Shown here in pieces: positions 1-55,333 of a DNA stretch of 55,333 nucleotides. The notes under the pieces are model-generated. The model was not told the DNA's origin, ran no database searches, and worked only from the letters and a program-made list of their open reading frames with translations. Location: the NCBI GenBank assembly GCA_016207645.1, contig JACQPH010000012.1, positions 1-55,333 of the forward strand. The letters are read 5' to 3'. A program made the position numbers and the translations under genes. Within the stretch, counting starts at the first letter, position 1, and each line of letters opens with the position of its first letter. Source of the DNA: Elusimicrobiota bacterium (lineage in GTDB: Bacteria; Elusimicrobiota; Elusimicrobia; Elusimicrobiales; UBA9959).

Positions 1-8
1 AATGGGGG

Positions 9-102
9 CCCCGAAAAAGGTGCCAGCCGCCTTTTTGCACTTTTTCCCAGCTGCCCTTGCTGCGGCTGCATGGCAAAATGGAGGCTGGCACCTTTTTCGG
101 GG
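9..102. repeat. 20-bp inverted repeat with 54-nt loop
   Basis: Positions 9-28 and 83-102 are perfect reverse complements; the arms contain GAAAAAGGTGCCAGCC. The loop is 54 nt. A second small dyad (103-109 / 118-124, GGAAACC/GGTTTCC) lies just downstream. It looks like a REP- or MITE-type palindromic element in the non-coding DNA before narI. It could also act as a terminator for a gene left of the window, but no T-run follows the right arm. Confidence 0.75.
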
Positions 103-130
103 GGAAACCGACGCAAGGGTTTCCTCTTCC

Positions 131-180
131 GGGTGAGCAGGGGCATGCCACGGCCGCCCCTCCGGTAGCTGAGTAGTTAC
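131..180 (-). repeat. Dispersed palindromic element, copy 1
   Basis: On the minus strand, positions 180-158 read GTAACTACTCAGCTAC then CGGAGGG. The same 23-mer, with one change, occurs on the plus strand at 38715-38737. The adjoining core (GGGGCATGCC..CGGCC..CCCC) is also shared. This is direct evidence of a repeat family with at least two members in the window, located in intergenic DNA just upstream of narI. Confidence 0.7.
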
Positions 181-213
181 AAGGAGCGCCGCTTAAAACG
201 GGCGGGTAAATCT

Positions 214-936
214 ATGCAAAAAGAAATACTTTATATAGCGCTGCCCTACGCGGCCCTGGTACTGGGCGCGGCGGCCGCGGTCTACAGCTACGCTAAAAGG
301 GAATTCACCTTTTCCTCGCTGTCGTCGCAGTTCCTGGAGGGGCGGGCGCTCTTCTGGGGCGTGCAGCCTTTCCACTGGGGGGCGCTGGTCCTGCTTTCCG
401 GGCATTTCCTGTGCATCTTTTTCCCGTCGGCGGTCCTGGCCTGGAACGCCGTCCCGGCCAGGCTTTTCGCCTTCGAGCTGGCGTCTTTTACCGCCGGCGT
501 CCTGATGCTCTCCGGGCTGCTTATCCTGCTCGCCAGGAGGCTCGTCTCCGCAAAGATCAGGGCCGTCACCACTCCGATGGATTACGTCGTGCTCCTGGTC
601 CTTATCTCCCAGGTGACGCTGGGCCTGCTCACCGCCGCGCTCTACAGGTGGGGCTCTTCCTGGTTCGCGGCCGTGCTGTCGCCGTACCTGTTGTCTTTAT
701 TCAAGCTGGCGCCGTCCATCGGCGGGATAGCTAACATGAAGGGCATTATCCAGGCGCATGTGGTGATGGCCTTCGTGGTGGCGGCACTTATTCCTTTTTC
801 GAGACTGGCGCATCTGCTGGTGTTCCCGCTGCCTTATCTCTGGCGGCCGACGCAAGTGGTGATCTGGAACAGGGACAGGTTGGCTCTCAGGGACCCGGAA
901 GCGGAGAATGCGGCCGTAAAGCCGCTGAACTGCTGA
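214..936 (+). CDS. narI: Respiratory nitrate reductase gamma subunit NarI (orphan copy)
   Basis: This 240-aa integral membrane protein has five hydrophobic helices and fits the NarI family, the dihaem cytochrome b that takes electrons from quinol and passes them to NarH/NarG. Histidines 54, 64, 182 and 200 match in position the four haem ligands of E. coli NarI (56, 66, 187, 205). The start ATG has only a weak ribosome site. It is a paralogue of the NarI at 23346, with the shared FSSLSSQFLE and VTTPMD segments. It lacks adjacent narGHJ: about 210 bp of non-coding repeat DNA lies upstream, and narK genes follow. It may serve as an alternative gamma subunit for the single NarGH encoded 17 kb away, or belong to a lost or distant operon. 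Confidence 0.93.
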   Translation: MQKEILYIALPYAALVLGAAAAVYSYAKREFTFSSLSSQFLEGRALFWGVQPFHWGALVLLSGHFLCIFFPSAVLAWNAVPARLFAFELASFTAGVLMLSGLLILLARRLVSAKIRAVTTPMDYVVLLVLISQVTLGLLTAALYRWGSSWFAAVLSPYLLSLFKLAPSIGGIANMKGIIQAHVVMAFVVAALIPFSRLAHLLVFPLPYLWRPTQVVIWNRDRLALRDPEAENAAVKPLNC

Positions 937-1001
937 GGATAAGCCCTAAGGACCAGGTAGTAAGGAGCAAGCCCGGAGCCGGGCGCGGGGAGGGATCTTT
1001 A

Positions 1002-2333
1002 ATGGCGCTGATAGAAAAATGGGAAGTTGAGAACCAGGCTTTCTGGGAGGAAACGGGGAGCGCGATAGCCTGGCGCACTCTGGCTATAACCACGCTCTGC
1101 CTGCTGCTTTCCTTCTCCACCTGGTTCGTGATGAGCGCCGTAGTGGTGCGCCTGCCGCAGATAGGCTTCAGCTTCACCAAGATGCAGTTCTTCTGGCTCG
1201 CGGCCATGCCCGGCCTCGCCGGCGGGACGCTGCGTATCGTCCACATGTTCCTCGTGCCCATCTACGGCACCAGGCGGGTAGTGGCCTGGGCGACTCTCAT
1301 CAAGCTGCTGCCCTGCCTGGGGCTGGGCCTGGCCGTGATGGATCCCTCCACGCCGTTCTGGGTCTTCATCGTCCTCGCTCTGCTGACCGGCTTCGGCGGC
1401 GGCGACTTCTCCTCTTTCATGCCTTCCACTTCGCTCTTCTTCCCTAAGCGCCTCCAGGGCACGGCCCTCGGCATCCAGGCCGGCATCGGCAACTTCGGGG
1501 TCAGCCTCGCGCAGTTCGTCACCCCCTGGATAATAACCGTCGCTTCCCTGGCCGTCGTGACCGGCTCTTCGCAGACCTTCACCAAGGGCGCGGTCTCGAA
1601 GCCTGTCTGGCTGCAGAACGCCGTCTTCTGGTACATCCCCTTCCTGATAATAATGGCCGTAGCCGCCGGCCTCTGGCTGAAAAGCGTGCCGGTAAAGACC
1701 TCGTTCAGGGACCAGCTGGATATCTTCAAGGAGAAACATACCTGGCTGATGACCGTGCTCTACATGATGACCTTCGGCTCTTTTAGCGGTTTCTCCGCGG
1801 CTTTCCCGCTGATGATAAACACGATCTACGGAGTTTTCCCCGGGGCGCCGGACGCTCTGAAGTACGCTTTTTACGGACCGCTGATCGGCTCGCTGGTGCG
1901 AGTGATAGGCGGCCCGCTGAGCGATAAGAGCGAGAGGGCCGGTTCGATGATCACGGCGATAAGCGCCGGCGGCCTGATAGTCTGCGGTATAGCCGTCATA
2001 CCCTACCTTAACCCGGCCTCGCTGGACCAGTTCCCCGGCTTCGTCAAGCTGATGCTCGCCATCTTCTTCTTCGCCGGCATAGGCAACGCCTCCACCTTCC
2101 GCCAGATCCCGGTCATCTTTTCCGCCAATCCCAGGCAGGGCGCCGGGGTGCTCGGCTGGACGGCCGCCGTGGCCGCCTACGGGCCTTTCATTTTCGCCAC
2201 GCTGATAGGCGCCTCCATCAGCAATCTGCATTCGGCTAAATATTTCTTCTTCGGGGCTATCGCTTTCTACGCGCTCTCCTTCGCGATCAACTACTGGTAC
2301 TACCTGCGCCCCGGCGCCGAGAGGCCCTGCTGA
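1002..2333 (+). CDS. narK: Nitrate/nitrite transporter, NarK family (first copy)
   Basis: A 443-aa major facilitator protein with about 12 transmembrane helices. Family marks include FGGGDFSSFMPSTSLFFPK near residue 130, the nitrate-signature region, and a second conserved block around residue 290. A clear GGGAGGG ribosome site precedes the ATG. It is followed after one base by a second NarK of the same family. Such tandem pairs occur in several nitrate respirers, where one member behaves as a nitrate/proton symporter and the other as a nitrate/nitrite exchanger. Which role this one plays cannot be decided from sequence alone. It imports nitrate to the cytoplasmic NarG or removes nitrite. Confidence 0.93.
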   Translation: MALIEKWEVENQAFWEETGSAIAWRTLAITTLCLLLSFSTWFVMSAVVVRLPQIGFSFTKMQFFWLAAMPGLAGGTLRIVHMFLVPIYGTRRVVAWATLIKLLPCLGLGLAVMDPSTPFWVFIVLALLTGFGGGDFSSFMPSTSLFFPKRLQGTALGIQAGIGNFGVSLAQFVTPWIITVASLAVVTGSSQTFTKGAVSKPVWLQNAVFWYIPFLIIMAVAAGLWLKSVPVKTSFRDQLDIFKEKHTWLMTVLYMMTFGSFSGFSAAFPLMINTIYGVFPGAPDALKYAFYGPLIGSLVRVIGGPLSDKSERAGSMITAISAGGLIVCGIAVIPYLNPASLDQFPGFVKLMLAIFFFAGIGNASTFRQIPVIFSANPRQGAGVLGWTAAVAAYGPFIFATLIGASISNLHSAKYFFFGAIAFYALSFAINYWYYLRPGAERPC

Positions 2334-2334
2334 G

Positions 2335-3717
2335 ATGGCGGATCACTGGATAGAGCACTGGGCGGTGGAAGACCACGCCTTCTGGGAGGCTTCCGGGAAG
2401 AGCATCGCGAACCGCAACATGATCTTTTCGGTGCTCGCCGAGTTCCTCGCTTTCTCCGTCTGGCAGGTCTGGAGCGCCACCTCCGTCATGCTTACCGGCA
2501 TAGGCTTCAATTTCTCCGCCAACCAGCTTTTCTGGCTGGCGGCGATACCGGGCCTTACCGGGGCCACCCTGCGCATCCCTTACGCCCTGATGGTCCCTAT
2601 ACTCGGCGGCCGCAACTGGACCCTGATCTCCACCGCCCTCCTGCTCATCCCCGCCGTCGGCATAGGCCTGGCGGTGCAGGACCCGGCCACGCCTTATTCC
2701 ACCTTCGCCCTCCTCGCCCTGCTCTGCGGCTTCGGCGGCGGCAACTTCGCCTCGTCCATGGCGAATATCAACTTCTTCTTCCCCAAGCGGCTGAAAGGCA
2801 TGGCGCTGGGCGTCAACGCCGCCGGCGGGAATATCGGGGTTTCAATAGTCCAGTTCATAGTCCCTTTCGTCATCACCGCCGGGCTCTTCGGCGCGCTCGG
2901 CGGCGCTTCGCAGACCGAAACGGTGAACGGCGCGGCCAGGCAGGTCTGGGTGCAGAACGCCGCTTTCATCTGGGTCCCTTTCATCCTCCTCTCCCTTTTC
3001 ACCACCTGGTTCTTCATGAACAACCTGCACGTGGCGAAGTCCCCGCTCCGGGCCCAGCTGGTCATGCTGAAGGACAAGCATGCCTGGATCATGAGCCTGC
3101 TCTATATGGGGACTTTCGGTTCCTTCATCGGTTATTCGGCCGGCTTCCCGCTCCTGATCAAGTCCCAGTTCCCGGACGTGGACCCGCTTAAATACGCTTT
3201 CCTCGGCCCGCTGGTGGGTTCCCTCATCAGGCCCGTGGGCGGGATCGTCGCCGACAAGGTGGGCGGGGCGCGGGTGACTTTATGGAACTTCGCGGCCATG
3301 GCCGCGGCGGTCTCCGGCGTCATTTATTTCCTCGGGATCAGGACGGAACCCGGCGCTTTCACCGGCTTCTTTATCATGTTCATGGCCCTTTTCGTCTGCG
3401 CGGGGCTGGGCAACGGCTCCACCTACCGCATGCTGCCCATGATCTATATCTGCAAGAATAATCTCCTCGCCGAGAAAGGCGGGCAGACCCACCTGCAGGC
3501 CATCAATAACGCGAACAGGCAATCCGGGGTGGTGGTGGGGATAACCGCCGCCTTCGCGGCCTACGGCGCTTTCTTCATACCGAAGAGCTACGGCACCTCT
3601 ATCCGCGTTACGGGAGGGCCGCAGGGAGCCCTTTATATGTTCATAGCTTTTTATTGTCTCTGTATCGCCCTGACGTATTTTTACTATTACCGGAAGAACG
3701 CGGAGATAAAATGCTGA
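2335..3717 (+). CDS. narK: Nitrate/nitrite transporter, NarK family (second copy)
   Basis: A 460-aa, about 12-helix MFS protein, homologous to the preceding gene along its length; both begin with a short W-x-V-E-x-x-A-F-W-E segment. The nitrate signature reads GGGNFASSMANINFFFPK, the classical NarK/NarU form and distinct from the first copy, which supports different transport modes. The start lies one base after the previous stop, so the two are translationally coupled. Its 3' end overlaps the start of mobA. Confidence 0.93.
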   Translation: MADHWIEHWAVEDHAFWEASGKSIANRNMIFSVLAEFLAFSVWQVWSATSVMLTGIGFNFSANQLFWLAAIPGLTGATLRIPYALMVPILGGRNWTLISTALLLIPAVGIGLAVQDPATPYSTFALLALLCGFGGGNFASSMANINFFFPKRLKGMALGVNAAGGNIGVSIVQFIVPFVITAGLFGALGGASQTETVNGAARQVWVQNAAFIWVPFILLSLFTTWFFMNNLHVAKSPLRAQLVMLKDKHAWIMSLLYMGTFGSFIGYSAGFPLLIKSQFPDVDPLKYAFLGPLVGSLIRPVGGIVADKVGGARVTLWNFAAMAAAVSGVIYFLGIRTEPGAFTGFFIMFMALFVCAGLGNGSTYRMLPMIYICKNNLLAEKGGQTHLQAINNANRQSGVVVGITAAFAAYGAFFIPKSYGTSIRVTGGPQGALYMFIAFYCLCIALTYFYYYRKNAEIKC

Positions 3718-4340
3718 AGCCCGCGCCTGGTATTATGCGGCGGCGCGGCGTGAACGCCATCGTGCTTTGCGGCGGGAAGTCCAGCCGGATGGGCTTCGAC
3801 AAGGCTTTTATAAAAGCCGGCGGCAGGACCCTGGTGGAGCGGCAGGCGGAGGCCCTGGGCGGGCGGTTCGGGAAGGTGATACTGGCCACGAATTCCCCCG
3901 GTAAGCACAGGGTCTCCGGCCGCGTGGAGACGGTGCCGGACGGCGTTCCGGGCCTGGGTCCCCTCGGCGGCCTGGCCGCGGCCCTGGCCAGGTCCGACGC
4001 CAGGTACAATTTCGCGGTGGCCTGCGACATGCCTTTCATGAACGCCGATCTGGCCGTCTATATGGCGGGGAGCGTCAAGAAAGGCTACCAGGCGGTGGTG
4101 CCGTTCTACAAAGGCGAATACCAGCCGCTCTGCGCCGTCTATTCCAGGGACTGCCTCGGCGAGATGAAGGAAGCTTTGGCCCGAGGCAGGCTGAAACTGG
4201 TACGGCTGCTCGGCCGGCTCAGGGTGAGGAAAGTCACTTCGCGCGAGTTGAGGAAATTCGGGGACCCGGAACTCTGTTTCCGGAACATAAACACCCCGCG
4301 CGACCTGCGGTTCTTACGCTCTTTACGGAGGCTGGCATGA
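3711..4340 (+). CDS. mobA: Molybdenum cofactor guanylyltransferase MobA
   Basis: This protein attaches GMP to molybdopterin to make the MGD cofactor needed by NarG. The protein (209 aa) has the nucleotidyltransferase N-terminus LCGGKSSRMGFDK, the GPLGGL segment, and VACDMPF with the metal-binding Asp. I chose the ATG at 3711, which overlaps the narK stop and has GGAG six bases upstream; an ATG at 3735 is the alternative. The last base overlaps the next gene in an ATGA junction, so nitrate uptake and cofactor genes are co-translated. Confidence 0.92.
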   Translation: MLKPAPGIMRRRGVNAIVLCGGKSSRMGFDKAFIKAGGRTLVERQAEALGGRFGKVILATNSPGKHRVSGRVETVPDGVPGLGPLGGLAAALARSDARYNFAVACDMPFMNADLAVYMAGSVKKGYQAVVPFYKGEYQPLCAVYSRDCLGEMKEALARGRLKLVRLLGRLRVRKVTSRELRKFGDPELCFRNINTPRDLRFLRSLRRLA

Positions 4341-5272
4341 AAGATGTTTCAGGGAATTATTCGACCCTGCGCACGGCCGCGGCCGCGGCTTACGTGAGGC
4401 TGGCGCCCGGGTGCGTCCGCCTGATAGCGGAGAATCGCGTGGAGAAGGGGAATGTCCTTGAAACGGCAAGAGTGGCCGGGACCATAGCCGCGAAAAAAAC
4501 TTCCGAGCTCATTCCGTACTGCCACCCCCTGCCCATCGACGAGATCAAGCTGGACTTCAAGCTTCTGGAGGACAGGGTGGAGATAACTTCCTCCGCTTTC
4601 ACCGTCTGGAAGGCCGGCATAGAGATGGAGGCCCTGACGGCCGCCGCGGTGGCCGCCCTCACCATCTACGACATGGTGAAATCACTGGACGCCGGCGCCG
4701 TCATCGGCGAGATAAAGCTCGTGGAAAAGACCGGCGGCAAGTCTGATCTCAAAGAAAACTTCTCCGCGCCGCTCAAAGTCTGCGTGCTGGCGATCTCCAA
4801 CGCCGCCTCCTCCGGGAAAAGGGAGGACAAGGCGGGGGGGATAGTTAAGGAAATGCTCGCCGGCTCCCCGGTGCAAGTGACCGGCTACGAGATAGTTCCG
4901 GACGACGCCGAGCGCATCAGGGCCCGCCTGCTGGACTGGGAAAAAGCCGGCATCGACGCTGTATTCACCGTGGGCGGCACCGGCCTCGGCGGCGGCGACG
5001 TCACGCCGGAGGCGCTGCGCGGAGTGCTCACCAGGGAAACACCGGGCATCTCGGAAGCCATGCGCGCCTTCGGGCAGCAGAGAACCCCCTACTCGATGTT
5101 TTCAAGGTCCGTCAGCGGGCTTATAAATAAAATGCTGGTGGTGGCCCTGCCGGGCAGTTCGAAGGGCGTGAGAGAGTCACTCAACGCCATCCTGCCCGGG
5201 GTTTTCCACGCTTTCCCCATGATCCATGGCGGCGGCGCGTGGCAGGAAAAGCGCGCGGCCGGAAAACGATAA
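4337..5272 (+). CDS. Fused MoaC-MogA/MoaB molybdopterin biosynthesis protein
   Basis: A 311-aa fusion. Residues 1 to about 150 are MoaC (cyclic pyranopterin monophosphate synthase), with IPYCHPLPIDEIKLDF and DMVKSLDAG; the Asp and Lys of the DMxK motif are kept. Residues from about 155 onward are a MoaB/MogA domain (molybdopterin adenylation), with FTVGGTGLGGGDVTPEAL and the TPGISE and ALPGSSKGV loops. One polypeptide thus carries an early and a late step of molybdenum cofactor synthesis. It overlaps mobA by four bases and is followed by a hairpin that closes the narI-narK-narK-mobA unit. Such MoaC-MogA fusions are known in several phyla. Confidence 0.92.
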   Translation: MKDVSGNYSTLRTAAAAAYVRLAPGCVRLIAENRVEKGNVLETARVAGTIAAKKTSELIPYCHPLPIDEIKLDFKLLEDRVEITSSAFTVWKAGIEMEALTAAAVAALTIYDMVKSLDAGAVIGEIKLVEKTGGKSDLKENFSAPLKVCVLAISNAASSGKREDKAGGIVKEMLAGSPVQVTGYEIVPDDAERIRARLLDWEKAGIDAVFTVGGTGLGGGDVTPEALRGVLTRETPGISEAMRAFGQQRTPYSMFSRSVSGLINKMLVVALPGSSKGVRESLNAILPGVFHAFPMIHGGGAWQEKRAAGKR

Positions 5273-5294
5273 AGGCGCGCAGCGGCGCGCCTTT
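5271..5294 (+). terminator. Hairpin after the moaC-mogA fusion
   Basis: A perfect 10-bp stem (AAAGGCGCGC / GCGCGCCTTT) with the loop AGCG starts inside the stop codon of the fused moaC-mogA gene. The downstream T-run is short (CTTTCC), so it may be a weak or Rho-assisted terminator. It separates the nitrate uptake/cofactor unit from the next gene. Confidence 0.6.
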
Positions 5295-5335
5295 CCTTCA
5301 CGTCCCCTGGTCTTTTAGGCTATACTTTACCTGTA

Positions 5336-6817
5336 ATGACAGGGTCGATGAAAACCATTCTGGTCACCGGGCCCGACGGGTATATCGGCGGGCGGCTTAT
5401 CCCGCGCCTGCTGGCCAAGGGCTACGTCGTGCGGTGCCTGACGCGCAATCCGGACAACCTGGCGGGGCGCCCCTGGGCCGGCGGCGTGGAGGTCCGCAGG
5501 GGCGACGTCTATAAGAACGAAGGGCTGGAGGCGGCGCTGTTCGGCGCGGACGCCGCCTATTACCTCGTTCACTCCATGGCCGACGTGCCCGGCTTCGAGA
5601 AAATGGAGGAAGTTTCCGCCGTCAATTTCGCCAGGGCCGCGAAGGCGGCCGGCTGCGGCAGGGTGGTCTACCTCGGCGGCCTAGGCAAGGACGGGGACCG
5701 GCTCTCCAGGCACCTCACTTCGCGCCACCGCGTGGGTGAAGTCCTGCGCGCTTTCGGCCCGCCGGTCACCGAGTTCCGGGCCGCCATCATAGTCGGCTCC
5801 GGCAGCGTCTCCTTCGAGATGATCCGCTACCTGGTGGAGCGCCTGCCTGTCATCCCCACGAGCTGCCTGCTGCAGGCGCGCTGCCAGCCGCTGGCGGTGA
5901 GGGACGCGCATTCCTACCTGGTCAACTGCCTGGAGAAGCCGCGGACGGCCGGCCGGATAATAGAGATCGGCGGGTCTACCGTCCACTGCTACGAGGATCT
6001 GCTGCGGATCTATGCGGATATAAGGGGGCTGAAGCGCAGGTTCATAAACCTGCGCCACGGGAATATCGCGGTGGGCAGCGCGCTGGTCGGCCTGATAACC
6101 CCGGTGCCGAGGATCTTCGCCCACCCCCTGCTGGAGAGTCTCAGCTGCGACGTTACCTGCGGCGGCGCCGAGGCCTCTGAACTCTTCCCCGAGATCAAGC
6201 CGATGGACTACGCCACGGCCGTGAAGCGCGCCCTGGTGCGCCTGAACGAGAACGCCGTGGAAACCTCGTGGACGGCCGCTTATACGCCGTCCTACGCCAA
6301 AGCCTACACTTTCAAGGACAGCGAAGGCCTTATCCGCCACGCCCATGTGCTGGATATCGCCGCCCCGGCGGAGGCCGTGTTCAGGGTCTTCGCCGGCATA
6401 GGCGGCGAGCGCGGCTGGTTCTACTGTCAGTGGCTTTGGGCGCTTAAGGCGTTGCAGGACCGTCTGATAGGCGGGATAGGGATGCGCCTGGGCCGCCGCA
6501 ACCCGGACGTTATACGGCAGGGCGAGGTGCTGGATTTCTGGCGCGTGGAGCGGGTGATAGAGGGAAGGATGCTGCTGCTGCGCGCCGAGATGAGGCTGCC
6601 CGGCAAGGGCTGGCTGCAGTTCGAGGCCGTGCCCCCGGGGCTTTTCCCGCCGGGCCAGGAGCCCAGACACGGGACCTGCACGCTTCGCCTTACCGCCTAT
6701 TTCGAACCGCGGGGGCTGTTCGGCAACCTTTACTGGTATTCGCTTTACCCGGTGCATGTCCTTATCTTCCGGGGCCTCGCGCTGGAGATAAAACGCCGCG
6801 CGTTGGCGGCCGTTTAA
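5336..6817 (+). CDS. NAD(P)-binding SDR/NmrA-like protein with C-terminal DUF2867/SRPBCC-like domain
   Basis: About 493 aa. The N-terminal 300 residues are an extended Rossmann-fold SDR with TGPDGYIGGRL (the GxxGYIG dinucleotide loop) and a YYLVHSM segment. The remainder resembles DUF2867, a hydrophobic-ligand-type fold that follows SDR domains in some atypical oxidoreductases. The substrate is unknown. A TATACT box at 5321-5326 puts a likely transcription start at or next to the ATG at 5336; a second in-frame ATG at 5348 is possible. It sits alone between the cofactor genes and the cytochromes, with no clear functional link to nitrate respiration. Confidence 0.8.
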   Translation: MTGSMKTILVTGPDGYIGGRLIPRLLAKGYVVRCLTRNPDNLAGRPWAGGVEVRRGDVYKNEGLEAALFGADAAYYLVHSMADVPGFEKMEEVSAVNFARAAKAAGCGRVVYLGGLGKDGDRLSRHLTSRHRVGEVLRAFGPPVTEFRAAIIVGSGSVSFEMIRYLVERLPVIPTSCLLQARCQPLAVRDAHSYLVNCLEKPRTAGRIIEIGGSTVHCYEDLLRIYADIRGLKRRFINLRHGNIAVGSALVGLITPVPRIFAHPLLESLSCDVTCGGAEASELFPEIKPMDYATAVKRALVRLNENAVETSWTAAYTPSYAKAYTFKDSEGLIRHAHVLDIAAPAEAVFRVFAGIGGERGWFYCQWLWALKALQDRLIGGIGMRLGRRNPDVIRQGEVLDFWRVERVIEGRMLLLRAEMRLPGKGWLQFEAVPPGLFPPGQEPRHGTCTLRLTAYFEPRGLFGNLYWYSLYPVHVLIFRGLALEIKRRALAAV

Positions 6818-6969
6818 CGGACTATTGCCTTATATCAACGCGGCCATTATCTTTGGTCATGTTCCGGCCCCCGTCGCTTTTGATATCATCATCTATGCGG
6901 GAGCGGGTATAAGCGAAGCCGATAACAGCGGGCAGGATAGAATTCGATCCAGGAACGGACCAAAATCTC

Positions 6970-7725
6970 ATGAAAAAAAATACACTTGTTCTCCTCGGCG
7001 TTCTGCTGTTCTGCGCGCGGGCCGTCCCGGCTTTCGCGGCCGATGCGGCCGCGCTCTTTAAAAGCAAATGCGTCATGTGCCATGGCAAGGACATGAAGGG
7101 CAACCCGTCAATGGCCAAGATGTTCAAACTCGAACCCGCCGCCCTGGACCTGACCGGCAAGGCGGTCCTTTCCAAGAGCGACGCGGCCCTGGTTAAAATA
7201 ATTACGGACGGCAAAAATAAAATGCCGGCCCAGAAGGCGAACCTCACCGCCGCGGAAATAGGCGCGCTCGTGGCATATTTAAAGGGCGCGCAGCCCGGCG
7301 CCGCCGCCGCGCCGGCGGCGCCCGCCAAAACCGGCCGGGAAAGCGGCGGGGCCGCGGCCGCCAAAGAGGACGCCCCCGCCGGGAACACTGTTTATACGGC
7401 CAAGTGCGCCTCCTGCCACGGCAAGGATAAAAAGGGAAATGCCGGCATGGCCAAGGCCTTTAAAGTGGAGCCCGCCGCCCTGGACCTTACAAGCAAGGAA
7501 ACCCAGGCCAAAAGCGACGAGGAACTGTTAAAAATAATTTTGGACGGGAAGGATAAAATGCCGGCTTTTAAAGACAAGCTGGACGAGGGCCAGATAAAAG
7601 AATTAGTCGGGTTTATCAAGCCCGCCGCCGCAAAGAGCGAACCGGAAGCGGCCGAGGCGGCCGGCGGCGGCCCGGCCGAAGTCCGGGAAAGCGGTCTCCC
7701 GGAGCAAGCTCCCGTCACAAAGTAG
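6970..7725 (+). CDS. Exported dihaem cytochrome c with internal duplication
   Basis: The 251-aa protein starts with a Sec signal peptide (MKKNTLVLLGVLLFC, cleaved after about AFA). Two class I cytochrome c domains follow, with haem motifs at residues 34-38 (CVMCH) and 146-150 (CASCH). Each has a candidate axial methionine in K-M-P-A (Met86 and Met198). The two domains are clear duplicates joined by an Ala/Pro-rich linker. It is probably a periplasmic electron carrier for the complexes encoded downstream. A TAGAAT box at 6938-6943 may be its promoter. Confidence 0.9.
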   Translation: MKKNTLVLLGVLLFCARAVPAFAADAAALFKSKCVMCHGKDMKGNPSMAKMFKLEPAALDLTGKAVLSKSDAALVKIITDGKNKMPAQKANLTAAEIGALVAYLKGAQPGAAAAPAAPAKTGRESGGAAAAKEDAPAGNTVYTAKCASCHGKDKKGNAGMAKAFKVEPAALDLTSKETQAKSDEELLKIILDGKDKMPAFKDKLDEGQIKELVGFIKPAAAKSEPEAAEAAGGGPAEVRESGLPEQAPVTK

Positions 7726-7767
7726 GCAGCCGCGATATTTAGGTACAAATAAAGGAGGATCCAGAAT

Positions 7768-8658
7768 ATGGGTCTGCATATGTTCACTATCAGTCTGTTC
7801 GTCGCGTTTTGCGCCGCCGGGGCGGCGCTCGGCTTCATCCTGCACCAGCCGCTGTTCGCCGCGGCCGGGGCGGCCCTGGGGTTCTTCTCCCTTCTTTCGC
7901 TCAGGATAGCCCGCGAGTGGCAGCGGGCCATCATCCTGAGGCTGGGGCGATTCGACCGGATGAGCGGCCCCGGCTTCCTGTTCGTGATCCCTTTCGTGGA
8001 CACGATACCGTACTGGATCGACCTGCGGACCATCACCACCCCGTTCACCGCGGAGCAGACCCTCACCAAGGACAGCGTCCCCGTGGACGTGGACGCGGTC
8101 CTGTTCTGGCGCGTGCTGGACCCGAAGAAAGCGGCGCTGGAGGTGCAGAACTACCAGGAAGCCATCGCCTGGTCGGCCCAGACGGCCTTAAGGGACATCA
8201 TCGGCGAAACGGACCTGGCCGAGATGCTGACCGGACGCCAGAAGATAGACACCAGGCTGCAGAGCATGATCGGCGAGCGGACCGGGCCGTGGGGCATCAC
8301 CGCCCTGTCGGTGGAGATCCGCGACGTCAAGATCCCCGCCTCGCTGCAGAATGTCATGTCCATGCAGGCCCAGGCCGAACGGGAGAGACAGGCCCGCGTC
8401 ATCCTCGGCGATTCCGAAGTCCAGGTGGCCAACAAGTTCCACGAAGCCGCCCTGTCCTACGCCCACAACCCGGTGGCGCTTCACCTGAGGGGGCTGAACA
8501 TCCTGCTGGAAGGAATGAAAAATAACGCCACCGTGGTCATTGTCCCGTCCAGCTCCGTGGAGACGATGGGCGGAGTGGGCGCGATGGCCGGGATCACCTC
8601 GCTTGCCAAGGAGTTCGCCGCTCCCGCCGTGGCGCTGCAGGGAACAAAGACTAATTAG
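7768..8658 (+). CDS. SPFH/band-7 membrane protein, slipin (stomatin-like)
   Basis: 296 aa, with two hydrophobic segments in the first 50 residues followed by a band-7 domain (LRLGRFDRMSGPGFLFVIPF, DRR-like loop, VDAVLFWRV, EIRDVKIPASLQ). These proteins oligomerise at membranes and organise lipid microdomains. A strong AAAGGAGG ribosome site precedes the ATG. No NfeD protease partner is seen. It is only six bases upstream of a tetrahaem cytochrome gene, so it may be co-expressed with, and help assemble, the respiratory complex. Confidence 0.9.
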   Translation: MGLHMFTISLFVAFCAAGAALGFILHQPLFAAAGAALGFFSLLSLRIAREWQRAIILRLGRFDRMSGPGFLFVIPFVDTIPYWIDLRTITTPFTAEQTLTKDSVPVDVDAVLFWRVLDPKKAALEVQNYQEAIAWSAQTALRDIIGETDLAEMLTGRQKIDTRLQSMIGERTGPWGITALSVEIRDVKIPASLQNVMSMQAQAERERQARVILGDSEVQVANKFHEAALSYAHNPVALHLRGLNILLEGMKNNATVVIVPSSSVETMGGVGAMAGITSLAKEFAAPAVALQGTKTN

Positions 8659-8664
8659 TCGGAA

Positions 8665-9267
8665 ATGGGAAGCCCACCGGACAGCGACCTGCCTGCCTGG
8701 ACACCCATGGCCGCGTTGGCCGCGTGTATCGCGGCCGCCCTGTATTTCTGGTTCGACCCCCTTGGCGCGGGGGAGCGGACCTCCGAACCTCCCGCGGTTA
8801 AGCCCGCTTATTATGACACAACACCGGTGCGCGGCCGCCTTAAGACCGCATTGATGACCGAAGGGACCCCCTGCGGTACCTGCCACGATTCCATGGACCC
8901 CCCCGCCGTGGATCCCAGCAAGCGCGGCACCTTCCACAGCCAGATCGTCCTGCGCCACGGCGCGAATGTCCGCTGCTTCAACTGCCACAACAGCGGGAAA
9001 CGCGATTTCTTCTCGGGGTTCGGCGGCGAGCCGATCCCCTACTCGCGCGTCGAAACGCTCTGCGCCAAGTGCCACGGGCCGCACTACCGGGACTGGCAGC
9101 AGGGCGCGCACGGCCGCCGCAACGGCTACTGGAACACCGCCATGGGAGAGAGAAAGACGCAGGTCTGTATCGTCTGCCACGACCCGCACTGGCCCGTTTT
9201 TAAGCCCCTCCGCGCCGCGCCCGCCCCGCGGACGCTGCGGGTGACGGCGAGCGCGGAGGAACACTGA
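8665..9267 (+). CDS. Membrane-anchored tetrahaem cytochrome c
   Basis: 200 aa with an N-terminal membrane anchor (about residues 14-31) and four CxxCH motifs at 70-74, 104-108, 133-137 and 168-172. It should face the periplasm and exchange electrons with the iron-sulfur protein encoded next, whose start codon overlaps this stop (TGATG). The set cytochrome / Tat FeS protein / NrfD resembles the DsrJ-DsrO-DsrP arrangement, but DsrJ usually has three haems and no DsrMK is nearby. I cannot assign the substrate. Confidence 0.85.
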   Translation: MGSPPDSDLPAWTPMAALAACIAAALYFWFDPLGAGERTSEPPAVKPAYYDTTPVRGRLKTALMTEGTPCGTCHDSMDPPAVDPSKRGTFHSQIVLRHGANVRCFNCHNSGKRDFFSGFGGEPIPYSRVETLCAKCHGPHYRDWQQGAHGRRNGYWNTAMGERKTQVCIVCHDPHWPVFKPLRAAPAPRTLRVTASAEEH

Positions 9268-10223
9268 TGGCCGACGAAAAGCTCCCCGCCGGCCGGCCCT
9301 ATTTCCACCCCGAGGGGACGGAAGCCTCCGGCATTACCCGCCGCGAGTTCCTGGGGGTGGCCGCCGTGGGGCTCGCCGCCGCGACGGCCGCCGCGCTCTC
9401 GCCGCTCAGGCAGCTGGCGGATTTCCCCACGCTGGAGGACTGGCTCCGGAAACACTATACGGAACTGACCCCCCGGGATAAAGAGGCGATCTTCGAGCGT
9501 ATCCGCGCCCAGGTCGAAAAAGATTACGGAGTGCGGCCCAACCTGACGGACCAGCCCCCGCTCGACGGAGTCATGTTCGCGTACGCCCTGAACATCGGGC
9601 GCTGCGTGGGCTGCAGGCGCTGCGTGTACGCCTGCGTCAACGAGAACAACCAGTCCAGGGACCCGCAGATCCAGTACATCCGCGTCCTGAAGATGAAGAA
9701 GGGCTCCATCGACGTGGAGACTGCCGAACATTATTACGAGGGGGAGGTTCCCGACCCGGACCATTACTATATGCCGGTCCAGTGCAACCAGTGCCGCAAC
9801 CCGCCGTGCGTGAAGGTCTGCCCCGTCAAGGCGACCTGGCCGGAGAAGGACGGGGTCGTGGTAGTGGATTACAACTGGTGCATCGGCTGCCGCTACTGCG
9901 AGGCGGCCTGTCCCTACTGGGCGCGCAGGTTCAACTTTAAAAAGCCCGGCCTGCCGAAAGAGGAGCTGAACCCGAACATGGGCTACCTCTCCAACCGGCC
10001 CAGGGAAAAAGGCGTGATGGAGAAGTGCCACTTCTGCCTGCAGCGGACCAGGGCGGGCCGCTATCCCGCCTGCGTGGAGGTCTGCCCCACCGGTTCCAGG
10101 AAATTCGGGAATATCCTGGACCCAGACAGCGAGATCTCCAATATCATCCGCACCAAGCGGGTGTACGTCTTAAAAGAGGAAGTGGGCACAAATCCCAAGT
10201 TTTACTATTATTTTAATGTCTAA
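9267..10223 (+). CDS. Tat-exported four-cluster ferredoxin subunit (PsrB/NrfC/DsrO-like)
   Basis: 318 aa. A twin-arginine signal TRREFLG (Arg25-Arg26) followed by an Ala-rich hydrophobic stretch predicts export in folded form. Four cysteine groups (CVGCRRCVYAC, CNQCRNPPCVKVC, CIGCRYCEAAC, CHFC..CVEVC) should bind four [4Fe-4S] clusters. It would wire the quinol site of the NrfD subunit encoded next to the tetrahaem cytochrome before it. It overlaps both neighbours. Confidence 0.92.
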   Translation: MADEKLPAGRPYFHPEGTEASGITRREFLGVAAVGLAAATAAALSPLRQLADFPTLEDWLRKHYTELTPRDKEAIFERIRAQVEKDYGVRPNLTDQPPLDGVMFAYALNIGRCVGCRRCVYACVNENNQSRDPQIQYIRVLKMKKGSIDVETAEHYYEGEVPDPDHYYMPVQCNQCRNPPCVKVCPVKATWPEKDGVVVVDYNWCIGCRYCEAACPYWARRFNFKKPGLPKEELNPNMGYLSNRPREKGVMEKCHFCLQRTRAGRYPACVEVCPTGSRKFGNILDPDSEISNIIRTKRVYVLKEEVGTNPKFYYYFNV

Positions 10224-11445
10224 TTTCCTGCTCTACATGCGGCGCCTGGTTCTCGAGCTCTTCGAGGGGGGCTGGCGCTATTTCGCCTGGACGCTGCTGC
10301 TGGCCCTCCTCTCCCTCGCCGGCCTGAACGCCTACTGCAAGCAGTTCGTGCACGGCCTGGTGACCACCGGCATGACCGACCAGGTTTCCTGGGGGCTGTA
10401 CATAGCGAACTTCACCTTCCTGGTGGGGCTGGCCGCGGCGGCGGTCATGCTCGTCATCCCCGTCTATGTTTACAAGGACGAGACCCTGCACGACGTGGTG
10501 ATCTTCGGCGAGCTGCTCGCCGTCGCGGCCATAGTCATGTGCCTCCTTTTCGTCACCGTGGACCTGGGGCGGCCCGAGAGGTTCTGGCATATGATCCCCG
10601 GCATCGGCAAGCTCAACTGGCCCGGCTCCATGCTTTCCTGGGACGTGATCGTCCTCAACGGCTATCTCCTCCTCAATATCTACATCTGCGCCTACCTCGT
10701 TTATATGAAGTACCTGGGCCGCGAACCCGTCAGGGCTCTTTATATCCCGTTCGTCTTCCTGGCTATCGTCTGGGCGATCAGCATCCACACCGTGACCGCC
10801 TTCCTGTACGTGGGCCTCGGGGGCCGCCCGTTCTGGAACTCGGCGATAGTCGCCCCGCGTTTCCTGGCCTCGGCTTTCACCTCCGGCCCGGGCTTTATCA
10901 TCCTGACGCTGCAGCTCATCCGGCGCTACATGCACTACCACTTTCCCGACGCGGTACTGCTGCGCCTGAGGTCGATCGTGCAGGTTTCCATGATCCTCAA
11001 CGTTTTCCTGTTCGTCTGCGAGGTGTTCAAGGAGTTCTACATCGAGACGGCGCATGTGGCCTCGGCCAAATATTTATTCTTCGGCCTCCACGGCCAGCAC
11101 GGCCTGGTGCCGTGGATCTGGACCGCGCTCGCCATGAACCTGGCCGCGCTCTCCCTGCTCATCCTGCCGGTTTCGCGCAGCCTGAAGTATCTCAATCTCG
11201 CCTGCGCGCTGGCGATCGGGGGGATCTGGATCGAGAAGGGGATGGGACTCGTTATCCCCGCCTTTATCCCGTCCCCGCTCGGTGAGGTGGTGGAATACCT
11301 CCCCACTCTCAACGAGACGCTTATCTGCTTGGGCATCTGGGCCTTCGGTCTGCTCCTCTACACCCTGTTTCTAAAGGTGACGGTCCCCGTTCTGAAGGGG
11401 AAGATCCGGTTTGACGGGAACGCGCCGCTGAAGGCAATTCAATGA
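10216..11445 (+). CDS. NrfD/PsrC-family quinone-interacting membrane subunit
   Basis: 409 aa with about 9-10 transmembrane helices. NrfD marks include the VTTGMTDQVSWGLYIANFTF segment after the first helix and SIHTVTAF later. These subunits hold the quinone site of complex iron-sulfur molybdoenzyme-like complexes. It overlaps the ferredoxin gene by eight bases and the next cytochrome gene by four. No catalytic molybdoprotein lies in this first module, so it most likely moves electrons between quinone and cytochrome c. Confidence 0.92.
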   Translation: MSNFLLYMRRLVLELFEGGWRYFAWTLLLALLSLAGLNAYCKQFVHGLVTTGMTDQVSWGLYIANFTFLVGLAAAAVMLVIPVYVYKDETLHDVVIFGELLAVAAIVMCLLFVTVDLGRPERFWHMIPGIGKLNWPGSMLSWDVIVLNGYLLLNIYICAYLVYMKYLGREPVRALYIPFVFLAIVWAISIHTVTAFLYVGLGGRPFWNSAIVAPRFLASAFTSGPGFIILTLQLIRRYMHYHFPDAVLLRLRSIVQVSMILNVFLFVCEVFKEFYIETAHVASAKYLFFGLHGQHGLVPWIWTALAMNLAALSLLILPVSRSLKYLNLACALAIGGIWIEKGMGLVIPAFIPSPLGEVVEYLPTLNETLICLGIWAFGLLLYTLFLKVTVPVLKGKIRFDGNAPLKAIQ

Positions 11446-12053
11446 CACCACCAGCCGATTATCACAAGAATGACGGGCAAAGAGGACAAAAGTCCGCCTA
11501 TGGCCCCCCGAACGGCCAATGGGCCGGCGGCGGGGGGAAGCGTTTTTACGGGCCCGTCCTGGTTCTCTACGGAGCCGCGATAATAGTCCTCCTGCTGGGC
11601 GCGGCCTTCTACGCCTATTCCCGCCTGGCGCCGGCCGGGAGCCAGCCCATCGCTTACAACCATAAGAAGCATCTCGCGCTGGGACTGGAGTGCTCCAGCT
11701 GCCATCTGGGCATAGCGGACGGGAGGGCGCACGCGCGCCTCCCCTCGGTGGAGGTCTGCGCGGCCTGCCATTCCTCCGAGGATGAAAATCCGAGGACAAA
11801 AGTGATAAGGGACTATGTTTCCGGGAATAAACCTATTCCCTGGAAGAAGATCTACGGCGTGCCGGACCATGTTTATTTTTCCCATCGCCGGCATGCGGGC
11901 CTGGGAAAGCTGGACTGCGCCCTCTGCCATGGCGATATGTCGAAGGCGGAAGCCCCCGTCACAAAACAGGCGGAGAAGATCACCATGGCGCGCTGTATAG
12001 ATTGCCATCACAAGCTGAAGGTGACCACCGATTGCATAGCCTGCCATAGGTGA
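11442..12053 (+). CDS. Membrane-anchored pentahaem cytochrome c (ActA/QrcA-like)
   Basis: 203 aa, with an N-terminal transmembrane helix at about residues 35-60 and five CxxCH motifs (CSSCH, CAACH, CALCH, CIDCH, CIACH). Spacing and the paired YNHKKH and FSHRRH histidine motifs place it in the cytochrome c7/c3 type, like ActA of ACIII, which is also pentahaem, and QrcA. It is the first gene of a second NrfD-based module and overlaps the MopB gene at its stop. Confidence 0.9.
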   Translation: MTPPADYHKNDGQRGQKSAYGPPNGQWAGGGGKRFYGPVLVLYGAAIIVLLLGAAFYAYSRLAPAGSQPIAYNHKKHLALGLECSSCHLGIADGRAHARLPSVEVCAACHSSEDENPRTKVIRDYVSGNKPIPWKKIYGVPDHVYFSHRRHAGLGKLDCALCHGDMSKAEAPVTKQAEKITMARCIDCHHKLKVTTDCIACHR

Positions 12054-12067
12054 GCGGTCCCAATATT

Positions 12068-14113
12068 ATGGAAATAACGCGAAAGAACTTTTTAAAGCTG
12101 GGGATGTTCTCGGGGTTCGGCTTTGCCCTGCCCGACTGGGCCGCCAAGTGGGCGCTCAAACCCAGGGAGGACCTGCCCCCGCCCGACTGGGAGGAGACCG
12201 TCTCCCACACCGTCTGCGGGCTGTGCCCGTCCGGCTGCGGCATGCGGGTGCGGAAAGTGGACGGCCGCGCGGTGGGGGTGGCGGGGATAGCGGAACATCC
12301 GGTAAACCGGGGCAGCCTGTGTTCCAAGGGCGCGGCCGCCCTGCAGGAGCTTTACCATCCGGACCGGGTAAAAGGCCCGCTGCTCAGGGATGGAGCGCGC
12401 GGCTCGGGCAAATGGAAAAAGATCGCCTGGCCCGAGGCGCTCGCTCTCCTTTCAAAGAAGCTCGGCCGGGCGGCGCCGGGGGGCGGGAGGATGCCGTTCG
12501 CCGCGCTTACTTCCGCGCGGGCCTGGGATATCCAGGGCGAGACGCTGCGCGGCCTTGCCGGCTCGCTCGGCAAAGATAATCTTTTCGCCCTGGGCTTCCC
12601 TCTTTCCGAGCCCCCCGCGGACGCTTATGAGGAAATGCACGGGTTGCGCCGCTTGGGTCTGGACCTTACCCGCGCGAAGCTGGTGGTTTCCTTCGGGTTC
12701 GACTGGCTGCAGAGCGCCGGCGCGCCGGTCGGGGCGCAGCGGACCTTCGCCCGGCTCCGGAGCGCTCCGGGAAGGGAACGCGCCCGGCTGATCCAGGTCG
12801 AGCCCAGGCTCTCCGCGACGGCCGGAAAAGCCGACCAGTGGCTCAGGGTCCGTCCGGGAACGGAAGGGCTGCTGGCCCTCGCCCTGGCCGGGCGGCTTAT
12901 CGCCGGGGGAACCTACGACAAGGCTTTTGTGAACTCGCGCTGCCGGGGCTTCGAGGAATTCAAGAAAGGCCTGGAGCGATATTCCCCGGAGGAGGTGGCG
13001 GAGGCCACCGGGGCGCCGGCGAAGGAAATTCTAAAGCTTGCCGACCTGCTGGCGGCCGGCAGGCCGGCGGCCGCCATCACCAACCGGGGCCCGCTCCTGA
13101 CGCAACTGGCGGTACATGCTTTGAACGCCCTGCTGGGCGGCCTCTCGGAAGGCGGAGCCTTTTCGGCTATAGCGGACCAGGACGGTTTCTGGGCCGGCCC
13201 CTCCGCCGCGGCGGCGCTGGCCGCGCGGCCGCCCGGGGCGCTGCTGGTGGACCGCGTAAACCCCCTGTTCCTTTCGCCGCTGGAATGGAAGGGTATCCTG
13301 GAGAGAACGCCTTTTATAGCGACGGTCTCCCCTTTCCTCACCGAGACCGCCGAGTTCTCCGACCTGGTGCTGCCCTGCCACACCCCGTTAGAAAGGGGGC
13401 ACTGTTCTATCCATGTTTCCCCGGACGGGAGCGCGGTGCTTAACGCCGCCGTAAAAGCGGTGGAGCCCTTCTACGACACCAGGGACCCGGCGGAGATCTT
13501 CCTGCTCGCCGCCGGAGCTTCGGGCAGAACAAGCGTTCCCGCCGATCTTGATTCCTTTTTTACGGGCCATATCGCGAGGCTCCAGGCGGAAAAGCTGCTG
13601 GAGGAAGGCGGCAAGGGAAAGAGCTGGCGGGAAATAAACGGCCCCGCCGCCGCGGGCCCGCGCTTCGCCTCCGGCTCCGGGAAATTCGAGTTCCAGGCCC
13701 TGACCGCCCTGCTCGTCCGGCGGGACGCCGCGAAGCGGCCGGAGAACGGGGAGTTCCCCTTATACGTCCACTTCTATTCGCCGCTCGCCTTCTCTTTCGG
13801 CGAGGGCGCCCATCTGCCTTACCTGCAGAGCGTCGCCGGGCCCGGTATGCAGGACGCCTGGGAAACCTGGGCGGAACTCCATCCCGAGACGGCGGGAGCG
13901 CGGGGGATAGCGGACGGCGACGCCGTCTGGATCGCATCGCAAAGAGGAAAAATAAAGGCCAGGGCCCGGCTGAGCGCTTCGGCCATGCCCGCTGTCGTCA
14001 GCCTTCCCGTCGGCCTGGGGCATACCGCCTATGGCAGGTGGGCCGCGCGCGCGGGCTCCAACCCGCTGGAACTGGGAAGCGGGGAAAGCCGGGTGAAAAT
14101 ATGGAAAAGCTGA
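12068..14113 (+). CDS. MopB-family oxidoreductase-like subunit (QrcB/ActB N-half/PsrA-like)
   Basis: 681 aa from the ATG at 12068; a GTG at 12050 overlapping the previous stop is the alternative. An RK-type Tat-like leader (TRKNFLKLG) comes first, then a C-x2-C-x3-C...C motif (CGLCPSGC .. SLCSKG) for one [4Fe-4S] cluster. Long molybdopterin-oxidoreductase domains follow, ending in a dinucleotide-binding-type domain. In QrcB and the first half of ActB this fold no longer carries catalytic molybdenum, and I see no unambiguous Mo ligand here. Its neighbours are those of a Qrc or ACIII-like complex, so a structural or electron-transfer role is more likely than catalysis; a true periplasmic reductase is not excluded. 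Confidence 0.85.
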   Translation: MEITRKNFLKLGMFSGFGFALPDWAAKWALKPREDLPPPDWEETVSHTVCGLCPSGCGMRVRKVDGRAVGVAGIAEHPVNRGSLCSKGAAALQELYHPDRVKGPLLRDGARGSGKWKKIAWPEALALLSKKLGRAAPGGGRMPFAALTSARAWDIQGETLRGLAGSLGKDNLFALGFPLSEPPADAYEEMHGLRRLGLDLTRAKLVVSFGFDWLQSAGAPVGAQRTFARLRSAPGRERARLIQVEPRLSATAGKADQWLRVRPGTEGLLALALAGRLIAGGTYDKAFVNSRCRGFEEFKKGLERYSPEEVAEATGAPAKEILKLADLLAAGRPAAAITNRGPLLTQLAVHALNALLGGLSEGGAFSAIADQDGFWAGPSAAAALAARPPGALLVDRVNPLFLSPLEWKGILERTPFIATVSPFLTETAEFSDLVLPCHTPLERGHCSIHVSPDGSAVLNAAVKAVEPFYDTRDPAEIFLLAAGASGRTSVPADLDSFFTGHIARLQAEKLLEEGGKGKSWREINGPAAAGPRFASGSGKFEFQALTALLVRRDAAKRPENGEFPLYVHFYSPLAFSFGEGAHLPYLQSVAGPGMQDAWETWAELHPETAGARGIADGDAVWIASQRGKIKARARLSASAMPAVVSLPVGLGHTAYGRWAARAGSNPLELGSGESRVKIWKS

Positions 14114-14931
14114 AAGAAATGCGTTCTTCCAGGAAAAGCTTCCTGCTGGCGGCCCTTGGCGCCTTCGCGGCGGTCTTTTCAGGGGGGATCGGCCGGGCCT
14201 GGGGTAAAGGCCACGGTTCTGAAAAGGCCGGGCGCCACAAGCCCGGGAGCCATCTCTGGGGCATGGTGATAGACCTGGACACCTGCACCGGCTGCGGCGC
14301 CTGCGTGCTGGCCTGCTCGGCCGAAAATAACCAGGTGCTGGGCAGCCCGGCGGAAGCCGCGATGAACCGGGTTATCCGCTGGCTGAAAATACTTCCAAGC
14401 CAGGAAGGGGAGTATCCGCTGGTAAAGCAGCGGCTGCTGCCCATGACCTGCCTGCACTGCGAGCATCCGCCCTGCACGAAGGTCTGCCCGGTCAACGCCA
14501 CCTACCGCAACGAGGAAGGGATCGTGGGCCAGGTCTACCCGCGCTGCATCGGCTGCCGCTATTGTCTCAACGCCTGCCCCTACACCATCAAGTTCTATAA
14601 CTGGAAAGAGCCGGTCTGGCCAGCCGGTATGGAGGGTTCCTTTAATCCGGATGTGTCGGTGCGCCCCATCGGCGTGACCGAAAAGTGCCTGTTCTGCCAT
14701 CACCGCCTGCAGCGGGCCAGGGAAGAAGCCGCCGCCCAGGGACGCCCTTTACAGGCGGGCGACTACCAGCCCGCCTGCGCCGAGGTCTGCCCGGCTAAAG
14801 CCATCACCTTCGGCGACCTGAACGACCCCGACTCGGCCGTGTCCGTCCTCGCCAGGGATATCAGGGCCTTTCATCTTCTGGAAGAACTGGGCACCGAGCC
14901 CAAGGTGACCTACTTAAAGGAAAGATCATGA
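14101..14931 (+). CDS. Exported four-cluster iron-sulfur subunit (ActB C-half/PsrB-like)
   Basis: 276 aa from the ATG at 14101, which overlaps the MopB gene by 13 bases. The leader is SRKSFLLAALGAF, an RK rather than RR Tat-like signal. The four cysteine groups (CTGCGACVLAC, CLHCEHPPCTKVC, CIGCRYCLNAC, CLFC..CAEVC) are complete, so four [4Fe-4S] clusters are expected. In canonical ACIII this domain is fused to the MopB part as ActB; here the two are separate genes. Confidence 0.92.
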   Translation: MEKLKEMRSSRKSFLLAALGAFAAVFSGGIGRAWGKGHGSEKAGRHKPGSHLWGMVIDLDTCTGCGACVLACSAENNQVLGSPAEAAMNRVIRWLKILPSQEGEYPLVKQRLLPMTCLHCEHPPCTKVCPVNATYRNEEGIVGQVYPRCIGCRYCLNACPYTIKFYNWKEPVWPAGMEGSFNPDVSVRPIGVTEKCLFCHHRLQRAREEAAAQGRPLQAGDYQPACAEVCPAKAITFGDLNDPDSAVSVLARDIRAFHLLEELGTEPKVTYLKERS

Positions 14932-16496
14932 CCAACAGGCCCTGGACCTTCTATGTGCAGCTGGCGTGCCTGCTGGGCTTCTACGCGTTCACGGCCGCCG
15001 TCAACCTCTGGTTCCCCTGGCGCGCCGTGCTGCTGTACCGCCTGGGCGACGCCTGGCTGCCGGCCGCCGCGCTCGGCAGCATCCTGGGCCCGGTATTCCT
15101 GCTGCTTTCCTATATCCTCTCGCAGGTCTTCTTCAAGATCGCGGCTCCCCGCAGGGGCGGCGGGAAGGCCGCTCCTCCCATGCTGATGCTGCCGGAGGAG
15201 GCCGTTCTGGCGGCGCCCGTGCTCGCTCCTCCCACGCCCAGGTTCCTCGCCGCGATGGCGGTACTCGGCGCCATCAGCCTCTGGGCGCTGTTCCTCTGGT
15301 GCCGCCAGCTGTATTACGGGCTCACGGTGACCGGGCTGGGCGGCTCCGTCTTCTGGGGCTTCTATATCGTCAACTTCGTGTTCTTCATCGGCATCTCGCA
15401 CGCCGGCACGCTGATCTCGGCCATCCTGCGCATAGTCCAGGCCGAGTGGCGCCGCGCCATCACCCGCTCCGCCGAGGTCATCACGGTCATGGTGCTGATG
15501 TTCGGCGGCGGCAGCATTATCGTGGACATGGGCCGCCCGGACAGGCTGCTGAACGTCTTCACCGACGGCCGCCTCCAATCCCCGCTCCTGTGGGACGTCT
15601 GCAGCATCACCACCTACCTTATCTCCAGCACGCTGTATCTCTACCTCCCGCTGATACCGGACATCGCCATCATCCGCGACCGCTGCAGGGACTGGCGCAA
15701 GCCGCTCTACGAGCTGCTCTCCCTGGGCTGGACCGGCTCCCACGAGGAAATAGAGGTGCTGGAGAGCTGCATCTCGAAGATGGCCCTGCTGGTGCTCCCC
15801 GTGGCGATCAGCGTGCATACGGTGGTCTCCTACGTGTTCAGCATGACCATCCAGCCCATGTGGCACTCGGCTATCTTCGGCCCCTACTTCGTGGTAGGCG
15901 CCATCTTCTCCGGTATAGCGGCGCTGCTCATCGCCATGGCGCTGCTGCGCAAAGGCTACGGCCTGGAGGAGTACCTCAAGCCCATCCACTTCGATAACCT
16001 GGGCAAGCTGCTGCTGGTGATGAGCTGTCTGTGGTTCTACTTCACCTTCTGCGAGTACCTGACGGTCTGGTACGGCGCCGTGCCGGACGAGATGACGGTT
16101 TTTTACGCCAAGTTCAGCGGGAATTACGCCTCCGGGTTCTGGCTGATGGTCGCGACCTGCTTCGTCTTCCCGTTCTGCGTCCTGGTTTCCCCGCTCGGCA
16201 GAACCGTCGCCGGGACGGTAATGGCCTCCGCGACGGTATGCGTGGGGATGTGGCTGGAGCGGTTCCTCATCGTGGCGCCTACGCTGGTCCGGCCGCGGCT
16301 GCCTTACGCGACCGGCGTCTACATCCCCACCGTGACCGAGATAGGGATCTTCGCGGGGTCCATCGCGGCTTTCATCATGCTCTACGCGCTGTTCACCCGG
16401 TTCTTCCCCATCGTCTCCATCTGGGAGGTCAGGGAAGGCAAGGAGCTGGCCGAAGCGCAGGTTTCGGCGAGGATCCGCACCTACTTCCCGTCGTAA
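14928..16496 (+). CDS. ActC-like NrfD membrane subunit with extra N-terminal helices
   Basis: 522 aa, roughly 110 residues longer than the NrfD at 10216. An N-terminal pair of helices and a Pro/Leu-rich linker (to about residue 105) precede an ActC-like core with SHAGTLISAILR and ISVHTVVSYVFS. These blocks match the ActC at 27779 (GHAGTLISAIL, VSVHTIVSF) better than the first NrfD. It overlaps the iron-sulfur gene by four bases and ends the second module. It would hold the quinol site. Confidence 0.92.
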   Translation: MTNRPWTFYVQLACLLGFYAFTAAVNLWFPWRAVLLYRLGDAWLPAAALGSILGPVFLLLSYILSQVFFKIAAPRRGGGKAAPPMLMLPEEAVLAAPVLAPPTPRFLAAMAVLGAISLWALFLWCRQLYYGLTVTGLGGSVFWGFYIVNFVFFIGISHAGTLISAILRIVQAEWRRAITRSAEVITVMVLMFGGGSIIVDMGRPDRLLNVFTDGRLQSPLLWDVCSITTYLISSTLYLYLPLIPDIAIIRDRCRDWRKPLYELLSLGWTGSHEEIEVLESCISKMALLVLPVAISVHTVVSYVFSMTIQPMWHSAIFGPYFVVGAIFSGIAALLIAMALLRKGYGLEEYLKPIHFDNLGKLLLVMSCLWFYFTFCEYLTVWYGAVPDEMTVFYAKFSGNYASGFWLMVATCFVFPFCVLVSPLGRTVAGTVMASATVCVGMWLERFLIVAPTLVRPRLPYATGVYIPTVTEIGIFAGSIAAFIMLYALFTRFFPIVSIWEVREGKELAEAQVSARIRTYFPS

Positions 16497-16522
16497 GACT
16501 GTTACCGGACTTTTTCACCACC

Positions 16523-16547
16523 CGCCCGCGGACCGGAGCGGGCGTTT
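16523..16547 (+). terminator. Terminator-like hairpin after the second NrfD module
   Basis: A 7-bp GC stem (CGCCCGC / GCGGGCG, 16523-16529 and 16538-16544) with an 8-nt loop is followed by TTT, and a longer T-rich run lies at 16558-16566. It marks the end of the 8665-16496 transcription unit. Confidence 0.65.
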
Positions 16548-16567
16548 ATCAATTACGTTTTTTTTTG

Positions 16568-16600
16568 TATAATCATTCTGGTATCTGATTGCCACATCAG
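16568..16600 (+). promoter_or_regulatory. Candidate nar promoter (TATAAT) with CTGAT-N6-ATCAG dyad
   Basis: A perfect TATAAT lies at 16568-16573 without a good -35 box. Twelve bases later is the dyad CTGAT (16585-16589) N6 ATCAG (16596-16600). This resembles half-sites of the CRP/FNR family, but the spacing is that of CRP, and FNR normally has N4. It is the only clear break before the cytochrome-narGHJI operon, so regulation there is plausible. The dyad as an operator is speculative. Confidence 0.4.
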
Positions 16601-16655
16601 TAAATTTTATCGCGCCGCTTCTGGTGAAATCGGAGAGCTTACGAGAGCGACCATC

Positions 16656-17498
16656 ATGTTTCCCATAACTTTCCTCCTTCTCTCGGCGTTGGCCGCCCTC
16701 CCGGGCCGCGCGTCGGACTTAGCCCCGGACCCGCAGGATTTCGCGCAGAACTGCGCGAACTGCCACACCATCGGCGGCGGCCGGCTGACCGGTCCGGATC
16801 TCAAAGATGTTTCCGGACGCCGCGACAAGGAGTGGCTCCTTAAATTCGTGGTCGATCCCAAGAAGATGCTTGACGGGGGCGATCCGGTCGCGGCCGAGCT
16901 TTACAAGGCCCACAACAACGTGCTCATGCCGACGATAGCCGGAATGAACGCGGCCCGCGTGGAACAACTGCTCGCCCTGATCGACGCGGAGTCGCGGCTG
17001 GAGAAATCCCGTTTTTCCGGCTTAGAGCTGATCAACCGCCCGCTTCTTCCGGGCGACGTCCTGGACGGCAAGGCTCTGTTCCTGGGGCGGAAGCCGTTGA
17101 AGAACGGCGGCCCCTCCTGCGTCTCCTGCCATTCCGTGGGCGGCATGAGCGGGCTGGGAGGCGGCCTCCTCGGGCCGGACCTGACCGGGGTTTTCGCGCG
17201 GCTGGGAGGGGAGAAAACCCTGGCCGCCTGGCTGATTTCGCCCGCTTCTCCCATAATGAAGCCGGTTTACGCCGCCAGACAGCTGGACCCCCGGGATATT
17301 CTCCCCCTGGTCGCTTTCCTGAAAGACGCGGCCCAACAGGGCCGTCCCGCCGACTCCATCGCCCGCCTCGCTTTCCTTATATTGGGCCTGCTCGGCGCGG
17401 CCGCGCTGTATGTGGTCCTTGACTCGCTCTGGGGCGCGCGGCTGCGCGGCGTAAGGCGTTCGATGGTAAACAAGCGATCGGAGGCACACGATGTCTGA
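16656..17498 (+). CDS. Dihaem cytochrome c with C-terminal anchor (NarC-like)
   Basis: 280 aa with a signal peptide, two haem motifs (CANCH near residue 32, CVSCH near residue 155) and a C-terminal transmembrane helix at about 235-257 followed by a basic tail. It overlaps the narG start by eight bases. A membrane-bound dihaem cytochrome c encoded directly before narG is also found in Thermus (NarC), where it takes part in electron delivery to the nitrate reductase. Position and topology fit that model; I have not verified homology. Confidence 0.8.
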
Positions 17499-20400
17499 CA
17501 GCGTAAAACCGTGGATCAAGGACGAGACCCGCCCCGGACTTCGCTCCTGGGAGGAATTCTACCGCAACCGCTGGCAGCACGATAAGGTCGTGCGCAGCAC
17601 CCACGGCGTCAACTGCACCGGCGGCTGCACCTGGAACATCCATGTCAAGGAAGGCATCGTGACCTGGGAAATGCAGGGTCTGGACTATCCCCGGATAGAC
17701 CCGAAGCTCCCGCCCTACGAGCCCCGCGGCTGCCAGCGCGGGATCTCTTACTCATGGTACCTTTACAGCCCCCTGCGCGTGAAGTATCCCTACATCCGCG
17801 GGGTCCTGCTGGATTTCTGGAAGAAAGCCAGGGCCGCGCACGAGGACTCCGTTGAGGCCTGGAAATCCATGGTGGAGGACCCGGAGACGCGCCGGCGCTG
17901 GCAGCGCGCGCGCGGCAAGGGCGGGTTCCGCAGGGCCGGCTGGGACACCGTCCTCGAGATCATGGCCGCCGCCAATATCTATACGATCAAGAAGCACGGC
18001 CCCGACCGCATCGCGGGTTTCTCCCCTATCCCGGCCATGTCCATGGTCAGCTATGCCGCCGGGGCGCGCATGCTCCAGCTTATGGGCGGTGTTTCGCTTT
18101 CGTTCTACGACTGGTACTGCGACCTGCCCAGCGCCTCCCCCGAGACCTGGGGCGAGCAGACCGACGTCAACGAATCCGCCGACTGGTTCAACGCCAAGTT
18201 CCTGGCGGTGATGGGCTCGAACCTGAACATGACCCGCACGCCCGACTGCCATTTCGCCGCCGAGGCGCGCCATAACGGCACCAAGCTGGTGGTGTTCTCG
18301 CCCGACTTCAACCAGGTCGCCAAATACGCCGACGAGTGGATGGCCGTGAACGCGGGCCAGGACGGCGCCTGGTGGATGGCCGTCAACCATGTCATCCTGA
18401 ACGAGTTCCACCACAAGAACAAGACCCCGTATTTCCTGGACTACGCGGCGCGCTTCACGGACGCCGCGCACCTGGTGGAACTTGTCGGGAACGCGGACGG
18501 GACTTACGAGGCCGGCCAGCTGCTGCGGGCGAACCGCCTGAAGGCTTATGCGGGGATAGAGAACGGGGACTGGAAGTTCCTTTTGTGGGATGAGGCCGCC
18601 GACGCGCCTAAGATGCCTATGGGGAGCATGGGCTTCCGCTGGGGCAAGGAGAAGGGAAAATGGAACCTCCTTCTTCAGGACGGTCTTGACGGCTCCGGGA
18701 TCAAGCCCCGGCTGACCTTCCTGGAATCCCGCGAGGCCGCGGCTTCCGTCCGTTTCGACGATTTCGGCGCTGGCGCCAGTATTCATCGCGAGGTTCCGGT
18801 CCGCTTCCTGGAGACCGCCGACGGGCGCAAGGTGGCGGTAACCACGGGCTACGACCTGCTGATGGCGCAGTACGGGGTAGGGCGCGGCCTGGGCGGGCAG
18901 TATCCCGAAGATTATAACGACGAGAACGCCCCTTATACCCCGGCCTGGAGCGAGAAGTACACGGGCCTCTCCCGCGACAACCTCATTAAATTCGCGCGCG
19001 AGTGGGCGGTTACCGCCGAACGCACGGGCGGCAAGTGCACCATTATCATCGGCGCGGGCATCAACCACTGGTACCACGGCAACCTGATGTACCGCGCCGG
19101 CATCCACGCGCTGATGCTGACCGGCAGCGTCGGGGTCAACGGCGGCGGCCTGGCCCACTATGTCGGCCAGGAGAAACTGGCGCCCATGGAGCCCTGGAGC
19201 GCCATCGCCCTCGGCAAGGACTGGTACGGCGCTTCCCGGCTGCAGAACGCCCCGAGCTGGCACTACGTCCACACGGACCAGTGGCGTTATGAGAAGCAGT
19301 TCACCGATTACCATACGGTCCCGGCCAATGCCGGCAGGGATTCCCTGGCCCAGGGCCATACGATGGATATGCAGGTCCGCGCGGTCAAGAGCGGCTGGCT
19401 GCCTTTCTATCCCCAGTTCAACAAGAACCCCCTGGAGCTGGCCCGCGAGGCCGCGGCGAGCGGCGCCAAAGACGACGCGGAGATATCCCGCTACGCCCTG
19501 GAACAGCTCAAGGCGAAGAAACTGCGGTTCTCCGTGGAGGACCCCGACGCCGCGGAGAACTGGCCGCGGGTGTGGTACATCTGGCGCGGCAACGCGCTGA
19601 TGGCGAGCAGCAAGGGACACGAGTATTTCCTCAAACATTATCTCGGCACGCATCACAACGAGATCGCGGAGGATGTCGCCCGGGACTCGGTCCGCGAGGT
19701 CACCTGGCACGATAAAGCCCCGACCGGGAAGATGGACCTGGTGGTGGACCTCAACTTCCGCATGGATACCTCGGCGCTGTATTCGGACATCGTTCTGCCC
19801 GCGGCGACCTGGTATGAGAAGAACGACCTCAACTCCACGGACATGCACAGCTTCATCCATCCCCTGTCCGAGGCCGTGCCTCCGTCATGGGAATCCAAGA
19901 GCGACTGGGATATCTTCAAGGCGATCGCCAAAAAAATTTCCGAACTGTCGCAAAGCCATTTCCCCGAACCCGTCAAAGACGTGGTCCTCACCCCCCTGGC
20001 GCATGACACCGCCGCGGAGATCGCCCAGCCCTCCGTGAAGGATTGGTCCAAGGGCGAGATCGAAGCCGTTCCGGGGCGTACGATGCCGGGTATCAGCGTG
20101 GTCACGAGGGACTATAAGAATCTCTACAACCAGTATGTTTCCTTCGGCCCCCTGGCCCGCGAGAAGGGCCTGAACGCGCACGGCACCTCCTACTCCATAG
20201 AAGATTTTTACGACAAAATGCTGGAGACCCACCCGGCCGTGAGCTGGGGGGGCAGGTCGTACCCCTCGCTGAAGGAGGGGGTCGAGGTGTGCAACGTGAT
20301 CCTCAACCTGGCGACGGTCACCAACGGGGAACTCGCGCACCGCTCCTATAAGAACATGGAGGAAAAAACGGGCCTCCCCCTGACCCAGCTCTCGGAGAAG

Positions 20401-21135
20401 GACCGGAACGTCCGCCTTAACTTCAAGGACATCCAGGCGCAGCCGCGCCGCTTCGTCAACAGCCCGATGTGGTCGGGGCTGGTCACCGGCGGGCGGGCCT
20501 ACGCGCCGTTCACCTACAATAAGGAGCACCTGGTGCCCTGGCGTACGCTGACCGGGCGGCAGCATTTCTACCTGGACCATCCCGTCTACATCCAGTTCGG
20601 CGAGCACCTCCCGACCTACAAGCCCAAGCCCTCCCCGGCCCAGTACGCGGACCTGCGTTTCAGCAAAGAGGCCGGCAAGACGAAGATGCTGAACTTCCTC
20701 ACGCCGCACGGCAAGTGGCACATCCACTCCACCTACGGCGACAATCAGAGGATGACGACCCTCTCGCGCGGCGTGGAGCCCTTCTGGATCAACGATAAAG
20801 ACGCGGCCGAGATCGACATCGCGGACAACGACTGGGTGGAAGTCCACAACGACCACGGCGTCGTGGTCACCCGCGCCGCGGTCAGCGCCCGCATCCCGCG
20901 CGGCATCTGCATTATCTACCATTCCCCGGAGCGGACCCTTTCGGTGCCCAAGTCGCCGGTGCGGTCTTTCCGCCGCGCGGGAGGCCACAACAGCCTGACC
21001 CGCACCAGGCTCAAGCCCAATCTGATGATCGGCGGCTACGGTCAGTTCACGTTCCATTTCAATTACTGGGGCCCGATCGGCTGCAACCGGGACACGCATG
21101 TTCTGGTGCGCAAGCTCCCGGAGCTCCGGTGGTAG
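17491..21135 (+). CDS. narG: Respiratory nitrate reductase catalytic subunit NarG
   Basis: 1214 aa, typical full length. It reduces nitrate to nitrite at a bis-MGD molybdenum site. The FS0 cluster ligands are His38, Cys42, Cys46 ([10 protein letters not shown]) and Cys81. Asp211 in WYCDLP corresponds to the Mo ligand Asp222 of E. coli. Similarity to E. coli NarG is evident throughout ([35 protein letters not shown]-like). There is no Tat motif at the N-terminus, so this is the cytoplasmic-facing type, consistent with the NarK genes. A GGAGG site precedes the ATG. The gap to narH is 91 bp, unlike the tight overlaps elsewhere in the operon. Confidence 0.98.
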
Positions 21136-21226
21136 AAATGGCAGCGGAGGGTTGGCCGTTTTTTTGTTTCGCGAACCCCGATCAAGGAAGTATTCTGAAT
21201 TTGCCGGTTCTCGGGAGGATCTACTG

Positions 21227-22717
21227 ATGGATGTGCGCTCACAGATCTCGATGGTCTTTCACCTGGACAAGTGTATCGGCTGCCATACCTGCAGTATCGC
21301 CTGCAAGAATATCTGGACCGACCGCGGGGGCACCGAGTACATGTGGTGGAACAACGTGGAAACCAAGCCCGGGACGGGTTATCCGACCCGCTGGGAAGAC
21401 CAGGAGAGCTACCGGGGGGGCTGGGAGGTAAAAGACGGGGAACTCCGGCTCAAGTCCATGAGCAAGGCCAGGTCCCTCACCGACCTCTTCCATCATCCGT
21501 CGCAGCCGGCCCTCGACGAGTACTACGAGCCCTGGACCTATGACTACCAGAACCTCTTCAACGCGCCGGAGGGCGATGATCAGCCGACGGCCCGGCCGGT
21601 GTCCATGGTCACCGGCCGGCATACCGAGATCAAGGCCGGCCCCAACTGGGACGACGATCTCGGCGGCTCCCCGGTCTACGCGGCCAACGACCCCAATTTT
21701 TCCAATTTAAACGACGAGCAGCGCGCCCAGCTTTTCGCGGTCGAGCGCCTCGCCATGTTCTATTTCCCGCGCATCTGCAACCACTGCCTCAACCCCGGCT
21801 GCGTGGCGGCCTGCCCCTCGGGAGCGCTGCACAAGCGCGGCGAGGACGGCATCGTGCTCCTCGACCAGACGCGCTGCCGCGGCTGGCGGGCCTGCGTGCC
21901 GGCCTGCCCTTACAAGAAGACCTTCTACAACTGGAAGACCGGCAAGTCGGAGAAATGCATCCTCTGCTTCCCGCGCGTCGAGACCGGCCAGGCGCCGGCG
22001 TGCTTCCATTCCTGCGTGGGGCGCATCCGCTATCTCGGCGTCCTGCTCTACGACGCCGACAAGCTGGAGCTGACGGCCTCCCTGCCCGACGAGGAACTCA
22101 TCGAGGCCCACCGGGACATGATCCTTGATCCGAACGATCCGGCCGTGATCGCCGCGGCGCGGCGCAACGGCATCCACGATTCGGTCATGGAATCGGCGCG
22201 GAAGTCCCCGGTCTATCAGTTCGTCAAGGTCTGGAAGATAGCCCTGCCGCCGCATATAGAGTACCGCACGCTGCCGATGCTCTTCTACGTGCCGCCGCTC
22301 TCCCCGGTACTCTCCTCAAAGAGCGAAGGGGTTATTAAAAACGAGACGGAGACCCTGTTCCACGAGGTGGACAACGCGCGGGCGCCCCTGGCTTACCTGG
22401 CCAGGCTCTTCGGCGCCGGGCACGCCGCCAAGGTCCGCTACGCCCTCAAGAAGGAGCTGGCGGTGCGCCTCCACCGCCGCGCGCTGGAGGTCGGCGACCT
22501 CGACCGGGCCGCCGCCGACCGGGCGCTGCTGGAGGCGGATTGCACCGCGCAGGAAGCCGAGGCCATCTACAAACTGACCGCGCTGTGCACCTTCGATGAC
22601 AGGTTCGTGATCCCGCCCTCGCACCGCGAGATGGCCATAGAGATGCTGGAGGACCCGCAGGAGCGCAAACAAGCCGCGGGTTTCGGCTTCCTCGCCGGGC
22701 CCAGGAGGGGAGCATGA
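21227..22717 (+). CDS. narH: Respiratory nitrate reductase beta subunit NarH
   Basis: 496 aa from the ATG at 21227, which has GGGAGGA upstream; the reading frame stays open back to 21098 but that part is not NarH-like. Four cysteine groups carry three [4Fe-4S] and one [3Fe-4S]: CIGCHTCSIAC, CNHCLNPGCVAAC, CRGWRACVPAC (Trp replaces a Cys, the known 3Fe site) and CILC..CFHSC. It moves electrons from the NarI haems to NarG on the cytoplasmic face. It overlaps narJ by four bases. Confidence 0.97.
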   Translation: MDVRSQISMVFHLDKCIGCHTCSIACKNIWTDRGGTEYMWWNNVETKPGTGYPTRWEDQESYRGGWEVKDGELRLKSMSKARSLTDLFHHPSQPALDEYYEPWTYDYQNLFNAPEGDDQPTARPVSMVTGRHTEIKAGPNWDDDLGGSPVYAANDPNFSNLNDEQRAQLFAVERLAMFYFPRICNHCLNPGCVAACPSGALHKRGEDGIVLLDQTRCRGWRACVPACPYKKTFYNWKTGKSEKCILCFPRVETGQAPACFHSCVGRIRYLGVLLYDADKLELTASLPDEELIEAHRDMILDPNDPAVIAAARRNGIHDSVMESARKSPVYQFVKVWKIALPPHIEYRTLPMLFYVPPLSPVLSSKSEGVIKNETETLFHEVDNARAPLAYLARLFGAGHAAKVRYALKKELAVRLHRRALEVGDLDRAAADRALLEADCTAQEAEAIYKLTALCTFDDRFVIPPSHREMAIEMLEDPQERKQAAGFGFLAGPRRGA

Positions 22718-23349
22718 GCGCGCTCAACGCCGGCCCCGCCGCGGCGCTGGCGGCTCTGCTTGAGTATCCGGGGGCCGGCTTCCGGGGCGCCTTAGAGAGC
22801 GCGCTCGGGGCTTTATCCGCGCAGGCCCCCGCCGCAGCCGCCGCGCTGGAGCCTTTCGCCGCGTTCGCGGCCGCAAGCTCCGACACGGAGCTTGAGGAGG
22901 CCTTCACCCACACCTTTGACCTCAACCCCTCCTGCGCGCTGGAGATCGGCTGGCATCTGTACGGTGAAAATTATAAGCGGGGGGAGTTCCTGGTGGAGAT
23001 GCGCCGCCTCATGCGCCGCCTGGAAGTGCCCGAGGATAAGGAGCTGCCGGACCACCTCAGCCATGTCCTGGCCGTTCTGCCGCTCCTGGAGACGGAGCAG
23101 GCGCGTGAACTCGCGGAACATAAGCTGCTGCCGGCCTTAGCCAGGATCCGCAAGGCCGCCGCCGGCCGGCCTTACGACGGCGTACTCCGGGCCATAGAGG
23201 TTTTTTTCGAGGGCGAGGGCCTGTCCGCGGTTACCGGCCAGACGACAGCCGGCGGCGGAGCGAAAGGGGTGGACTTTACCGCAGTCTTGCGTACACCCGG
23301 GGACACAATAACGCGAACAGCGTTGAACAGTGAAGGAGAAAAGTCATGA
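22714..23349 (+). CDS. narJ: Nitrate reductase assembly chaperone NarJ
   Basis: 211 aa of the NarJ/TorD chaperone family, needed for molybdenum cofactor insertion into NarG and for membrane attachment. The family motif appears as HLYGENYKRGEFLVEM, and the protein is otherwise all-helical and Ala/Leu-rich. It overlaps narH and narI by ATGA-type junctions. Confidence 0.93.
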   Translation: MSALNAGPAAALAALLEYPGAGFRGALESALGALSAQAPAAAAALEPFAAFAAASSDTELEEAFTHTFDLNPSCALEIGWHLYGENYKRGEFLVEMRRLMRRLEVPEDKELPDHLSHVLAVLPLLETEQARELAEHKLLPALARIRKAAAGRPYDGVLRAIEVFFEGEGLSAVTGQTTAGGGAKGVDFTAVLRTPGDTITRTALNSEGEKS

Positions 23350-24047
23350 ATCCGGCGTACCCTGACACGTTCCTCTTCGCAATCTTCCCGTACGTGGCGC
23401 TGGCCGTCTGCGCGATAGAGAGCCTGCGCCGCTACTACGCGCAGCCTTTCACCTACTCCAGCCTGTCCTCGCAGTTCCTGGAGAATCAGTATCATTTCTG
23501 GGGGATAGTCCCGTTCCACTTCGGCCTGATGGCGGTTCTGGCGGGCCATCTGGCCGCTTTCTTCGTTCCGCGCACCCTGTTGCTGTGGAACTCCGTCCCG
23601 GCCAGACTGTATCTTCTCGAGGCGACCGGTTTCATTTTCGCGCTGCTGGCGCTGATCGGCCTGACGAATCTGATCGTCCGGCGCATCACGGAACCCGCGC
23701 TGCGGGTGGTGACGACACCGATGGACTGGGTCGTGCTGGCGCTGCTGGCCGGACAGATCTCCCTGGGGGCTTATATCGCGCTCTTCCGGCCGTGGGGTTC
23801 TTCCTGGTTCGCGGCTTCGCTTACACCCTACCTGTGGTCGCTGCTGAAACTTTCCCCCGACTTGTCCTATGTCGCGACCATGCCCTTGACAGTGAAGCTG
23901 CACATCACCGGCGCCTTCGCCCTGGCGGGGCTCCTCCCTTTTACGAGGCTGGTGCATCTGCTGGTCATGCCGCTGCCCTACCTGTGGCGCCGGCCGCAGG
24001 TGGTCCGCTGGACAGGTCCGCGCCGGATCCAAGGAGCGTCCCTGTGA
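23346..24047 (+). CDS. narI: Respiratory nitrate reductase gamma subunit NarI
   Basis: 233 aa with five transmembrane helices. Histidines 58, 68, 186 and 204 match the haem b ligands of E. coli NarI. It completes narGHJI in canonical order. It is clearly homologous to the orphan NarI at 214 but diverged, so this cluster can build NarGHI with either gamma subunit. It ends ten bases before actA, so the nar and act genes may be one transcript. Confidence 0.96.
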   Translation: MNPAYPDTFLFAIFPYVALAVCAIESLRRYYAQPFTYSSLSSQFLENQYHFWGIVPFHFGLMAVLAGHLAAFFVPRTLLLWNSVPARLYLLEATGFIFALLALIGLTNLIVRRITEPALRVVTTPMDWVVLALLAGQISLGAYIALFRPWGSSWFAASLTPYLWSLLKLSPDLSYVATMPLTVKLHITGAFALAGLLPFTRLVHLLVMPLPYLWRRPQVVRWTGPRRIQGASL

Positions 24048-24057
24048 CGCGGGCCGG

Positions 24058-24714
24058 ATGATAAAAGGCAAGCACATCACCGTTTTTCTGCTGGTCGCCG
24101 TCGCGCTCAGCCTGCTGCTGGCGTTCTCGGCGGGTGAGTTCCGCCTGCCCGGGAACGACCAGGGCTACGAGCCCCCGCAGCCGATCGCGTTCTCCCACCG
24201 CCTGCACGCCGGGGAGCTGGAGGTTCCCTGCCTCTACTGCCATTCCGGCGCGCGGAAGAGCCGCAATGCCGGGATACCCCCCGCGCAGCTCTGCATGAAC
24301 TGCCACAAGTCGGTGCAGGCTCCTTTCGCGCAGGTCCGCGCCGAGGCGGCCGCGGCGGAGAAGGAAAAACGCAAACCCGGGAAGATAGTTTCTCCCGAGC
24401 TGCGCAAGCTCTATACCGCCCTGGGCCTTGACGATTCACTTTCAAAGGACCCCTCCGTCACGCCGGCGCCGGTGGCCTGGCGGCGGGTTCACAACCTGCC
24501 CGATTTCGTTTATTTCGACCACCGGCCTCATACGGGCGCGGGCGTGGCCTGCCAGGCCTGCCACGGCCCCGTCGAGGCCATGGAGCGCGTGCGCCAGCAT
24601 TCCACGCTTACCATGGGCTGGTGCCTGGACTGCCATCGCGGGACCCCGGCCGCCGCGGCGCCGGGAGGCGGCCATTCGCACGTTACCACCGATTGCTCAC
24701 GGTGTCATTATTGA
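24058..24714 (+). CDS. actA: Alternative complex III subunit ActA (pentahaem cytochrome c)
   Basis: 218 aa with an N-terminal membrane anchor and five CxxCH motifs (CLYCH, CMNCH, CQACH, CLDCH, CSRCH). FSHRLH and FDHRPH supply further His ligands. It is the periplasmic pentahaem subunit of the quinol:cytochrome c oxidoreductase known as ACIII, and receives electrons via the ActB clusters. It is a paralogue of the pentahaem gene at 11442. Confidence 0.95.
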   Translation: MIKGKHITVFLLVAVALSLLLAFSAGEFRLPGNDQGYEPPQPIAFSHRLHAGELEVPCLYCHSGARKSRNAGIPPAQLCMNCHKSVQAPFAQVRAEAAAAEKEKRKPGKIVSPELRKLYTALGLDDSLSKDPSVTPAPVAWRRVHNLPDFVYFDHRPHTGAGVACQACHGPVEAMERVRQHSTLTMGWCLDCHRGTPAAAAPGGGHSHVTTDCSRCHY

Positions 24715-24720
24715 GGACTT

Positions 24721-27700
24721 ATGAAGAATAAGCGATACTGGCGCGGTCTTTCGGAACGCGAAAATCCGCAGCCGGATACCGCGCAACCCGAATTCGCCGA
24801 ACCCCCGGCGGTTGACGAAGGCTTCGATATCAGCCTTAGCAGGCGGTCTTTCCTTAAAGCCGCTGGATTCTCGCTGGGCGGCGTTTTACTATCATCCTGC
24901 GGACGGGGGCCGGTCGGCGAGGTCATCTCCTCTCTGGCCCAGCCGGAGGAACTGGTCCCCGGCCGCGCCGTCTGGTACTCTTCCACCTGCGCCGGTTGCG
25001 CCGCCGGCTGCGGCGCCCTGGTCAAAAACAGGGATTCGCGTCCGCTGAAGCTGGAAGGCATCCCGGAGCATCCCTTGTCCCGCGGCGGCCTTTGCGCCGT
25101 CGGACAGGCTTCCGTCCTCGGGCTCTACGACGATCACCGCCTCAGGGCGCCGCTGTCCGCGGGCAAACCCTGTTCCTGGGAGGCGCTCGACGCGGAGATT
25201 ATCCGCGAGCTTGACGCAATCAGCCGCAAGGGCGGCTCGGTGCGCGTCCTCGCCCGCACCATCACCAGCCCGACCCTCAAAGCCGCGCTGGAGAGTTTCC
25301 TGCGCCGCTTCCGCGACGGCCGGCTTGTGGTCTACGATCCGCTTTCCTGCTCCGCCCTCCTTGACGCCCATCAGAGCGCCTTCGGCCTGCGGGCGCTGCC
25401 GCGCCTGCATTTTGAGCGCGCCGGGGTCATCGCGGGCTTTGACGCGGATTTCCTGGGGACGTGGATCTCGCCGGTGGAATACGCCGCCGGTTACCGCGCG
25501 GGAAGAACGCTGGAGGGTAAGCCCGCCAGGCAGTCGCGCCACATCCATTTCGAGCCCCGCATGTCGCTCACCGGGGCCAACGCGGACGAGCGGATCGTCC
25601 TGGGCGCGCGGGAAGTCGCCGCCGCCCTGGCGCATCTGGCCCTGGACCTGGCGCGGAGGGCCGGTCTGCCGGCCGCGTCCGGCGCCCTGCCGGCTTGTCC
25701 CATTGACGCGGGCAGGCTGCGCGGCTTCGCCGACGAGCTGTGGGCGGCGCGCGGACACAGCCTCGTCGTAACCGGCGCAAACGAGCTTAGCGCGCAGCTT
25801 TACGCGGCGCTGGCCAATTCGGCGCTCGGCAACTATTCGCATACGCTCGACCTGGACCGGCCCTCCTTCCAGCGCCAGGGCGACGACGGGGCCCTTCAGT
25901 CCCTGCTGGCGGAACTCTCCGCCGGCCGCGTAGACGCGCTTTTCACGCTCGACGCCAACCCCGCGGCCGAACTGCCCCGGCCCGGCGCCTGGCGCAAGGC
26001 CCTGGAGGGTACGCCCCTGGTAGTCAGCTTCGCCGGCCGCGTTGACGAGACCTCCGCGCTGGCGCGCTTCACGGCCCCCGACCACCACCCTCTTGAGGCC
26101 TGGGCCGACTACGAGCCGGTCGCGGGCCTGGTCTCGACGGCCCAGCCCGTGATCCGGCCGCTGGGAGACACCCGCCCCGCTCTCGAGAGTCTCTCCGCCT
26201 GGACGGGGAACAGGAGGCCGGCGCTGGACCTGATACGCGACCATTGGCGGGGGAATATCTACCCGCGCCGCAAGGGAGCAGGTTCATTCGAGGATTTCTG
26301 GACTTCCACCGTTCACGACGGCTTCGCCGAAATTTCCGTCCCCGCCGGGCGCGCGGGCGCGTTCCGGCCTTCGGCCATCCGCCCCGCCGCGCCGCCTTCC
26401 GCCGCGGCGCAACCCCATCAGGAATCCCCCGCCGCGGCGTCGGGCCTGCAACTGGCGCTCTACGCCAAGACCGGCCTGCTGGACGGGCGGTTCTCGGACA
26501 ATCCCTGGCTGCAGGAACTGCCGGACCCCGTGACCAAGATCGTCTGGGATAATTACGCCTCGTTCTCCCCGGACGCCGCCTCGCGCCTCGGGCTGGCGCA
26601 GGGCGACGTAGTGCGGCTCTCCGCCCCTTCCGGCGCGCACCTGGAGCTGCCCGCCCATATCCAGCCCGGCCAGCATGACGGCACGGTGGCCGTGGCTTTG
26701 GGTTACGGCCGCCTGGGAACGGAGCGGTTCGCCGACGCGGGGCCCCGCTGGCTGCAGGGCAGGCCCACCGTGGCGCCGGGCATGCGCGTGGGCAAGAACG
26801 CGGCGGAGCTGCTCGCTTTCGACGGCGGCCCGATCTCTTTCGACATAGGCGGCGTCTCCGTCTCGAAGACGGGCGCGCGGCATGAACTGTCCTGCACCCA
26901 GGAATACCACTCCCTGCAACTGCCGGAGCGCCTGGCCTCCGAGCCGGGCGAGACCCGCGATATCGTGAGAGAGACGGGCATCGAAGAATACCGCAGGGAC
27001 CCTTCCGCCGGCAACAAGCAGGAACACGGGCATGAGAGCCTCTGGCCGGAGCACGTTTACGAGGGACACCGCTGGGGGATGGCCGTGGACCTCTCGGCCT
27101 GCACGGGCTGCTCGGCCTGCGTCGTGGCCTGCCAGTCGGAGAACAATGTCCCGGTGGTGGGTAAGGACGAGGTCGGGCGCAGGCGCGATATGGCCTGGCT
27201 GCGCATCGACCGCTACTACGCGGACAGGGACGGCGGCACGGACGTCGTCTTCCAGCCGATGCTGTGCCAGCATTGCGCCAACGCGCCCTGCGAGACGGTC
27301 TGCCCTGTGCTTGCCACCATGCACAGCGCCGAGGGTTTGAACCAGCAGATCTACAACCGCTGCGTCGGCACCAGGTACTGCGCGAACAATTGTCCCTACA
27401 AGGCCCGGCGGTTCAACTGGTTCCAGTACCAGAAGGAGGGGCGGTTGTCCAACCTGGCCCTCAATCCCGACGTTACCGTGCGTATGCGGGGCGTGATGGA
27501 GAAATGCACTTTCTGTGTTCAGCGCATCCAGGAGGCTAAATTCGAGGCCAAACGGCTGGGCCGGCCGCTTCAGGACGGAGAGATCCGCCCCGCCTGCGCC
27601 CAGTCCTGCCCGTCCCAGGCGATAGTTTTCGGGGACGTCAACGATCCCGGTAGCCGCATCTCCCGGCTGAGGAAGGACCCCCGGCACTACCGGGTTTTGG

Positions 27701-27786
27701 CGGAACTCAATGTGCAGCCTTCCGTGGGCTACCTGGTCAAGGTGCGCAGCCGTGCCGGGAACGGGGGAGGGTCGGAACATGGCTGA
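24721..27786 (+). CDS. actB: Alternative complex III subunit ActB (fused MopB-like and FeS domains)
   Basis: 1021 aa. A Tat motif SRRSFLKAAG (Arg41-42) is followed by a lipobox-like LLSSC ending at Cys60. The first about 750 residues are a MopB-type domain without a catalytic Mo site in known ACIII. The C-terminal domain from about residue 785 has four cysteine groups; in the third (CVGTRYCANNC) one Cys is Thr, giving the expected three [4Fe-4S] plus one [3Fe-4S]. Unusually, the MopB part keeps a full C90-x2-C93-x3-C97...C125 set, which could bind another cluster. Confidence 0.95.
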   Translation: MKNKRYWRGLSERENPQPDTAQPEFAEPPAVDEGFDISLSRRSFLKAAGFSLGGVLLSSCGRGPVGEVISSLAQPEELVPGRAVWYSSTCAGCAAGCGALVKNRDSRPLKLEGIPEHPLSRGGLCAVGQASVLGLYDDHRLRAPLSAGKPCSWEALDAEIIRELDAISRKGGSVRVLARTITSPTLKAALESFLRRFRDGRLVVYDPLSCSALLDAHQSAFGLRALPRLHFERAGVIAGFDADFLGTWISPVEYAAGYRAGRTLEGKPARQSRHIHFEPRMSLTGANADERIVLGAREVAAALAHLALDLARRAGLPAASGALPACPIDAGRLRGFADELWAARGHSLVVTGANELSAQLYAALANSALGNYSHTLDLDRPSFQRQGDDGALQSLLAELSAGRVDALFTLDANPAAELPRPGAWRKALEGTPLVVSFAGRVDETSALARFTAPDHHPLEAWADYEPVAGLVSTAQPVIRPLGDTRPALESLSAWTGNRRPALDLIRDHWRGNIYPRRKGAGSFEDFWTSTVHDGFAEISVPAGRAGAFRPSAIRPAAPPSAAAQPHQESPAAASGLQLALYAKTGLLDGRFSDNPWLQELPDPVTKIVWDNYASFSPDAASRLGLAQGDVVRLSAPSGAHLELPAHIQPGQHDGTVAVALGYGRLGTERFADAGPRWLQGRPTVAPGMRVGKNAAELLAFDGGPISFDIGGVSVSKTGARHELSCTQEYHSLQLPERLASEPGETRDIVRETGIEEYRRDPSAGNKQEHGHESLWPEHVYEGHRWGMAVDLSACTGCSACVVACQSENNVPVVGKDEVGRRRDMAWLRIDRYYADRDGGTDVVFQPMLCQHCANAPCETVCPVLATMHSAEGLNQQIYNRCVGTRYCANNCPYKARRFNWFQYQKEGRLSNLALNPDVTVRMRGVMEKCTFCVQRIQEAKFEAKRLGRPLQDGEIRPACAQSCPSQAIVFGDVNDPGSRISRLRKDPRHYRVLAELNVQPSVGYLVKVRSRAGNGGGSEHG

Positions 27787-29185
27787 GATCCCGTGGATCC
27801 TGGGAGGAAAGACGCCGGCGCGCGTCACGGAGGATATCTGCGCTCCCATCGAACGTCCGCCCACCGCCCTCTGGTACGCCGCTTTTGCCGCCTCCGCCTC
27901 GGTACTGCTGGCTGGCGCGGCCTCCATGGCGTACACTCTGTTCACCGGGATCGGCACCTGGGGGCTCAACAGGAGCGTGGGCTGGGCCTTTGACATCACC
28001 AACTTCGTCTTCTGGATCGGCATCGGCCACGCCGGCACGCTGATCTCGGCTATCCTATTCCTGTTCCGGCAGAAGTGGCGGACCTCCGTCAACCGTTCGG
28101 CCGAGGCCATGACGCTGTTCGCCGTTATGTGCGCGGGCATCTTCCCGCTCCTGCACATGGGGCGTCCGTGGTTCGCCTACTGGGTCCTTCCCTATCCGAA
28201 TACGCGGGGCTCCCTCTGGGTGAGCTTCGCCTCGCCGCTGCTGTGGGACGTCTTCGCCATAAGCACGTACTTCGCCATCTCCGCCGCCTTCTGGTATCTC
28301 GGGCTCATCCCGGACCTGGCCACCATGCGGGACCGCGCCGGAGCCGGTATGAAGCGGATGCTCCTGGGGTTCTTCAGCCTCGGCTGGAGCGGCTCGGCCC
28401 GGTCCTGGTCCCATTACGAGAAAGCCTACCTGTTGCTGGCGGGCCTGGCCACACCACTGGTCGTCTCGGTCCATACCATCGTCAGTTTCGATTTCGCCAC
28501 CTCCGTCATCCCGGGCTGGCACACAACTATCTTCCCGCCCTACTTCGTGGCCGGAGCCATCTTCTCTGGAATGGCGATGGTGCTGACGCTGATGATCGTG
28601 GCCAGAAAGGTCATGGGGCTTGAGGACTATATCACGGACCGCCACATTGATGTCATGTGCCGGATCATCCTGACGGTAAGCTGCATGGTGGGCCTGGCCT
28701 ATTTGACGGAGGCCTTCATAGCCGGATATTCCGGCAATCCTTATGAGCGTTTCGTCTTCGTCAACCGGCAGCTGGGACCGATGGCCTGGGCCTACTGGAC
28801 GATGGTGAGCTGCAATGTCCTCACGCCGCAGCTCTTCTGGTTCAAGTCGCTGCGGGGCAGGATCGGCCTTGTCTTCGCCGCCTCGCTGGTCATCAACGTC
28901 GGCATGTGGTTCGAGCGCTTTGTTATCATCGTCACCTCGCTGCACCGCGACTTCCTGCCTTCAAGCTGGGCTTCCTACACGCCCAGCGTTATTGAGATCG
29001 CCACCCTTGCCGGCTCTTTCGGCCTCTTTTTCACGCTCTTCCTGCTCTTCTGCAGGTTCCTCCCGGCCATAGCCATGGCCGAGGTCAAGGGAATATTGCA
29101 TCCCGCCGCCCGCCCCGGGGCGGTCCCTGTCCGTCCGCCCGCCGGCGGCCCGCCGGTAAACGCCGTCGAAGGGGGCGTGTCATGA
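27779..29185 (+). CDS. actC: Alternative complex III subunit ActC (NrfD-like)
   Basis: 468 aa from the ATG at 27779, overlapping actB by eight bases. It has about 10 transmembrane helices with the ActC blocks GHAGTLISAILFLFRQKWR and VSVHTIVSFDFA. It binds menaquinol on the periplasmic side and passes electrons to ActB. It overlaps actD by four bases. Confidence 0.95.
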   Translation: MAEIPWILGGKTPARVTEDICAPIERPPTALWYAAFAASASVLLAGAASMAYTLFTGIGTWGLNRSVGWAFDITNFVFWIGIGHAGTLISAILFLFRQKWRTSVNRSAEAMTLFAVMCAGIFPLLHMGRPWFAYWVLPYPNTRGSLWVSFASPLLWDVFAISTYFAISAAFWYLGLIPDLATMRDRAGAGMKRMLLGFFSLGWSGSARSWSHYEKAYLLLAGLATPLVVSVHTIVSFDFATSVIPGWHTTIFPPYFVAGAIFSGMAMVLTLMIVARKVMGLEDYITDRHIDVMCRIILTVSCMVGLAYLTEAFIAGYSGNPYERFVFVNRQLGPMAWAYWTMVSCNVLTPQLFWFKSLRGRIGLVFAASLVINVGMWFERFVIIVTSLHRDFLPSSWASYTPSVIEIATLAGSFGLFFTLFLLFCRFLPAIAMAEVKGILHPAARPGAVPVRPPAGGPPVNAVEGGVS

Positions 29186-29709
29186 ACCGGACTCTGTTCG
29201 CGGCGTCATTTGAGCGGGAAGAGGACCTGCTGGCCGCCGTAGCGGAAGCGCGGCGCCTCGGCTGCACTGTCAAGGACGCTTATATCCCTTATCCCGTCCA
29301 TGGCCTGGACGAGGCGATGGGGATCCGCCCCTCGCGGATGGGCTGGGCATGCTTCTTTTTCGGGGCGCCGGCGCTCGCGGCGGCGATCTTCTTCCAGACC
29401 TGGGTCGCGGCCATAGACTGGCCTATCAACATCGGCGGCAAGTCGTTCTTCTTCTGGCAGGCGTTCGTTCCGGTGAGTTTCGAGTTCACCGTGCTCTGCG
29501 CGGGCCTGGGCACCGTGGCGACGCTCCTCCTGACCCAGGGCCTGCTGCCGCTGCGCCGCAGCGCTATTCCCGACATGGGAGCCACCAACAACCGCTTCGT
29601 GCTCGTTCTGGTCAGGAGCGGGACCCCGTTCGACGCCGACGAGGTCATGTCGGCGTTCCTGAAATGCCGCGCCGTGGAGACGAAAGAATTTCCGGAGGGC
29701 GCCTCATGA
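29182..29709 (+). CDS. actD: Alternative complex III subunit ActD (DUF3341)
   Basis: 175 aa with two transmembrane helices at about residues 52-72 and 95-118. The N-terminal cytoplasmic domain shows the DUF3341 motif PYPVHGLDEAMG. It is a structural subunit of ACIII. It overlaps both neighbours in ATGA-type junctions. Confidence 0.94.
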   Translation: MNRTLFAASFEREEDLLAAVAEARRLGCTVKDAYIPYPVHGLDEAMGIRPSRMGWACFFFGAPALAAAIFFQTWVAAIDWPINIGGKSFFFWQAFVPVSFEFTVLCAGLGTVATLLLTQGLLPLRRSAIPDMGATNNRFVLVLVRSGTPFDADEVMSAFLKCRAVETKEFPEGAS

Positions 29710-30299
29710 AATTCGCCCGGGCGCTGAACATCGCCTTGTGCCTGGTTCTTGCCGGCATCTGGGCTTTCATCGCGCTTACCCGGCCCGATCAGAGGCGGCG
29801 TAACTTCCGGTGGATCCCGCAGATGGAAGACCCGCTGGCTTTTGAAACCCAGAAGCGGTTCCTGCCCGGCGCGCCGGGAGAGGCGGTGGGCGCCGCGGCG
29901 CCCGGCACTGTCGCGAGGGGCTTCCTGCCTTTTCCCTATAAGGCGACTCCCGAAGACGCGGACAGGGCCGGCAGGGAGCTTTCCAGCCCGCTGAAATCAA
30001 CTCCGGAAAATCTCCGGAGCGGCGCCCGGATATTCGCGGCGTACTGTTTCCCCTGTCATGGTCCCGGCGGCAACGGAGACGGCCCGGTGACTAGGAGAGG
30101 CGTTCCCGCGCCGCCGTCCCTCCTAAGCGGGAACATGATTACGATGGCGGACGGGAAGATATACCATATCATCTCCCTGGGCCGGGGCAACATGTCCGCC
30201 TACGCCTCCCAGCTGGAGCGCGGCGACCGCTGGCTGGCGATCCTGCATGTGCGCGCGCTCCAGGCGGCGGCGAAAGCCGCTAAAGGGAAGGCGAAATGA
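29706..30299 (+). CDS. actE: Alternative complex III subunit ActE (monohaem cytochrome c)
   Basis: 197 aa from the ATG at 29706 (the upstream in-frame extension is an antisense-type artefact inside actD). An N-terminal helix anchors a class I cytochrome c domain with CFPCH near residue 115. Met ligand candidates lie in SGNMIT and GRGNMSAY. It is the likely electron exit toward soluble carriers. I see no lipobox, so the helix is probably kept as an anchor. Confidence 0.94.
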   Translation: MKFARALNIALCLVLAGIWAFIALTRPDQRRRNFRWIPQMEDPLAFETQKRFLPGAPGEAVGAAAPGTVARGFLPFPYKATPEDADRAGRELSSPLKSTPENLRSGARIFAAYCFPCHGPGGNGDGPVTRRGVPAPPSLLSGNMITMADGKIYHIISLGRGNMSAYASQLERGDRWLAILHVRALQAAAKAAKGKAK

Positions 30300-31330
30300 A
30301 CCCGCGAAGGCTCCTGCTCGTCACCTCCGTTCTGGGCGCTGCGGCTCTGATCTTCGGAGGTTTCCCGGAAACTAGGAAGCTTTACCCGTCGCTGCTGCTT
30401 GTAGGGTTCTTCCCTTTGAGCCTCACACTTGGCGCCGGTGTCTTCATTGCCATAGACTACCTTACCGGCGCCAGGTGGAGCGCCGGTCTGCGTCCGCTGG
30501 CGGTCGCGATGACCCGCTGCTACTGGCCGGCCGCGCTGGCGCTGCTGGCCGCCCTCGTCCTCGGGCACAAGGAGTTATACGGCTGGGTTCACGCCACGGG
30601 CGCGCATGTCGCGCCCGCCCAACAGGCCTGGCTGGCGCCGGGTTTCATGCTGGCGCGCGCGGCGGTCTATCTGGCGGTCTGGGGCGGGCTGCTGGGAAGG
30701 ATCCGCGGCCAGGGCTCGGCGGCCGCCTTCCTGGTGGTTTTCGCGGTCACGGTGTCTTTGGCGGGCTTCGACTGGTTCATGGCCCTGGAGCCGGGCTGGG
30801 CAAGCACCATGTTCGGGGTCTACATCTTCGCCGGGCTGTTCCTGGCGACGCTTTCGGCCCTGGCCGTCGGGACGGTCATGACCGACGGCGCCGGAGAACC
30901 GGCCCTGAACGACGACCAGCTCCACTGCCTGGGCAAACTGCTATTCGCCTTCGGCACGTTCTGGGCCTATATCTGGTATTGTCAGTACATGCTCATCTGG
31001 TACACGAACATCCCGGAGGAGATCACTTATTTCCTCCGCCGCCACAGCGGCGGCTGGGCGGTGCTGTCCATAACGAATGTCGGGCTGAACTGGCTGGTCC
31101 CCTTTCTGGCGCTCCTGCCCCAATGGACCAAGACCAGCCGCAAGATACTCCCGCGCGTCGGCCTGGCCGTCCTGGCGGGGCATTGGCTGGATCTCTATAT
31201 CATGGCGCTGCCGCGCTTCTCGGGCGCGGGCGCCTCTTTCGGCGTCCGGGAGGGCTTGCTCTTCCTGTGGGTGGCCGCCGCCTTCGGAACGCTGGCGCTA
31301 AGGCAGTTTAACCGGCTGCGGGAGCGGTAA
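30296..31330 (+). CDS. actF: Alternative complex III subunit ActF
   Basis: 344 aa with about 10 transmembrane helices, the second large membrane subunit of ACIII, distantly related to NrfD/ActC. The segment WYTNIPEEITYF is a family mark. It closes the actABCDEF operon. No cytochrome oxidase gene follows, although these are often next to act genes; instead the convergent tatCA pair comes next. Confidence 0.94.
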   Translation: MNPRRLLLVTSVLGAAALIFGGFPETRKLYPSLLLVGFFPLSLTLGAGVFIAIDYLTGARWSAGLRPLAVAMTRCYWPAALALLAALVLGHKELYGWVHATGAHVAPAQQAWLAPGFMLARAAVYLAVWGGLLGRIRGQGSAAAFLVVFAVTVSLAGFDWFMALEPGWASTMFGVYIFAGLFLATLSALAVGTVMTDGAGEPALNDDQLHCLGKLLFAFGTFWAYIWYCQYMLIWYTNIPEEITYFLRRHSGGWAVLSITNVGLNWLVPFLALLPQWTKTSRKILPRVGLAVLAGHWLDLYIMALPRFSGAGASFGVREGLLFLWVAAAFGTLALRQFNRLRER

Positions 31331-31390
31331 AAACTGCCGCTGTTTTCTCCGGATCGATATTCAGCGGCCGGTATACCGGTGGAATGGTTC

Positions 31391-32092
31391 TCAGGCGGAG
31401 AACCTTGAGATCCAGATGCTTAATTCATACAAGACCACCATAGGAGCGGCAAAAAGGAACAGGTTGAAAATATCCGAGGTCGGGGTGAGTATGGCCGCCG
31501 CCGCCAGTATAACCACGATAGCGTGGCGGTATTTCCTTCTCAGGAGCCGGTGGTTCAGGATCCCAAGCTTTGTAAGGATATAGCTCAGCACCGGCATTTC
31601 AAAGACGAGCCCGGTGCCCATAACGGTCCAGGTGATAAAGGAAATATAATTCTGCGCGGAGATGACCGGCTGCAGGTCCGGCCCGGCGAAGCCCAGCAGG
31701 AACTTGACGGCCGGGGGAAGCAGGAGAAAGTAAGAGAACAGGACCCCCGCGGAGAAAGCGAGCATTACCCCGCCCACGAAGACAAAAACATTGCTTTTTA
31801 ATTCGGAGCCGGCCGCCGGCTCCACGAACTTCCACGCCTGGTAGAGCAGGAAAGGCATGGAGAGTATCAGGGCGGCGGTAAAGGAGAGGTTGAGGTGGAC
31901 GGCCAGGGCCTCGACCGGTGAAAAGAACACGAGCTTGTCCACGGTCCCGGCGAGGGGCCGTTTTATGAGCCTGAACAGCAGAGAGGAGTAGTTGAAGGTA
32001 CCGGCGAAAGCGCAGGCGAAAAACACGAGCGAATAGATAAGCCTGCGTCTTAGCTCGTCCAGGTGGGAGGGCAGAGGAAGGCTGGGGTCCAT
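31391..32092 (-). CDS. tatC: Sec-independent translocase TatC
   Basis: 233 aa with six transmembrane helices. N-terminal HLDELRRRL and FFSPVEAL are TatC signatures for recognising twin-arginine signals. It lies downstream of tatA on the minus strand and converges on actF. Its likely clients encoded here are the iron-sulfur and MopB proteins at 9267, 12068, 14101 and 24721. Confidence 0.96.
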   Translation of the reverse strand: MDPSLPLPSHLDELRRRLIYSLVFFACAFAGTFNYSSLLFRLIKRPLAGTVDKLVFFSPVEALAVHLNLSFTAALILSMPFLLYQAWKFVEPAAGSELKSNVFVFVGGVMLAFSAGVLFSYFLLLPPAVKFLLGFAGPDLQPVISAQNYISFITWTVMGTGLVFEMPVLSYILTKLGILNHRLLRRKYRHAIVVILAAAAILTPTSDIFNLFLFAAPMVVLYELSIWISRFSA

Positions 32093-32098
32093 CGCTCC

Positions 32099-32281
32099 TT
32101 ATTTCTTTTCGTCGGTCGGCTTCTTGTCGTCGGCCGGGGTTTCCTTCATCGCTTTCTTGAATTCCTTGATCGTGGTGGCCACGGACTTCCCCAGTTCGGG
32201 CAGCTTGTTCGCCCCGAAAAGAAGGACGACTATAAGCCCTATAAAAAGCAGTTCCGGCGTATCCATTCCGAGTATCCTCAT
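32099..32281 (-). CDS. tatA: Twin-arginine translocase subunit TatA/TatE
   Basis: 60 aa: one transmembrane helix ([21 protein letters not shown]) and a short amphipathic helix, then a Lys/Asp tail. It has the FGxxKLPELG hinge of TatA. GGAGGG lies just before the first ATG; the ATG five codons later is also possible. No separate TatB is seen, so this may be a minimal TatAC system. Confidence 0.95.
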
Positions 32282-32323
32282 GATCCCTCCAGGGCCGCGG
32301 CCGCGGGCGCCGCGTCCATGTAT

Positions 32324-32332
32324 ATTATACCA
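32324..32332 (-). promoter_or_regulatory. Extended -10 promoter of tatAC
   Basis: The minus strand reads TGGTATAAT, an extended -10 element (TGn-TATAAT), about 43 bases before the tatA ATG. No good -35 box is present, as expected for extended -10 promoters. Confidence 0.55.
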
Positions 32333-32354
32333 CTTATGCCGTCCCGCTCCGCCG

Positions 32355-32651
32355 TCAGTTAAGCCCCGAATAGACCTTCCGCAGCTTGCTCACCCAGAGC
32401 GCCAGTTCCACCAGGTCCAGGTCGGTGATCTCCGGGAAGCGCCCGGCCGCCGGCAGGGTCCTTACCGTAGCGCCCTTGCCCTCGAAGCGTATCAGGGCTA
32501 TGGCCGTCCCCCCGTACTTGACCTCGTAGGCCGGCACGCCGTCGTTGTGGAAATCCGGCCATCTCAGCGCGCGGTAGATATAGGTATTAAGAGCCCCCGT
32601 CCTGCTCGCCTGGTATCCGCCCGTCAGCCATTCTTTAACGGTCCATTTCAT
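32355..32651 (-). CDS. Small protein of unknown function
   Basis: 98 aa, soluble, with a clear GGAGGTAG ribosome site. It contains a Trp/Tyr-rich N-terminal half ([22 protein letters not shown]) and an amphipathic C-terminal helix. I do not recognise the family. It is encoded just upstream of tatAC on the same strand, but tatAC has its own promoter. Codon use is like that of its neighbours. Confidence 0.7.
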
Positions 32652-32831
32652 AAAACTACCTCCAGGATCAAGAATTAAGCGCTTGAGGATTAAGTTTACT
32701 TACTACTTACCGCTTAATCGCTACTGCTTATACCAATAGCATAGCAGACCATCCCGACAAGGGGCTGTCGCGTTGCCCGCGCCAGGGCGATACGGATTTT
32801 ATACAATTTAGCATCAGCCACCGGAGGTCAA

Positions 32832-34520
32832 ATGTTCAAACTGCTTATCCCGCTCTGCGTTTTCCTGCCTTCCGCGGCTCTCGCCGCTTCCGAAGAAGCT
32901 AAAGACCCGTACATGAACGCCCTGGTCAAAGAGCTGGACCGCTCCTTCAGCGGCCTCAAAAATTCTGAGAAGACGCCGCTGTATTATCTGGGCTACGAGC
33001 TCACCGCTTCAAAATACCATTACCTCTCGGCCAAACTGGGCGCCCTGGACGGCGACAGCGCTTATGCCGGCAATAAGCTGGACATAGACCTGCGCGTGAA
33101 CTCCATGGAGCTGGACAATACCCACCAGGTGAAGGGCGGCATGGCCTGGGCCGGCGCCTCGCAGTCCCAGGACCTGCCGGTGGCGCTCGAGGGGGACGAG
33201 AACGCCCTGCGGGCCCGCATCTGGGAATACACCGACAAGGCCTACAAGAGCGCGCAGGAGAGCTACACCAGGGTGCAGATGAACAAGGCCGTGACAGCCG
33301 CCGAGGACGACCCCTCGCCGGACTTCTCCCCGGCGGCGCCCGAGAAATTCTACGGTACGGCCGCCCCGCAGGAGCCCGACCTGGCCGCCTGGCGGGAGCG
33401 CCTGAAGGCGCATACGGCCAAACTGGGCGCCCACGGCTTCATCTACGATTCCGGCTTCACGCTTTCCTACGAGAACGAGAACCGCTACCTGGTGAACAGC
33501 GAGGGCGGCCGCGTCAAGGACGGGAACAATTACATCACGCTCTCGTATTACCTGACCAGCCGCACCACGGACGGCATGGACCTGAGCCGCGGCGAATATT
33601 ACAACACCGATTCCTTCGACAAGCTGCCTTCGGCGGAGCGGGTGGAGGCCGACCTGGCCCGCTCCATAGCCGAGCTGAAGGCCCTGAAGGAAGCCCCCAT
33701 CGTCGAGCCCTACAGCGGCCCCGCCATCCTCAAGGCCCGCGCGGCCGGCGTCTACTTCCACGAGATCATCGGCCACCGCCTGGAAGGCCACCGCCAGAAG
33801 CTGGAGGAGTCGGGCCAGACCTTCGCCAAGAAGGTGGGCCAGAAGGTCACCTCCGATATCATCACGCTTTACGACGATCCCAACCTGCGCGAGTTCAAAG
33901 GCATACCGCTGCGCGGCCATTACCTTTACGACGACGAAGGCGTCAGGTCCCGGCGCGCCAGCCTGGTGGAGAACGGCGTGCTGAAGGGCTTCCTGCTGAG
34001 CCGCTCGCCGGTGCGCGGCTTCCCGGCCTCCAACGGCCATGGCCGGCGCTCCTCGGGCAACCCGGTGGTGGCCCGCATGGGCAACCTGCTGATGAAGGCC
34101 TCGGTGACCAGCACTTATGCCGAACTGCGGAACCAGCTGGTAGAGGAATGCAAAAAGCAGAAAAAGCCCTTCGGCCTGGTCTTCGACGATATCTCCGGCG
34201 GCTTCACCAATACGGACCGCGGCGGCGCGCAGGCCTTCAAGGTGCTGCCGCTCCTGGTCTACAAGGTCTACGTGGACGGCCGCCCCGACGAGGCGGTGCG
34301 CGGCGTGGATATAGTGGGCACGCCCATAACCAGCTTCGCCAAGATCGCCGCCGCGGCCGACGACGACGCCGTGTTCAACGGCACCTGCGGCGCCGAGTCC
34401 GGCTGGGTGCCGGTCTCCTCCGTCTCGCCCAGCGTGCTCATCACCGAGCTGGAAGTGGAGAAGTCGCAGAAATCCCAGCAGAAGCCGCCGGTGCTCCCGC
34501 CGCCGCTGCACGATAATTAA
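32832..34520 (+). CDS. Exported TldD-like metallopeptidase
   Basis: 562 aa with a Sec signal peptide (MFKLLIPLCVFLPSAALA). The TldD/PmbA family zinc motif is present as HEIIGHRLEGH from residue 310 (HExxxH). Cytoplasmic TldD acts with TldE to cleave unfolded peptides; this homologue should act in the periplasm or outside. The next gene is its TldE-like partner, ten bases away. GGAGG lies upstream of the ATG. Confidence 0.9.
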   Translation: MFKLLIPLCVFLPSAALAASEEAKDPYMNALVKELDRSFSGLKNSEKTPLYYLGYELTASKYHYLSAKLGALDGDSAYAGNKLDIDLRVNSMELDNTHQVKGGMAWAGASQSQDLPVALEGDENALRARIWEYTDKAYKSAQESYTRVQMNKAVTAAEDDPSPDFSPAAPEKFYGTAAPQEPDLAAWRERLKAHTAKLGAHGFIYDSGFTLSYENENRYLVNSEGGRVKDGNNYITLSYYLTSRTTDGMDLSRGEYYNTDSFDKLPSAERVEADLARSIAELKALKEAPIVEPYSGPAILKARAAGVYFHEIIGHRLEGHRQKLEESGQTFAKKVGQKVTSDIITLYDDPNLREFKGIPLRGHYLYDDEGVRSRRASLVENGVLKGFLLSRSPVRGFPASNGHGRRSSGNPVVARMGNLLMKASVTSTYAELRNQLVEECKKQKKPFGLVFDDISGGFTNTDRGGAQAFKVLPLLVYKVYVDGRPDEAVRGVDIVGTPITSFAKIAAAADDDAVFNGTCGAESGWVPVSSVSPSVLITELEVEKSQKSQQKPPVLPPPLHDN

Positions 34521-34530
34521 GGATAAAGCC

Positions 34531-36210
34531 ATGAAAAAAATATTTATAACCGCTTTAACCGTTGTTTCCGCGTTCTGCGCGGCCCGCCTGAACGCCGCCC
34601 CGCCCGCGGACGACAAGGTCTTTTCCGCCATGAGGGACGAGCTCTCCCGCTCCATGAAGAAACTGGACATGGACGGCCTGGGAAAGCCGTATTTCCTCTC
34701 CTACCAGGTAGGCGACGGCCACAGTTTCAGCGTCACGGCCGGCTTCGGCGCCGTGGAGAGCGTGAATTCCTCGGCTTACCGCCGCCTCAAGGTGGACCTG
34801 CGCGCCGGCACGCCTAAGCTGGACAACAGCAACTACGCCCCCAATATGTGGGAAGGCTACCGCGCCGAGACGGACTGGAATATCTCCCTTACCGACGATT
34901 ACGACGCCCTGCGCTTCGCCGTCTGGGCCGCCACGGACAAGGCCTACAAGAAGGCGCTGGAAACATTGTCCAAGAAAAAAGCCTTCGTGGAATCCAAGAA
35001 CATGGAGGAGCTCTACGACGATATGACGCCCCAGGCCCCGTACGAGCTGTTCCGCCCCTTCGCCGCGGAACGCCTGGACGAGGCTCTCTGGCGCGAGAAT
35101 ATCCGCAAGGTGTCGGCGGTGTTCCTGAAGTACCCCGAGGTGAAGTCCTCCTCGGTGCGCCTGAGCTTCGCTTCAGGCGGGGTGCGCTACCTCAACAGCG
35201 AGGGTTCGGCCTACAGCCAGCCCTCCTGCGCGGGAACAGTGTCCCTGGCCGTTTCCGGCTACGCGCAGGACGGCTTCCGCCTGAAGGCCTCCCATGCCGA
35301 CAATTTCTGCCTGGCCAAGGACGCCCCCTCCCTGGAGAAACTCCTGGCCCGGGCGGACGAACTGGGCCGCGACCTGGCCCGGATGAGCAAGTCGGAACCC
35401 ATCAAGGCCTATATCGGCCCCGTCCTTTTCGAGGACGACGCCGCCGGCAAGTTCTTCGAGACCCTGCTGGTGAACAATGTCTCCAACCCGCGCGAGGTCT
35501 GGACCGAGAAGAGCCGCTGGTCCTCCGAGACCGTGTACCGCCGGGCGGGGGAACTGGTGGAGCGCCTCGGCATGCGCGTGACCTCGCCCTTCCTCAGCGT
35601 GGTGGACGACCCCGCCGCCCGCTACCACGAGGGAGTGCCGCTTTCCGGCTTCTACGAAGTGGACGACGAGGGCGTGCCGGCCCGGAAGGTGAAGCTGGTG
35701 AGCAGGGGGAAACTGACCGAGTACTATATGTCGCGCGCCGCCACCAGGGATTTCGCCGCCTCCAACGGCCATGGCCGCGGCGATTTCAGCGAGTACGCCG
35801 CGGGCTCTCCATCCAATGTGTTCATTATCCCGGAGGATAATCCGGCGAAAGTCGTGCCCAAGCCGGAGCTGAAGAAAAAATTCCTGAACCTGTGCCGGGA
35901 GCAGGAGTTGGAATACTGTATACTGGTGAAAGGCTTCGACGGCCTCTACGGGCCTTTCTCGGCCTGGAAGGTCTACCTCGACGGCCGCGAGGAGCCGGTG
36001 CACGGCATAGAGTTCACCGGCGCCGGCCTGCGCTCGCTGCGCGATATCGCGGCCGTCTCCAAAGAGACCTATGTCTATAACCTGGCCTGGAGCACGCCCG
36101 GCACTATAGTCACGCCCTCCATACTGGTGCAGGAGATGGAGATAAAGAAGACCGAGGAGAAGCCCGAGAAGAAGCCCTATCTGCCCCATCCTTATTTCGC
36201 CGGCAGATAG
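34531..36210 (+). CDS. Exported TldE-like partner, zinc motif lost
   Basis: 559 aa with a signal peptide (MKKIFITALTVVSAFC). It has the same overall TldD/TldE layout as the previous gene, including the ASNGHGRG region and a C-terminal TPSILVQEMEIKK matching SPSVLITELEVEK there. Where TldD has HEIIGH it has FETLLV, so it cannot bind zinc in the same way. This matches the catalytic/non-catalytic TldD-TldE heterodimer and points to a secreted version. Confidence 0.88.
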   Translation: MKKIFITALTVVSAFCAARLNAAPPADDKVFSAMRDELSRSMKKLDMDGLGKPYFLSYQVGDGHSFSVTAGFGAVESVNSSAYRRLKVDLRAGTPKLDNSNYAPNMWEGYRAETDWNISLTDDYDALRFAVWAATDKAYKKALETLSKKKAFVESKNMEELYDDMTPQAPYELFRPFAAERLDEALWRENIRKVSAVFLKYPEVKSSSVRLSFASGGVRYLNSEGSAYSQPSCAGTVSLAVSGYAQDGFRLKASHADNFCLAKDAPSLEKLLARADELGRDLARMSKSEPIKAYIGPVLFEDDAAGKFFETLLVNNVSNPREVWTEKSRWSSETVYRRAGELVERLGMRVTSPFLSVVDDPAARYHEGVPLSGFYEVDDEGVPARKVKLVSRGKLTEYYMSRAATRDFAASNGHGRGDFSEYAAGSPSNVFIIPEDNPAKVVPKPELKKKFLNLCREQELEYCILVKGFDGLYGPFSAWKVYLDGREEPVHGIEFTGAGLRSLRDIAAVSKETYVYNLAWSTPGTIVTPSILVQEMEIKKTEEKPEKKPYLPHPYFAGR

Positions 36211-36226
36211 CCGGAGCCGGAAGTCC

Positions 36227-37078
36227 ATGCGCAACACCGTCCCGAGGTCCCTGTTCGCCGCCGCGGCCGCGCTCTGCCTTATCGCGCAGTGCGCGGCGGC
36301 GCGCCAGCGGGGGGACGAGCGGAACACGCTGAAGTCCTATTACACCGCGGAATACCTGGCTTTCAAGAAGCGGATAATAGGCGAATTCGCCCAGGCCGGC
36401 GCCGGGCGCTTCAGCGAATTCGTGAAGCGCGCCAAAAAAAACAGGAACAAGGCCGGCGACAAGGAACAGAAGGTCCTGGCCCTGACCTTCGACGCCTGCG
36501 GCGGGCGCCACAGCGGCTACAATAAAAAGCTGATAGACTACCTGCGCCGGGAACGGATCCCCGCCACGCTTTTCGTCACCGGCCTCTGGATAGAGAAGAA
36601 CAGGGAGACTTTCGCGGAGCTGGCGAAGGACCCGCTCTTCGAGATCGAGAACCACGGCCTGCTGCACCGGCTCTGCTCCACCGAGGGGAAGACCAAGTAC
36701 GGCGTGCGCGCCACGCGCGACATAGGCGACGTGGTGGACGAGATGGAGCTGGGCGCGCGCAAGATAGACGAGCTCACCGGCCGGCGGCCCGTCTTCTTCC
36801 GCTCCGCCACCGCCTACACCGACGAGCTTTCGCTCCGGGTGGCCGAGCGCCTCGGCATGGAAGTGGTGAGCTACGACATCCTCTCCGGCGACGCCATGCG
36901 GGCCTCCGCTAAAAAAATGAGCCGCAATATCCTCGACGGGGCGCGGCACGGCGCCGTCGTGATAATGCATTTCAACCACCCCGGCTGGCCCGGCCTGGAG
37001 GCGCTGGAACTGTCCGTCCCCGAGCTGAAGCGCCGCGGCTACCACTTCATAAAGCTGGAAGACTTCTCCGTACGGTGA
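36227..37078 (+). CDS. Exported polysaccharide deacetylase (NodB-type, CE4)
   Basis: 283 aa with a signal peptide. The NodB motifs are TFDACGG (catalytic Asp89; the usual second Asp is replaced by Ala), NHGLLHR (His143 and His147) and FFRSATAY, ending with VIMHFN. It probably removes acetyl groups from a cell-wall or surface glycan. It follows the TldE-like gene by 16 bases, so the three exported proteins may form one operon. Confidence 0.88.
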   Translation: MRNTVPRSLFAAAAALCLIAQCAAARQRGDERNTLKSYYTAEYLAFKKRIIGEFAQAGAGRFSEFVKRAKKNRNKAGDKEQKVLALTFDACGGRHSGYNKKLIDYLRRERIPATLFVTGLWIEKNRETFAELAKDPLFEIENHGLLHRLCSTEGKTKYGVRATRDIGDVVDEMELGARKIDELTGRRPVFFRSATAYTDELSLRVAERLGMEVVSYDILSGDAMRASAKKMSRNILDGARHGAVVIMHFNHPGWPGLEALELSVPELKRRGYHFIKLEDFSVR

Positions 37079-37121
37079 CCCGCCCGGAAGATCCGCAAAA
37101 AAGATTTTTGGGGAGGGGGGC

Positions 37122-37150
37122 TTGACAAGTCAAATTCCGTCTGTTATACT
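37122..37150 (+). promoter_or_regulatory. Near-consensus sigma-70 promoter
   Basis: TTGACA at 37122-37127, a 17-bp spacer, and TATACT at 37145-37150. This is the best promoter in the window. It fires into the non-coding region beginning near 37157, where no credible reading frame exists. Confidence 0.75.
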
Positions 37151-37156
37151 TCATTT

Positions 37157-37520
37157 GTAGTCCTGATCTCTTAAGAGCGCCGTCGGTGTGGTTGCGGAGG
37201 GTGGCGGGGTTGCCCCGGCCCCGGCGCGGTTTCCCCCGGTTCGTTGCCAGCGTCAGTGCCGCCGTCTTGCGGCGTCGGCGTTTCGCGGTCCGCTCGGCGC
37301 GTTCGGGGTGTGCTCCGGTCCGTCTCCCGCCCATAGGGCGGCGCGGTCGCCGGGGTCCTGGTTCGGCGGCTTCCGCCTTTCGGCGGTTGTCCAGCTCCCG
37401 GGTGGGTGTTCCGGTTCCGGCGCTTCGCGCCCGGTCTCCGGCTCGCTCCTTACGCGGTCTGCGGTATATGCGGTCCTGGCCCGTGTGCCAAATGAAGAGC
37501 CCCCGTTCACCGGGGGCTCT
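37157..37520 (+). ncRNA. Candidate structured non-coding RNA, nearly free of A
   Basis: About 360 nt of non-coding DNA runs from the consensus promoter to a strong hairpin. From 37201 to 37489 only 8 of 289 plus-strand bases are A, and 37256-37332 has none, while T is about a quarter in the A-free part. Many short GC hairpins are visible: 37373-37377/37382-37386 (CCGCC/GGCGG), 37365-37369/37373-37377, 37419-37423/37427-37431 (GGCGC/GCGCC). On the minus strand the first has a GAAA tetraloop and loops are A-rich, so transcription from the minus strand is also possible. It has none of the hallmark sequences of RNase P RNA, tmRNA or SRP RNA. Reading frames here give Arg/Pro/Gly-rich nonsense. Confidence 0.5.
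37496..37520. terminator. Bidirectional terminator hairpin
   Basis: A perfect 10-bp stem AGAGCCCCCG / CGGGGGCTCT with a 5-nt loop, followed by CACTTTTAG on the plus strand and TCATTTGG on the minus strand. It ends the candidate RNA and also lies directly after the stop of the M64-like gene on the minus strand. Confidence 0.7.
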
Positions 37521-37536
37521 CACTTTTAGCGGCGGG

Positions 37537-38568
37537 CTACCACCCGGCCGCTTTCGCTATCGCGGCCAGGACGGCCTTCTGGTGGATAGGAGGGATCCGC
37601 GTGGTCGACAGGGTCTTCATGATGGTATCGAACCCGTAAGGGCGGAACGAAGGGAGTTTCCGGCTGCAATTGGCGCCCGCATATAACCCCGGCAGCGTAT
37701 TCGCCGGCGCCGGCGGCGTTCCCAGTTTGAATACGATCGCCCCGGAGCCGGCGGCGGTGGAAACCGTAATAGGCACTCCGGACTGGATCTCGTAGAGCCA
37801 GGGAATGTCCTCACGGTGGCGGCTCCAGGCTTCGGCATCGGAGGTATAGGCTTCCTGCGCGGCAAAGGCGGTGGTATTGGGGCCTTTCAATATCCGGGAG
37901 TGGCTGCAATAAAGATCGGCCTCGTCCTGCGAGTAGATGTACTCGTCGTTCAGGTTCCAGGCATGAAGCATCTCGTGCAGCATGGCGGGCAGGGGGTAAT
38001 TAAGCGATGCGACCGGGACCGTTCCGCCGGAGCCGCCGGAGCCGCGGCCGGTAAAAACCGCCGTCATATGCGCCGGCGCCGTTCCCAGGGAGAGAATATA
38101 TGCCATGTCGCAGCGGATGATGCGCGGAGATTGCGGAAGATCGTTCCGGCAATTCATCAGGTCCGCGGCACCCTCGGCATATTCTATCCGGAACCGGTCC
38201 CGGATGGACGCGAACGCCTCATGGTTCAGCAAGAGGTCCGTGAAATCCTCGGCCCGCTTCATGGCCTGCGCATCCGCGACGAACCGGATGCGGTAAAAGC
38301 CGTCGACAGGTATGGGGGCTAAGCTTTTTTGATGCCGGCGCAGCAGCGACCCCAGCGCCGCGTCTTTATAAACGCCGCCGGTCAGTATGGATTCGCCGTT
38401 GGCGTCGATCTCAATGGAATCGTAGAACACCAGTTCGGGGTCGGCGGCCAGGGCGACCGCGGCCCCGAGAGCCGACAGGGTCGCAAGAAACAACGCAAGC
38501 CGTCCCACAACCTGTGAAAAGCGCCTGGTCAGGAGCGCTAAAGCGGGCCAAGATCCGCGTATCTGCAT
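37537..38568 (-). CDS. Exported M64-like zinc metallopeptidase
   Basis: 343 aa from the ATG at 38568, which has GAGGG upstream; an ATG nine codons earlier is possible. A hydrophobic leader at about residues 20-42 suggests secretion. The motif HEMLHAWNLNDEY matches the HExxH-x5-LxDEY pattern of M64 (IgA-type) peptidases, and the protein is otherwise novel to me. It is transcribed alone from the promoter at 38618-38646. Confidence 0.75.
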   Translation of the reverse strand: MQIRGSWPALALLTRRFSQVVGRLALFLATLSALGAAVALAADPELVFYDSIEIDANGESILTGGVYKDAALGSLLRRHQKSLAPIPVDGFYRIRFVADAQAMKRAEDFTDLLLNHEAFASIRDRFRIEYAEGAADLMNCRNDLPQSPRIIRCDMAYILSLGTAPAHMTAVFTGRGSGGSGGTVPVASLNYPLPAMLHEMLHAWNLNDEYIYSQDEADLYCSHSRILKGPNTTAFAAQEAYTSDAEAWSRHREDIPWLYEIQSGVPITVSTAAGSGAIVFKLGTPPAPANTLPGLYAGANCSRKLPSFRPYGFDTIMKTLSTTRIPPIHQKAVLAAIAKAAGW

Positions 38569-38617
38569 TTTTATCCCTCGACCTGTCAAAAACAAAAGAT
38601 CAGCGGCTTCTCACCAT

Positions 38618-38646
38618 AGTTTAAGTGGTATTTCAACCAGTGTCAA
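38618..38646 (-). promoter_or_regulatory. Promoter of the M64-like gene
   Basis: On the minus strand: TTGACA (38646-38641), 17-bp spacer, TAAACT (38623-38618), about 50 bases before the ATG at 38568. Confidence 0.65.
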
Positions 38647-38714
38647 GTGTCCTCTAGTACCCGCGGAAACGGGAAGCCATTTTTAAGGCGACAGCCACTT
38701 GGCGGCGTAATATC

Positions 38715-38772
38715 GTAACTACTCAGCTACTGGAGGGGGATGCCGCGGCCACCCCCGGACCTGAGCAGTTAC
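38715..38772 (+). repeat. Dispersed palindromic element, copy 2
   Basis: GTAACTACTCAG at 38715-38726 pairs with CTGAGCAGTTAC at 38761-38772 (one mismatch). The inner part (GGGGGATGCCGCGGCCACCCCC) is also near-palindromic. The left arm plus TGGAGGG repeats the element at 158-180 on the opposite strand. It sits just upstream of the helicase gene and may contribute to its promoter region. Confidence 0.7.
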
Positions 38773-38781
38773 GTAATATCT

Positions 38782-38787
38782 TATAAT
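38782..38787 (+). promoter_or_regulatory. TATAAT box six bases before the helicase start
   Basis: TATAAT ends six bases before the ATG at 38794. Transcription would begin at or very near the start codon, which has no ribosome site, suggesting a leaderless mRNA. Confidence 0.5.
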
Positions 38788-38793
38788 TACCTC

Positions 38794-41700
38794 ATGGAAA
38801 AGGCAGCCAAGGCCGCGCCGGTGCTGGAGGGGGATAAAACCCTCAAATTCCCGCACGCCCTTCTGATAAGCGCTTCGGCCGGCTCCGGCAAGACCTATAC
38901 GCTCACCCAGCGCTATGTGCAGTTCCTGCTTTCCGAAAAAGTCCCGGATAACGATCTCTCGGCCATTTTGGCCGTAACTTTCACCAATAATGCCGCCAAA
39001 GAAATGAAGGCCCGCATCCTCGCCTGGCTGAAAGAGCTGGCGCTGGATAAGGATTGCCCGAAGATGGACGAGACCCTGGCCCTGGTCTCGCTCTCCCGCG
39101 AAGAAGCGCATAAGCGCGCCGGAGAACTTGTGGAGCGCATCATCGACAACTATTCCGATTTCCACATCCAGACCATAGACAGCTTCCTGGCCCGCGTGAT
39201 GAGCGCCTCTGCGGACGAGCTTAACCTCCCGCTGAAGGCCGGGATCACCATGTCCTACGACGCGCTGCTCGACCTGGCGCTTTATTCCCTGTTCGTGCGC
39301 ATCGGCAAGGCGGACCTCCCGGCGGAGACCGTGGACAAGTTCCTGGCCGTGCTGCCTAAATCCGGCGCCTACCCGTGGAACCCGGCGCTGAGGGTGAAAG
39401 AGAACTTCAACAGCTTCCTCAACCAGGAAGGCAAGACGGCCGGCCTGATAAAGACCCTCCCCGGCGACCACGAGGAACTGCTCAAGGTTAAATTCAAAGC
39501 GGCTCTGAAGCATTGCGAAGGGCTGATAAAGCATTTCGGGAAAGAATATCTCAAGGAAAGCTCCGCCGCCGCCATAGACGCCGGGAATCTCACCGATTTC
39601 CTGGCCGCCTACAGCTTCACTTTCGGCATTTTCAACGGCGTGAAGAAAAAGAACTTCCCCGTCTGCTGGGAAAAAGATATCGCCCTGCTCAGCGACCTGG
39701 TGATAGAGCTCACCGAGCTGAACGCCATCGCCTATTATCACCCCTACGTGGGCATCTACGACCGTTTCAAGGCCGAGCTGGAGAAGGTCAAGCGCGGCAA
39801 GACCGACGTCATCCACATCAACGACATCGCCAAAAAACTTTCGGCCTATATAAACGAGGCGAACGTCCCCGAGATCTACCTGAAACTGGGCGAGCGCATC
39901 TCGCATTTCCTGATAGACGAATTCCAGGACACCAACCGCCTGCAGTGGGACGTCATCCGCCCGCTGGTGGAGGAGGGCCTCTCCAAGACCGGCTCGCTGT
40001 TCGTGGTGGGGGACATAAAGCAGGCCATCTACATGTTCCGCAACGCCGACTACAAGATCATGCGGGACCTGCTGGACAAAGCCGAGGGGAAAAAGGAAGA
40101 GGCCGTGAATATTTCGCTGGCATCGCTGGGCGGCGAGCTGAAATACGCCAGCCTGCCGGTGAATTACCGCTCCGACGGCGAGGTGCTGGCCTATGTGGAC
40201 AAGCTTTTCAAGGAGAAGCTGAAGAATACCCCAGCGCTTATTGGCGAGGATATCACCGAGCTGACCACCTACACCCAGCAGGTGCAGCCGGGCCGGTTGA
40301 AGGACGGCTACGTGAAGACCGCCGTGCTGGAACTGGAAGACCTGGACGAGCCGGAAGGCCAGAAGGACTGGCTGCTGGAAGCCGTGAAAGGCGCCGCCGA
40401 GCGCTACCCGCTGGGCGAGATAGCCATTCTGGTGGGGAAGAACAAGCGCATCGAGCCGGTGGTGGAATGGCTGACCGAGGCCGGCATACCGGTGGCTTCG
40501 CTCAGTTCCCTCGACATCCGCAAGCGCAAGGTGGTGGCCGAGCTGGTCTCCTTCCTGAAATTCCTGGAAAGCCCGACGGACGACCTCTCTTTCGCCGACT
40601 TCCTCACCGGCGCTATCTTCGCCAGACTCACCGGGCTGGAGCGCGGCGAGCTGAACGATTTCATCTTCGCCGCCCGGGTCAAAGACCGCGAGGCCCTGCT
40701 TTACGCCGCTTTCCGCAACCATCCGAAGTACGGCAAATACTGGGAGGACTTCCTCAACGAGCCTTTCCGCAAGGTGGGCTACCTGCCGCTTTACGAGCTG
40801 GTCTCGCTCCTCTACGGCAAGCTGGAGCTCTTCGAGAATTTCCCCGAGGAGGCCGCTTTCCTGTCGCGCTTCCTCGACGCCGCCTGCGCGCTGGAGGCCG
40901 AGGGCGTCACCAGCCCCCGCTCTTTCATCGAGTACGCCGCCGGCGAAGACGAGGACAAGGCCGCGGTCTTCTCCATAGCGCTCCCCGAATACATAGACGC
41001 GGTGCGCGTGATGACCTTCCACAAGAGCAAGGGCCTCGGCTTCTCCGTGGTGATAAATTTGATGTACGAGGAGAAAGCCCGGAGCGACCCGATGTACTTC
41101 GAGGAAAAGGACGGCGCCATCAACGTCTACCACATCACCAAGGCCGCCGCCGAGCATTGCGTGAACCTGGGCCGCGTCTACAGCGACCGCCGCACCGACG
41201 GGAACGTGCAGGACCTGAACCTCCTCTACGTGGTCTCCACCCGCGCCCGCCACGAGCTTTACAACCTGGTCCTCAGGAAGGCCCGCAAGACCGAAGCCAA
41301 AGAGGCCCTGCTGGACGTCTTCGAGACTTACGAGCAGGGCAAGCCCGCCGACCACAAGCCCGAGCGGCGCAAGCCTTCCCTCCCGGTGCCCATAGTCTCG
41401 GAGACCGCCCGCCCCGAGCAGCGCTTTGACGCGCAGAAGCCCACCTATAACAGCTTCTTCGAAACCGCCGAAGGCGAACTGGTGCACGGTATCTTGGCCC
41501 GCTTCATAGAACTGCCCAAAGACCTGGAGCCCGCCCTTTCCGCCGCCTACGAAGATCTGGCCCCCGCCTTCCCCTTCAAGTTCGACAAGCCCAAAGTCCT
41601 CAAAAGCCTGCTCTCTTTCCTCCAAAACCCCGAAGCCGCCTCCCTGTTCGCCCCCGCGGCGGGCCGCGAGGTGCTGGTCGAAGCCGAATTTATAGACAAA

Positions 41701-41904
41701 ACCGGCGCCCTCTTCCGCATGGACCGCGTCCTGCTGGATAAGGACTCCGTCACCATAATAGACTTCAAAACCGGCGGCGAAAACACCGATAAATACACCG
41801 CGCAGATGAGGAATTATGTAAACATAGTCTCGGAAGTTTACGGCAAGTCTGTTAAAGGCCAACTGGCATATGTTGATTTGGTAGAAGTTATAACCCGGCA
41901 ATGA
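38794..41904 (+). CDS. AddA/RecB-like UvrD-family helicase with C-terminal nuclease domain
   Basis: 1036 aa. All superfamily 1A helicase motifs are visible: Walker A SASAGSGKT (residues 26-34), motif Ia VTFTNNAAKEM, QTIDSF, Walker B LIDEFQDTNR, VGDIKQAIYMFR, NYRSD, MTFHKSKGLG and YVVSTRAR. The C-terminus has a Cas4/RecB-type PD-(D/E)XK nuclease (GELVHGIL, then FRMDRV..VTIIDFKTG). It likely processes DNA ends for recombination. No AddB or RecC/D partner is in the window. The start at 38794 was chosen because of the conserved domain and the TATAAT box just upstream. Confidence 0.93.
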   Translation: MEKAAKAAPVLEGDKTLKFPHALLISASAGSGKTYTLTQRYVQFLLSEKVPDNDLSAILAVTFTNNAAKEMKARILAWLKELALDKDCPKMDETLALVSLSREEAHKRAGELVERIIDNYSDFHIQTIDSFLARVMSASADELNLPLKAGITMSYDALLDLALYSLFVRIGKADLPAETVDKFLAVLPKSGAYPWNPALRVKENFNSFLNQEGKTAGLIKTLPGDHEELLKVKFKAALKHCEGLIKHFGKEYLKESSAAAIDAGNLTDFLAAYSFTFGIFNGVKKKNFPVCWEKDIALLSDLVIELTELNAIAYYHPYVGIYDRFKAELEKVKRGKTDVIHINDIAKKLSAYINEANVPEIYLKLGERISHFLIDEFQDTNRLQWDVIRPLVEEGLSKTGSLFVVGDIKQAIYMFRNADYKIMRDLLDKAEGKKEEAVNISLASLGGELKYASLPVNYRSDGEVLAYVDKLFKEKLKNTPALIGEDITELTTYTQQVQPGRLKDGYVKTAVLELEDLDEPEGQKDWLLEAVKGAAERYPLGEIAILVGKNKRIEPVVEWLTEAGIPVASLSSLDIRKRKVVAELVSFLKFLESPTDDLSFADFLTGAIFARLTGLERGELNDFIFAARVKDREALLYAAFRNHPKYGKYWEDFLNEPFRKVGYLPLYELVSLLYGKLELFENFPEEAAFLSRFLDAACALEAEGVTSPRSFIEYAAGEDEDKAAVFSIALPEYIDAVRVMTFHKSKGLGFSVVINLMYEEKARSDPMYFEEKDGAINVYHITKAAAEHCVNLGRVYSDRRTDGNVQDLNLLYVVSTRARHELYNLVLRKARKTEAKEALLDVFETYEQGKPADHKPERRKPSLPVPIVSETARPEQRFDAQKPTYNSFFETAEGELVHGILARFIELPKDLEPALSAAYEDLAPAFPFKFDKPKVLKSLLSFLQNPEAASLFAPAAGREVLVEAEFIDKTGALFRMDRVLLDKDSVTIIDFKTGGENTDKYTAQMRNYVNIVSEVYGKSVKGQLAYVDLVEVITRQ

Positions 41905-41906
41905 TA

Positions 41907-41936
41907 TTGACAGCAATGTAGCGGATATTGTAAATT
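41907..41936 (+). promoter_or_regulatory. Candidate promoter of the ATPase gene
   Basis: TTGACA at 41907-41912, an 18-bp spacer and TAAATT at 41931-41936, about 45 bases before the ATG at 41982. The -10 match is weak. Confidence 0.4.
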
Positions 41937-41981
41937 TAGCGTATAGACTAAATTTATGTGATGTACTAAGCGGGGGTTAAT

Positions 41982-43205
41982 ATGAAACAGCCTATACTAA
42001 ACCCATTCAGGCCCGGGGCCGGTCACCCGCCGCCGTATTTAGCTGGTCGTGAAGAAGAAAAGCGGGAATTTATCCGCCTTCTTGACCAGGAGCCCGTGCT
42101 GACCAATTTGGTGCTGACCGGTTTAAGGGGGGTCGGGAAAACTGTTCTGCTTGAAACCCTCAAACCGCTGGCCATACAAAAAAACTGGCTATGGGCCGGC
42201 ACGGATCTGTCGGAGTCGGCCGCCGTCAGCGAAGACAGTATCGCCGTGCGGATCCTGGCGGATCTGTCGCCCTTAACGGCAAACACCCTGGTTTCCGAGT
42301 CGGAAGTCCGGCGCGTAGGCTTTACGGCCACCGCGGAAAAGCAACAGACGTACCTGGATTTTTCCTTTCTCAAGTGGCTGTATGATAATACCCCCGGGCT
42401 GACATCCGATAAACTCAAGACGGTACTGGAACTGGTCTGGACCAGCCTTGGCGCTGATAATTCCGACATCCGCGGCGTTGTGCTGGCTTACGACGAAGCA
42501 CAAAATTTAAGCGACCAGGCCGACAGGCAGCAGTACCCGCTTTCTCTCTTGCTGGACGTCTTCCAGTCGATCCAGAAAAAGGGGCTGCCGTTCTTTCTGG
42601 TCCTTACCGGACTTCCCACGCTGTTTCCTAAGCTGGTGGAGGCGCGCACATTTACAGAGCGCATGTTCCATATTATGACGTTGGGCCGCCTGGCCGAAGC
42701 GGAGTGCCGCGACGCGATCCTTAAGCCGATAACGCAGCATGCCTGCCCGGTCCGCTTTACCGGCGCCGCCGTGGCCGAAATAGTGAAATATTCCGGCGGC
42801 TATCCCTATTTCATTCAGTTCCTGTGCAGGGAAATGTTCGATTCATATTTGCAGCAGAAAGCGGGCGGGGAGATCAACCCGGTGGTAACGGTGGAGCAGA
42901 CCATCCGGAAACTGGATTCGGATTTCTTCGCCGGCCGCTGGAACCGGGTCACCGACAGGCAGCGCGAACTTCTCTCCGTCGCGGCGCGGCTGCCTAATTG
43001 CGACGACGAGTTCACCGTCCAGGAGGTCGTCGAGCAGTCGCGGAAAGGCTCTGAAAAACCGTTCAGCCCCAGCCATGTAAACCAGATTCTCGCGAAACTG
43101 GCGGACAACGGCCTGGTCTACAAAAACAGGCACGGACGCTATGTGTTCGCGGTCCCGCTGCTCGGCGGCTTCATCCGCCGCCAGGAAGCCCTTGAGGGGG
43201 CATAA
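41982..43205 (+). CDS. AAA-type ATPase with C-terminal winged helix
   Basis: 407 aa. Walker A GLRGVGKT at residues 47-54, Walker B VVLAYDEAQNL around 165-175, a sensor-like LTGLP at about 205, and a helical lid (YSGGYPYFIQFLCRE). The last 90 residues look like a winged-helix DNA-binding domain. The architecture matches the AAA_16/archaeal-ATPase group often found in mobile or defence regions. The partner and target are unknown. It begins an AT-richer stretch. Confidence 0.8.
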   Translation: MKQPILNPFRPGAGHPPPYLAGREEEKREFIRLLDQEPVLTNLVLTGLRGVGKTVLLETLKPLAIQKNWLWAGTDLSESAAVSEDSIAVRILADLSPLTANTLVSESEVRRVGFTATAEKQQTYLDFSFLKWLYDNTPGLTSDKLKTVLELVWTSLGADNSDIRGVVLAYDEAQNLSDQADRQQYPLSLLLDVFQSIQKKGLPFFLVLTGLPTLFPKLVEARTFTERMFHIMTLGRLAEAECRDAILKPITQHACPVRFTGAAVAEIVKYSGGYPYFIQFLCREMFDSYLQQKAGGEINPVVTVEQTIRKLDSDFFAGRWNRVTDRQRELLSVAARLPNCDDEFTVQEVVEQSRKGSEKPFSPSHVNQILAKLADNGLVYKNRHGRYVFAVPLLGGFIRRQEALEGA

Positions 43206-43259
43206 AATTATGCCGCAGGTAATTATTGTCAATTTAAGAATATCCTGGTTAGGAGGACT

Positions 43260-43301
43260 GTGAAAATAGGCAGTGTAAAATGTGTTAGGAGGCTTTTTTA
43301 A
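43260..43301 (+). other. Possible 13-residue leader peptide
   Basis: A GTG-initiated mini-ORF ([13 protein letters not shown]) with a strong TAGGAGGA site ends 13 bases before the next gene. It lies in a 109-bp gap and could be a leader peptide or a chance frame. Confidence 0.25.
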
Positions 43302-43314
43302 GGGGATAAGACCA

Positions 43315-44571
43315 ATGAGCGAGAATCTTGAACAGATCATCAGGCAATATAAGGCTGACAAGGAATCGGTTTATAATACCTGGTTCATTAATAACGATGA
43401 AAGGCTGAAAGCTTTCCGGTCCATTCGCCGTGGCGTTGTGCAGATCATTGAGGACATTAAGCAGAATAAATTCCCGAATGATTTTAAAGGGTCGTCCCTG
43501 GAATTTGTTCTGACCTGTATTACGGAGCAGAAACAGGTCTTTGAAGGCGCGGCGCATCCGTTTTACTGGAAGCCGAAGCTGAGGATCCCCGATATTTACG
43601 AAAACCAGACGAACAAGCTGGCCTTCGGGCAGTTTCTCGAGAACTGCATGAATACGAAAACAGAGGAGCAGCTCGTAAAAGAAATACTCAAGCTCGATGC
43701 CTTAAAAATAAAGGGACTCGGTCCGGCTGTCGCAAGCATCCTCTATTTCCTGCAGCCGACGATCATTCCTCCCTTCAACACGGCTATTATCAATGGCTTC
43801 AACCGTTTATTCAATGACAAGAAGAAGCTCGGGTCCTGGACCGAGTATTTAAAGATACGTGATGTCTTGATCGAGAAAAACAATACGCACAAGTCCGAGC
43901 TTTCAAACGACTTGGGGGCGATCGCGGGCCTGCTTTTTGAGATAGGGACGCAAAAACTTATCATTGGCGGCGGCGAACATTTATCCGAGCCTGAAAAGAA
44001 GAGGCTGCAAAAACTTGTGGAAAAGCGCCATAAGACTGTTAAAGATGAAAAAGAAGATGAGAACCTGCATTCGGAAATGCAGTACCATCTGCTTAAGATC
44101 GGGAGCGCCCTGGGTTACGATGTCATCAGCGCTTCTAACGACAAGTCCAGGTCGTTTAACGGCAGTAATTTCTCATTCCTGTGTCTGCCGAAGTTCCCCG
44201 AAGTGAACCTAGATGCCGACACCGCGGCGACTATTAAGTTAATTGATGTACTATGGTTCCAGAAGGGGACCAACAGCATTGTTGCTGCGTTCGAGGTGGA
44301 GAAATCCACCAGTATTTATTCCGGTATCCTGAGGCTGACCGACTTGTCTTATACGATCGCGGCCAGCGACGGGGTATTTTACCTGGTGGCTCCGAACGAC
44401 CGGGAAAAGGACGTTCAACTGCAGCTCTATCGCCCCGCTATCCGGAACAATAAGGTTAAGATCAAATATATCCTGTTTTCCGACCTGAGGCAGCATTGCG
44501 ACGCGCTTTGCAAACTCGGAGACAGTCATCTGATAATGGAGAAAATAGCAAAAGAGGCGGCGCTTAGCTAA
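43315..44571 (+). CDS. HhH-domain protein with PD-(D/E)XK nuclease-like C-terminus
   Basis: 418 aa from the ATG at 43315 (AAGGGGAT upstream). Residues 130-165 ([18 protein letters not shown] then PPFNTAI) look like the helix-hairpin-helix core of DNA glycosylase-like proteins. The C-terminal 170 residues fit a restriction-nuclease fold: Glu254 in [11 protein letters not shown], Asp311 in IDVLWF, and Glu327/Glu329/Lys330 in [17 protein letters not shown]. No methyltransferase is nearby. Low GC and its position suggest horizontal acquisition and a DNA-targeting defence role; the function is inferred. Confidence 0.7.
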
Positions 44572-44710
44572 AGGTGGGGGAAAGGCGGCCTGCCATAAGC
44601 GGCACCCCGGCCTTTGTCGGTCTGGTCCTTGCCGGCGTCCCGGGCCGCAACAGGAGACTTTTTATATATAGCTGGTGCTGGCTCTCGTGCGGAACTCTCG
44701 CGCGGACAGG

Positions 44711-44739
44711 TTGCTGAAATGATATTTTTCATGTATACT
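44711..44739 (+). promoter_or_regulatory. Promoter of the NYN gene
   Basis: TTGCTG at 44711-44716, a 17-bp spacer and TATACT at 44734-44739. The expected transcript starts near 44746 and immediately contains a strong hairpin. The rest of the 44572-44826 gap shows no gene. Confidence 0.6.
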
Positions 44740-44752
44740 ATATCTACTTGCA

Positions 44753-44786
44753 CCCCGCCCGATATGCTGAAAGGCCTCGGGCGGGG
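44753..44786 (+). promoter_or_regulatory. Strong 5'-leader hairpin before the NYN gene
   Basis: A perfect 10-bp stem CCCCGCCCGA / TCGGGCGGGG with a 14-nt loop lies between the promoter and the ATG at 44827. It could stabilise the mRNA, act as an attenuator, or be a target of the encoded RNase-like protein. TTATGCATTTTA follows, so weak termination is possible. Confidence 0.45.
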
Positions 44787-44826
44787 TTATGCATTTTATA
44801 GGGGAATTGAACTTTAGGGGAGAATT

Positions 44827-45441
44827 ATGGCGGATAAGGCGATTGTTTTTGTAGACGGGCAAAACCTTTACCACTCCATAAGGGAAGCGTTCGGCTATAC
44901 CTATCCGAACTACGATATACTGGCTTTGGCCCAAAAGATAACCGGTCAGAACAACTGGGATCTGGCGGAAACGCGTTTTTACACCGGCGTACCGGACCCT
45001 GTTGACGACCCCTTCTGGAATAATTTCTGGGCACGGAAATTTTCGGTTATGGGGCGGCAGGGGATAACAGTATTCAAGCGCAGTCTGCGCTATAGGAACC
45101 ACCGCATCAAGCTGCCCGACGGCTCGGAGCAAACGGCTCTGGTGGGAGAAGAGAAGGGTATAGACGTCAGGATCTCCATTGACATTATCCGTCTGGCCCA
45201 CGCCAAGGCCTATGATGTGGCCATAATCTTCAGTCAGGACCAGGACCTATCCGAAGTGGCCGCTGAAATACGCGCAATTTCCAGGGAACAGGGCCGTTGG
45301 ATAAAGATTACCTCGGCCTTCCCGGTAAGTCCCACTATCCGCAATACCCGCGGGATAGATAAGACTGATTGGCTAAAATTTGACCGCGTATTTTACGACG
45401 CCTGTATAGACAGGCGCGATTATCGGCGCAAAACGCCGTAA
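44827..45441 (+). CDS. NYN-domain (PIN-like, DUF88/LabA family) putative ribonuclease
   Basis: 204 aa. The acidic active-site pattern is complete: Asp10 in FVDGQN, Lys110-Gly-Ile-Asp113 and Asp119 in KGIDVRISIDII, and Ser136, Asp138, Asp140 in SQDQDLSE. NYN proteins are metal-dependent RNA nucleases, some in toxin or phage-defence roles. AGGGGAG lies upstream of the ATG. Its TAA stop is in the same frame as the following DUF3800 segment, with no other stop between. Confidence 0.85.
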   Translation: MADKAIVFVDGQNLYHSIREAFGYTYPNYDILALAQKITGQNNWDLAETRFYTGVPDPVDDPFWNNFWARKFSVMGRQGITVFKRSLRYRNHRIKLPDGSEQTALVGEEKGIDVRISIDIIRLAHAKAYDVAIIFSQDQDLSEVAAEIRAISREQGRWIKITSAFPVSPTIRNTRGIDKTDWLKFDRVFYDACIDRRDYRRKTP

Positions 45442-45459
45442 AGGGAGCATCATTTTGTT

Positions 45460-45831
45460 GTGCTTAATAAAAAGAAAGTGTACCCGCTGCTGGCTGAGGA
45501 TAAGGACCGCGCTTATAATTACATAGCCAGATTAGCGCTGGAGCAGGTGAATTTCAAGGGTGCGGCGGTCAGGGTAATAATGACCGTAGATAAAAGCAAA
45601 TCCCGCCAGAGAGTCGTCGAGTTCAATAACTATATAATCAGCCAGATAAAATCGCTCATCGATCCGCTCGTGCCGCTGGATATTATCCATATAAATTCCC
45701 ACGAAAGCCCCGGGCTGCAGGCGGTGGACATGTTCGCATGGGGGATCTTCCGTAAATACGAGAAGGCGGACCTGGAATGGTTTAACGTCTTTAAGGCCCG
45801 GGTTTGCATGGACAGGTTTTATTTGCCCTAA
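45460..45831 (+). pseudogene. DUF3800 protein, C-terminal part only
   Basis: About 123 aa from a GTG. The end (HINSHESPGLQAVDMFAWGIFRKYEKADLEW) matches the conserved C-terminal SPGLQxAD region of DUF3800. The usual N-terminal half with a Y-x-DESG motif is missing. In frame it continues upstream to the NYN stop codon at 45439-45441 (REHHFVVLNKKK). It may be a truncated remnant, a short domain version translated by coupling, or the tail of a NYN-DUF3800 fusion interrupted by one stop. Confidence 0.6.
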
Positions 45832-45838
45832 AAAAGAA

Positions 45839-45929
45839 GAAGAGCGTGCCGAGCAGGCGTACCTCCAAGTTCTTAGCCACCATCCGGCGGGAAACACTTG
45901 GTCCACCTGCAACGGACTTACCGCTCTTC
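45839..45929. ncRNA. Folded RNA-like element downstream of DUF3800
   Basis: The ends pair perfectly: GAAGAGCG (45839-45846) with CGCTCTTC (45922-45929). Inside, GCAGG pairs with CCTGC and CCAAG with CTTGG, giving a nested stem with internal loops. Seen on the minus strand, the outer stem is followed by TTCTTTTTT, a terminator-like tail. Structured RNA motifs named for association with DUF3800 genes have been described in comparative RNA searches (DUF3800 motifs I onwards). The location and fold fit, but I cannot match a specific one or decide the strand. Confidence 0.45.
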
Positions 45930-45987
45930 ATAAATAGTATACCAGAGCCCTAATATCCCGTCAACGGCTATTTTATGGTGGGATAAT

Positions 45988-46091
45988 GGGCAGGTCCTGG
46001 ATTTTAGCATCGAAAGCGGAGCCGCCGGGGAAGGCTGGCGGTTTTGTTTTGTAGAATTACGCTATGGGAAACGACAATATCGCCGGCGATG
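45988..46091 (+). repeat. Terminator-bearing direct repeat, copy 1
   Basis: The left part (45988-46041) matches copy 2 at 47436; the right part (46021-46091) matches copy 3 at 48184, including the first codons of the HEAT gene. It contains the hairpin CCGCC..GGCGG followed by TTTTGTTTT. A TAGAAT box at 46052-46057 lies six bases before the HEAT gene ATG. Confidence 0.75.
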
Positions 46092-47377
46092 ATCTTCAAA
46101 AAGGCAGCGGGGGACTTTTCCCAGTGATATTTTTTGCGGTCCTGTTCGCGGGAACGCTCTCTTTCTGCGGCTGCTCATCCTTTGGGTCGAGATTGACCTC
46201 GGCGGATCACCAGGTCCGGGCCGCGGCCCTCAAGGAAATAAAGGACCTGGACGCCAAGTCGCGGGGAAAAGCGGCTTTGCGCATGGCCGGGATAGCGGGG
46301 AATAAAAAGTCCAAAGTACGGGATTACGCCCTGGACGCGCTGGAAGAACTTGGAGCTTCCTCCGTCGCCGCCGTCCCGCGGTTGATAAACGTTTTGAACG
46401 ATTATTCCGTCTCCTTCCGCGTCTCGCGCATACTCGGGAAACTCGAGCCAGCAACGCCTGAACTTGTGGCGGCGCTGAAAAATACTGATTTTGCGATCAC
46501 AAACGCGGTTCAGCAAATACTTGCCGCCCGGGGAGCCCGCATGGTCCCGGCTTTGGTCGCAGCCCTTGCGGGGGCGGACCCTCTTTTGAAAAAGAATATA
46601 GCTCAGACACTTGGTTATCTCGGCCCGGCCGCGAAAGAAGCGGTGCCGGCCCTGGTCCGACTAATTAAGGAGGACAACGGGGACGCGAAAATCTGGGCGG
46701 GCATGGCCCTCGGGAAAATAGGCGACCCGGCGGTCGACTGGCTGTTGAGCGCTTTAGATGCTCCCGACCCCGCTGTCCGCGCCGACGCGGCGAAGGTCTT
46801 GTCCGGGATGTTCCCGCCGCCGACCCGGACCATAAGCCGGCTGCTTGCCGCTATGAAAGATGAGAGCGTAGAAGTGCGGAGGCTCGCCGCCGACGCGGTC
46901 GCCGTTTACGCGCTGTCGTCACAGGAACCCCTGCCGGAGAATTCCATCGCGGTCCTTCTGCCTTTTTTAAAGGATACGGACGTTAAAATGCGCTATGCGG
47001 CGATCTCCATAATGGGGAGCTTCGCTTCCGGGAACAGCGAGGCGTTCGCCGCGCTTACGGCCGCGCTGGAAGACCCTGACGCGGAAAACCGCATTTGTGC
47101 CGCCGGCCAGTTAAAGAAACTCGGCGCGTCCGCACGGGAAGCGCTGCCCGCTCTCCTGAAATCGCTCAAAAGCGAAACGCGCTGCGTGCGCGCCTGGTCC
47201 GCCCTCGCGATCATAACCATCGAGCCCGCTCTTCAAAGCAGGACGGATGTGGCTGATTCATTGCAAAAGGCGGAGCGTGAAGCCTGCCTGCGGACTATGC
47301 CTCGCATCGAACCCCTCTCTATGGAGATCCTAAGGCCCGATACCGATGAAGCAGGAAACCTGAAGATGCCCGAATAA
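46064..47377 (+). CDS. HEAT-repeat protein, probably membrane-anchored or lipoprotein
   Basis: 437 aa. The N-terminus has an unusual polar start (MGNDNIAGDD) copied from the repeat element, then a hydrophobic segment (PVIFFAVLFAGTLSFCGC) with a possible lipidated Cys. The rest is about nine HEAT/PBS-lyase-type repeats (for example VPRLINVLNDYSV, AKIWAGMALGKIGDP, VRADAAKVLSG, ALPALLKSLKSET). Such proteins are binding scaffolds; no partner is evident. There is no ribosome site, and the TAGAAT box suggests a leaderless transcript. Confidence 0.85.
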   Translation: MGNDNIAGDDLQKGSGGLFPVIFFAVLFAGTLSFCGCSSFGSRLTSADHQVRAAALKEIKDLDAKSRGKAALRMAGIAGNKKSKVRDYALDALEELGASSVAAVPRLINVLNDYSVSFRVSRILGKLEPATPELVAALKNTDFAITNAVQQILAARGARMVPALVAALAGADPLLKKNIAQTLGYLGPAAKEAVPALVRLIKEDNGDAKIWAGMALGKIGDPAVDWLLSALDAPDPAVRADAAKVLSGMFPPPTRTISRLLAAMKDESVEVRRLAADAVAVYALSSQEPLPENSIAVLLPFLKDTDVKMRYAAISIMGSFASGNSEAFAALTAALEDPDAENRICAAGQLKKLGASAREALPALLKSLKSETRCVRAWSALAIITIEPALQSRTDVADSLQKAEREACLRTMPRIEPLSMEILRPDTDEAGNLKMPE

Positions 47378-47435
47378 GGCAGCCCTGCCCAAAACAACTT
47401 TAGGAAAATGCGGAGCAGAGAAAAAGGGGAAGGAG

Positions 47436-47494
47436 GGGCAGGTCGTGGATCTTAGCATTGAACGCGATGCCGCCGGGGAAGCCTGGCGGTCTTA
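47436..47494 (+). repeat. Terminator-bearing direct repeat, copy 2
   Basis: GGGCAGGTCGTGGATCTTAG onward repeats copy 1 with few changes through the CCGCCGGGG..CCTGGCGG hairpin, then diverges (TCTTATTTTTTGG). It follows the HEAT gene stop and likely terminates it. Confidence 0.7.
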
Positions 47495-47567
47495 TTTTTT
47501 GGTATTTCAATCCCGACAGGCCCTTGTCGGGTTCGTCTGCTATGCTATTTCTGGTCAAGGAGGGCTT

Positions 47568-48092
47568 ATGCTGTTACCGGAAAAACAGGACGAAGATCCG
47601 GAAATAGAAGAGATGATATTCATTCTCAGGGGACACAGGGTAATGATCGATAGGGACCTTGCGCGCCTCTACGGCGTTGAGACCAAATATCTTAACCGCC
47701 AGGTCAGGAGAAACTACAAACGGTTCCCGGAGGAATTCGTATTCCAGCTGTCAAAGAAGGAGGCCGGGGAACTGGTGACAAATTGGCACCGGTTCAAATC
47801 CATCAAGCACTCCTCCGTGCTCCCGACGGCATTCACTGAGCACGGAGTCGGGATGCTTGCGGGGGTCCTTAATAGCGAACAGGCCGTCCAGATGAGCGTG
47901 AGGATAATCAAAGAGTTCGTAAGGCTAAGGCGCTTAGTGTATCAGCACAGAGAGCTGGCCAGGCGGCTGGCGCAGCTTGAACGAAAGATCGTGTCCCATG
48001 ACGAAAACATCAACGGTCTGCTGGAGGCCATGCACAGAATTATCGACGAACCGTTTGGAGCAAAACGAAAGATAGGATTCACTCCGGATTGA
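47568..48092 (+). CDS. ORF6N-domain protein
   Basis: 174 aa from the ATG at 47568 with a strong AAGGAGGG site. Residues 15-105 are an ORF6N domain (RGHRVMIDRDLARLYGVETK, NRQVRRN, RFPEEFVFQLSKKE), a DNA-binding-type domain common in phages and mobile elements. A coiled-coil-like C-terminus (LAQLERKIVSHDENINGLL) follows. It stands alone between repeat copies 2 and 3, consistent with insertion as a cassette. Confidence 0.9.
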   Translation: MLLPEKQDEDPEIEEMIFILRGHRVMIDRDLARLYGVETKYLNRQVRRNYKRFPEEFVFQLSKKEAGELVTNWHRFKSIKHSSVLPTAFTEHGVGMLAGVLNSEQAVQMSVRIIKEFVRLRRLVYQHRELARRLAQLERKIVSHDENINGLLEAMHRIIDEPFGAKRKIGFTPD

Positions 48093-48183
48093 ATGGAAAA
48101 GGGAAAGGCAGGCCTTTTGCCGGATAAAACCTTAGGGATACGGGACGCTGAATGCAAAATTACCGTTTATGTGGTAACTTCAA

Positions 48184-48254
48184 GCCGCCGGGGAAGCCTG
48201 GCGGTTTTGTTTTGTAGAATACCACTATGGGAAACGACAATATTGCCAACGATG
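48184..48254 (+). repeat. Terminator-bearing direct repeat, copy 3
   Basis: About 71 bp nearly identical to 46021-46091, including the terminator stem CCGCCGGG..CCTGGCGG with TTTTGTTTT, the TAGAAT box (48215-48220) and the codons for MGNDNIA. It terminates the ORF6N gene. Confidence 0.8.
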
Positions 48255-48307
48255 TTTCCAACCGCACCGCCACTGACCTGAAGAGCCGCAGTCGCCGCCG
48301 GCGCTGA
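48227..48307 (+). CDS. 26-residue leader peptide born from the repeat
   Basis: ATG at 48227 to TGA at 48307. The first residues (MGNDNIAND) match the N-terminus of the HEAT protein, while the end is Arg-rich. It stops three bases before the next ATG (48311), which has no ribosome site, so translation coupling is plausible. A TAGAAT box lies six bases upstream of its start. Confidence 0.4.
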   Translation: MGNDNIANDVSNRTATDLKSRSRRRR

Positions 48308-48310
48308 CCT

Positions 48311-49285
48311 ATGGCCGCCAAGCGCAAAAAGCCGCTGACCGGGCTGAAGGCCAAAGCCGAGTCCTTCATGGAGCGTACAGGTTACGCCGTTCTCGGCTTC
48401 GCGGCGGTGCTCGGTACGCCGGCCTTCCTGTACATGGTTTATTTCACCGGGCCCTCGGCGCCCGGGGACCTGGTGGAGGCGCGCGGCAGGGTGGCCTCCC
48501 TGCGCGTGGTGGAGACCAGGACCACCAAGGACAACCCGCGCGTCTACCTGGAACTGCAAGTGGAAGGGCTGGCCGTGCCGCTGCAGTTCCATCCCCCGCA
48601 TTTCGACCCCGAAGACCCCGCCGCGCCGCTTAAGGCGCCTGCCCTCGCCGCGCCGGCCGGGCTGGAGGCGGCGGCGCACGTGGCCAGGAGCGACGAGGCC
48701 TCGCTGCGCAAAGCTCCGTTCTACGCCCCGCACCGCTGGGTGCAGGCCTATTCGCTGGAGATAGGCGGCAAGACCTACCTTTCACTGGAGGACGGGCTGA
48801 AGGCGACCCGCGCCACGGGCCGGATGTTCCTGTATATGGCCAACGGCTTCGTGGCCTTGATAGGCGGATTGATACTCTTCGTCCTGGTCTTCGGGCTGGA
48901 GACCTACCGGCTGGGGGCCGGGCTGCGGAGCAAAGGCCTGCCGACGGAGCTGCCCGGCACCGAGGGGCCGGCGGCCGAGAGCGCCTCGTCGTTCTACTAT
49001 ATCCTCATCCCCCTGCTGCTCTTCCTCAATCTCCCGGCGCTGGCTTCGCCCAAGGTCTGGGCCTGGAATTTCGACGGCAGGTTCTGGCTGGTCTTCGCCG
49101 CCGCGGCGGCCGCCCTGCAGGCGCTGTTCTATTTCCACCACCGGCGTTACCTGAGCATCATAGACTCCAAGCCGCGCCTGTACGGCGACCCGCCCGGCGG
49201 CTTCTTCGCCTACCTGGTGCTGACACTCCTTCTGCTGCTCATGCTGACCCCCATTCTACAGTTTGCGCGCGTTATGGTAGACTGA
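48311..49285 (+). CDS. Membrane protein of unknown function
   Basis: 324 aa. One N-terminal helix (about 24-44), a soluble domain of about 120 residues rich in beta strands and containing VARSDEASLRKAPFYAPHRW, then four helices (about 172-196, 227-245, 257-273, 295-318). I do not recognise the family. The layout recalls proteins with an extracytoplasmic sensory or binding domain. It lacks a ribosome site and probably depends on the short upstream ORF. Confidence 0.75.
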   Translation: MAAKRKKPLTGLKAKAESFMERTGYAVLGFAAVLGTPAFLYMVYFTGPSAPGDLVEARGRVASLRVVETRTTKDNPRVYLELQVEGLAVPLQFHPPHFDPEDPAAPLKAPALAAPAGLEAAAHVARSDEASLRKAPFYAPHRWVQAYSLEIGGKTYLSLEDGLKATRATGRMFLYMANGFVALIGGLILFVLVFGLETYRLGAGLRSKGLPTELPGTEGPAAESASSFYYILIPLLLFLNLPALASPKVWAWNFDGRFWLVFAAAAAALQALFYFHHRRYLSIIDSKPRLYGDPPGGFFAYLVLTLLLLLMLTPILQFARVMVD

Positions 49286-49315
49286 GTGCGGGGGAAGCCG
49301 GCAGGAGCTCCGGTT

Positions 49316-50047
49316 ATGAAAATTAAGGTTTCATTGATGCTTTTCTGCCTTGCGCCCGTCCTCGCCGGCCTGGCTGGGGCCGGGAACTGGACGGTGGAGA
49401 TGAAGGCCGTCAACGGCAGAGTGTCTTATGCTTACGCTCAGGCGCTCTCCGTGGGGAAACAGGCGACTTATGCCGGCAAGGCCCGCGTGCGCGGCGGGGG
49501 GCCGGCCCGCGAAATAATTTTTAATTCTTTTCTCAATCCCGACGAGGAAGGGCTCTTCAGGCTGGATTACCAGGCGGAGGTGGCCGGGGAGCAGCGGGCC
49601 CGTCCTCCTTTCCAGGCGGCGGGCAAGGTGCTGCTGCGCCCGGGCAAGCCGGTGCTGGCCGCCGAGGCCGGAGGCTGGAAATTCATCGTGGAGCTCAAAG
49701 GCACGGCCGAAGAGGAAAGCCGGAAGGAAAGGTCCGGGACCATCGAGACCGTCCTGAAGTGCGGCAGGGTCTCTTACCCCGCCAAATTCGTCTACCTGCC
49801 CGACGAGCAGTACAGCGCCGTGCTTTTCACCCAGTCGGGCGACACGGTGACCAAGTTCATGGTCGGCCTCCTGCCCAAAAGCCCCGGCATGGACGGGACT
49901 TTCCTGCTGCAATACACCCTGCAGCTCAAAGAGGGCGGCGAAACCCTGGCCGAAGGCGACGGCGAACTGATCCTGGCCCCGGGCGACGGCAAACACACCG
50001 CCTCAGCCGGCAAGGACTGCGTCTTCTCGGCGAAAGCCATTCGATAA
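49316..50047 (+). CDS. Secreted protein of unknown function
   Basis: 243 aa from the ATG at 49316, with a signal peptide (MKIKVSLMLFCLAPVLAGLAGA). The mature part is mostly beta strand with charged loops (GTAEEESRKERSGTIETVL). No known domain is recognised. It follows the membrane protein by 30 bases. Confidence 0.7.
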   Translation: MKIKVSLMLFCLAPVLAGLAGAGNWTVEMKAVNGRVSYAYAQALSVGKQATYAGKARVRGGGPAREIIFNSFLNPDEEGLFRLDYQAEVAGEQRARPPFQAAGKVLLRPGKPVLAAEAGGWKFIVELKGTAEEESRKERSGTIETVLKCGRVSYPAKFVYLPDEQYSAVLFTQSGDTVTKFMVGLLPKSPGMDGTFLLQYTLQLKEGGETLAEGDGELILAPGDGKHTASAGKDCVFSAKAIR

Positions 50048-50147
50048 AGGGAGGCGGAAGCCTTAATACCCGTGGCGGCCAATGGCTGCCCTTTATTTTT
50101 CCGGAAAGATTACGGCGGCCCGGTTGTATATAATATCGGGAGGAGAC

Positions 50148-50732
50148 ATGGACCAAACCGATATGCAGATAATCGACCGGGTGCTGGCCGGGGACACCGA
50201 CGCCTTCGCGGAGATAGTGGCCCGCTACCAGCGGCGGCTCTACGACCTGTCCCTGCGCCTGCTGGGCGACCCCGCCGAGGCCGAGGATATAGCGCAGACC
50301 GCCTTCATAAAGATGTTCTCGTCTTTGCCTTCCTATAAGAGGGAGCTGGCTTTCGGCAACTGGGCCTATACCATAACGTTGAACCTGGCCAGGAACCGCC
50401 TCAAGCGCAGGGCTATCATCAGTTTCCTGCCTTTCTGGTCTGGCGGCGAAGAGGAGGACCCCGTTATAGAACCAGTCGAGGCAGGGGGGGACCCTCCCTC
50501 CAGGCTCGCCTCGCGCGACCTGCGCTCGGCGCTGGATGGCGCCATGGCGGCCCTGCCGCCGGACCTAAAGGAAGCCTTTGTGCTGTTCCACCTGCATAAG
50601 GTCCCGGCCAGGGATATAGCCGAGACGCTGGGCGTGACGCCCAATGCCGTGAGCCTGCGCCTCTTCAAAGCGCGCGAGCGCCTGATGAACGCGCTTTCGC
50701 CGGCCTACCCGGAGCTGAAGGAGGGAATATGA
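50148..50732 (+). CDS. ECF-type RNA polymerase sigma factor (RpoE-like)
   Basis: 194 aa from the ATG at 50148 (GGAGGAGA upstream). Sigma region 2 (FAEIVARYQRRLYDLSLRLLG, DIAQTAFIKMF, NWAYTITLNLARN) and region 4 (LPPDLKEAFVLFHLHKVPARDIAETLG) are both present. The next gene overlaps by four bases and looks like its anti-sigma partner. A TATAAT box lies at 50129-50134. The regulon is unknown. Confidence 0.92.
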   Translation: MDQTDMQIIDRVLAGDTDAFAEIVARYQRRLYDLSLRLLGDPAEAEDIAQTAFIKMFSSLPSYKRELAFGNWAYTITLNLARNRLKRRAIISFLPFWSGGEEEDPVIEPVEAGGDPPSRLASRDLRSALDGAMAALPPDLKEAFVLFHLHKVPARDIAETLGVTPNAVSLRLFKARERLMNALSPAYPELKEGI

Positions 50733-51307
50733 ACGACGCTGAACTGGAAAAGAAATTCGACGCGGCCTGCGCCAGCCTGGAGCTTAAGGATTGCCGCGAC
50801 CTGCGCCCGGCCGTGATGTCCGCCATACGCGGCGGGCAGCCGCGCCCTTCCCGGTCCCTGTGGGCGGCCGGTTTCGCGGCGGCGGCCGTGGTGGTGGTCC
50901 TGTCCATCCCCGGCGCCTCGCAGAGCATCATAAACGGCATTAAGCGCATCTTCTCCAGCGAGTACGCGGTGAAGATAGGCGGCCGGCCCGAGGTGAAGGG
51001 CACGCTGATCTCGGCCGACGGCGAGACCAGCGAGATACGCGCCGGCGACCTGCTGCTGCAGGTGCGCGTGACCTCCGTGGACGAGGCCAGGGCCAAAATA
51101 CAGCTTACCGTGTCTTGCGAAGTCCGCACGGCCAAAGGCCTGGAGCGGAAGATCCTTTCGAAGCCGACCATCCTTACCATGAAAGGCAAGTCCGCCGAGA
51201 TCATGGTGAGCGATAATAAGGGCGAGCCGGTATATAGGTTCAAAATGGTCCCGGTGGAAAAGGTTGGCGGCTATTCCGGCTCCCTGGAGCCGGTGAAAGA
51301 CAAGTGA
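50729..51307 (+). CDS. Putative membrane anti-sigma factor
   Basis: 192 aa. The N-terminal 40 residues are cytoplasmic and helical, one transmembrane helix spans about 44-61, and an extracytoplasmic domain of about 130 residues follows (EIRAGDLLLQVRVTSVDEARAKIQL). It has no zinc-type HxxxCxxC motif. The four-base overlap with the sigma gene is the main evidence for the role. Confidence 0.7.
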   Translation: MNDAELEKKFDAACASLELKDCRDLRPAVMSAIRGGQPRPSRSLWAAGFAAAAVVVVLSIPGASQSIINGIKRIFSSEYAVKIGGRPEVKGTLISADGETSEIRAGDLLLQVRVTSVDEARAKIQLTVSCEVRTAKGLERKILSKPTILTMKGKSAEIMVSDNKGEPVYRFKMVPVEKVGGYSGSLEPVKDK

Positions 51308-51341
51308 AGCGACAGAGAGGTCGAACCAGCGTTGCGCCAGA

Positions 51342-51407
51342 CCGCCGGGAACCCCGCACTTTGTCCAAAGCGCCAAAGTGCGGAGCGAGAGCCCGGCGGT
51401 TTTGTTT
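51342..51407 (+). terminator. Strong intrinsic terminator after the sigma/anti-sigma operon
   Basis: Two nested stems, CCGCCGGG/CCCGGCGG (51342-51349, 51392-51399) and CCGCACTTTG/CAAAGTGCGG (51354-51363, 51374-51383), followed by TTTTGTTTTGG. The CCGCCGGG..GGCGGTTTTGTTTT layout resembles the terminators in the repeats at 46 and 48 kb. Confidence 0.85.
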
Positions 51408-51462
51408 TGGGGGCGGGAAAAGGTAGTATTTTCATTGTAGAGGCGGATTTGGGAACTAACTG

Positions 51463-53232
51463 ATGGAATCCAACCTGACTCAAGTGCTCGCCGTCTGGAA
51501 CTCGCCGGAGCTGCAGACTTTGGTGAAGCCTTTGCGGATACTGAGCAGCATCAGCGCCATGTTCTGGATGCTGGAGCGGCTGGCTAAATTGCTCATGGCC
51601 GTGCTCAAGAAGCTGCTGTTCGAGGAGGTCAGCGCCCTGCTGAGCGTGGTCTACGCCATAGCCCTCTCCGTCGTTTACGCGGCCATGATGTTCTACACGG
51701 CCCTGCAGGGGACTTGGCATCCCTCCCTGCTCTGGCGCGAGGCCTGCGGTTTCGGCTTCATGTACGTCATGCTCGGGGTGACTTTTACCGACCTCTCCAC
51801 CAAGCGGCTCAAGCCTTACACCGCGCCGGCCTTTTTTTTCGGGGTCTGCGCTTTCCTCTTTTTCGTCAGGGCCCCCGGCCTGGCCCGCCATCCCGGCCTG
51901 GTGGAGTTCCACCGCGTGCTGGAGCTCTTCGCGGCCGGCGGCTGGGGGAACGTGATGACCGGGCTGACCGTGCTGGTCATGACCGGGTCGCTCGTCGCCA
52001 TGACGGCCTCCGGTATCGCTTTCGGGCTGAGCCCGCTGCTGTACCGGTTGCGCCTCATCAAGCAGCTGCCGGTCCATTTCGATTTCAGCAGGCCCGGCGA
52101 GGAAGGCGGGGCGGGCCGCAGCCACGCTGCGGCGCCTTCCCTGGCCCGCTCCTGGTTTATCCTCACCCTGCTCGTCGGCGGGGCCGGCATGCTGTTCTAC
52201 TGGTGGCCCAAGGTGCGCGCGGCCGGCGAGGCCGCCGCCCCGGCCCTGCAGAGCAAGGCCCAGTCCCCGGAGGCCGCCGCGGCGGCCGCCAAGCTCCGGC
52301 GCGTGCTGCCGGCAGTATCTTTCAGCGCTGTAAGCGCTTTGCCGAAACACGGGACCATGGCCGATTTCGCCGCGCCGGTTTTCCGCGGCCTGCTCGCGGC
52401 GCCGCGTGAAGCGGACCGCTGGCTGGCCGCCGCCGCCCTCGACCGCCTCGACCCGAACTTCCGCATTTCGCGGGAAGAGCTCTTCCGCTCCACGGCCCCG
52501 TCCGTGCTGCCCTGCGCCTGGAAGGGGCGCTCCTTCGACCTGCTGATGCTGCCCCTGCCTGACGACGACCCGGATAAGACCCGCACTTTCTGGCTGGCCG
52601 ACGGCCGCGGCTTGCATTTTACCGGCGTGGGCCCGGGGGAAATGCGGGAAGTGGCCGGTTCCAGCGGTTGCGCTGTGGCCGCTTTCCCTTCCAGGGACGG
52701 CTCCCTGCTGCTGGCTTTCACCGAGGCGCCGCAGGAGCCCGGCGCCGCCGTTCAGCTCTGGCTGTCGGCCTATGACCCGAAGCGGCGCGAGGTCATAGCT
52801 TCCGCGCGCGCAGGGGCCAGCGCTTCGGGGGATTTCGCTCTTGCCGCCGCCGGCGAGGGGCTGGTTTTCATCGACGCGCCGGTGAGCTCGGCCGCAGCCG
52901 CCTGCAGCGGGAATTGCGGCATGGTGCTGGGCGCGCAGGCCCTGTCCATGACCACCGAGCCGCTCGCCGAATACCGCGGCGCTCTGGTGGACGGCGGCGC
53001 TATAAAGATCATGCCGCTCTCGGACCTGACCTTCGAGCACAGCGGCTTGGAGGGGAACTACAGGTCCCTGGGGATCTTCGAGGCGAATTTTCGTTTCGAC
53101 CCGGCGGCCGGCTTCCTGAACCGCTGGTACCGCCTGGCCAGGCTCGCCGACGGCCGCAACTGCGTCAGCGTGGCCCTGGACCCAGCCCTCCCCGGCGTAC
53201 AGGAGTCTGTCGCCTGGGCCTGCGCCCGCTGA
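51463..53232 (+). CDS. Large membrane protein of unknown function
   Basis: 589 aa. Five or six transmembrane helices in the first 250 residues (for example about 57-79, 90-108, 120-135, 160-190, 226-246), then a 330-residue soluble domain with many beta-strand-like stretches (SFDLLMLPLPDD, GSLLLAFTEAP, AVQLWLSAYDP). No known family is recognised. It is transcribed alone after a strong terminator and 15 bases before the run into the response regulator region. Confidence 0.75.
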   Translation: MESNLTQVLAVWNSPELQTLVKPLRILSSISAMFWMLERLAKLLMAVLKKLLFEEVSALLSVVYAIALSVVYAAMMFYTALQGTWHPSLLWREACGFGFMYVMLGVTFTDLSTKRLKPYTAPAFFFGVCAFLFFVRAPGLARHPGLVEFHRVLELFAAGGWGNVMTGLTVLVMTGSLVAMTASGIAFGLSPLLYRLRLIKQLPVHFDFSRPGEEGGAGRSHAAAPSLARSWFILTLLVGGAGMLFYWWPKVRAAGEAAAPALQSKAQSPEAAAAAAKLRRVLPAVSFSAVSALPKHGTMADFAAPVFRGLLAAPREADRWLAAAALDRLDPNFRISREELFRSTAPSVLPCAWKGRSFDLLMLPLPDDDPDKTRTFWLADGRGLHFTGVGPGEMREVAGSSGCAVAAFPSRDGSLLLAFTEAPQEPGAAVQLWLSAYDPKRREVIASARAGASASGDFALAAAGEGLVFIDAPVSSAAAACSGNCGMVLGAQALSMTTEPLAEYRGALVDGGAIKIMPLSDLTFEHSGLEGNYRSLGIFEANFRFDPAAGFLNRWYRLARLADGRNCVSVALDPALPGVQESVAWACAR

Positions 53233-53275
53233 ACCCCGGGCCGGGAAAGAGTTATAATGTAAAGACGGTTTGGGT

Positions 53276-53980
53276 ATGCATAAAACGATATTGCTTGTTA
53301 TCGACGACGATGTTCATTGGCTTGCCGCGGCGGTGAAGTACTTTACCGTGTCCGGTTTCGAGGTGCGTACCGCCGCCACCTGCGCGGCCGGCATAGAACT
53401 GGCCAGTGCCGCCCGGCCGGATTGCCTGTTGCTGGATTTCCATTTGACGGACGGCGACGGCGGGGCCGTCTGCTCCCGGCTCCGGTCCGATCCCGCCCTC
53501 GGGAAGACCCCGATCATAATGGTCAGCGGGGACCTGAACCGCGAGCTGGATTCCTACAATGAATATAAAGCGGACGGCTTTATCCTGAAAGGTACGCAGT
53601 TCGCCAAGGTCCTGGCCGTTATCGAAAGTGTCCTGCGGCGGGTGCGCTGGGAGCGCGGAATATTCGAAACGGCGGACCTCCGCCTCGAGAAGGAGACCTG
53701 CCGGGTATTCAAGTGTTCCCGGCTGGCCGCCACCCTTTCGCCCGAGCAGTTCCGCTTGTTCTCCATGCTGATAGAAAAAAGCCCGGAATTCGTAAGCGAG
53801 GACTTTATCGCCAGATATGTGATAGGTACCGTGTCAGACGGCAGAACGGACGCGGTGCGCGCTTTGCTGCACCGGCTTCGCCAGAAGCTGGGCGTACAGT
53901 TGGGAAGGCGCATAAAGAGCAAACGGAACCTTGGCTGGATCTACGTTCAACCCCGTTTGAAGCCGTCCCCTGCCGCTTAG
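53276..53980 (+). CDS. OmpR-type response regulator
   Basis: 234 aa. An N-terminal receiver domain has the acidic pair in VIDDDVHW (about residues 9-11), the phospho-acceptor Asp in LLLDFHLTDG (about 53) and Lys in ILKG (about 103). A winged-helix Trans_reg_C domain follows (LSPEQFRLFSMLIEKSPEFVS, VRALLHRLRQKLG). No histidine kinase is encoded nearby. A TATAAT box at 53253-53258 lies 17 bases before the ATG and there is no ribosome site. Confidence 0.9.
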   Translation: MHKTILLVIDDDVHWLAAAVKYFTVSGFEVRTAATCAAGIELASAARPDCLLLDFHLTDGDGGAVCSRLRSDPALGKTPIIMVSGDLNRELDSYNEYKADGFILKGTQFAKVLAVIESVLRRVRWERGIFETADLRLEKETCRVFKCSRLAATLSPEQFRLFSMLIEKSPEFVSEDFIARYVIGTVSDGRTDAVRALLHRLRQKLGVQLGRRIKSKRNLGWIYVQPRLKPSPAA

Positions 53981-54240
53981 ACGGACGGCCGCTCTGATCC
54001 GGATATTCCAAAAAAGTTCAGCAACCCTTTTCCATAGGGGAAAACACCGCGAACGTGACGCATCCGTATTTGACAAAACCCGTTGCGTACACTAGAGTAT
54101 AACGGTATATATATATTTGAAAGTATAAACGATTATTTGACGGAAAATCGATCATTACTTGGCGGTTTTAAGATTTCTCCCTTGTTATAGTATTGAGGCG
54201 TTGCGGAAAAGCTTTGATACGGGTTAAGGCGGAGCTGAAA
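53981..54240. other. AT-rich intergenic region
   Basis: 260 bp before the Kelch gene, much richer in A and T than its surroundings (for example ATATATATATTT at 54105-54118). It holds a small hairpin TTTTCC/GGAAAA at 54028-54044 and a possible -10 TATAGT at 54186-54191. No gene is seen; it probably contains the promoter of the following gene. Confidence 0.5.
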
Positions 54241-55333
54241 ATGCAAGCCTGTTCCCTCGGGAAAAGTAGCGGCGGATACCGGCGCTTGGTTCCAGGCCTG
54301 GTATTCGCGGCTTTTTTATTCGTCCCGCCGGGCCAGCTCCCGGCCGGGAACGCCGGCCCGCGCCTGGAACTGGCTCCCGCGGAACTCGAAGTAAAACCAG
54401 CCTCCCCGTTCGCTGTCCCTCCTTCCCTGCCGGAATATATCCGGGATAAGTTCGGCGTCCCGGAAGTGACCGAGGCTTTTAATTATTCCGCCAGCGCGGA
54501 ACTGGAGAGAACGGCCGACGGTATAGAACTGAAAGCGGCCTATCCGGCTTCGGCCGGGCCGGGTTCCGCGCTTAAGCCGGAGGAGTCGAAGGCTTTCGAC
54601 GCCCTGGCCGCCAGGGACGGTCATAAGGAGGACGCCCTCCCGGTTTTTACGCTCGGCGGCGACCTGGCCGCCGGCTACGCGATCAGATACAACGGGGCGG
54701 TCCTTAAGGTGAAGCATGTCTTAAAGGACGGCCGGTCCGCCGGGGCGGTACTGGAAGACGGCGCGGTGGTCTATCCCGACGCCCACAGGGATACCAGCGT
54801 CCTTTATGTAATGTCCCCCGGCCGCTGCCAGGAAATGCTGCTGCTTAAGTCCGAAAAAGCGCCTACAAGTTTCGAATACGAATACTCCGAAGAAGTGGCG
54901 CTGAACGGGAAAGGCGAGATAGCGGCGAAAGGGCTTACGCTCTCGCGCCCGGTCGTCTTCGACGCCTCCGGCCGCCGGGTGGACGGCTTCTACCGTAAAA
55001 CGGCCGGGAACAGGGTTCTGCTTTCCTTCAACAACTCCGGCCTGCGCTACCCCCTGCTGATAGACCCCACCTGGCTGCCTTCGTCCGGCTCGATGACCGC
55101 GGCGAGATATGTGCATACGGCGACGCTGCTGCCCGACGGGAAAGTGCTGATAACCGGGGGAAGAGGAAGCGGCGGCGCGGCGCTTTCCTCAGCCGAATTA
55201 TACGACCCGGCCGATGGAACAGTCTCCGCCACAGGGACGATGGGCGCCGCGAGGGTTTATCATACCGCGACCTTGCTGCCTAACGGCAAAGTTCTTTTCG
55301 TCGGCGGCTTTACCAGTACCAGCACTATAGTCC
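54241..55333 (+). CDS. Kelch-repeat secreted protein (5' part, runs off the window)
   Basis: Open from the ATG at 54241 (GGAG upstream) to the window end, 364 residues without a stop. A signal-peptide-like leader (RRLVPGLVFAAFLFVPPGQLPA) is followed by a 250-residue N-terminal domain. Two Kelch-type repeats follow: MTAARYVHTATLLPDGKVL and MGAARVYHTATLLPNGKVL, each with an ITGG/FVGG turn. More repeats are expected beyond the end. Such proteins form beta-propellers and act extracellularly. Confidence 0.85.
   Translation, partial: MQACSLGKSSGGYRRLVPGLVFAAFLFVPPGQLPAGNAGPRLELAPAELEVKPASPFAVPPSLPEYIRDKFGVPEVTEAFNYSASAELERTADGIELKAAYPASAGPGSALKPEESKAFDALAARDGHKEDALPVFTLGGDLAAGYAIRYNGAVLKVKHVLKDGRSAGAVLEDGAVVYPDAHRDTSVLYVMSPGRCQEMLLLKSEKAPTSFEYEYSEEVALNGKGEIAAKGLTLSRPVVFDASGRRVDGFYRKTAGNRVLLSFNNSGLRYPLLIDPTWLPSSGSMTAARYVHTATLLPDGKVLITGGRGSGGAALSSAELYDPADGTVSATGTMGAARVYHTATLLPNGKVLFVGGFTSTSTIV

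What the first reader, a model, noticed from the sequence alone, without database searches (positions are those of the whole stretch)
37157..37520. Nearly A-free, hairpin-rich non-coding segment behind a consensus promoter
Between 37201 and 37489 there are only 8 A in 289 bases, with a 77-base stretch (37256-37332) lacking A completely while T stays near a quarter. No reading frame on either strand looks like protein. Stable hairpins are packed through it, and it is bounded by TTGACA-N17-TATACT and a 10-bp-stem terminator. Read on the minus strand the loops become A-rich, one being a GAAA tetraloop on CCGCC/GGCGG, so the functional strand is open. No RNase P, tmRNA or SRP hallmark is visible. 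The extreme strand asymmetry plus structure points to a new class of structured RNA.
Basis: partly seen in the sequence, partly recalled or inferred. Interest (0 to 1): 0.8.

Follow-up and report, generated by a model that had tools for sequence, protein, structure and literature searches.

The report
Adenine-poor multi-copy structured RNA in Elusimicrobiota
A stretch of bacterial DNA with almost no adenine is one member of an apparently undescribed family of noncoding RNAs that related Elusimicrobiota bacteria keep in one to several copies; its folding is conserved, but its job is unknown.

Summary
In detail: 8 A in 289 bases, a 77-base A-free run, a TTGACA-N17-TATACT promoter, a GC-rich terminator stem. 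It is a real RNA family. Homologues occur in 31 of 32 genomes of the genus, often several per genome; 69 complete copies were extracted. A covariance model of the core finds 5 of 7 genomes of two sister genera, and none of 97 further genera among 340 genomes of the phylum at that sensitivity. Helices covary beyond all 500 shuffles, and four helices pass permutation tests, although folding energy is unremarkable. Promoter, terminator and G-U use point to the plus strand. Indels ignore codon phase; no Rfam match. Bodies average 5% A, including copies in hosts with flanks of 43-51% A+T (2.7-8.3%); RNase P RNAs of the same genomes have 21-25%. CGGU is repeated about 13 times per RNA. Hfq was not found in 9 genomes tested, CsrA in 2 of 59, neither carrying the RNA. 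Function is unproven; best guess: a trans-acting, multivalent protein-binding RNA.

The parts
37122..37150 (+). Promoter: -35 TTGACA, 17-nt spacer, -10 TATACT. The -35 lies in a 12-bp palindrome TTGACAAGTCAA (37122-37133).
   Evidence: Nearly all complete copies share TTGACAAGTCAA-N7-CTGTTATA; exceptions seen are L038, L046, L102 and L136. Own genome has 3 such sites at up to 2 mismatches.
37157..37172 (+). 5' leader GUAGUCCUGAUCUCUU with presumed start site at G37157
   Evidence: Near-invariant positions 1-15 in 74 copies; start site inferred from spacing to -10. The first five letters (GYAGT) also occur at +1 of 5 of 11 other promoter-like sites, so only the later part may be family-specific.
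37177..37227 (+). Helix P2: GCGCCG 37177-37182 with CGGCGC 37222-37227, closing the variable 5' domain
   Evidence: Permutation test over 64 copies: score 613 against a maximum of 606.5 in 500 permutations.
37313..37355 (+). Hairpin P3: CUCCGG 37313-37318 with CCGGGG 37350-37355, inner stem and variable tip
   Evidence: half-swap test z -8.8.
37357..37402 (+). Hairpin P4: CCUGG 37357-37361 with CCGGG 37398-37402 and CCGCC/GGCGG tip
   Evidence: half-swap test z -8.7.
37411..37441 (+). Predicted hairpin P5 (CCGG...CCGG around a GGCGC/GCGCC tip)
   Evidence: MFE and by-eye reading only; not tested for covariation.
37476..37491 (+). Pre-terminator hairpin PT, CUGGC/GCCAA
   Evidence: Arms change together (CUGGC/GCCAG, CCGGC/GCCGG, ACGGC/GCCGA); score 440.5 against a maximum of 421.5 in 500 permutations, 69 copies. 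The outermost pair is mostly not a standard pair.
37496..37527 (+). Intrinsic-terminator-like hairpin and CACTTTT tail
   Evidence: stem recurs in the complete copies, 64 of 66 examined with a perfect 8-bp stem. Copies were selected for having a terminator, so its presence is by construction; simple scan negative in the window.

Best explanation
It is a gene for a noncoding RNA of about 370 nt, transcribed on the plus strand from 37157 to about 37527, and one member of a paralogous RNA family of three Elusimicrobiota genera. Shown: family, promoter, terminator, several covarying helices, near absence of A in all copies. Inferred: the RNA is made at a high level and acts in trans as a multivalent binder (sponge or scaffold) of an RNA-binding protein, through many CGGU motifs, often a helix end followed by an unpaired U, in its 5' domain and hairpins. 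A single-RRM protein is the most natural candidate because Hfq was not found and CsrA is nearly absent. In this view loops carry U where other structured RNAs carry A because the partner reads G/U, and extra paralogues raise dosage.
For: Homologues in 31 of 32 genus genomes, 69 complete copies in at least three paralogue groups. CGGT 922 seen against 326 expected, GCGGT 507 against 117, TGCGGT 212 against 20, dinucleotide shuffles, 69 copies. Predicted unpaired probability of the U in CGGU 0.61 against 0.17-0.25 for C, G, G. A 5%, T 22% on average; A < T in 69 of 69. Hfq 0 of 9; CsrA 2 of 59, neither with the RNA; RRM 51 of 59, with two or more matches in 20 of 32 genomes of the multi-copy genus against 2 of 27 others. 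Precedent: 14 paralogous FopS sRNAs bound by the RRM protein RbpB (PMC11697453, passages).
Against: No binding, expression or phenotype data. The RRM protein also occurs in genera without the RNA, fragments inflate some RRM counts, and the copy-number correlation is confounded by kinship. The rrm upstream regions looked at show no CGGT enrichment (0, 1, 1, 1 in 4 loci). The copies in genus g15 have few CGGT (7, 4, 10) and group C has 6-8, so CGGU number is not strictly conserved. Predicted unpaired U may partly follow from composition alone. Fold energies are hardly better than shuffles and slightly worse than on the minus strand.
Confidence: 0.33

Rival explanations
1. A family of base-pairing small RNAs. 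The conserved 5' leader (YCYUGNUCUYU) is the seed that pairs with mRNAs, and the structured body gives stability or protein binding.
For: The leader is the most conserved part outside the terminator and partly unpaired in prediction (0.38-0.76 over positions 1-19); FopS sRNAs carry a conserved single-stranded 5' seed (PMC11697453, passages).
Against: A body of some 300 conserved nucleotides is more than a seed carrier needs; the leader could also pair with AAGAG at the terminator base (by eye).
Confidence: 0.25
2. An RNA scaffold or assembly that works through its own structure, perhaps as an oligomer, in the manner of ornate large RNAs.
For: Conserved GC-clamped hairpin core, recurring palindromic GGGCCC and CCCCGGGG stretches in many copies (by eye).
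Against: Unpaired A, the usual currency of RNA tertiary contacts (recalled), is nearly absent: predicted unpaired bases are 8% A and 56% U. Length of the 5' domain varies freely.
Confidence: 0.15
3. A-poverty is a by-product: structural constraint plus G-U tolerance on the transcribed strand turns A-U pairs into G-U and G-C and leaves U in place, in a GC-rich genome, without any special role of A avoidance.
For: C/T differences 84 against A/G 18 in 13 close pairs, the asymmetry that G-U tolerance predicts; paired positions hold 2.6% A.
Against: RNase P RNAs of the same genomes show the reverse (A 21-25%, T 12-15%, 5 RNAs); depletion holds in sister genera with 43-51% A+T flanks; predicted unpaired positions also lack A.
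Confidence: 0.2
4. A DNA element or transcription-driven mutational skew, with no RNA function.
For: Strand-asymmetric composition and substitutions; folding energies are weak.
Against: Compensatory changes in several helices, shared promoter and terminator, normal A in leader and 3' end of the same transcripts (15% each).
Confidence: 0.04

Closest known systems
FopS sRNA family of Bacteroides thetaiotaomicron with the RRM protein RbpB (PMC11697453, passages read)
   Same: Paralogous multi-copy sRNAs with intrinsic terminators, in bacteria described as lacking Hfq and CsrA and having RRM proteins (that statement from PMC12119571, passages).
   Different: FopS is a single-stranded 5' stretch plus terminator hairpin; here a body of several conserved hairpins, about 370 nt, A-poor, with CGGU repeats. 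No sequence relation was found by Rfam scan.
CsrB/RsmZ-type protein sponges (recalled)
   Same: Several loci per genome, repeated short motif in loops, strong promoter and terminator.
   Different: Motif here is CGGU, not GGA (0-4 GGA per RNA), and CsrA was not found in the genomes that carry the RNA.
Ornate RNAs OLE, ROOL, GOLLD (PMC12286853, listing and start of abstract only)
   Same: Noncoding structured bacterial RNA of unknown cellular role.
   Different: No Rfam match at gathering score in the window or 13 further loci; A-free loops.
6S RNA (RF00013)
   Same: Abundant-type noncoding RNA (assumed); RF00013 gave no match in 5 of 5 genomes tested, so a missing 6S RNA leaves a vacancy.
   Different: No Rfam match; not a single long hairpin with a central bubble; multi-copy and A-poor.

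Membership tests
Any Rfam 15 family | Score at or above the gathering cut-off | tested here: not met
   Window: 1 hit, elsewhere; 37000-37620 at E up to 10: 7 matches, all far below gathering scores; 13 loci, 12 of them with family copies: 0 hits.
Structured noncoding RNA family (new) | Homologues with compensatory changes in helices | tested here: met
   A4, 57 core sequences: 9 of 16 pairs with changes on both sides against a shuffled mean of 3.0, 0 of 500 shuffles as high; slid controls 1-4 (alignment fitted to the structure, which favours it). P2 and PT permutations, P3 and P4 half-swaps. Against: on the unfitted A3 alignment of 28, pairs changed on both sides were 2 against 1.9 shuffled, and plain RNAalifold gave only 4 of 39 and 15 of 52 such pairs.
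Structured noncoding RNA family (new) | Not protein coding | tested here: met
   Indel lengths mod 3: 54/16/11.
Structured noncoding RNA family (new) | Transcribed | not testable with these tools
   No RNA-seq; promoter and terminator only.
FopS-like RRM-associated sRNA family | Bound by an RRM protein | not testable with these tools
   RRM gene present in 51 of 59 family genomes, binding unknown.
FopS-like RRM-associated sRNA family | FopS consensus (5' seed plus terminator; deposited in Rfam according to PMC11697453) | tested here: inconclusive
   No Rfam match; whether the held Rfam release contains FopS was not checked.
CsrB/RsmZ sponge | Many GGA motifs and a CsrA protein | tested here: not met
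   GGA 0-4 per RNA in 69 copies; CsrA in 2 of 59 genomes, neither with the RNA.
6S RNA | RF00013 match | tested here: not met
   0 of 5 genomes.
RNase P RNA | RF00010 match at this locus | tested here: not met
   Own RNase P RNA is at G000:C151, 200.7 bits; none here.

The most novel reading that the evidence does not exclude
A class of RNA in which avoidance of adenine is itself the selected property: for example to escape an adenine-dependent nuclease or modification, to keep ribosomes off (ATG 2.2 per kb against 10.0, AGGAG 0.05 against 1.4 per kb), to be read by a G/U-specific protein, or to be made when ATP is short. The family would be the first natural structured RNA known to me with U-built instead of A-built loops.
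Probability: 0.15. Interest if true: 0.85.

Novelty: new variant of a known kind. Interest (0 to 1): 0.62.

Why it matters
Structured RNAs are generally rich in unpaired A, which builds tertiary contacts (recalled). A conserved, multi-copy RNA family that nearly excludes A asks how such an RNA folds and what recognises it. It also offers an entry to post-transcriptional control in a phylum where, in the genomes tested here, Hfq was not found and CsrA was rare.

Tried and rejected
Protein coding: rejected by indel phase. Rfam families: no match. Phage origin: one exact promoter-plus-leader pattern in viral contigs gave 0; that is a narrow test. CsrA sponge: rejected. Second copy in the own genome: the only other model match (G000:C74, E 0.35, 23.6 bits) lacks promoter and terminator in the stretch printed and looks like ordinary sequence; the assembly is 81% complete, so other copies may be missing. 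Mutational skew alone: disfavoured by the covariation and by normal A in the ends of the same transcripts. Fold energy as proof of structure: failed; mean z -1.2 on plus and -1.9 on minus for 21 RNAs (16 of 69 plus 5), 25 shuffles each. Shared 5' GUAGU of the RNA and of rrm mRNAs: looked suggestive in 4 loci, then found at 5 of 11 other promoter-like sites as GTAGT or GCAGT, so dropped. CGGU in rrm leaders: not enriched. Sequence-only alignment and RNAalifold: weak. Rows dropped: of 80 match places (79 plus the window) 5 were dropped as terminator-only or unrelated matches and 6 as incomplete, leaving 69; 5 of 69 were not used for P2 and 3 of 69 not for the terminator; alignments A1, A2 and the four-member group C hold 62 of the 69. 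Literature: nothing on this family in searches (listings only); subscription papers are not held.

Full report
Observation. The composition, the A-free run, the promoter and the terminator stem are as described. The region lies between a polysaccharide deacetylase-like gene (Pfam) and a reverse-strand ORF without a Pfam match. No Rfam family matches.

Homologues. The own genome (2.8 Mb, 167 contigs, 81% complete) has one copy. Among 60 relatives plus the own genome, DNA search finds the element in 31 of 32 genomes of the genus; the exception is a 66% complete assembly, and the one match outside the genus is promoter-like only. I fetched 75 stretches. They gave 79 match places, 80 with the window; 5 were terminator-only or unrelated and 6 incomplete, leaving 69 complete copies of 185-592 nt (completeness required promoter and terminator). 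Up to five places per genome were found (G003). A tree shows at least three paralogue groups; some are often beside the same gene family, for example 14 ORFs of the deacetylase cluster, but no neighbour is common to all.

Range. Model R1 (core of 28 copies) matches 29 of 32 genomes of the genus, 3 of 3 of genus g15, 2 of 4 of genus g16 and none of 10 other genera of the family; in the class 30 of 235 genomes and 3 of 64 genera (E 0.001), in the phylum 29 of 340 genomes and 3 of 100 genera (E 1e-6). Large searches use stricter filters and miss known copies, so absence elsewhere means absence at this sensitivity. The five sister-genus copies (L135-L139) keep promoter, leader and terminator.

Structure and strand. 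Helix P2, closing a variable 5' domain, scores 613 against a maximum of 606.5 in 500 permutations over 64 copies; perfect helices are 40 against a permuted mean of 30.7 and maximum of 40. The pre-terminator hairpin scores 440.5 against a maximum of 421.5 over 69 copies. For hairpins P3 and P4, swapping halves between copies costs about 2 kcal/mol (z -8.8 and -8.7, 54 and 55 distinct sequences). On 57 model-aligned cores 96.2% of cells pair (slid controls 36-64%), 9 of 16 pairs change on both sides (shuffled mean 3.0) and no shuffle of 500 reaches any of five measures; that alignment was fitted to the structure. On the unfitted 28-row alignment pairing was 95.0% and the covariation score beat 499 of 500 shuffles, but the number of doubly changed pairs was at chance. 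Relatedness inflates all these tests. Within P2, 28 of 448 cells are G-U and none is A-C, though the arm search accepted G-U and not A-C; in P3 and P4 outer helices U-G replaces C-G in 45 of 621 cells. With promoter and terminator this favours plus. Fold energies do not.

Adenine. Bodies of 69 copies average 5.0% A (maximum 10.4%) and 22.3% T, with A < T in 69 and A below half of T in 66; T follows the A+T of the flanks (r 0.44), A hardly (r 0.16). Sister-genus copies have 2.7-8.3% A with flanks of 43-51% A+T. RNase P RNAs of five of these genomes are 21-25% A and 12-15% T. Close pairs differ by C/T 84 times and by A/G 18 times (13 pairs). Leader and 3' end hold 15% A each, the body 4.5% in 74 copies. 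The remaining A often sit in GCAGT and GTAGT, one step from GCGGT.

CGGU. CGGT is seen 922 times against 326 expected, GCGGT 507 against 117; 5 to 26 CGGT per RNA in 69 copies, 4 to 16 in the five sister-genus copies. The U is predicted unpaired more often than the C, G, G before it (0.61 against 0.17-0.25).

Function. Hfq 0 of 9 genomes, CsrA 2 of 59, RRM 51 of 59, two or more matches in 20 of 32 genomes of the multi-copy genus against 2 of 27 others. ProQ and other binders were not tested. FopS with RbpB in Bacteroides is a precedent for paralogous sRNAs with an RRM partner (PMC11697453, passages). I therefore favour a multivalent protein-binding RNA at 0.33; that it is a noncoding RNA family I hold at about 0.95. 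No call tests binding, expression or phenotype.

Novelty. I found no description in the open-access library (listings) and no Rfam model. It is a new RNA family; its near exclusion of A sets it apart from those I know.

Noticed in passing
window 45837-45931, minus strand: DUF3800-V RNA (RF02964, 49.3 bits, cut-off 37.4), next to an ORF 45460-45831 that looks like a DUF3800 remnant by eye (not tested).
   Followed up: no
L120, about 1510-1620 (G000:C37): Same palindromic promoter TTGACAAGTCAA before a different, shorter RNA-like unit (about 110 nt) with a terminator-like hairpin; no Rfam match.
   Followed up: partly
window 37122-37133 and copies: The -35 element is part of a 12-bp palindrome TTGACAAGTCAA kept in nearly all copies, an operator-like site; a weaker promoter-like site reads away on minus.
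   Followed up: partly
L093 and L036 (also similar by eye in L139): An A-containing hairpin module (GCCGTCTGA...ACGGC) sits inside the 5' domain of two copies from different paralogue groups, as if modules are exchanged.
   Followed up: partly
L062 2146-3393 (G013): Two complete family members in tandem, about 400 nt apart.
   Followed up: no
L145-L148: rrm genes have a long, similar 5' region starting GTAGT at the expected +1, with CUCAA...UUGAG pairing by eye; GYAGT at +1 is also seen at 5 of 11 other promoter-like sites.
   Followed up: partly
window 7281-7388: A 108-base run without T, the longest run in the window lacking any one base; looks like coding sequence by eye, not tested.
   Followed up: no
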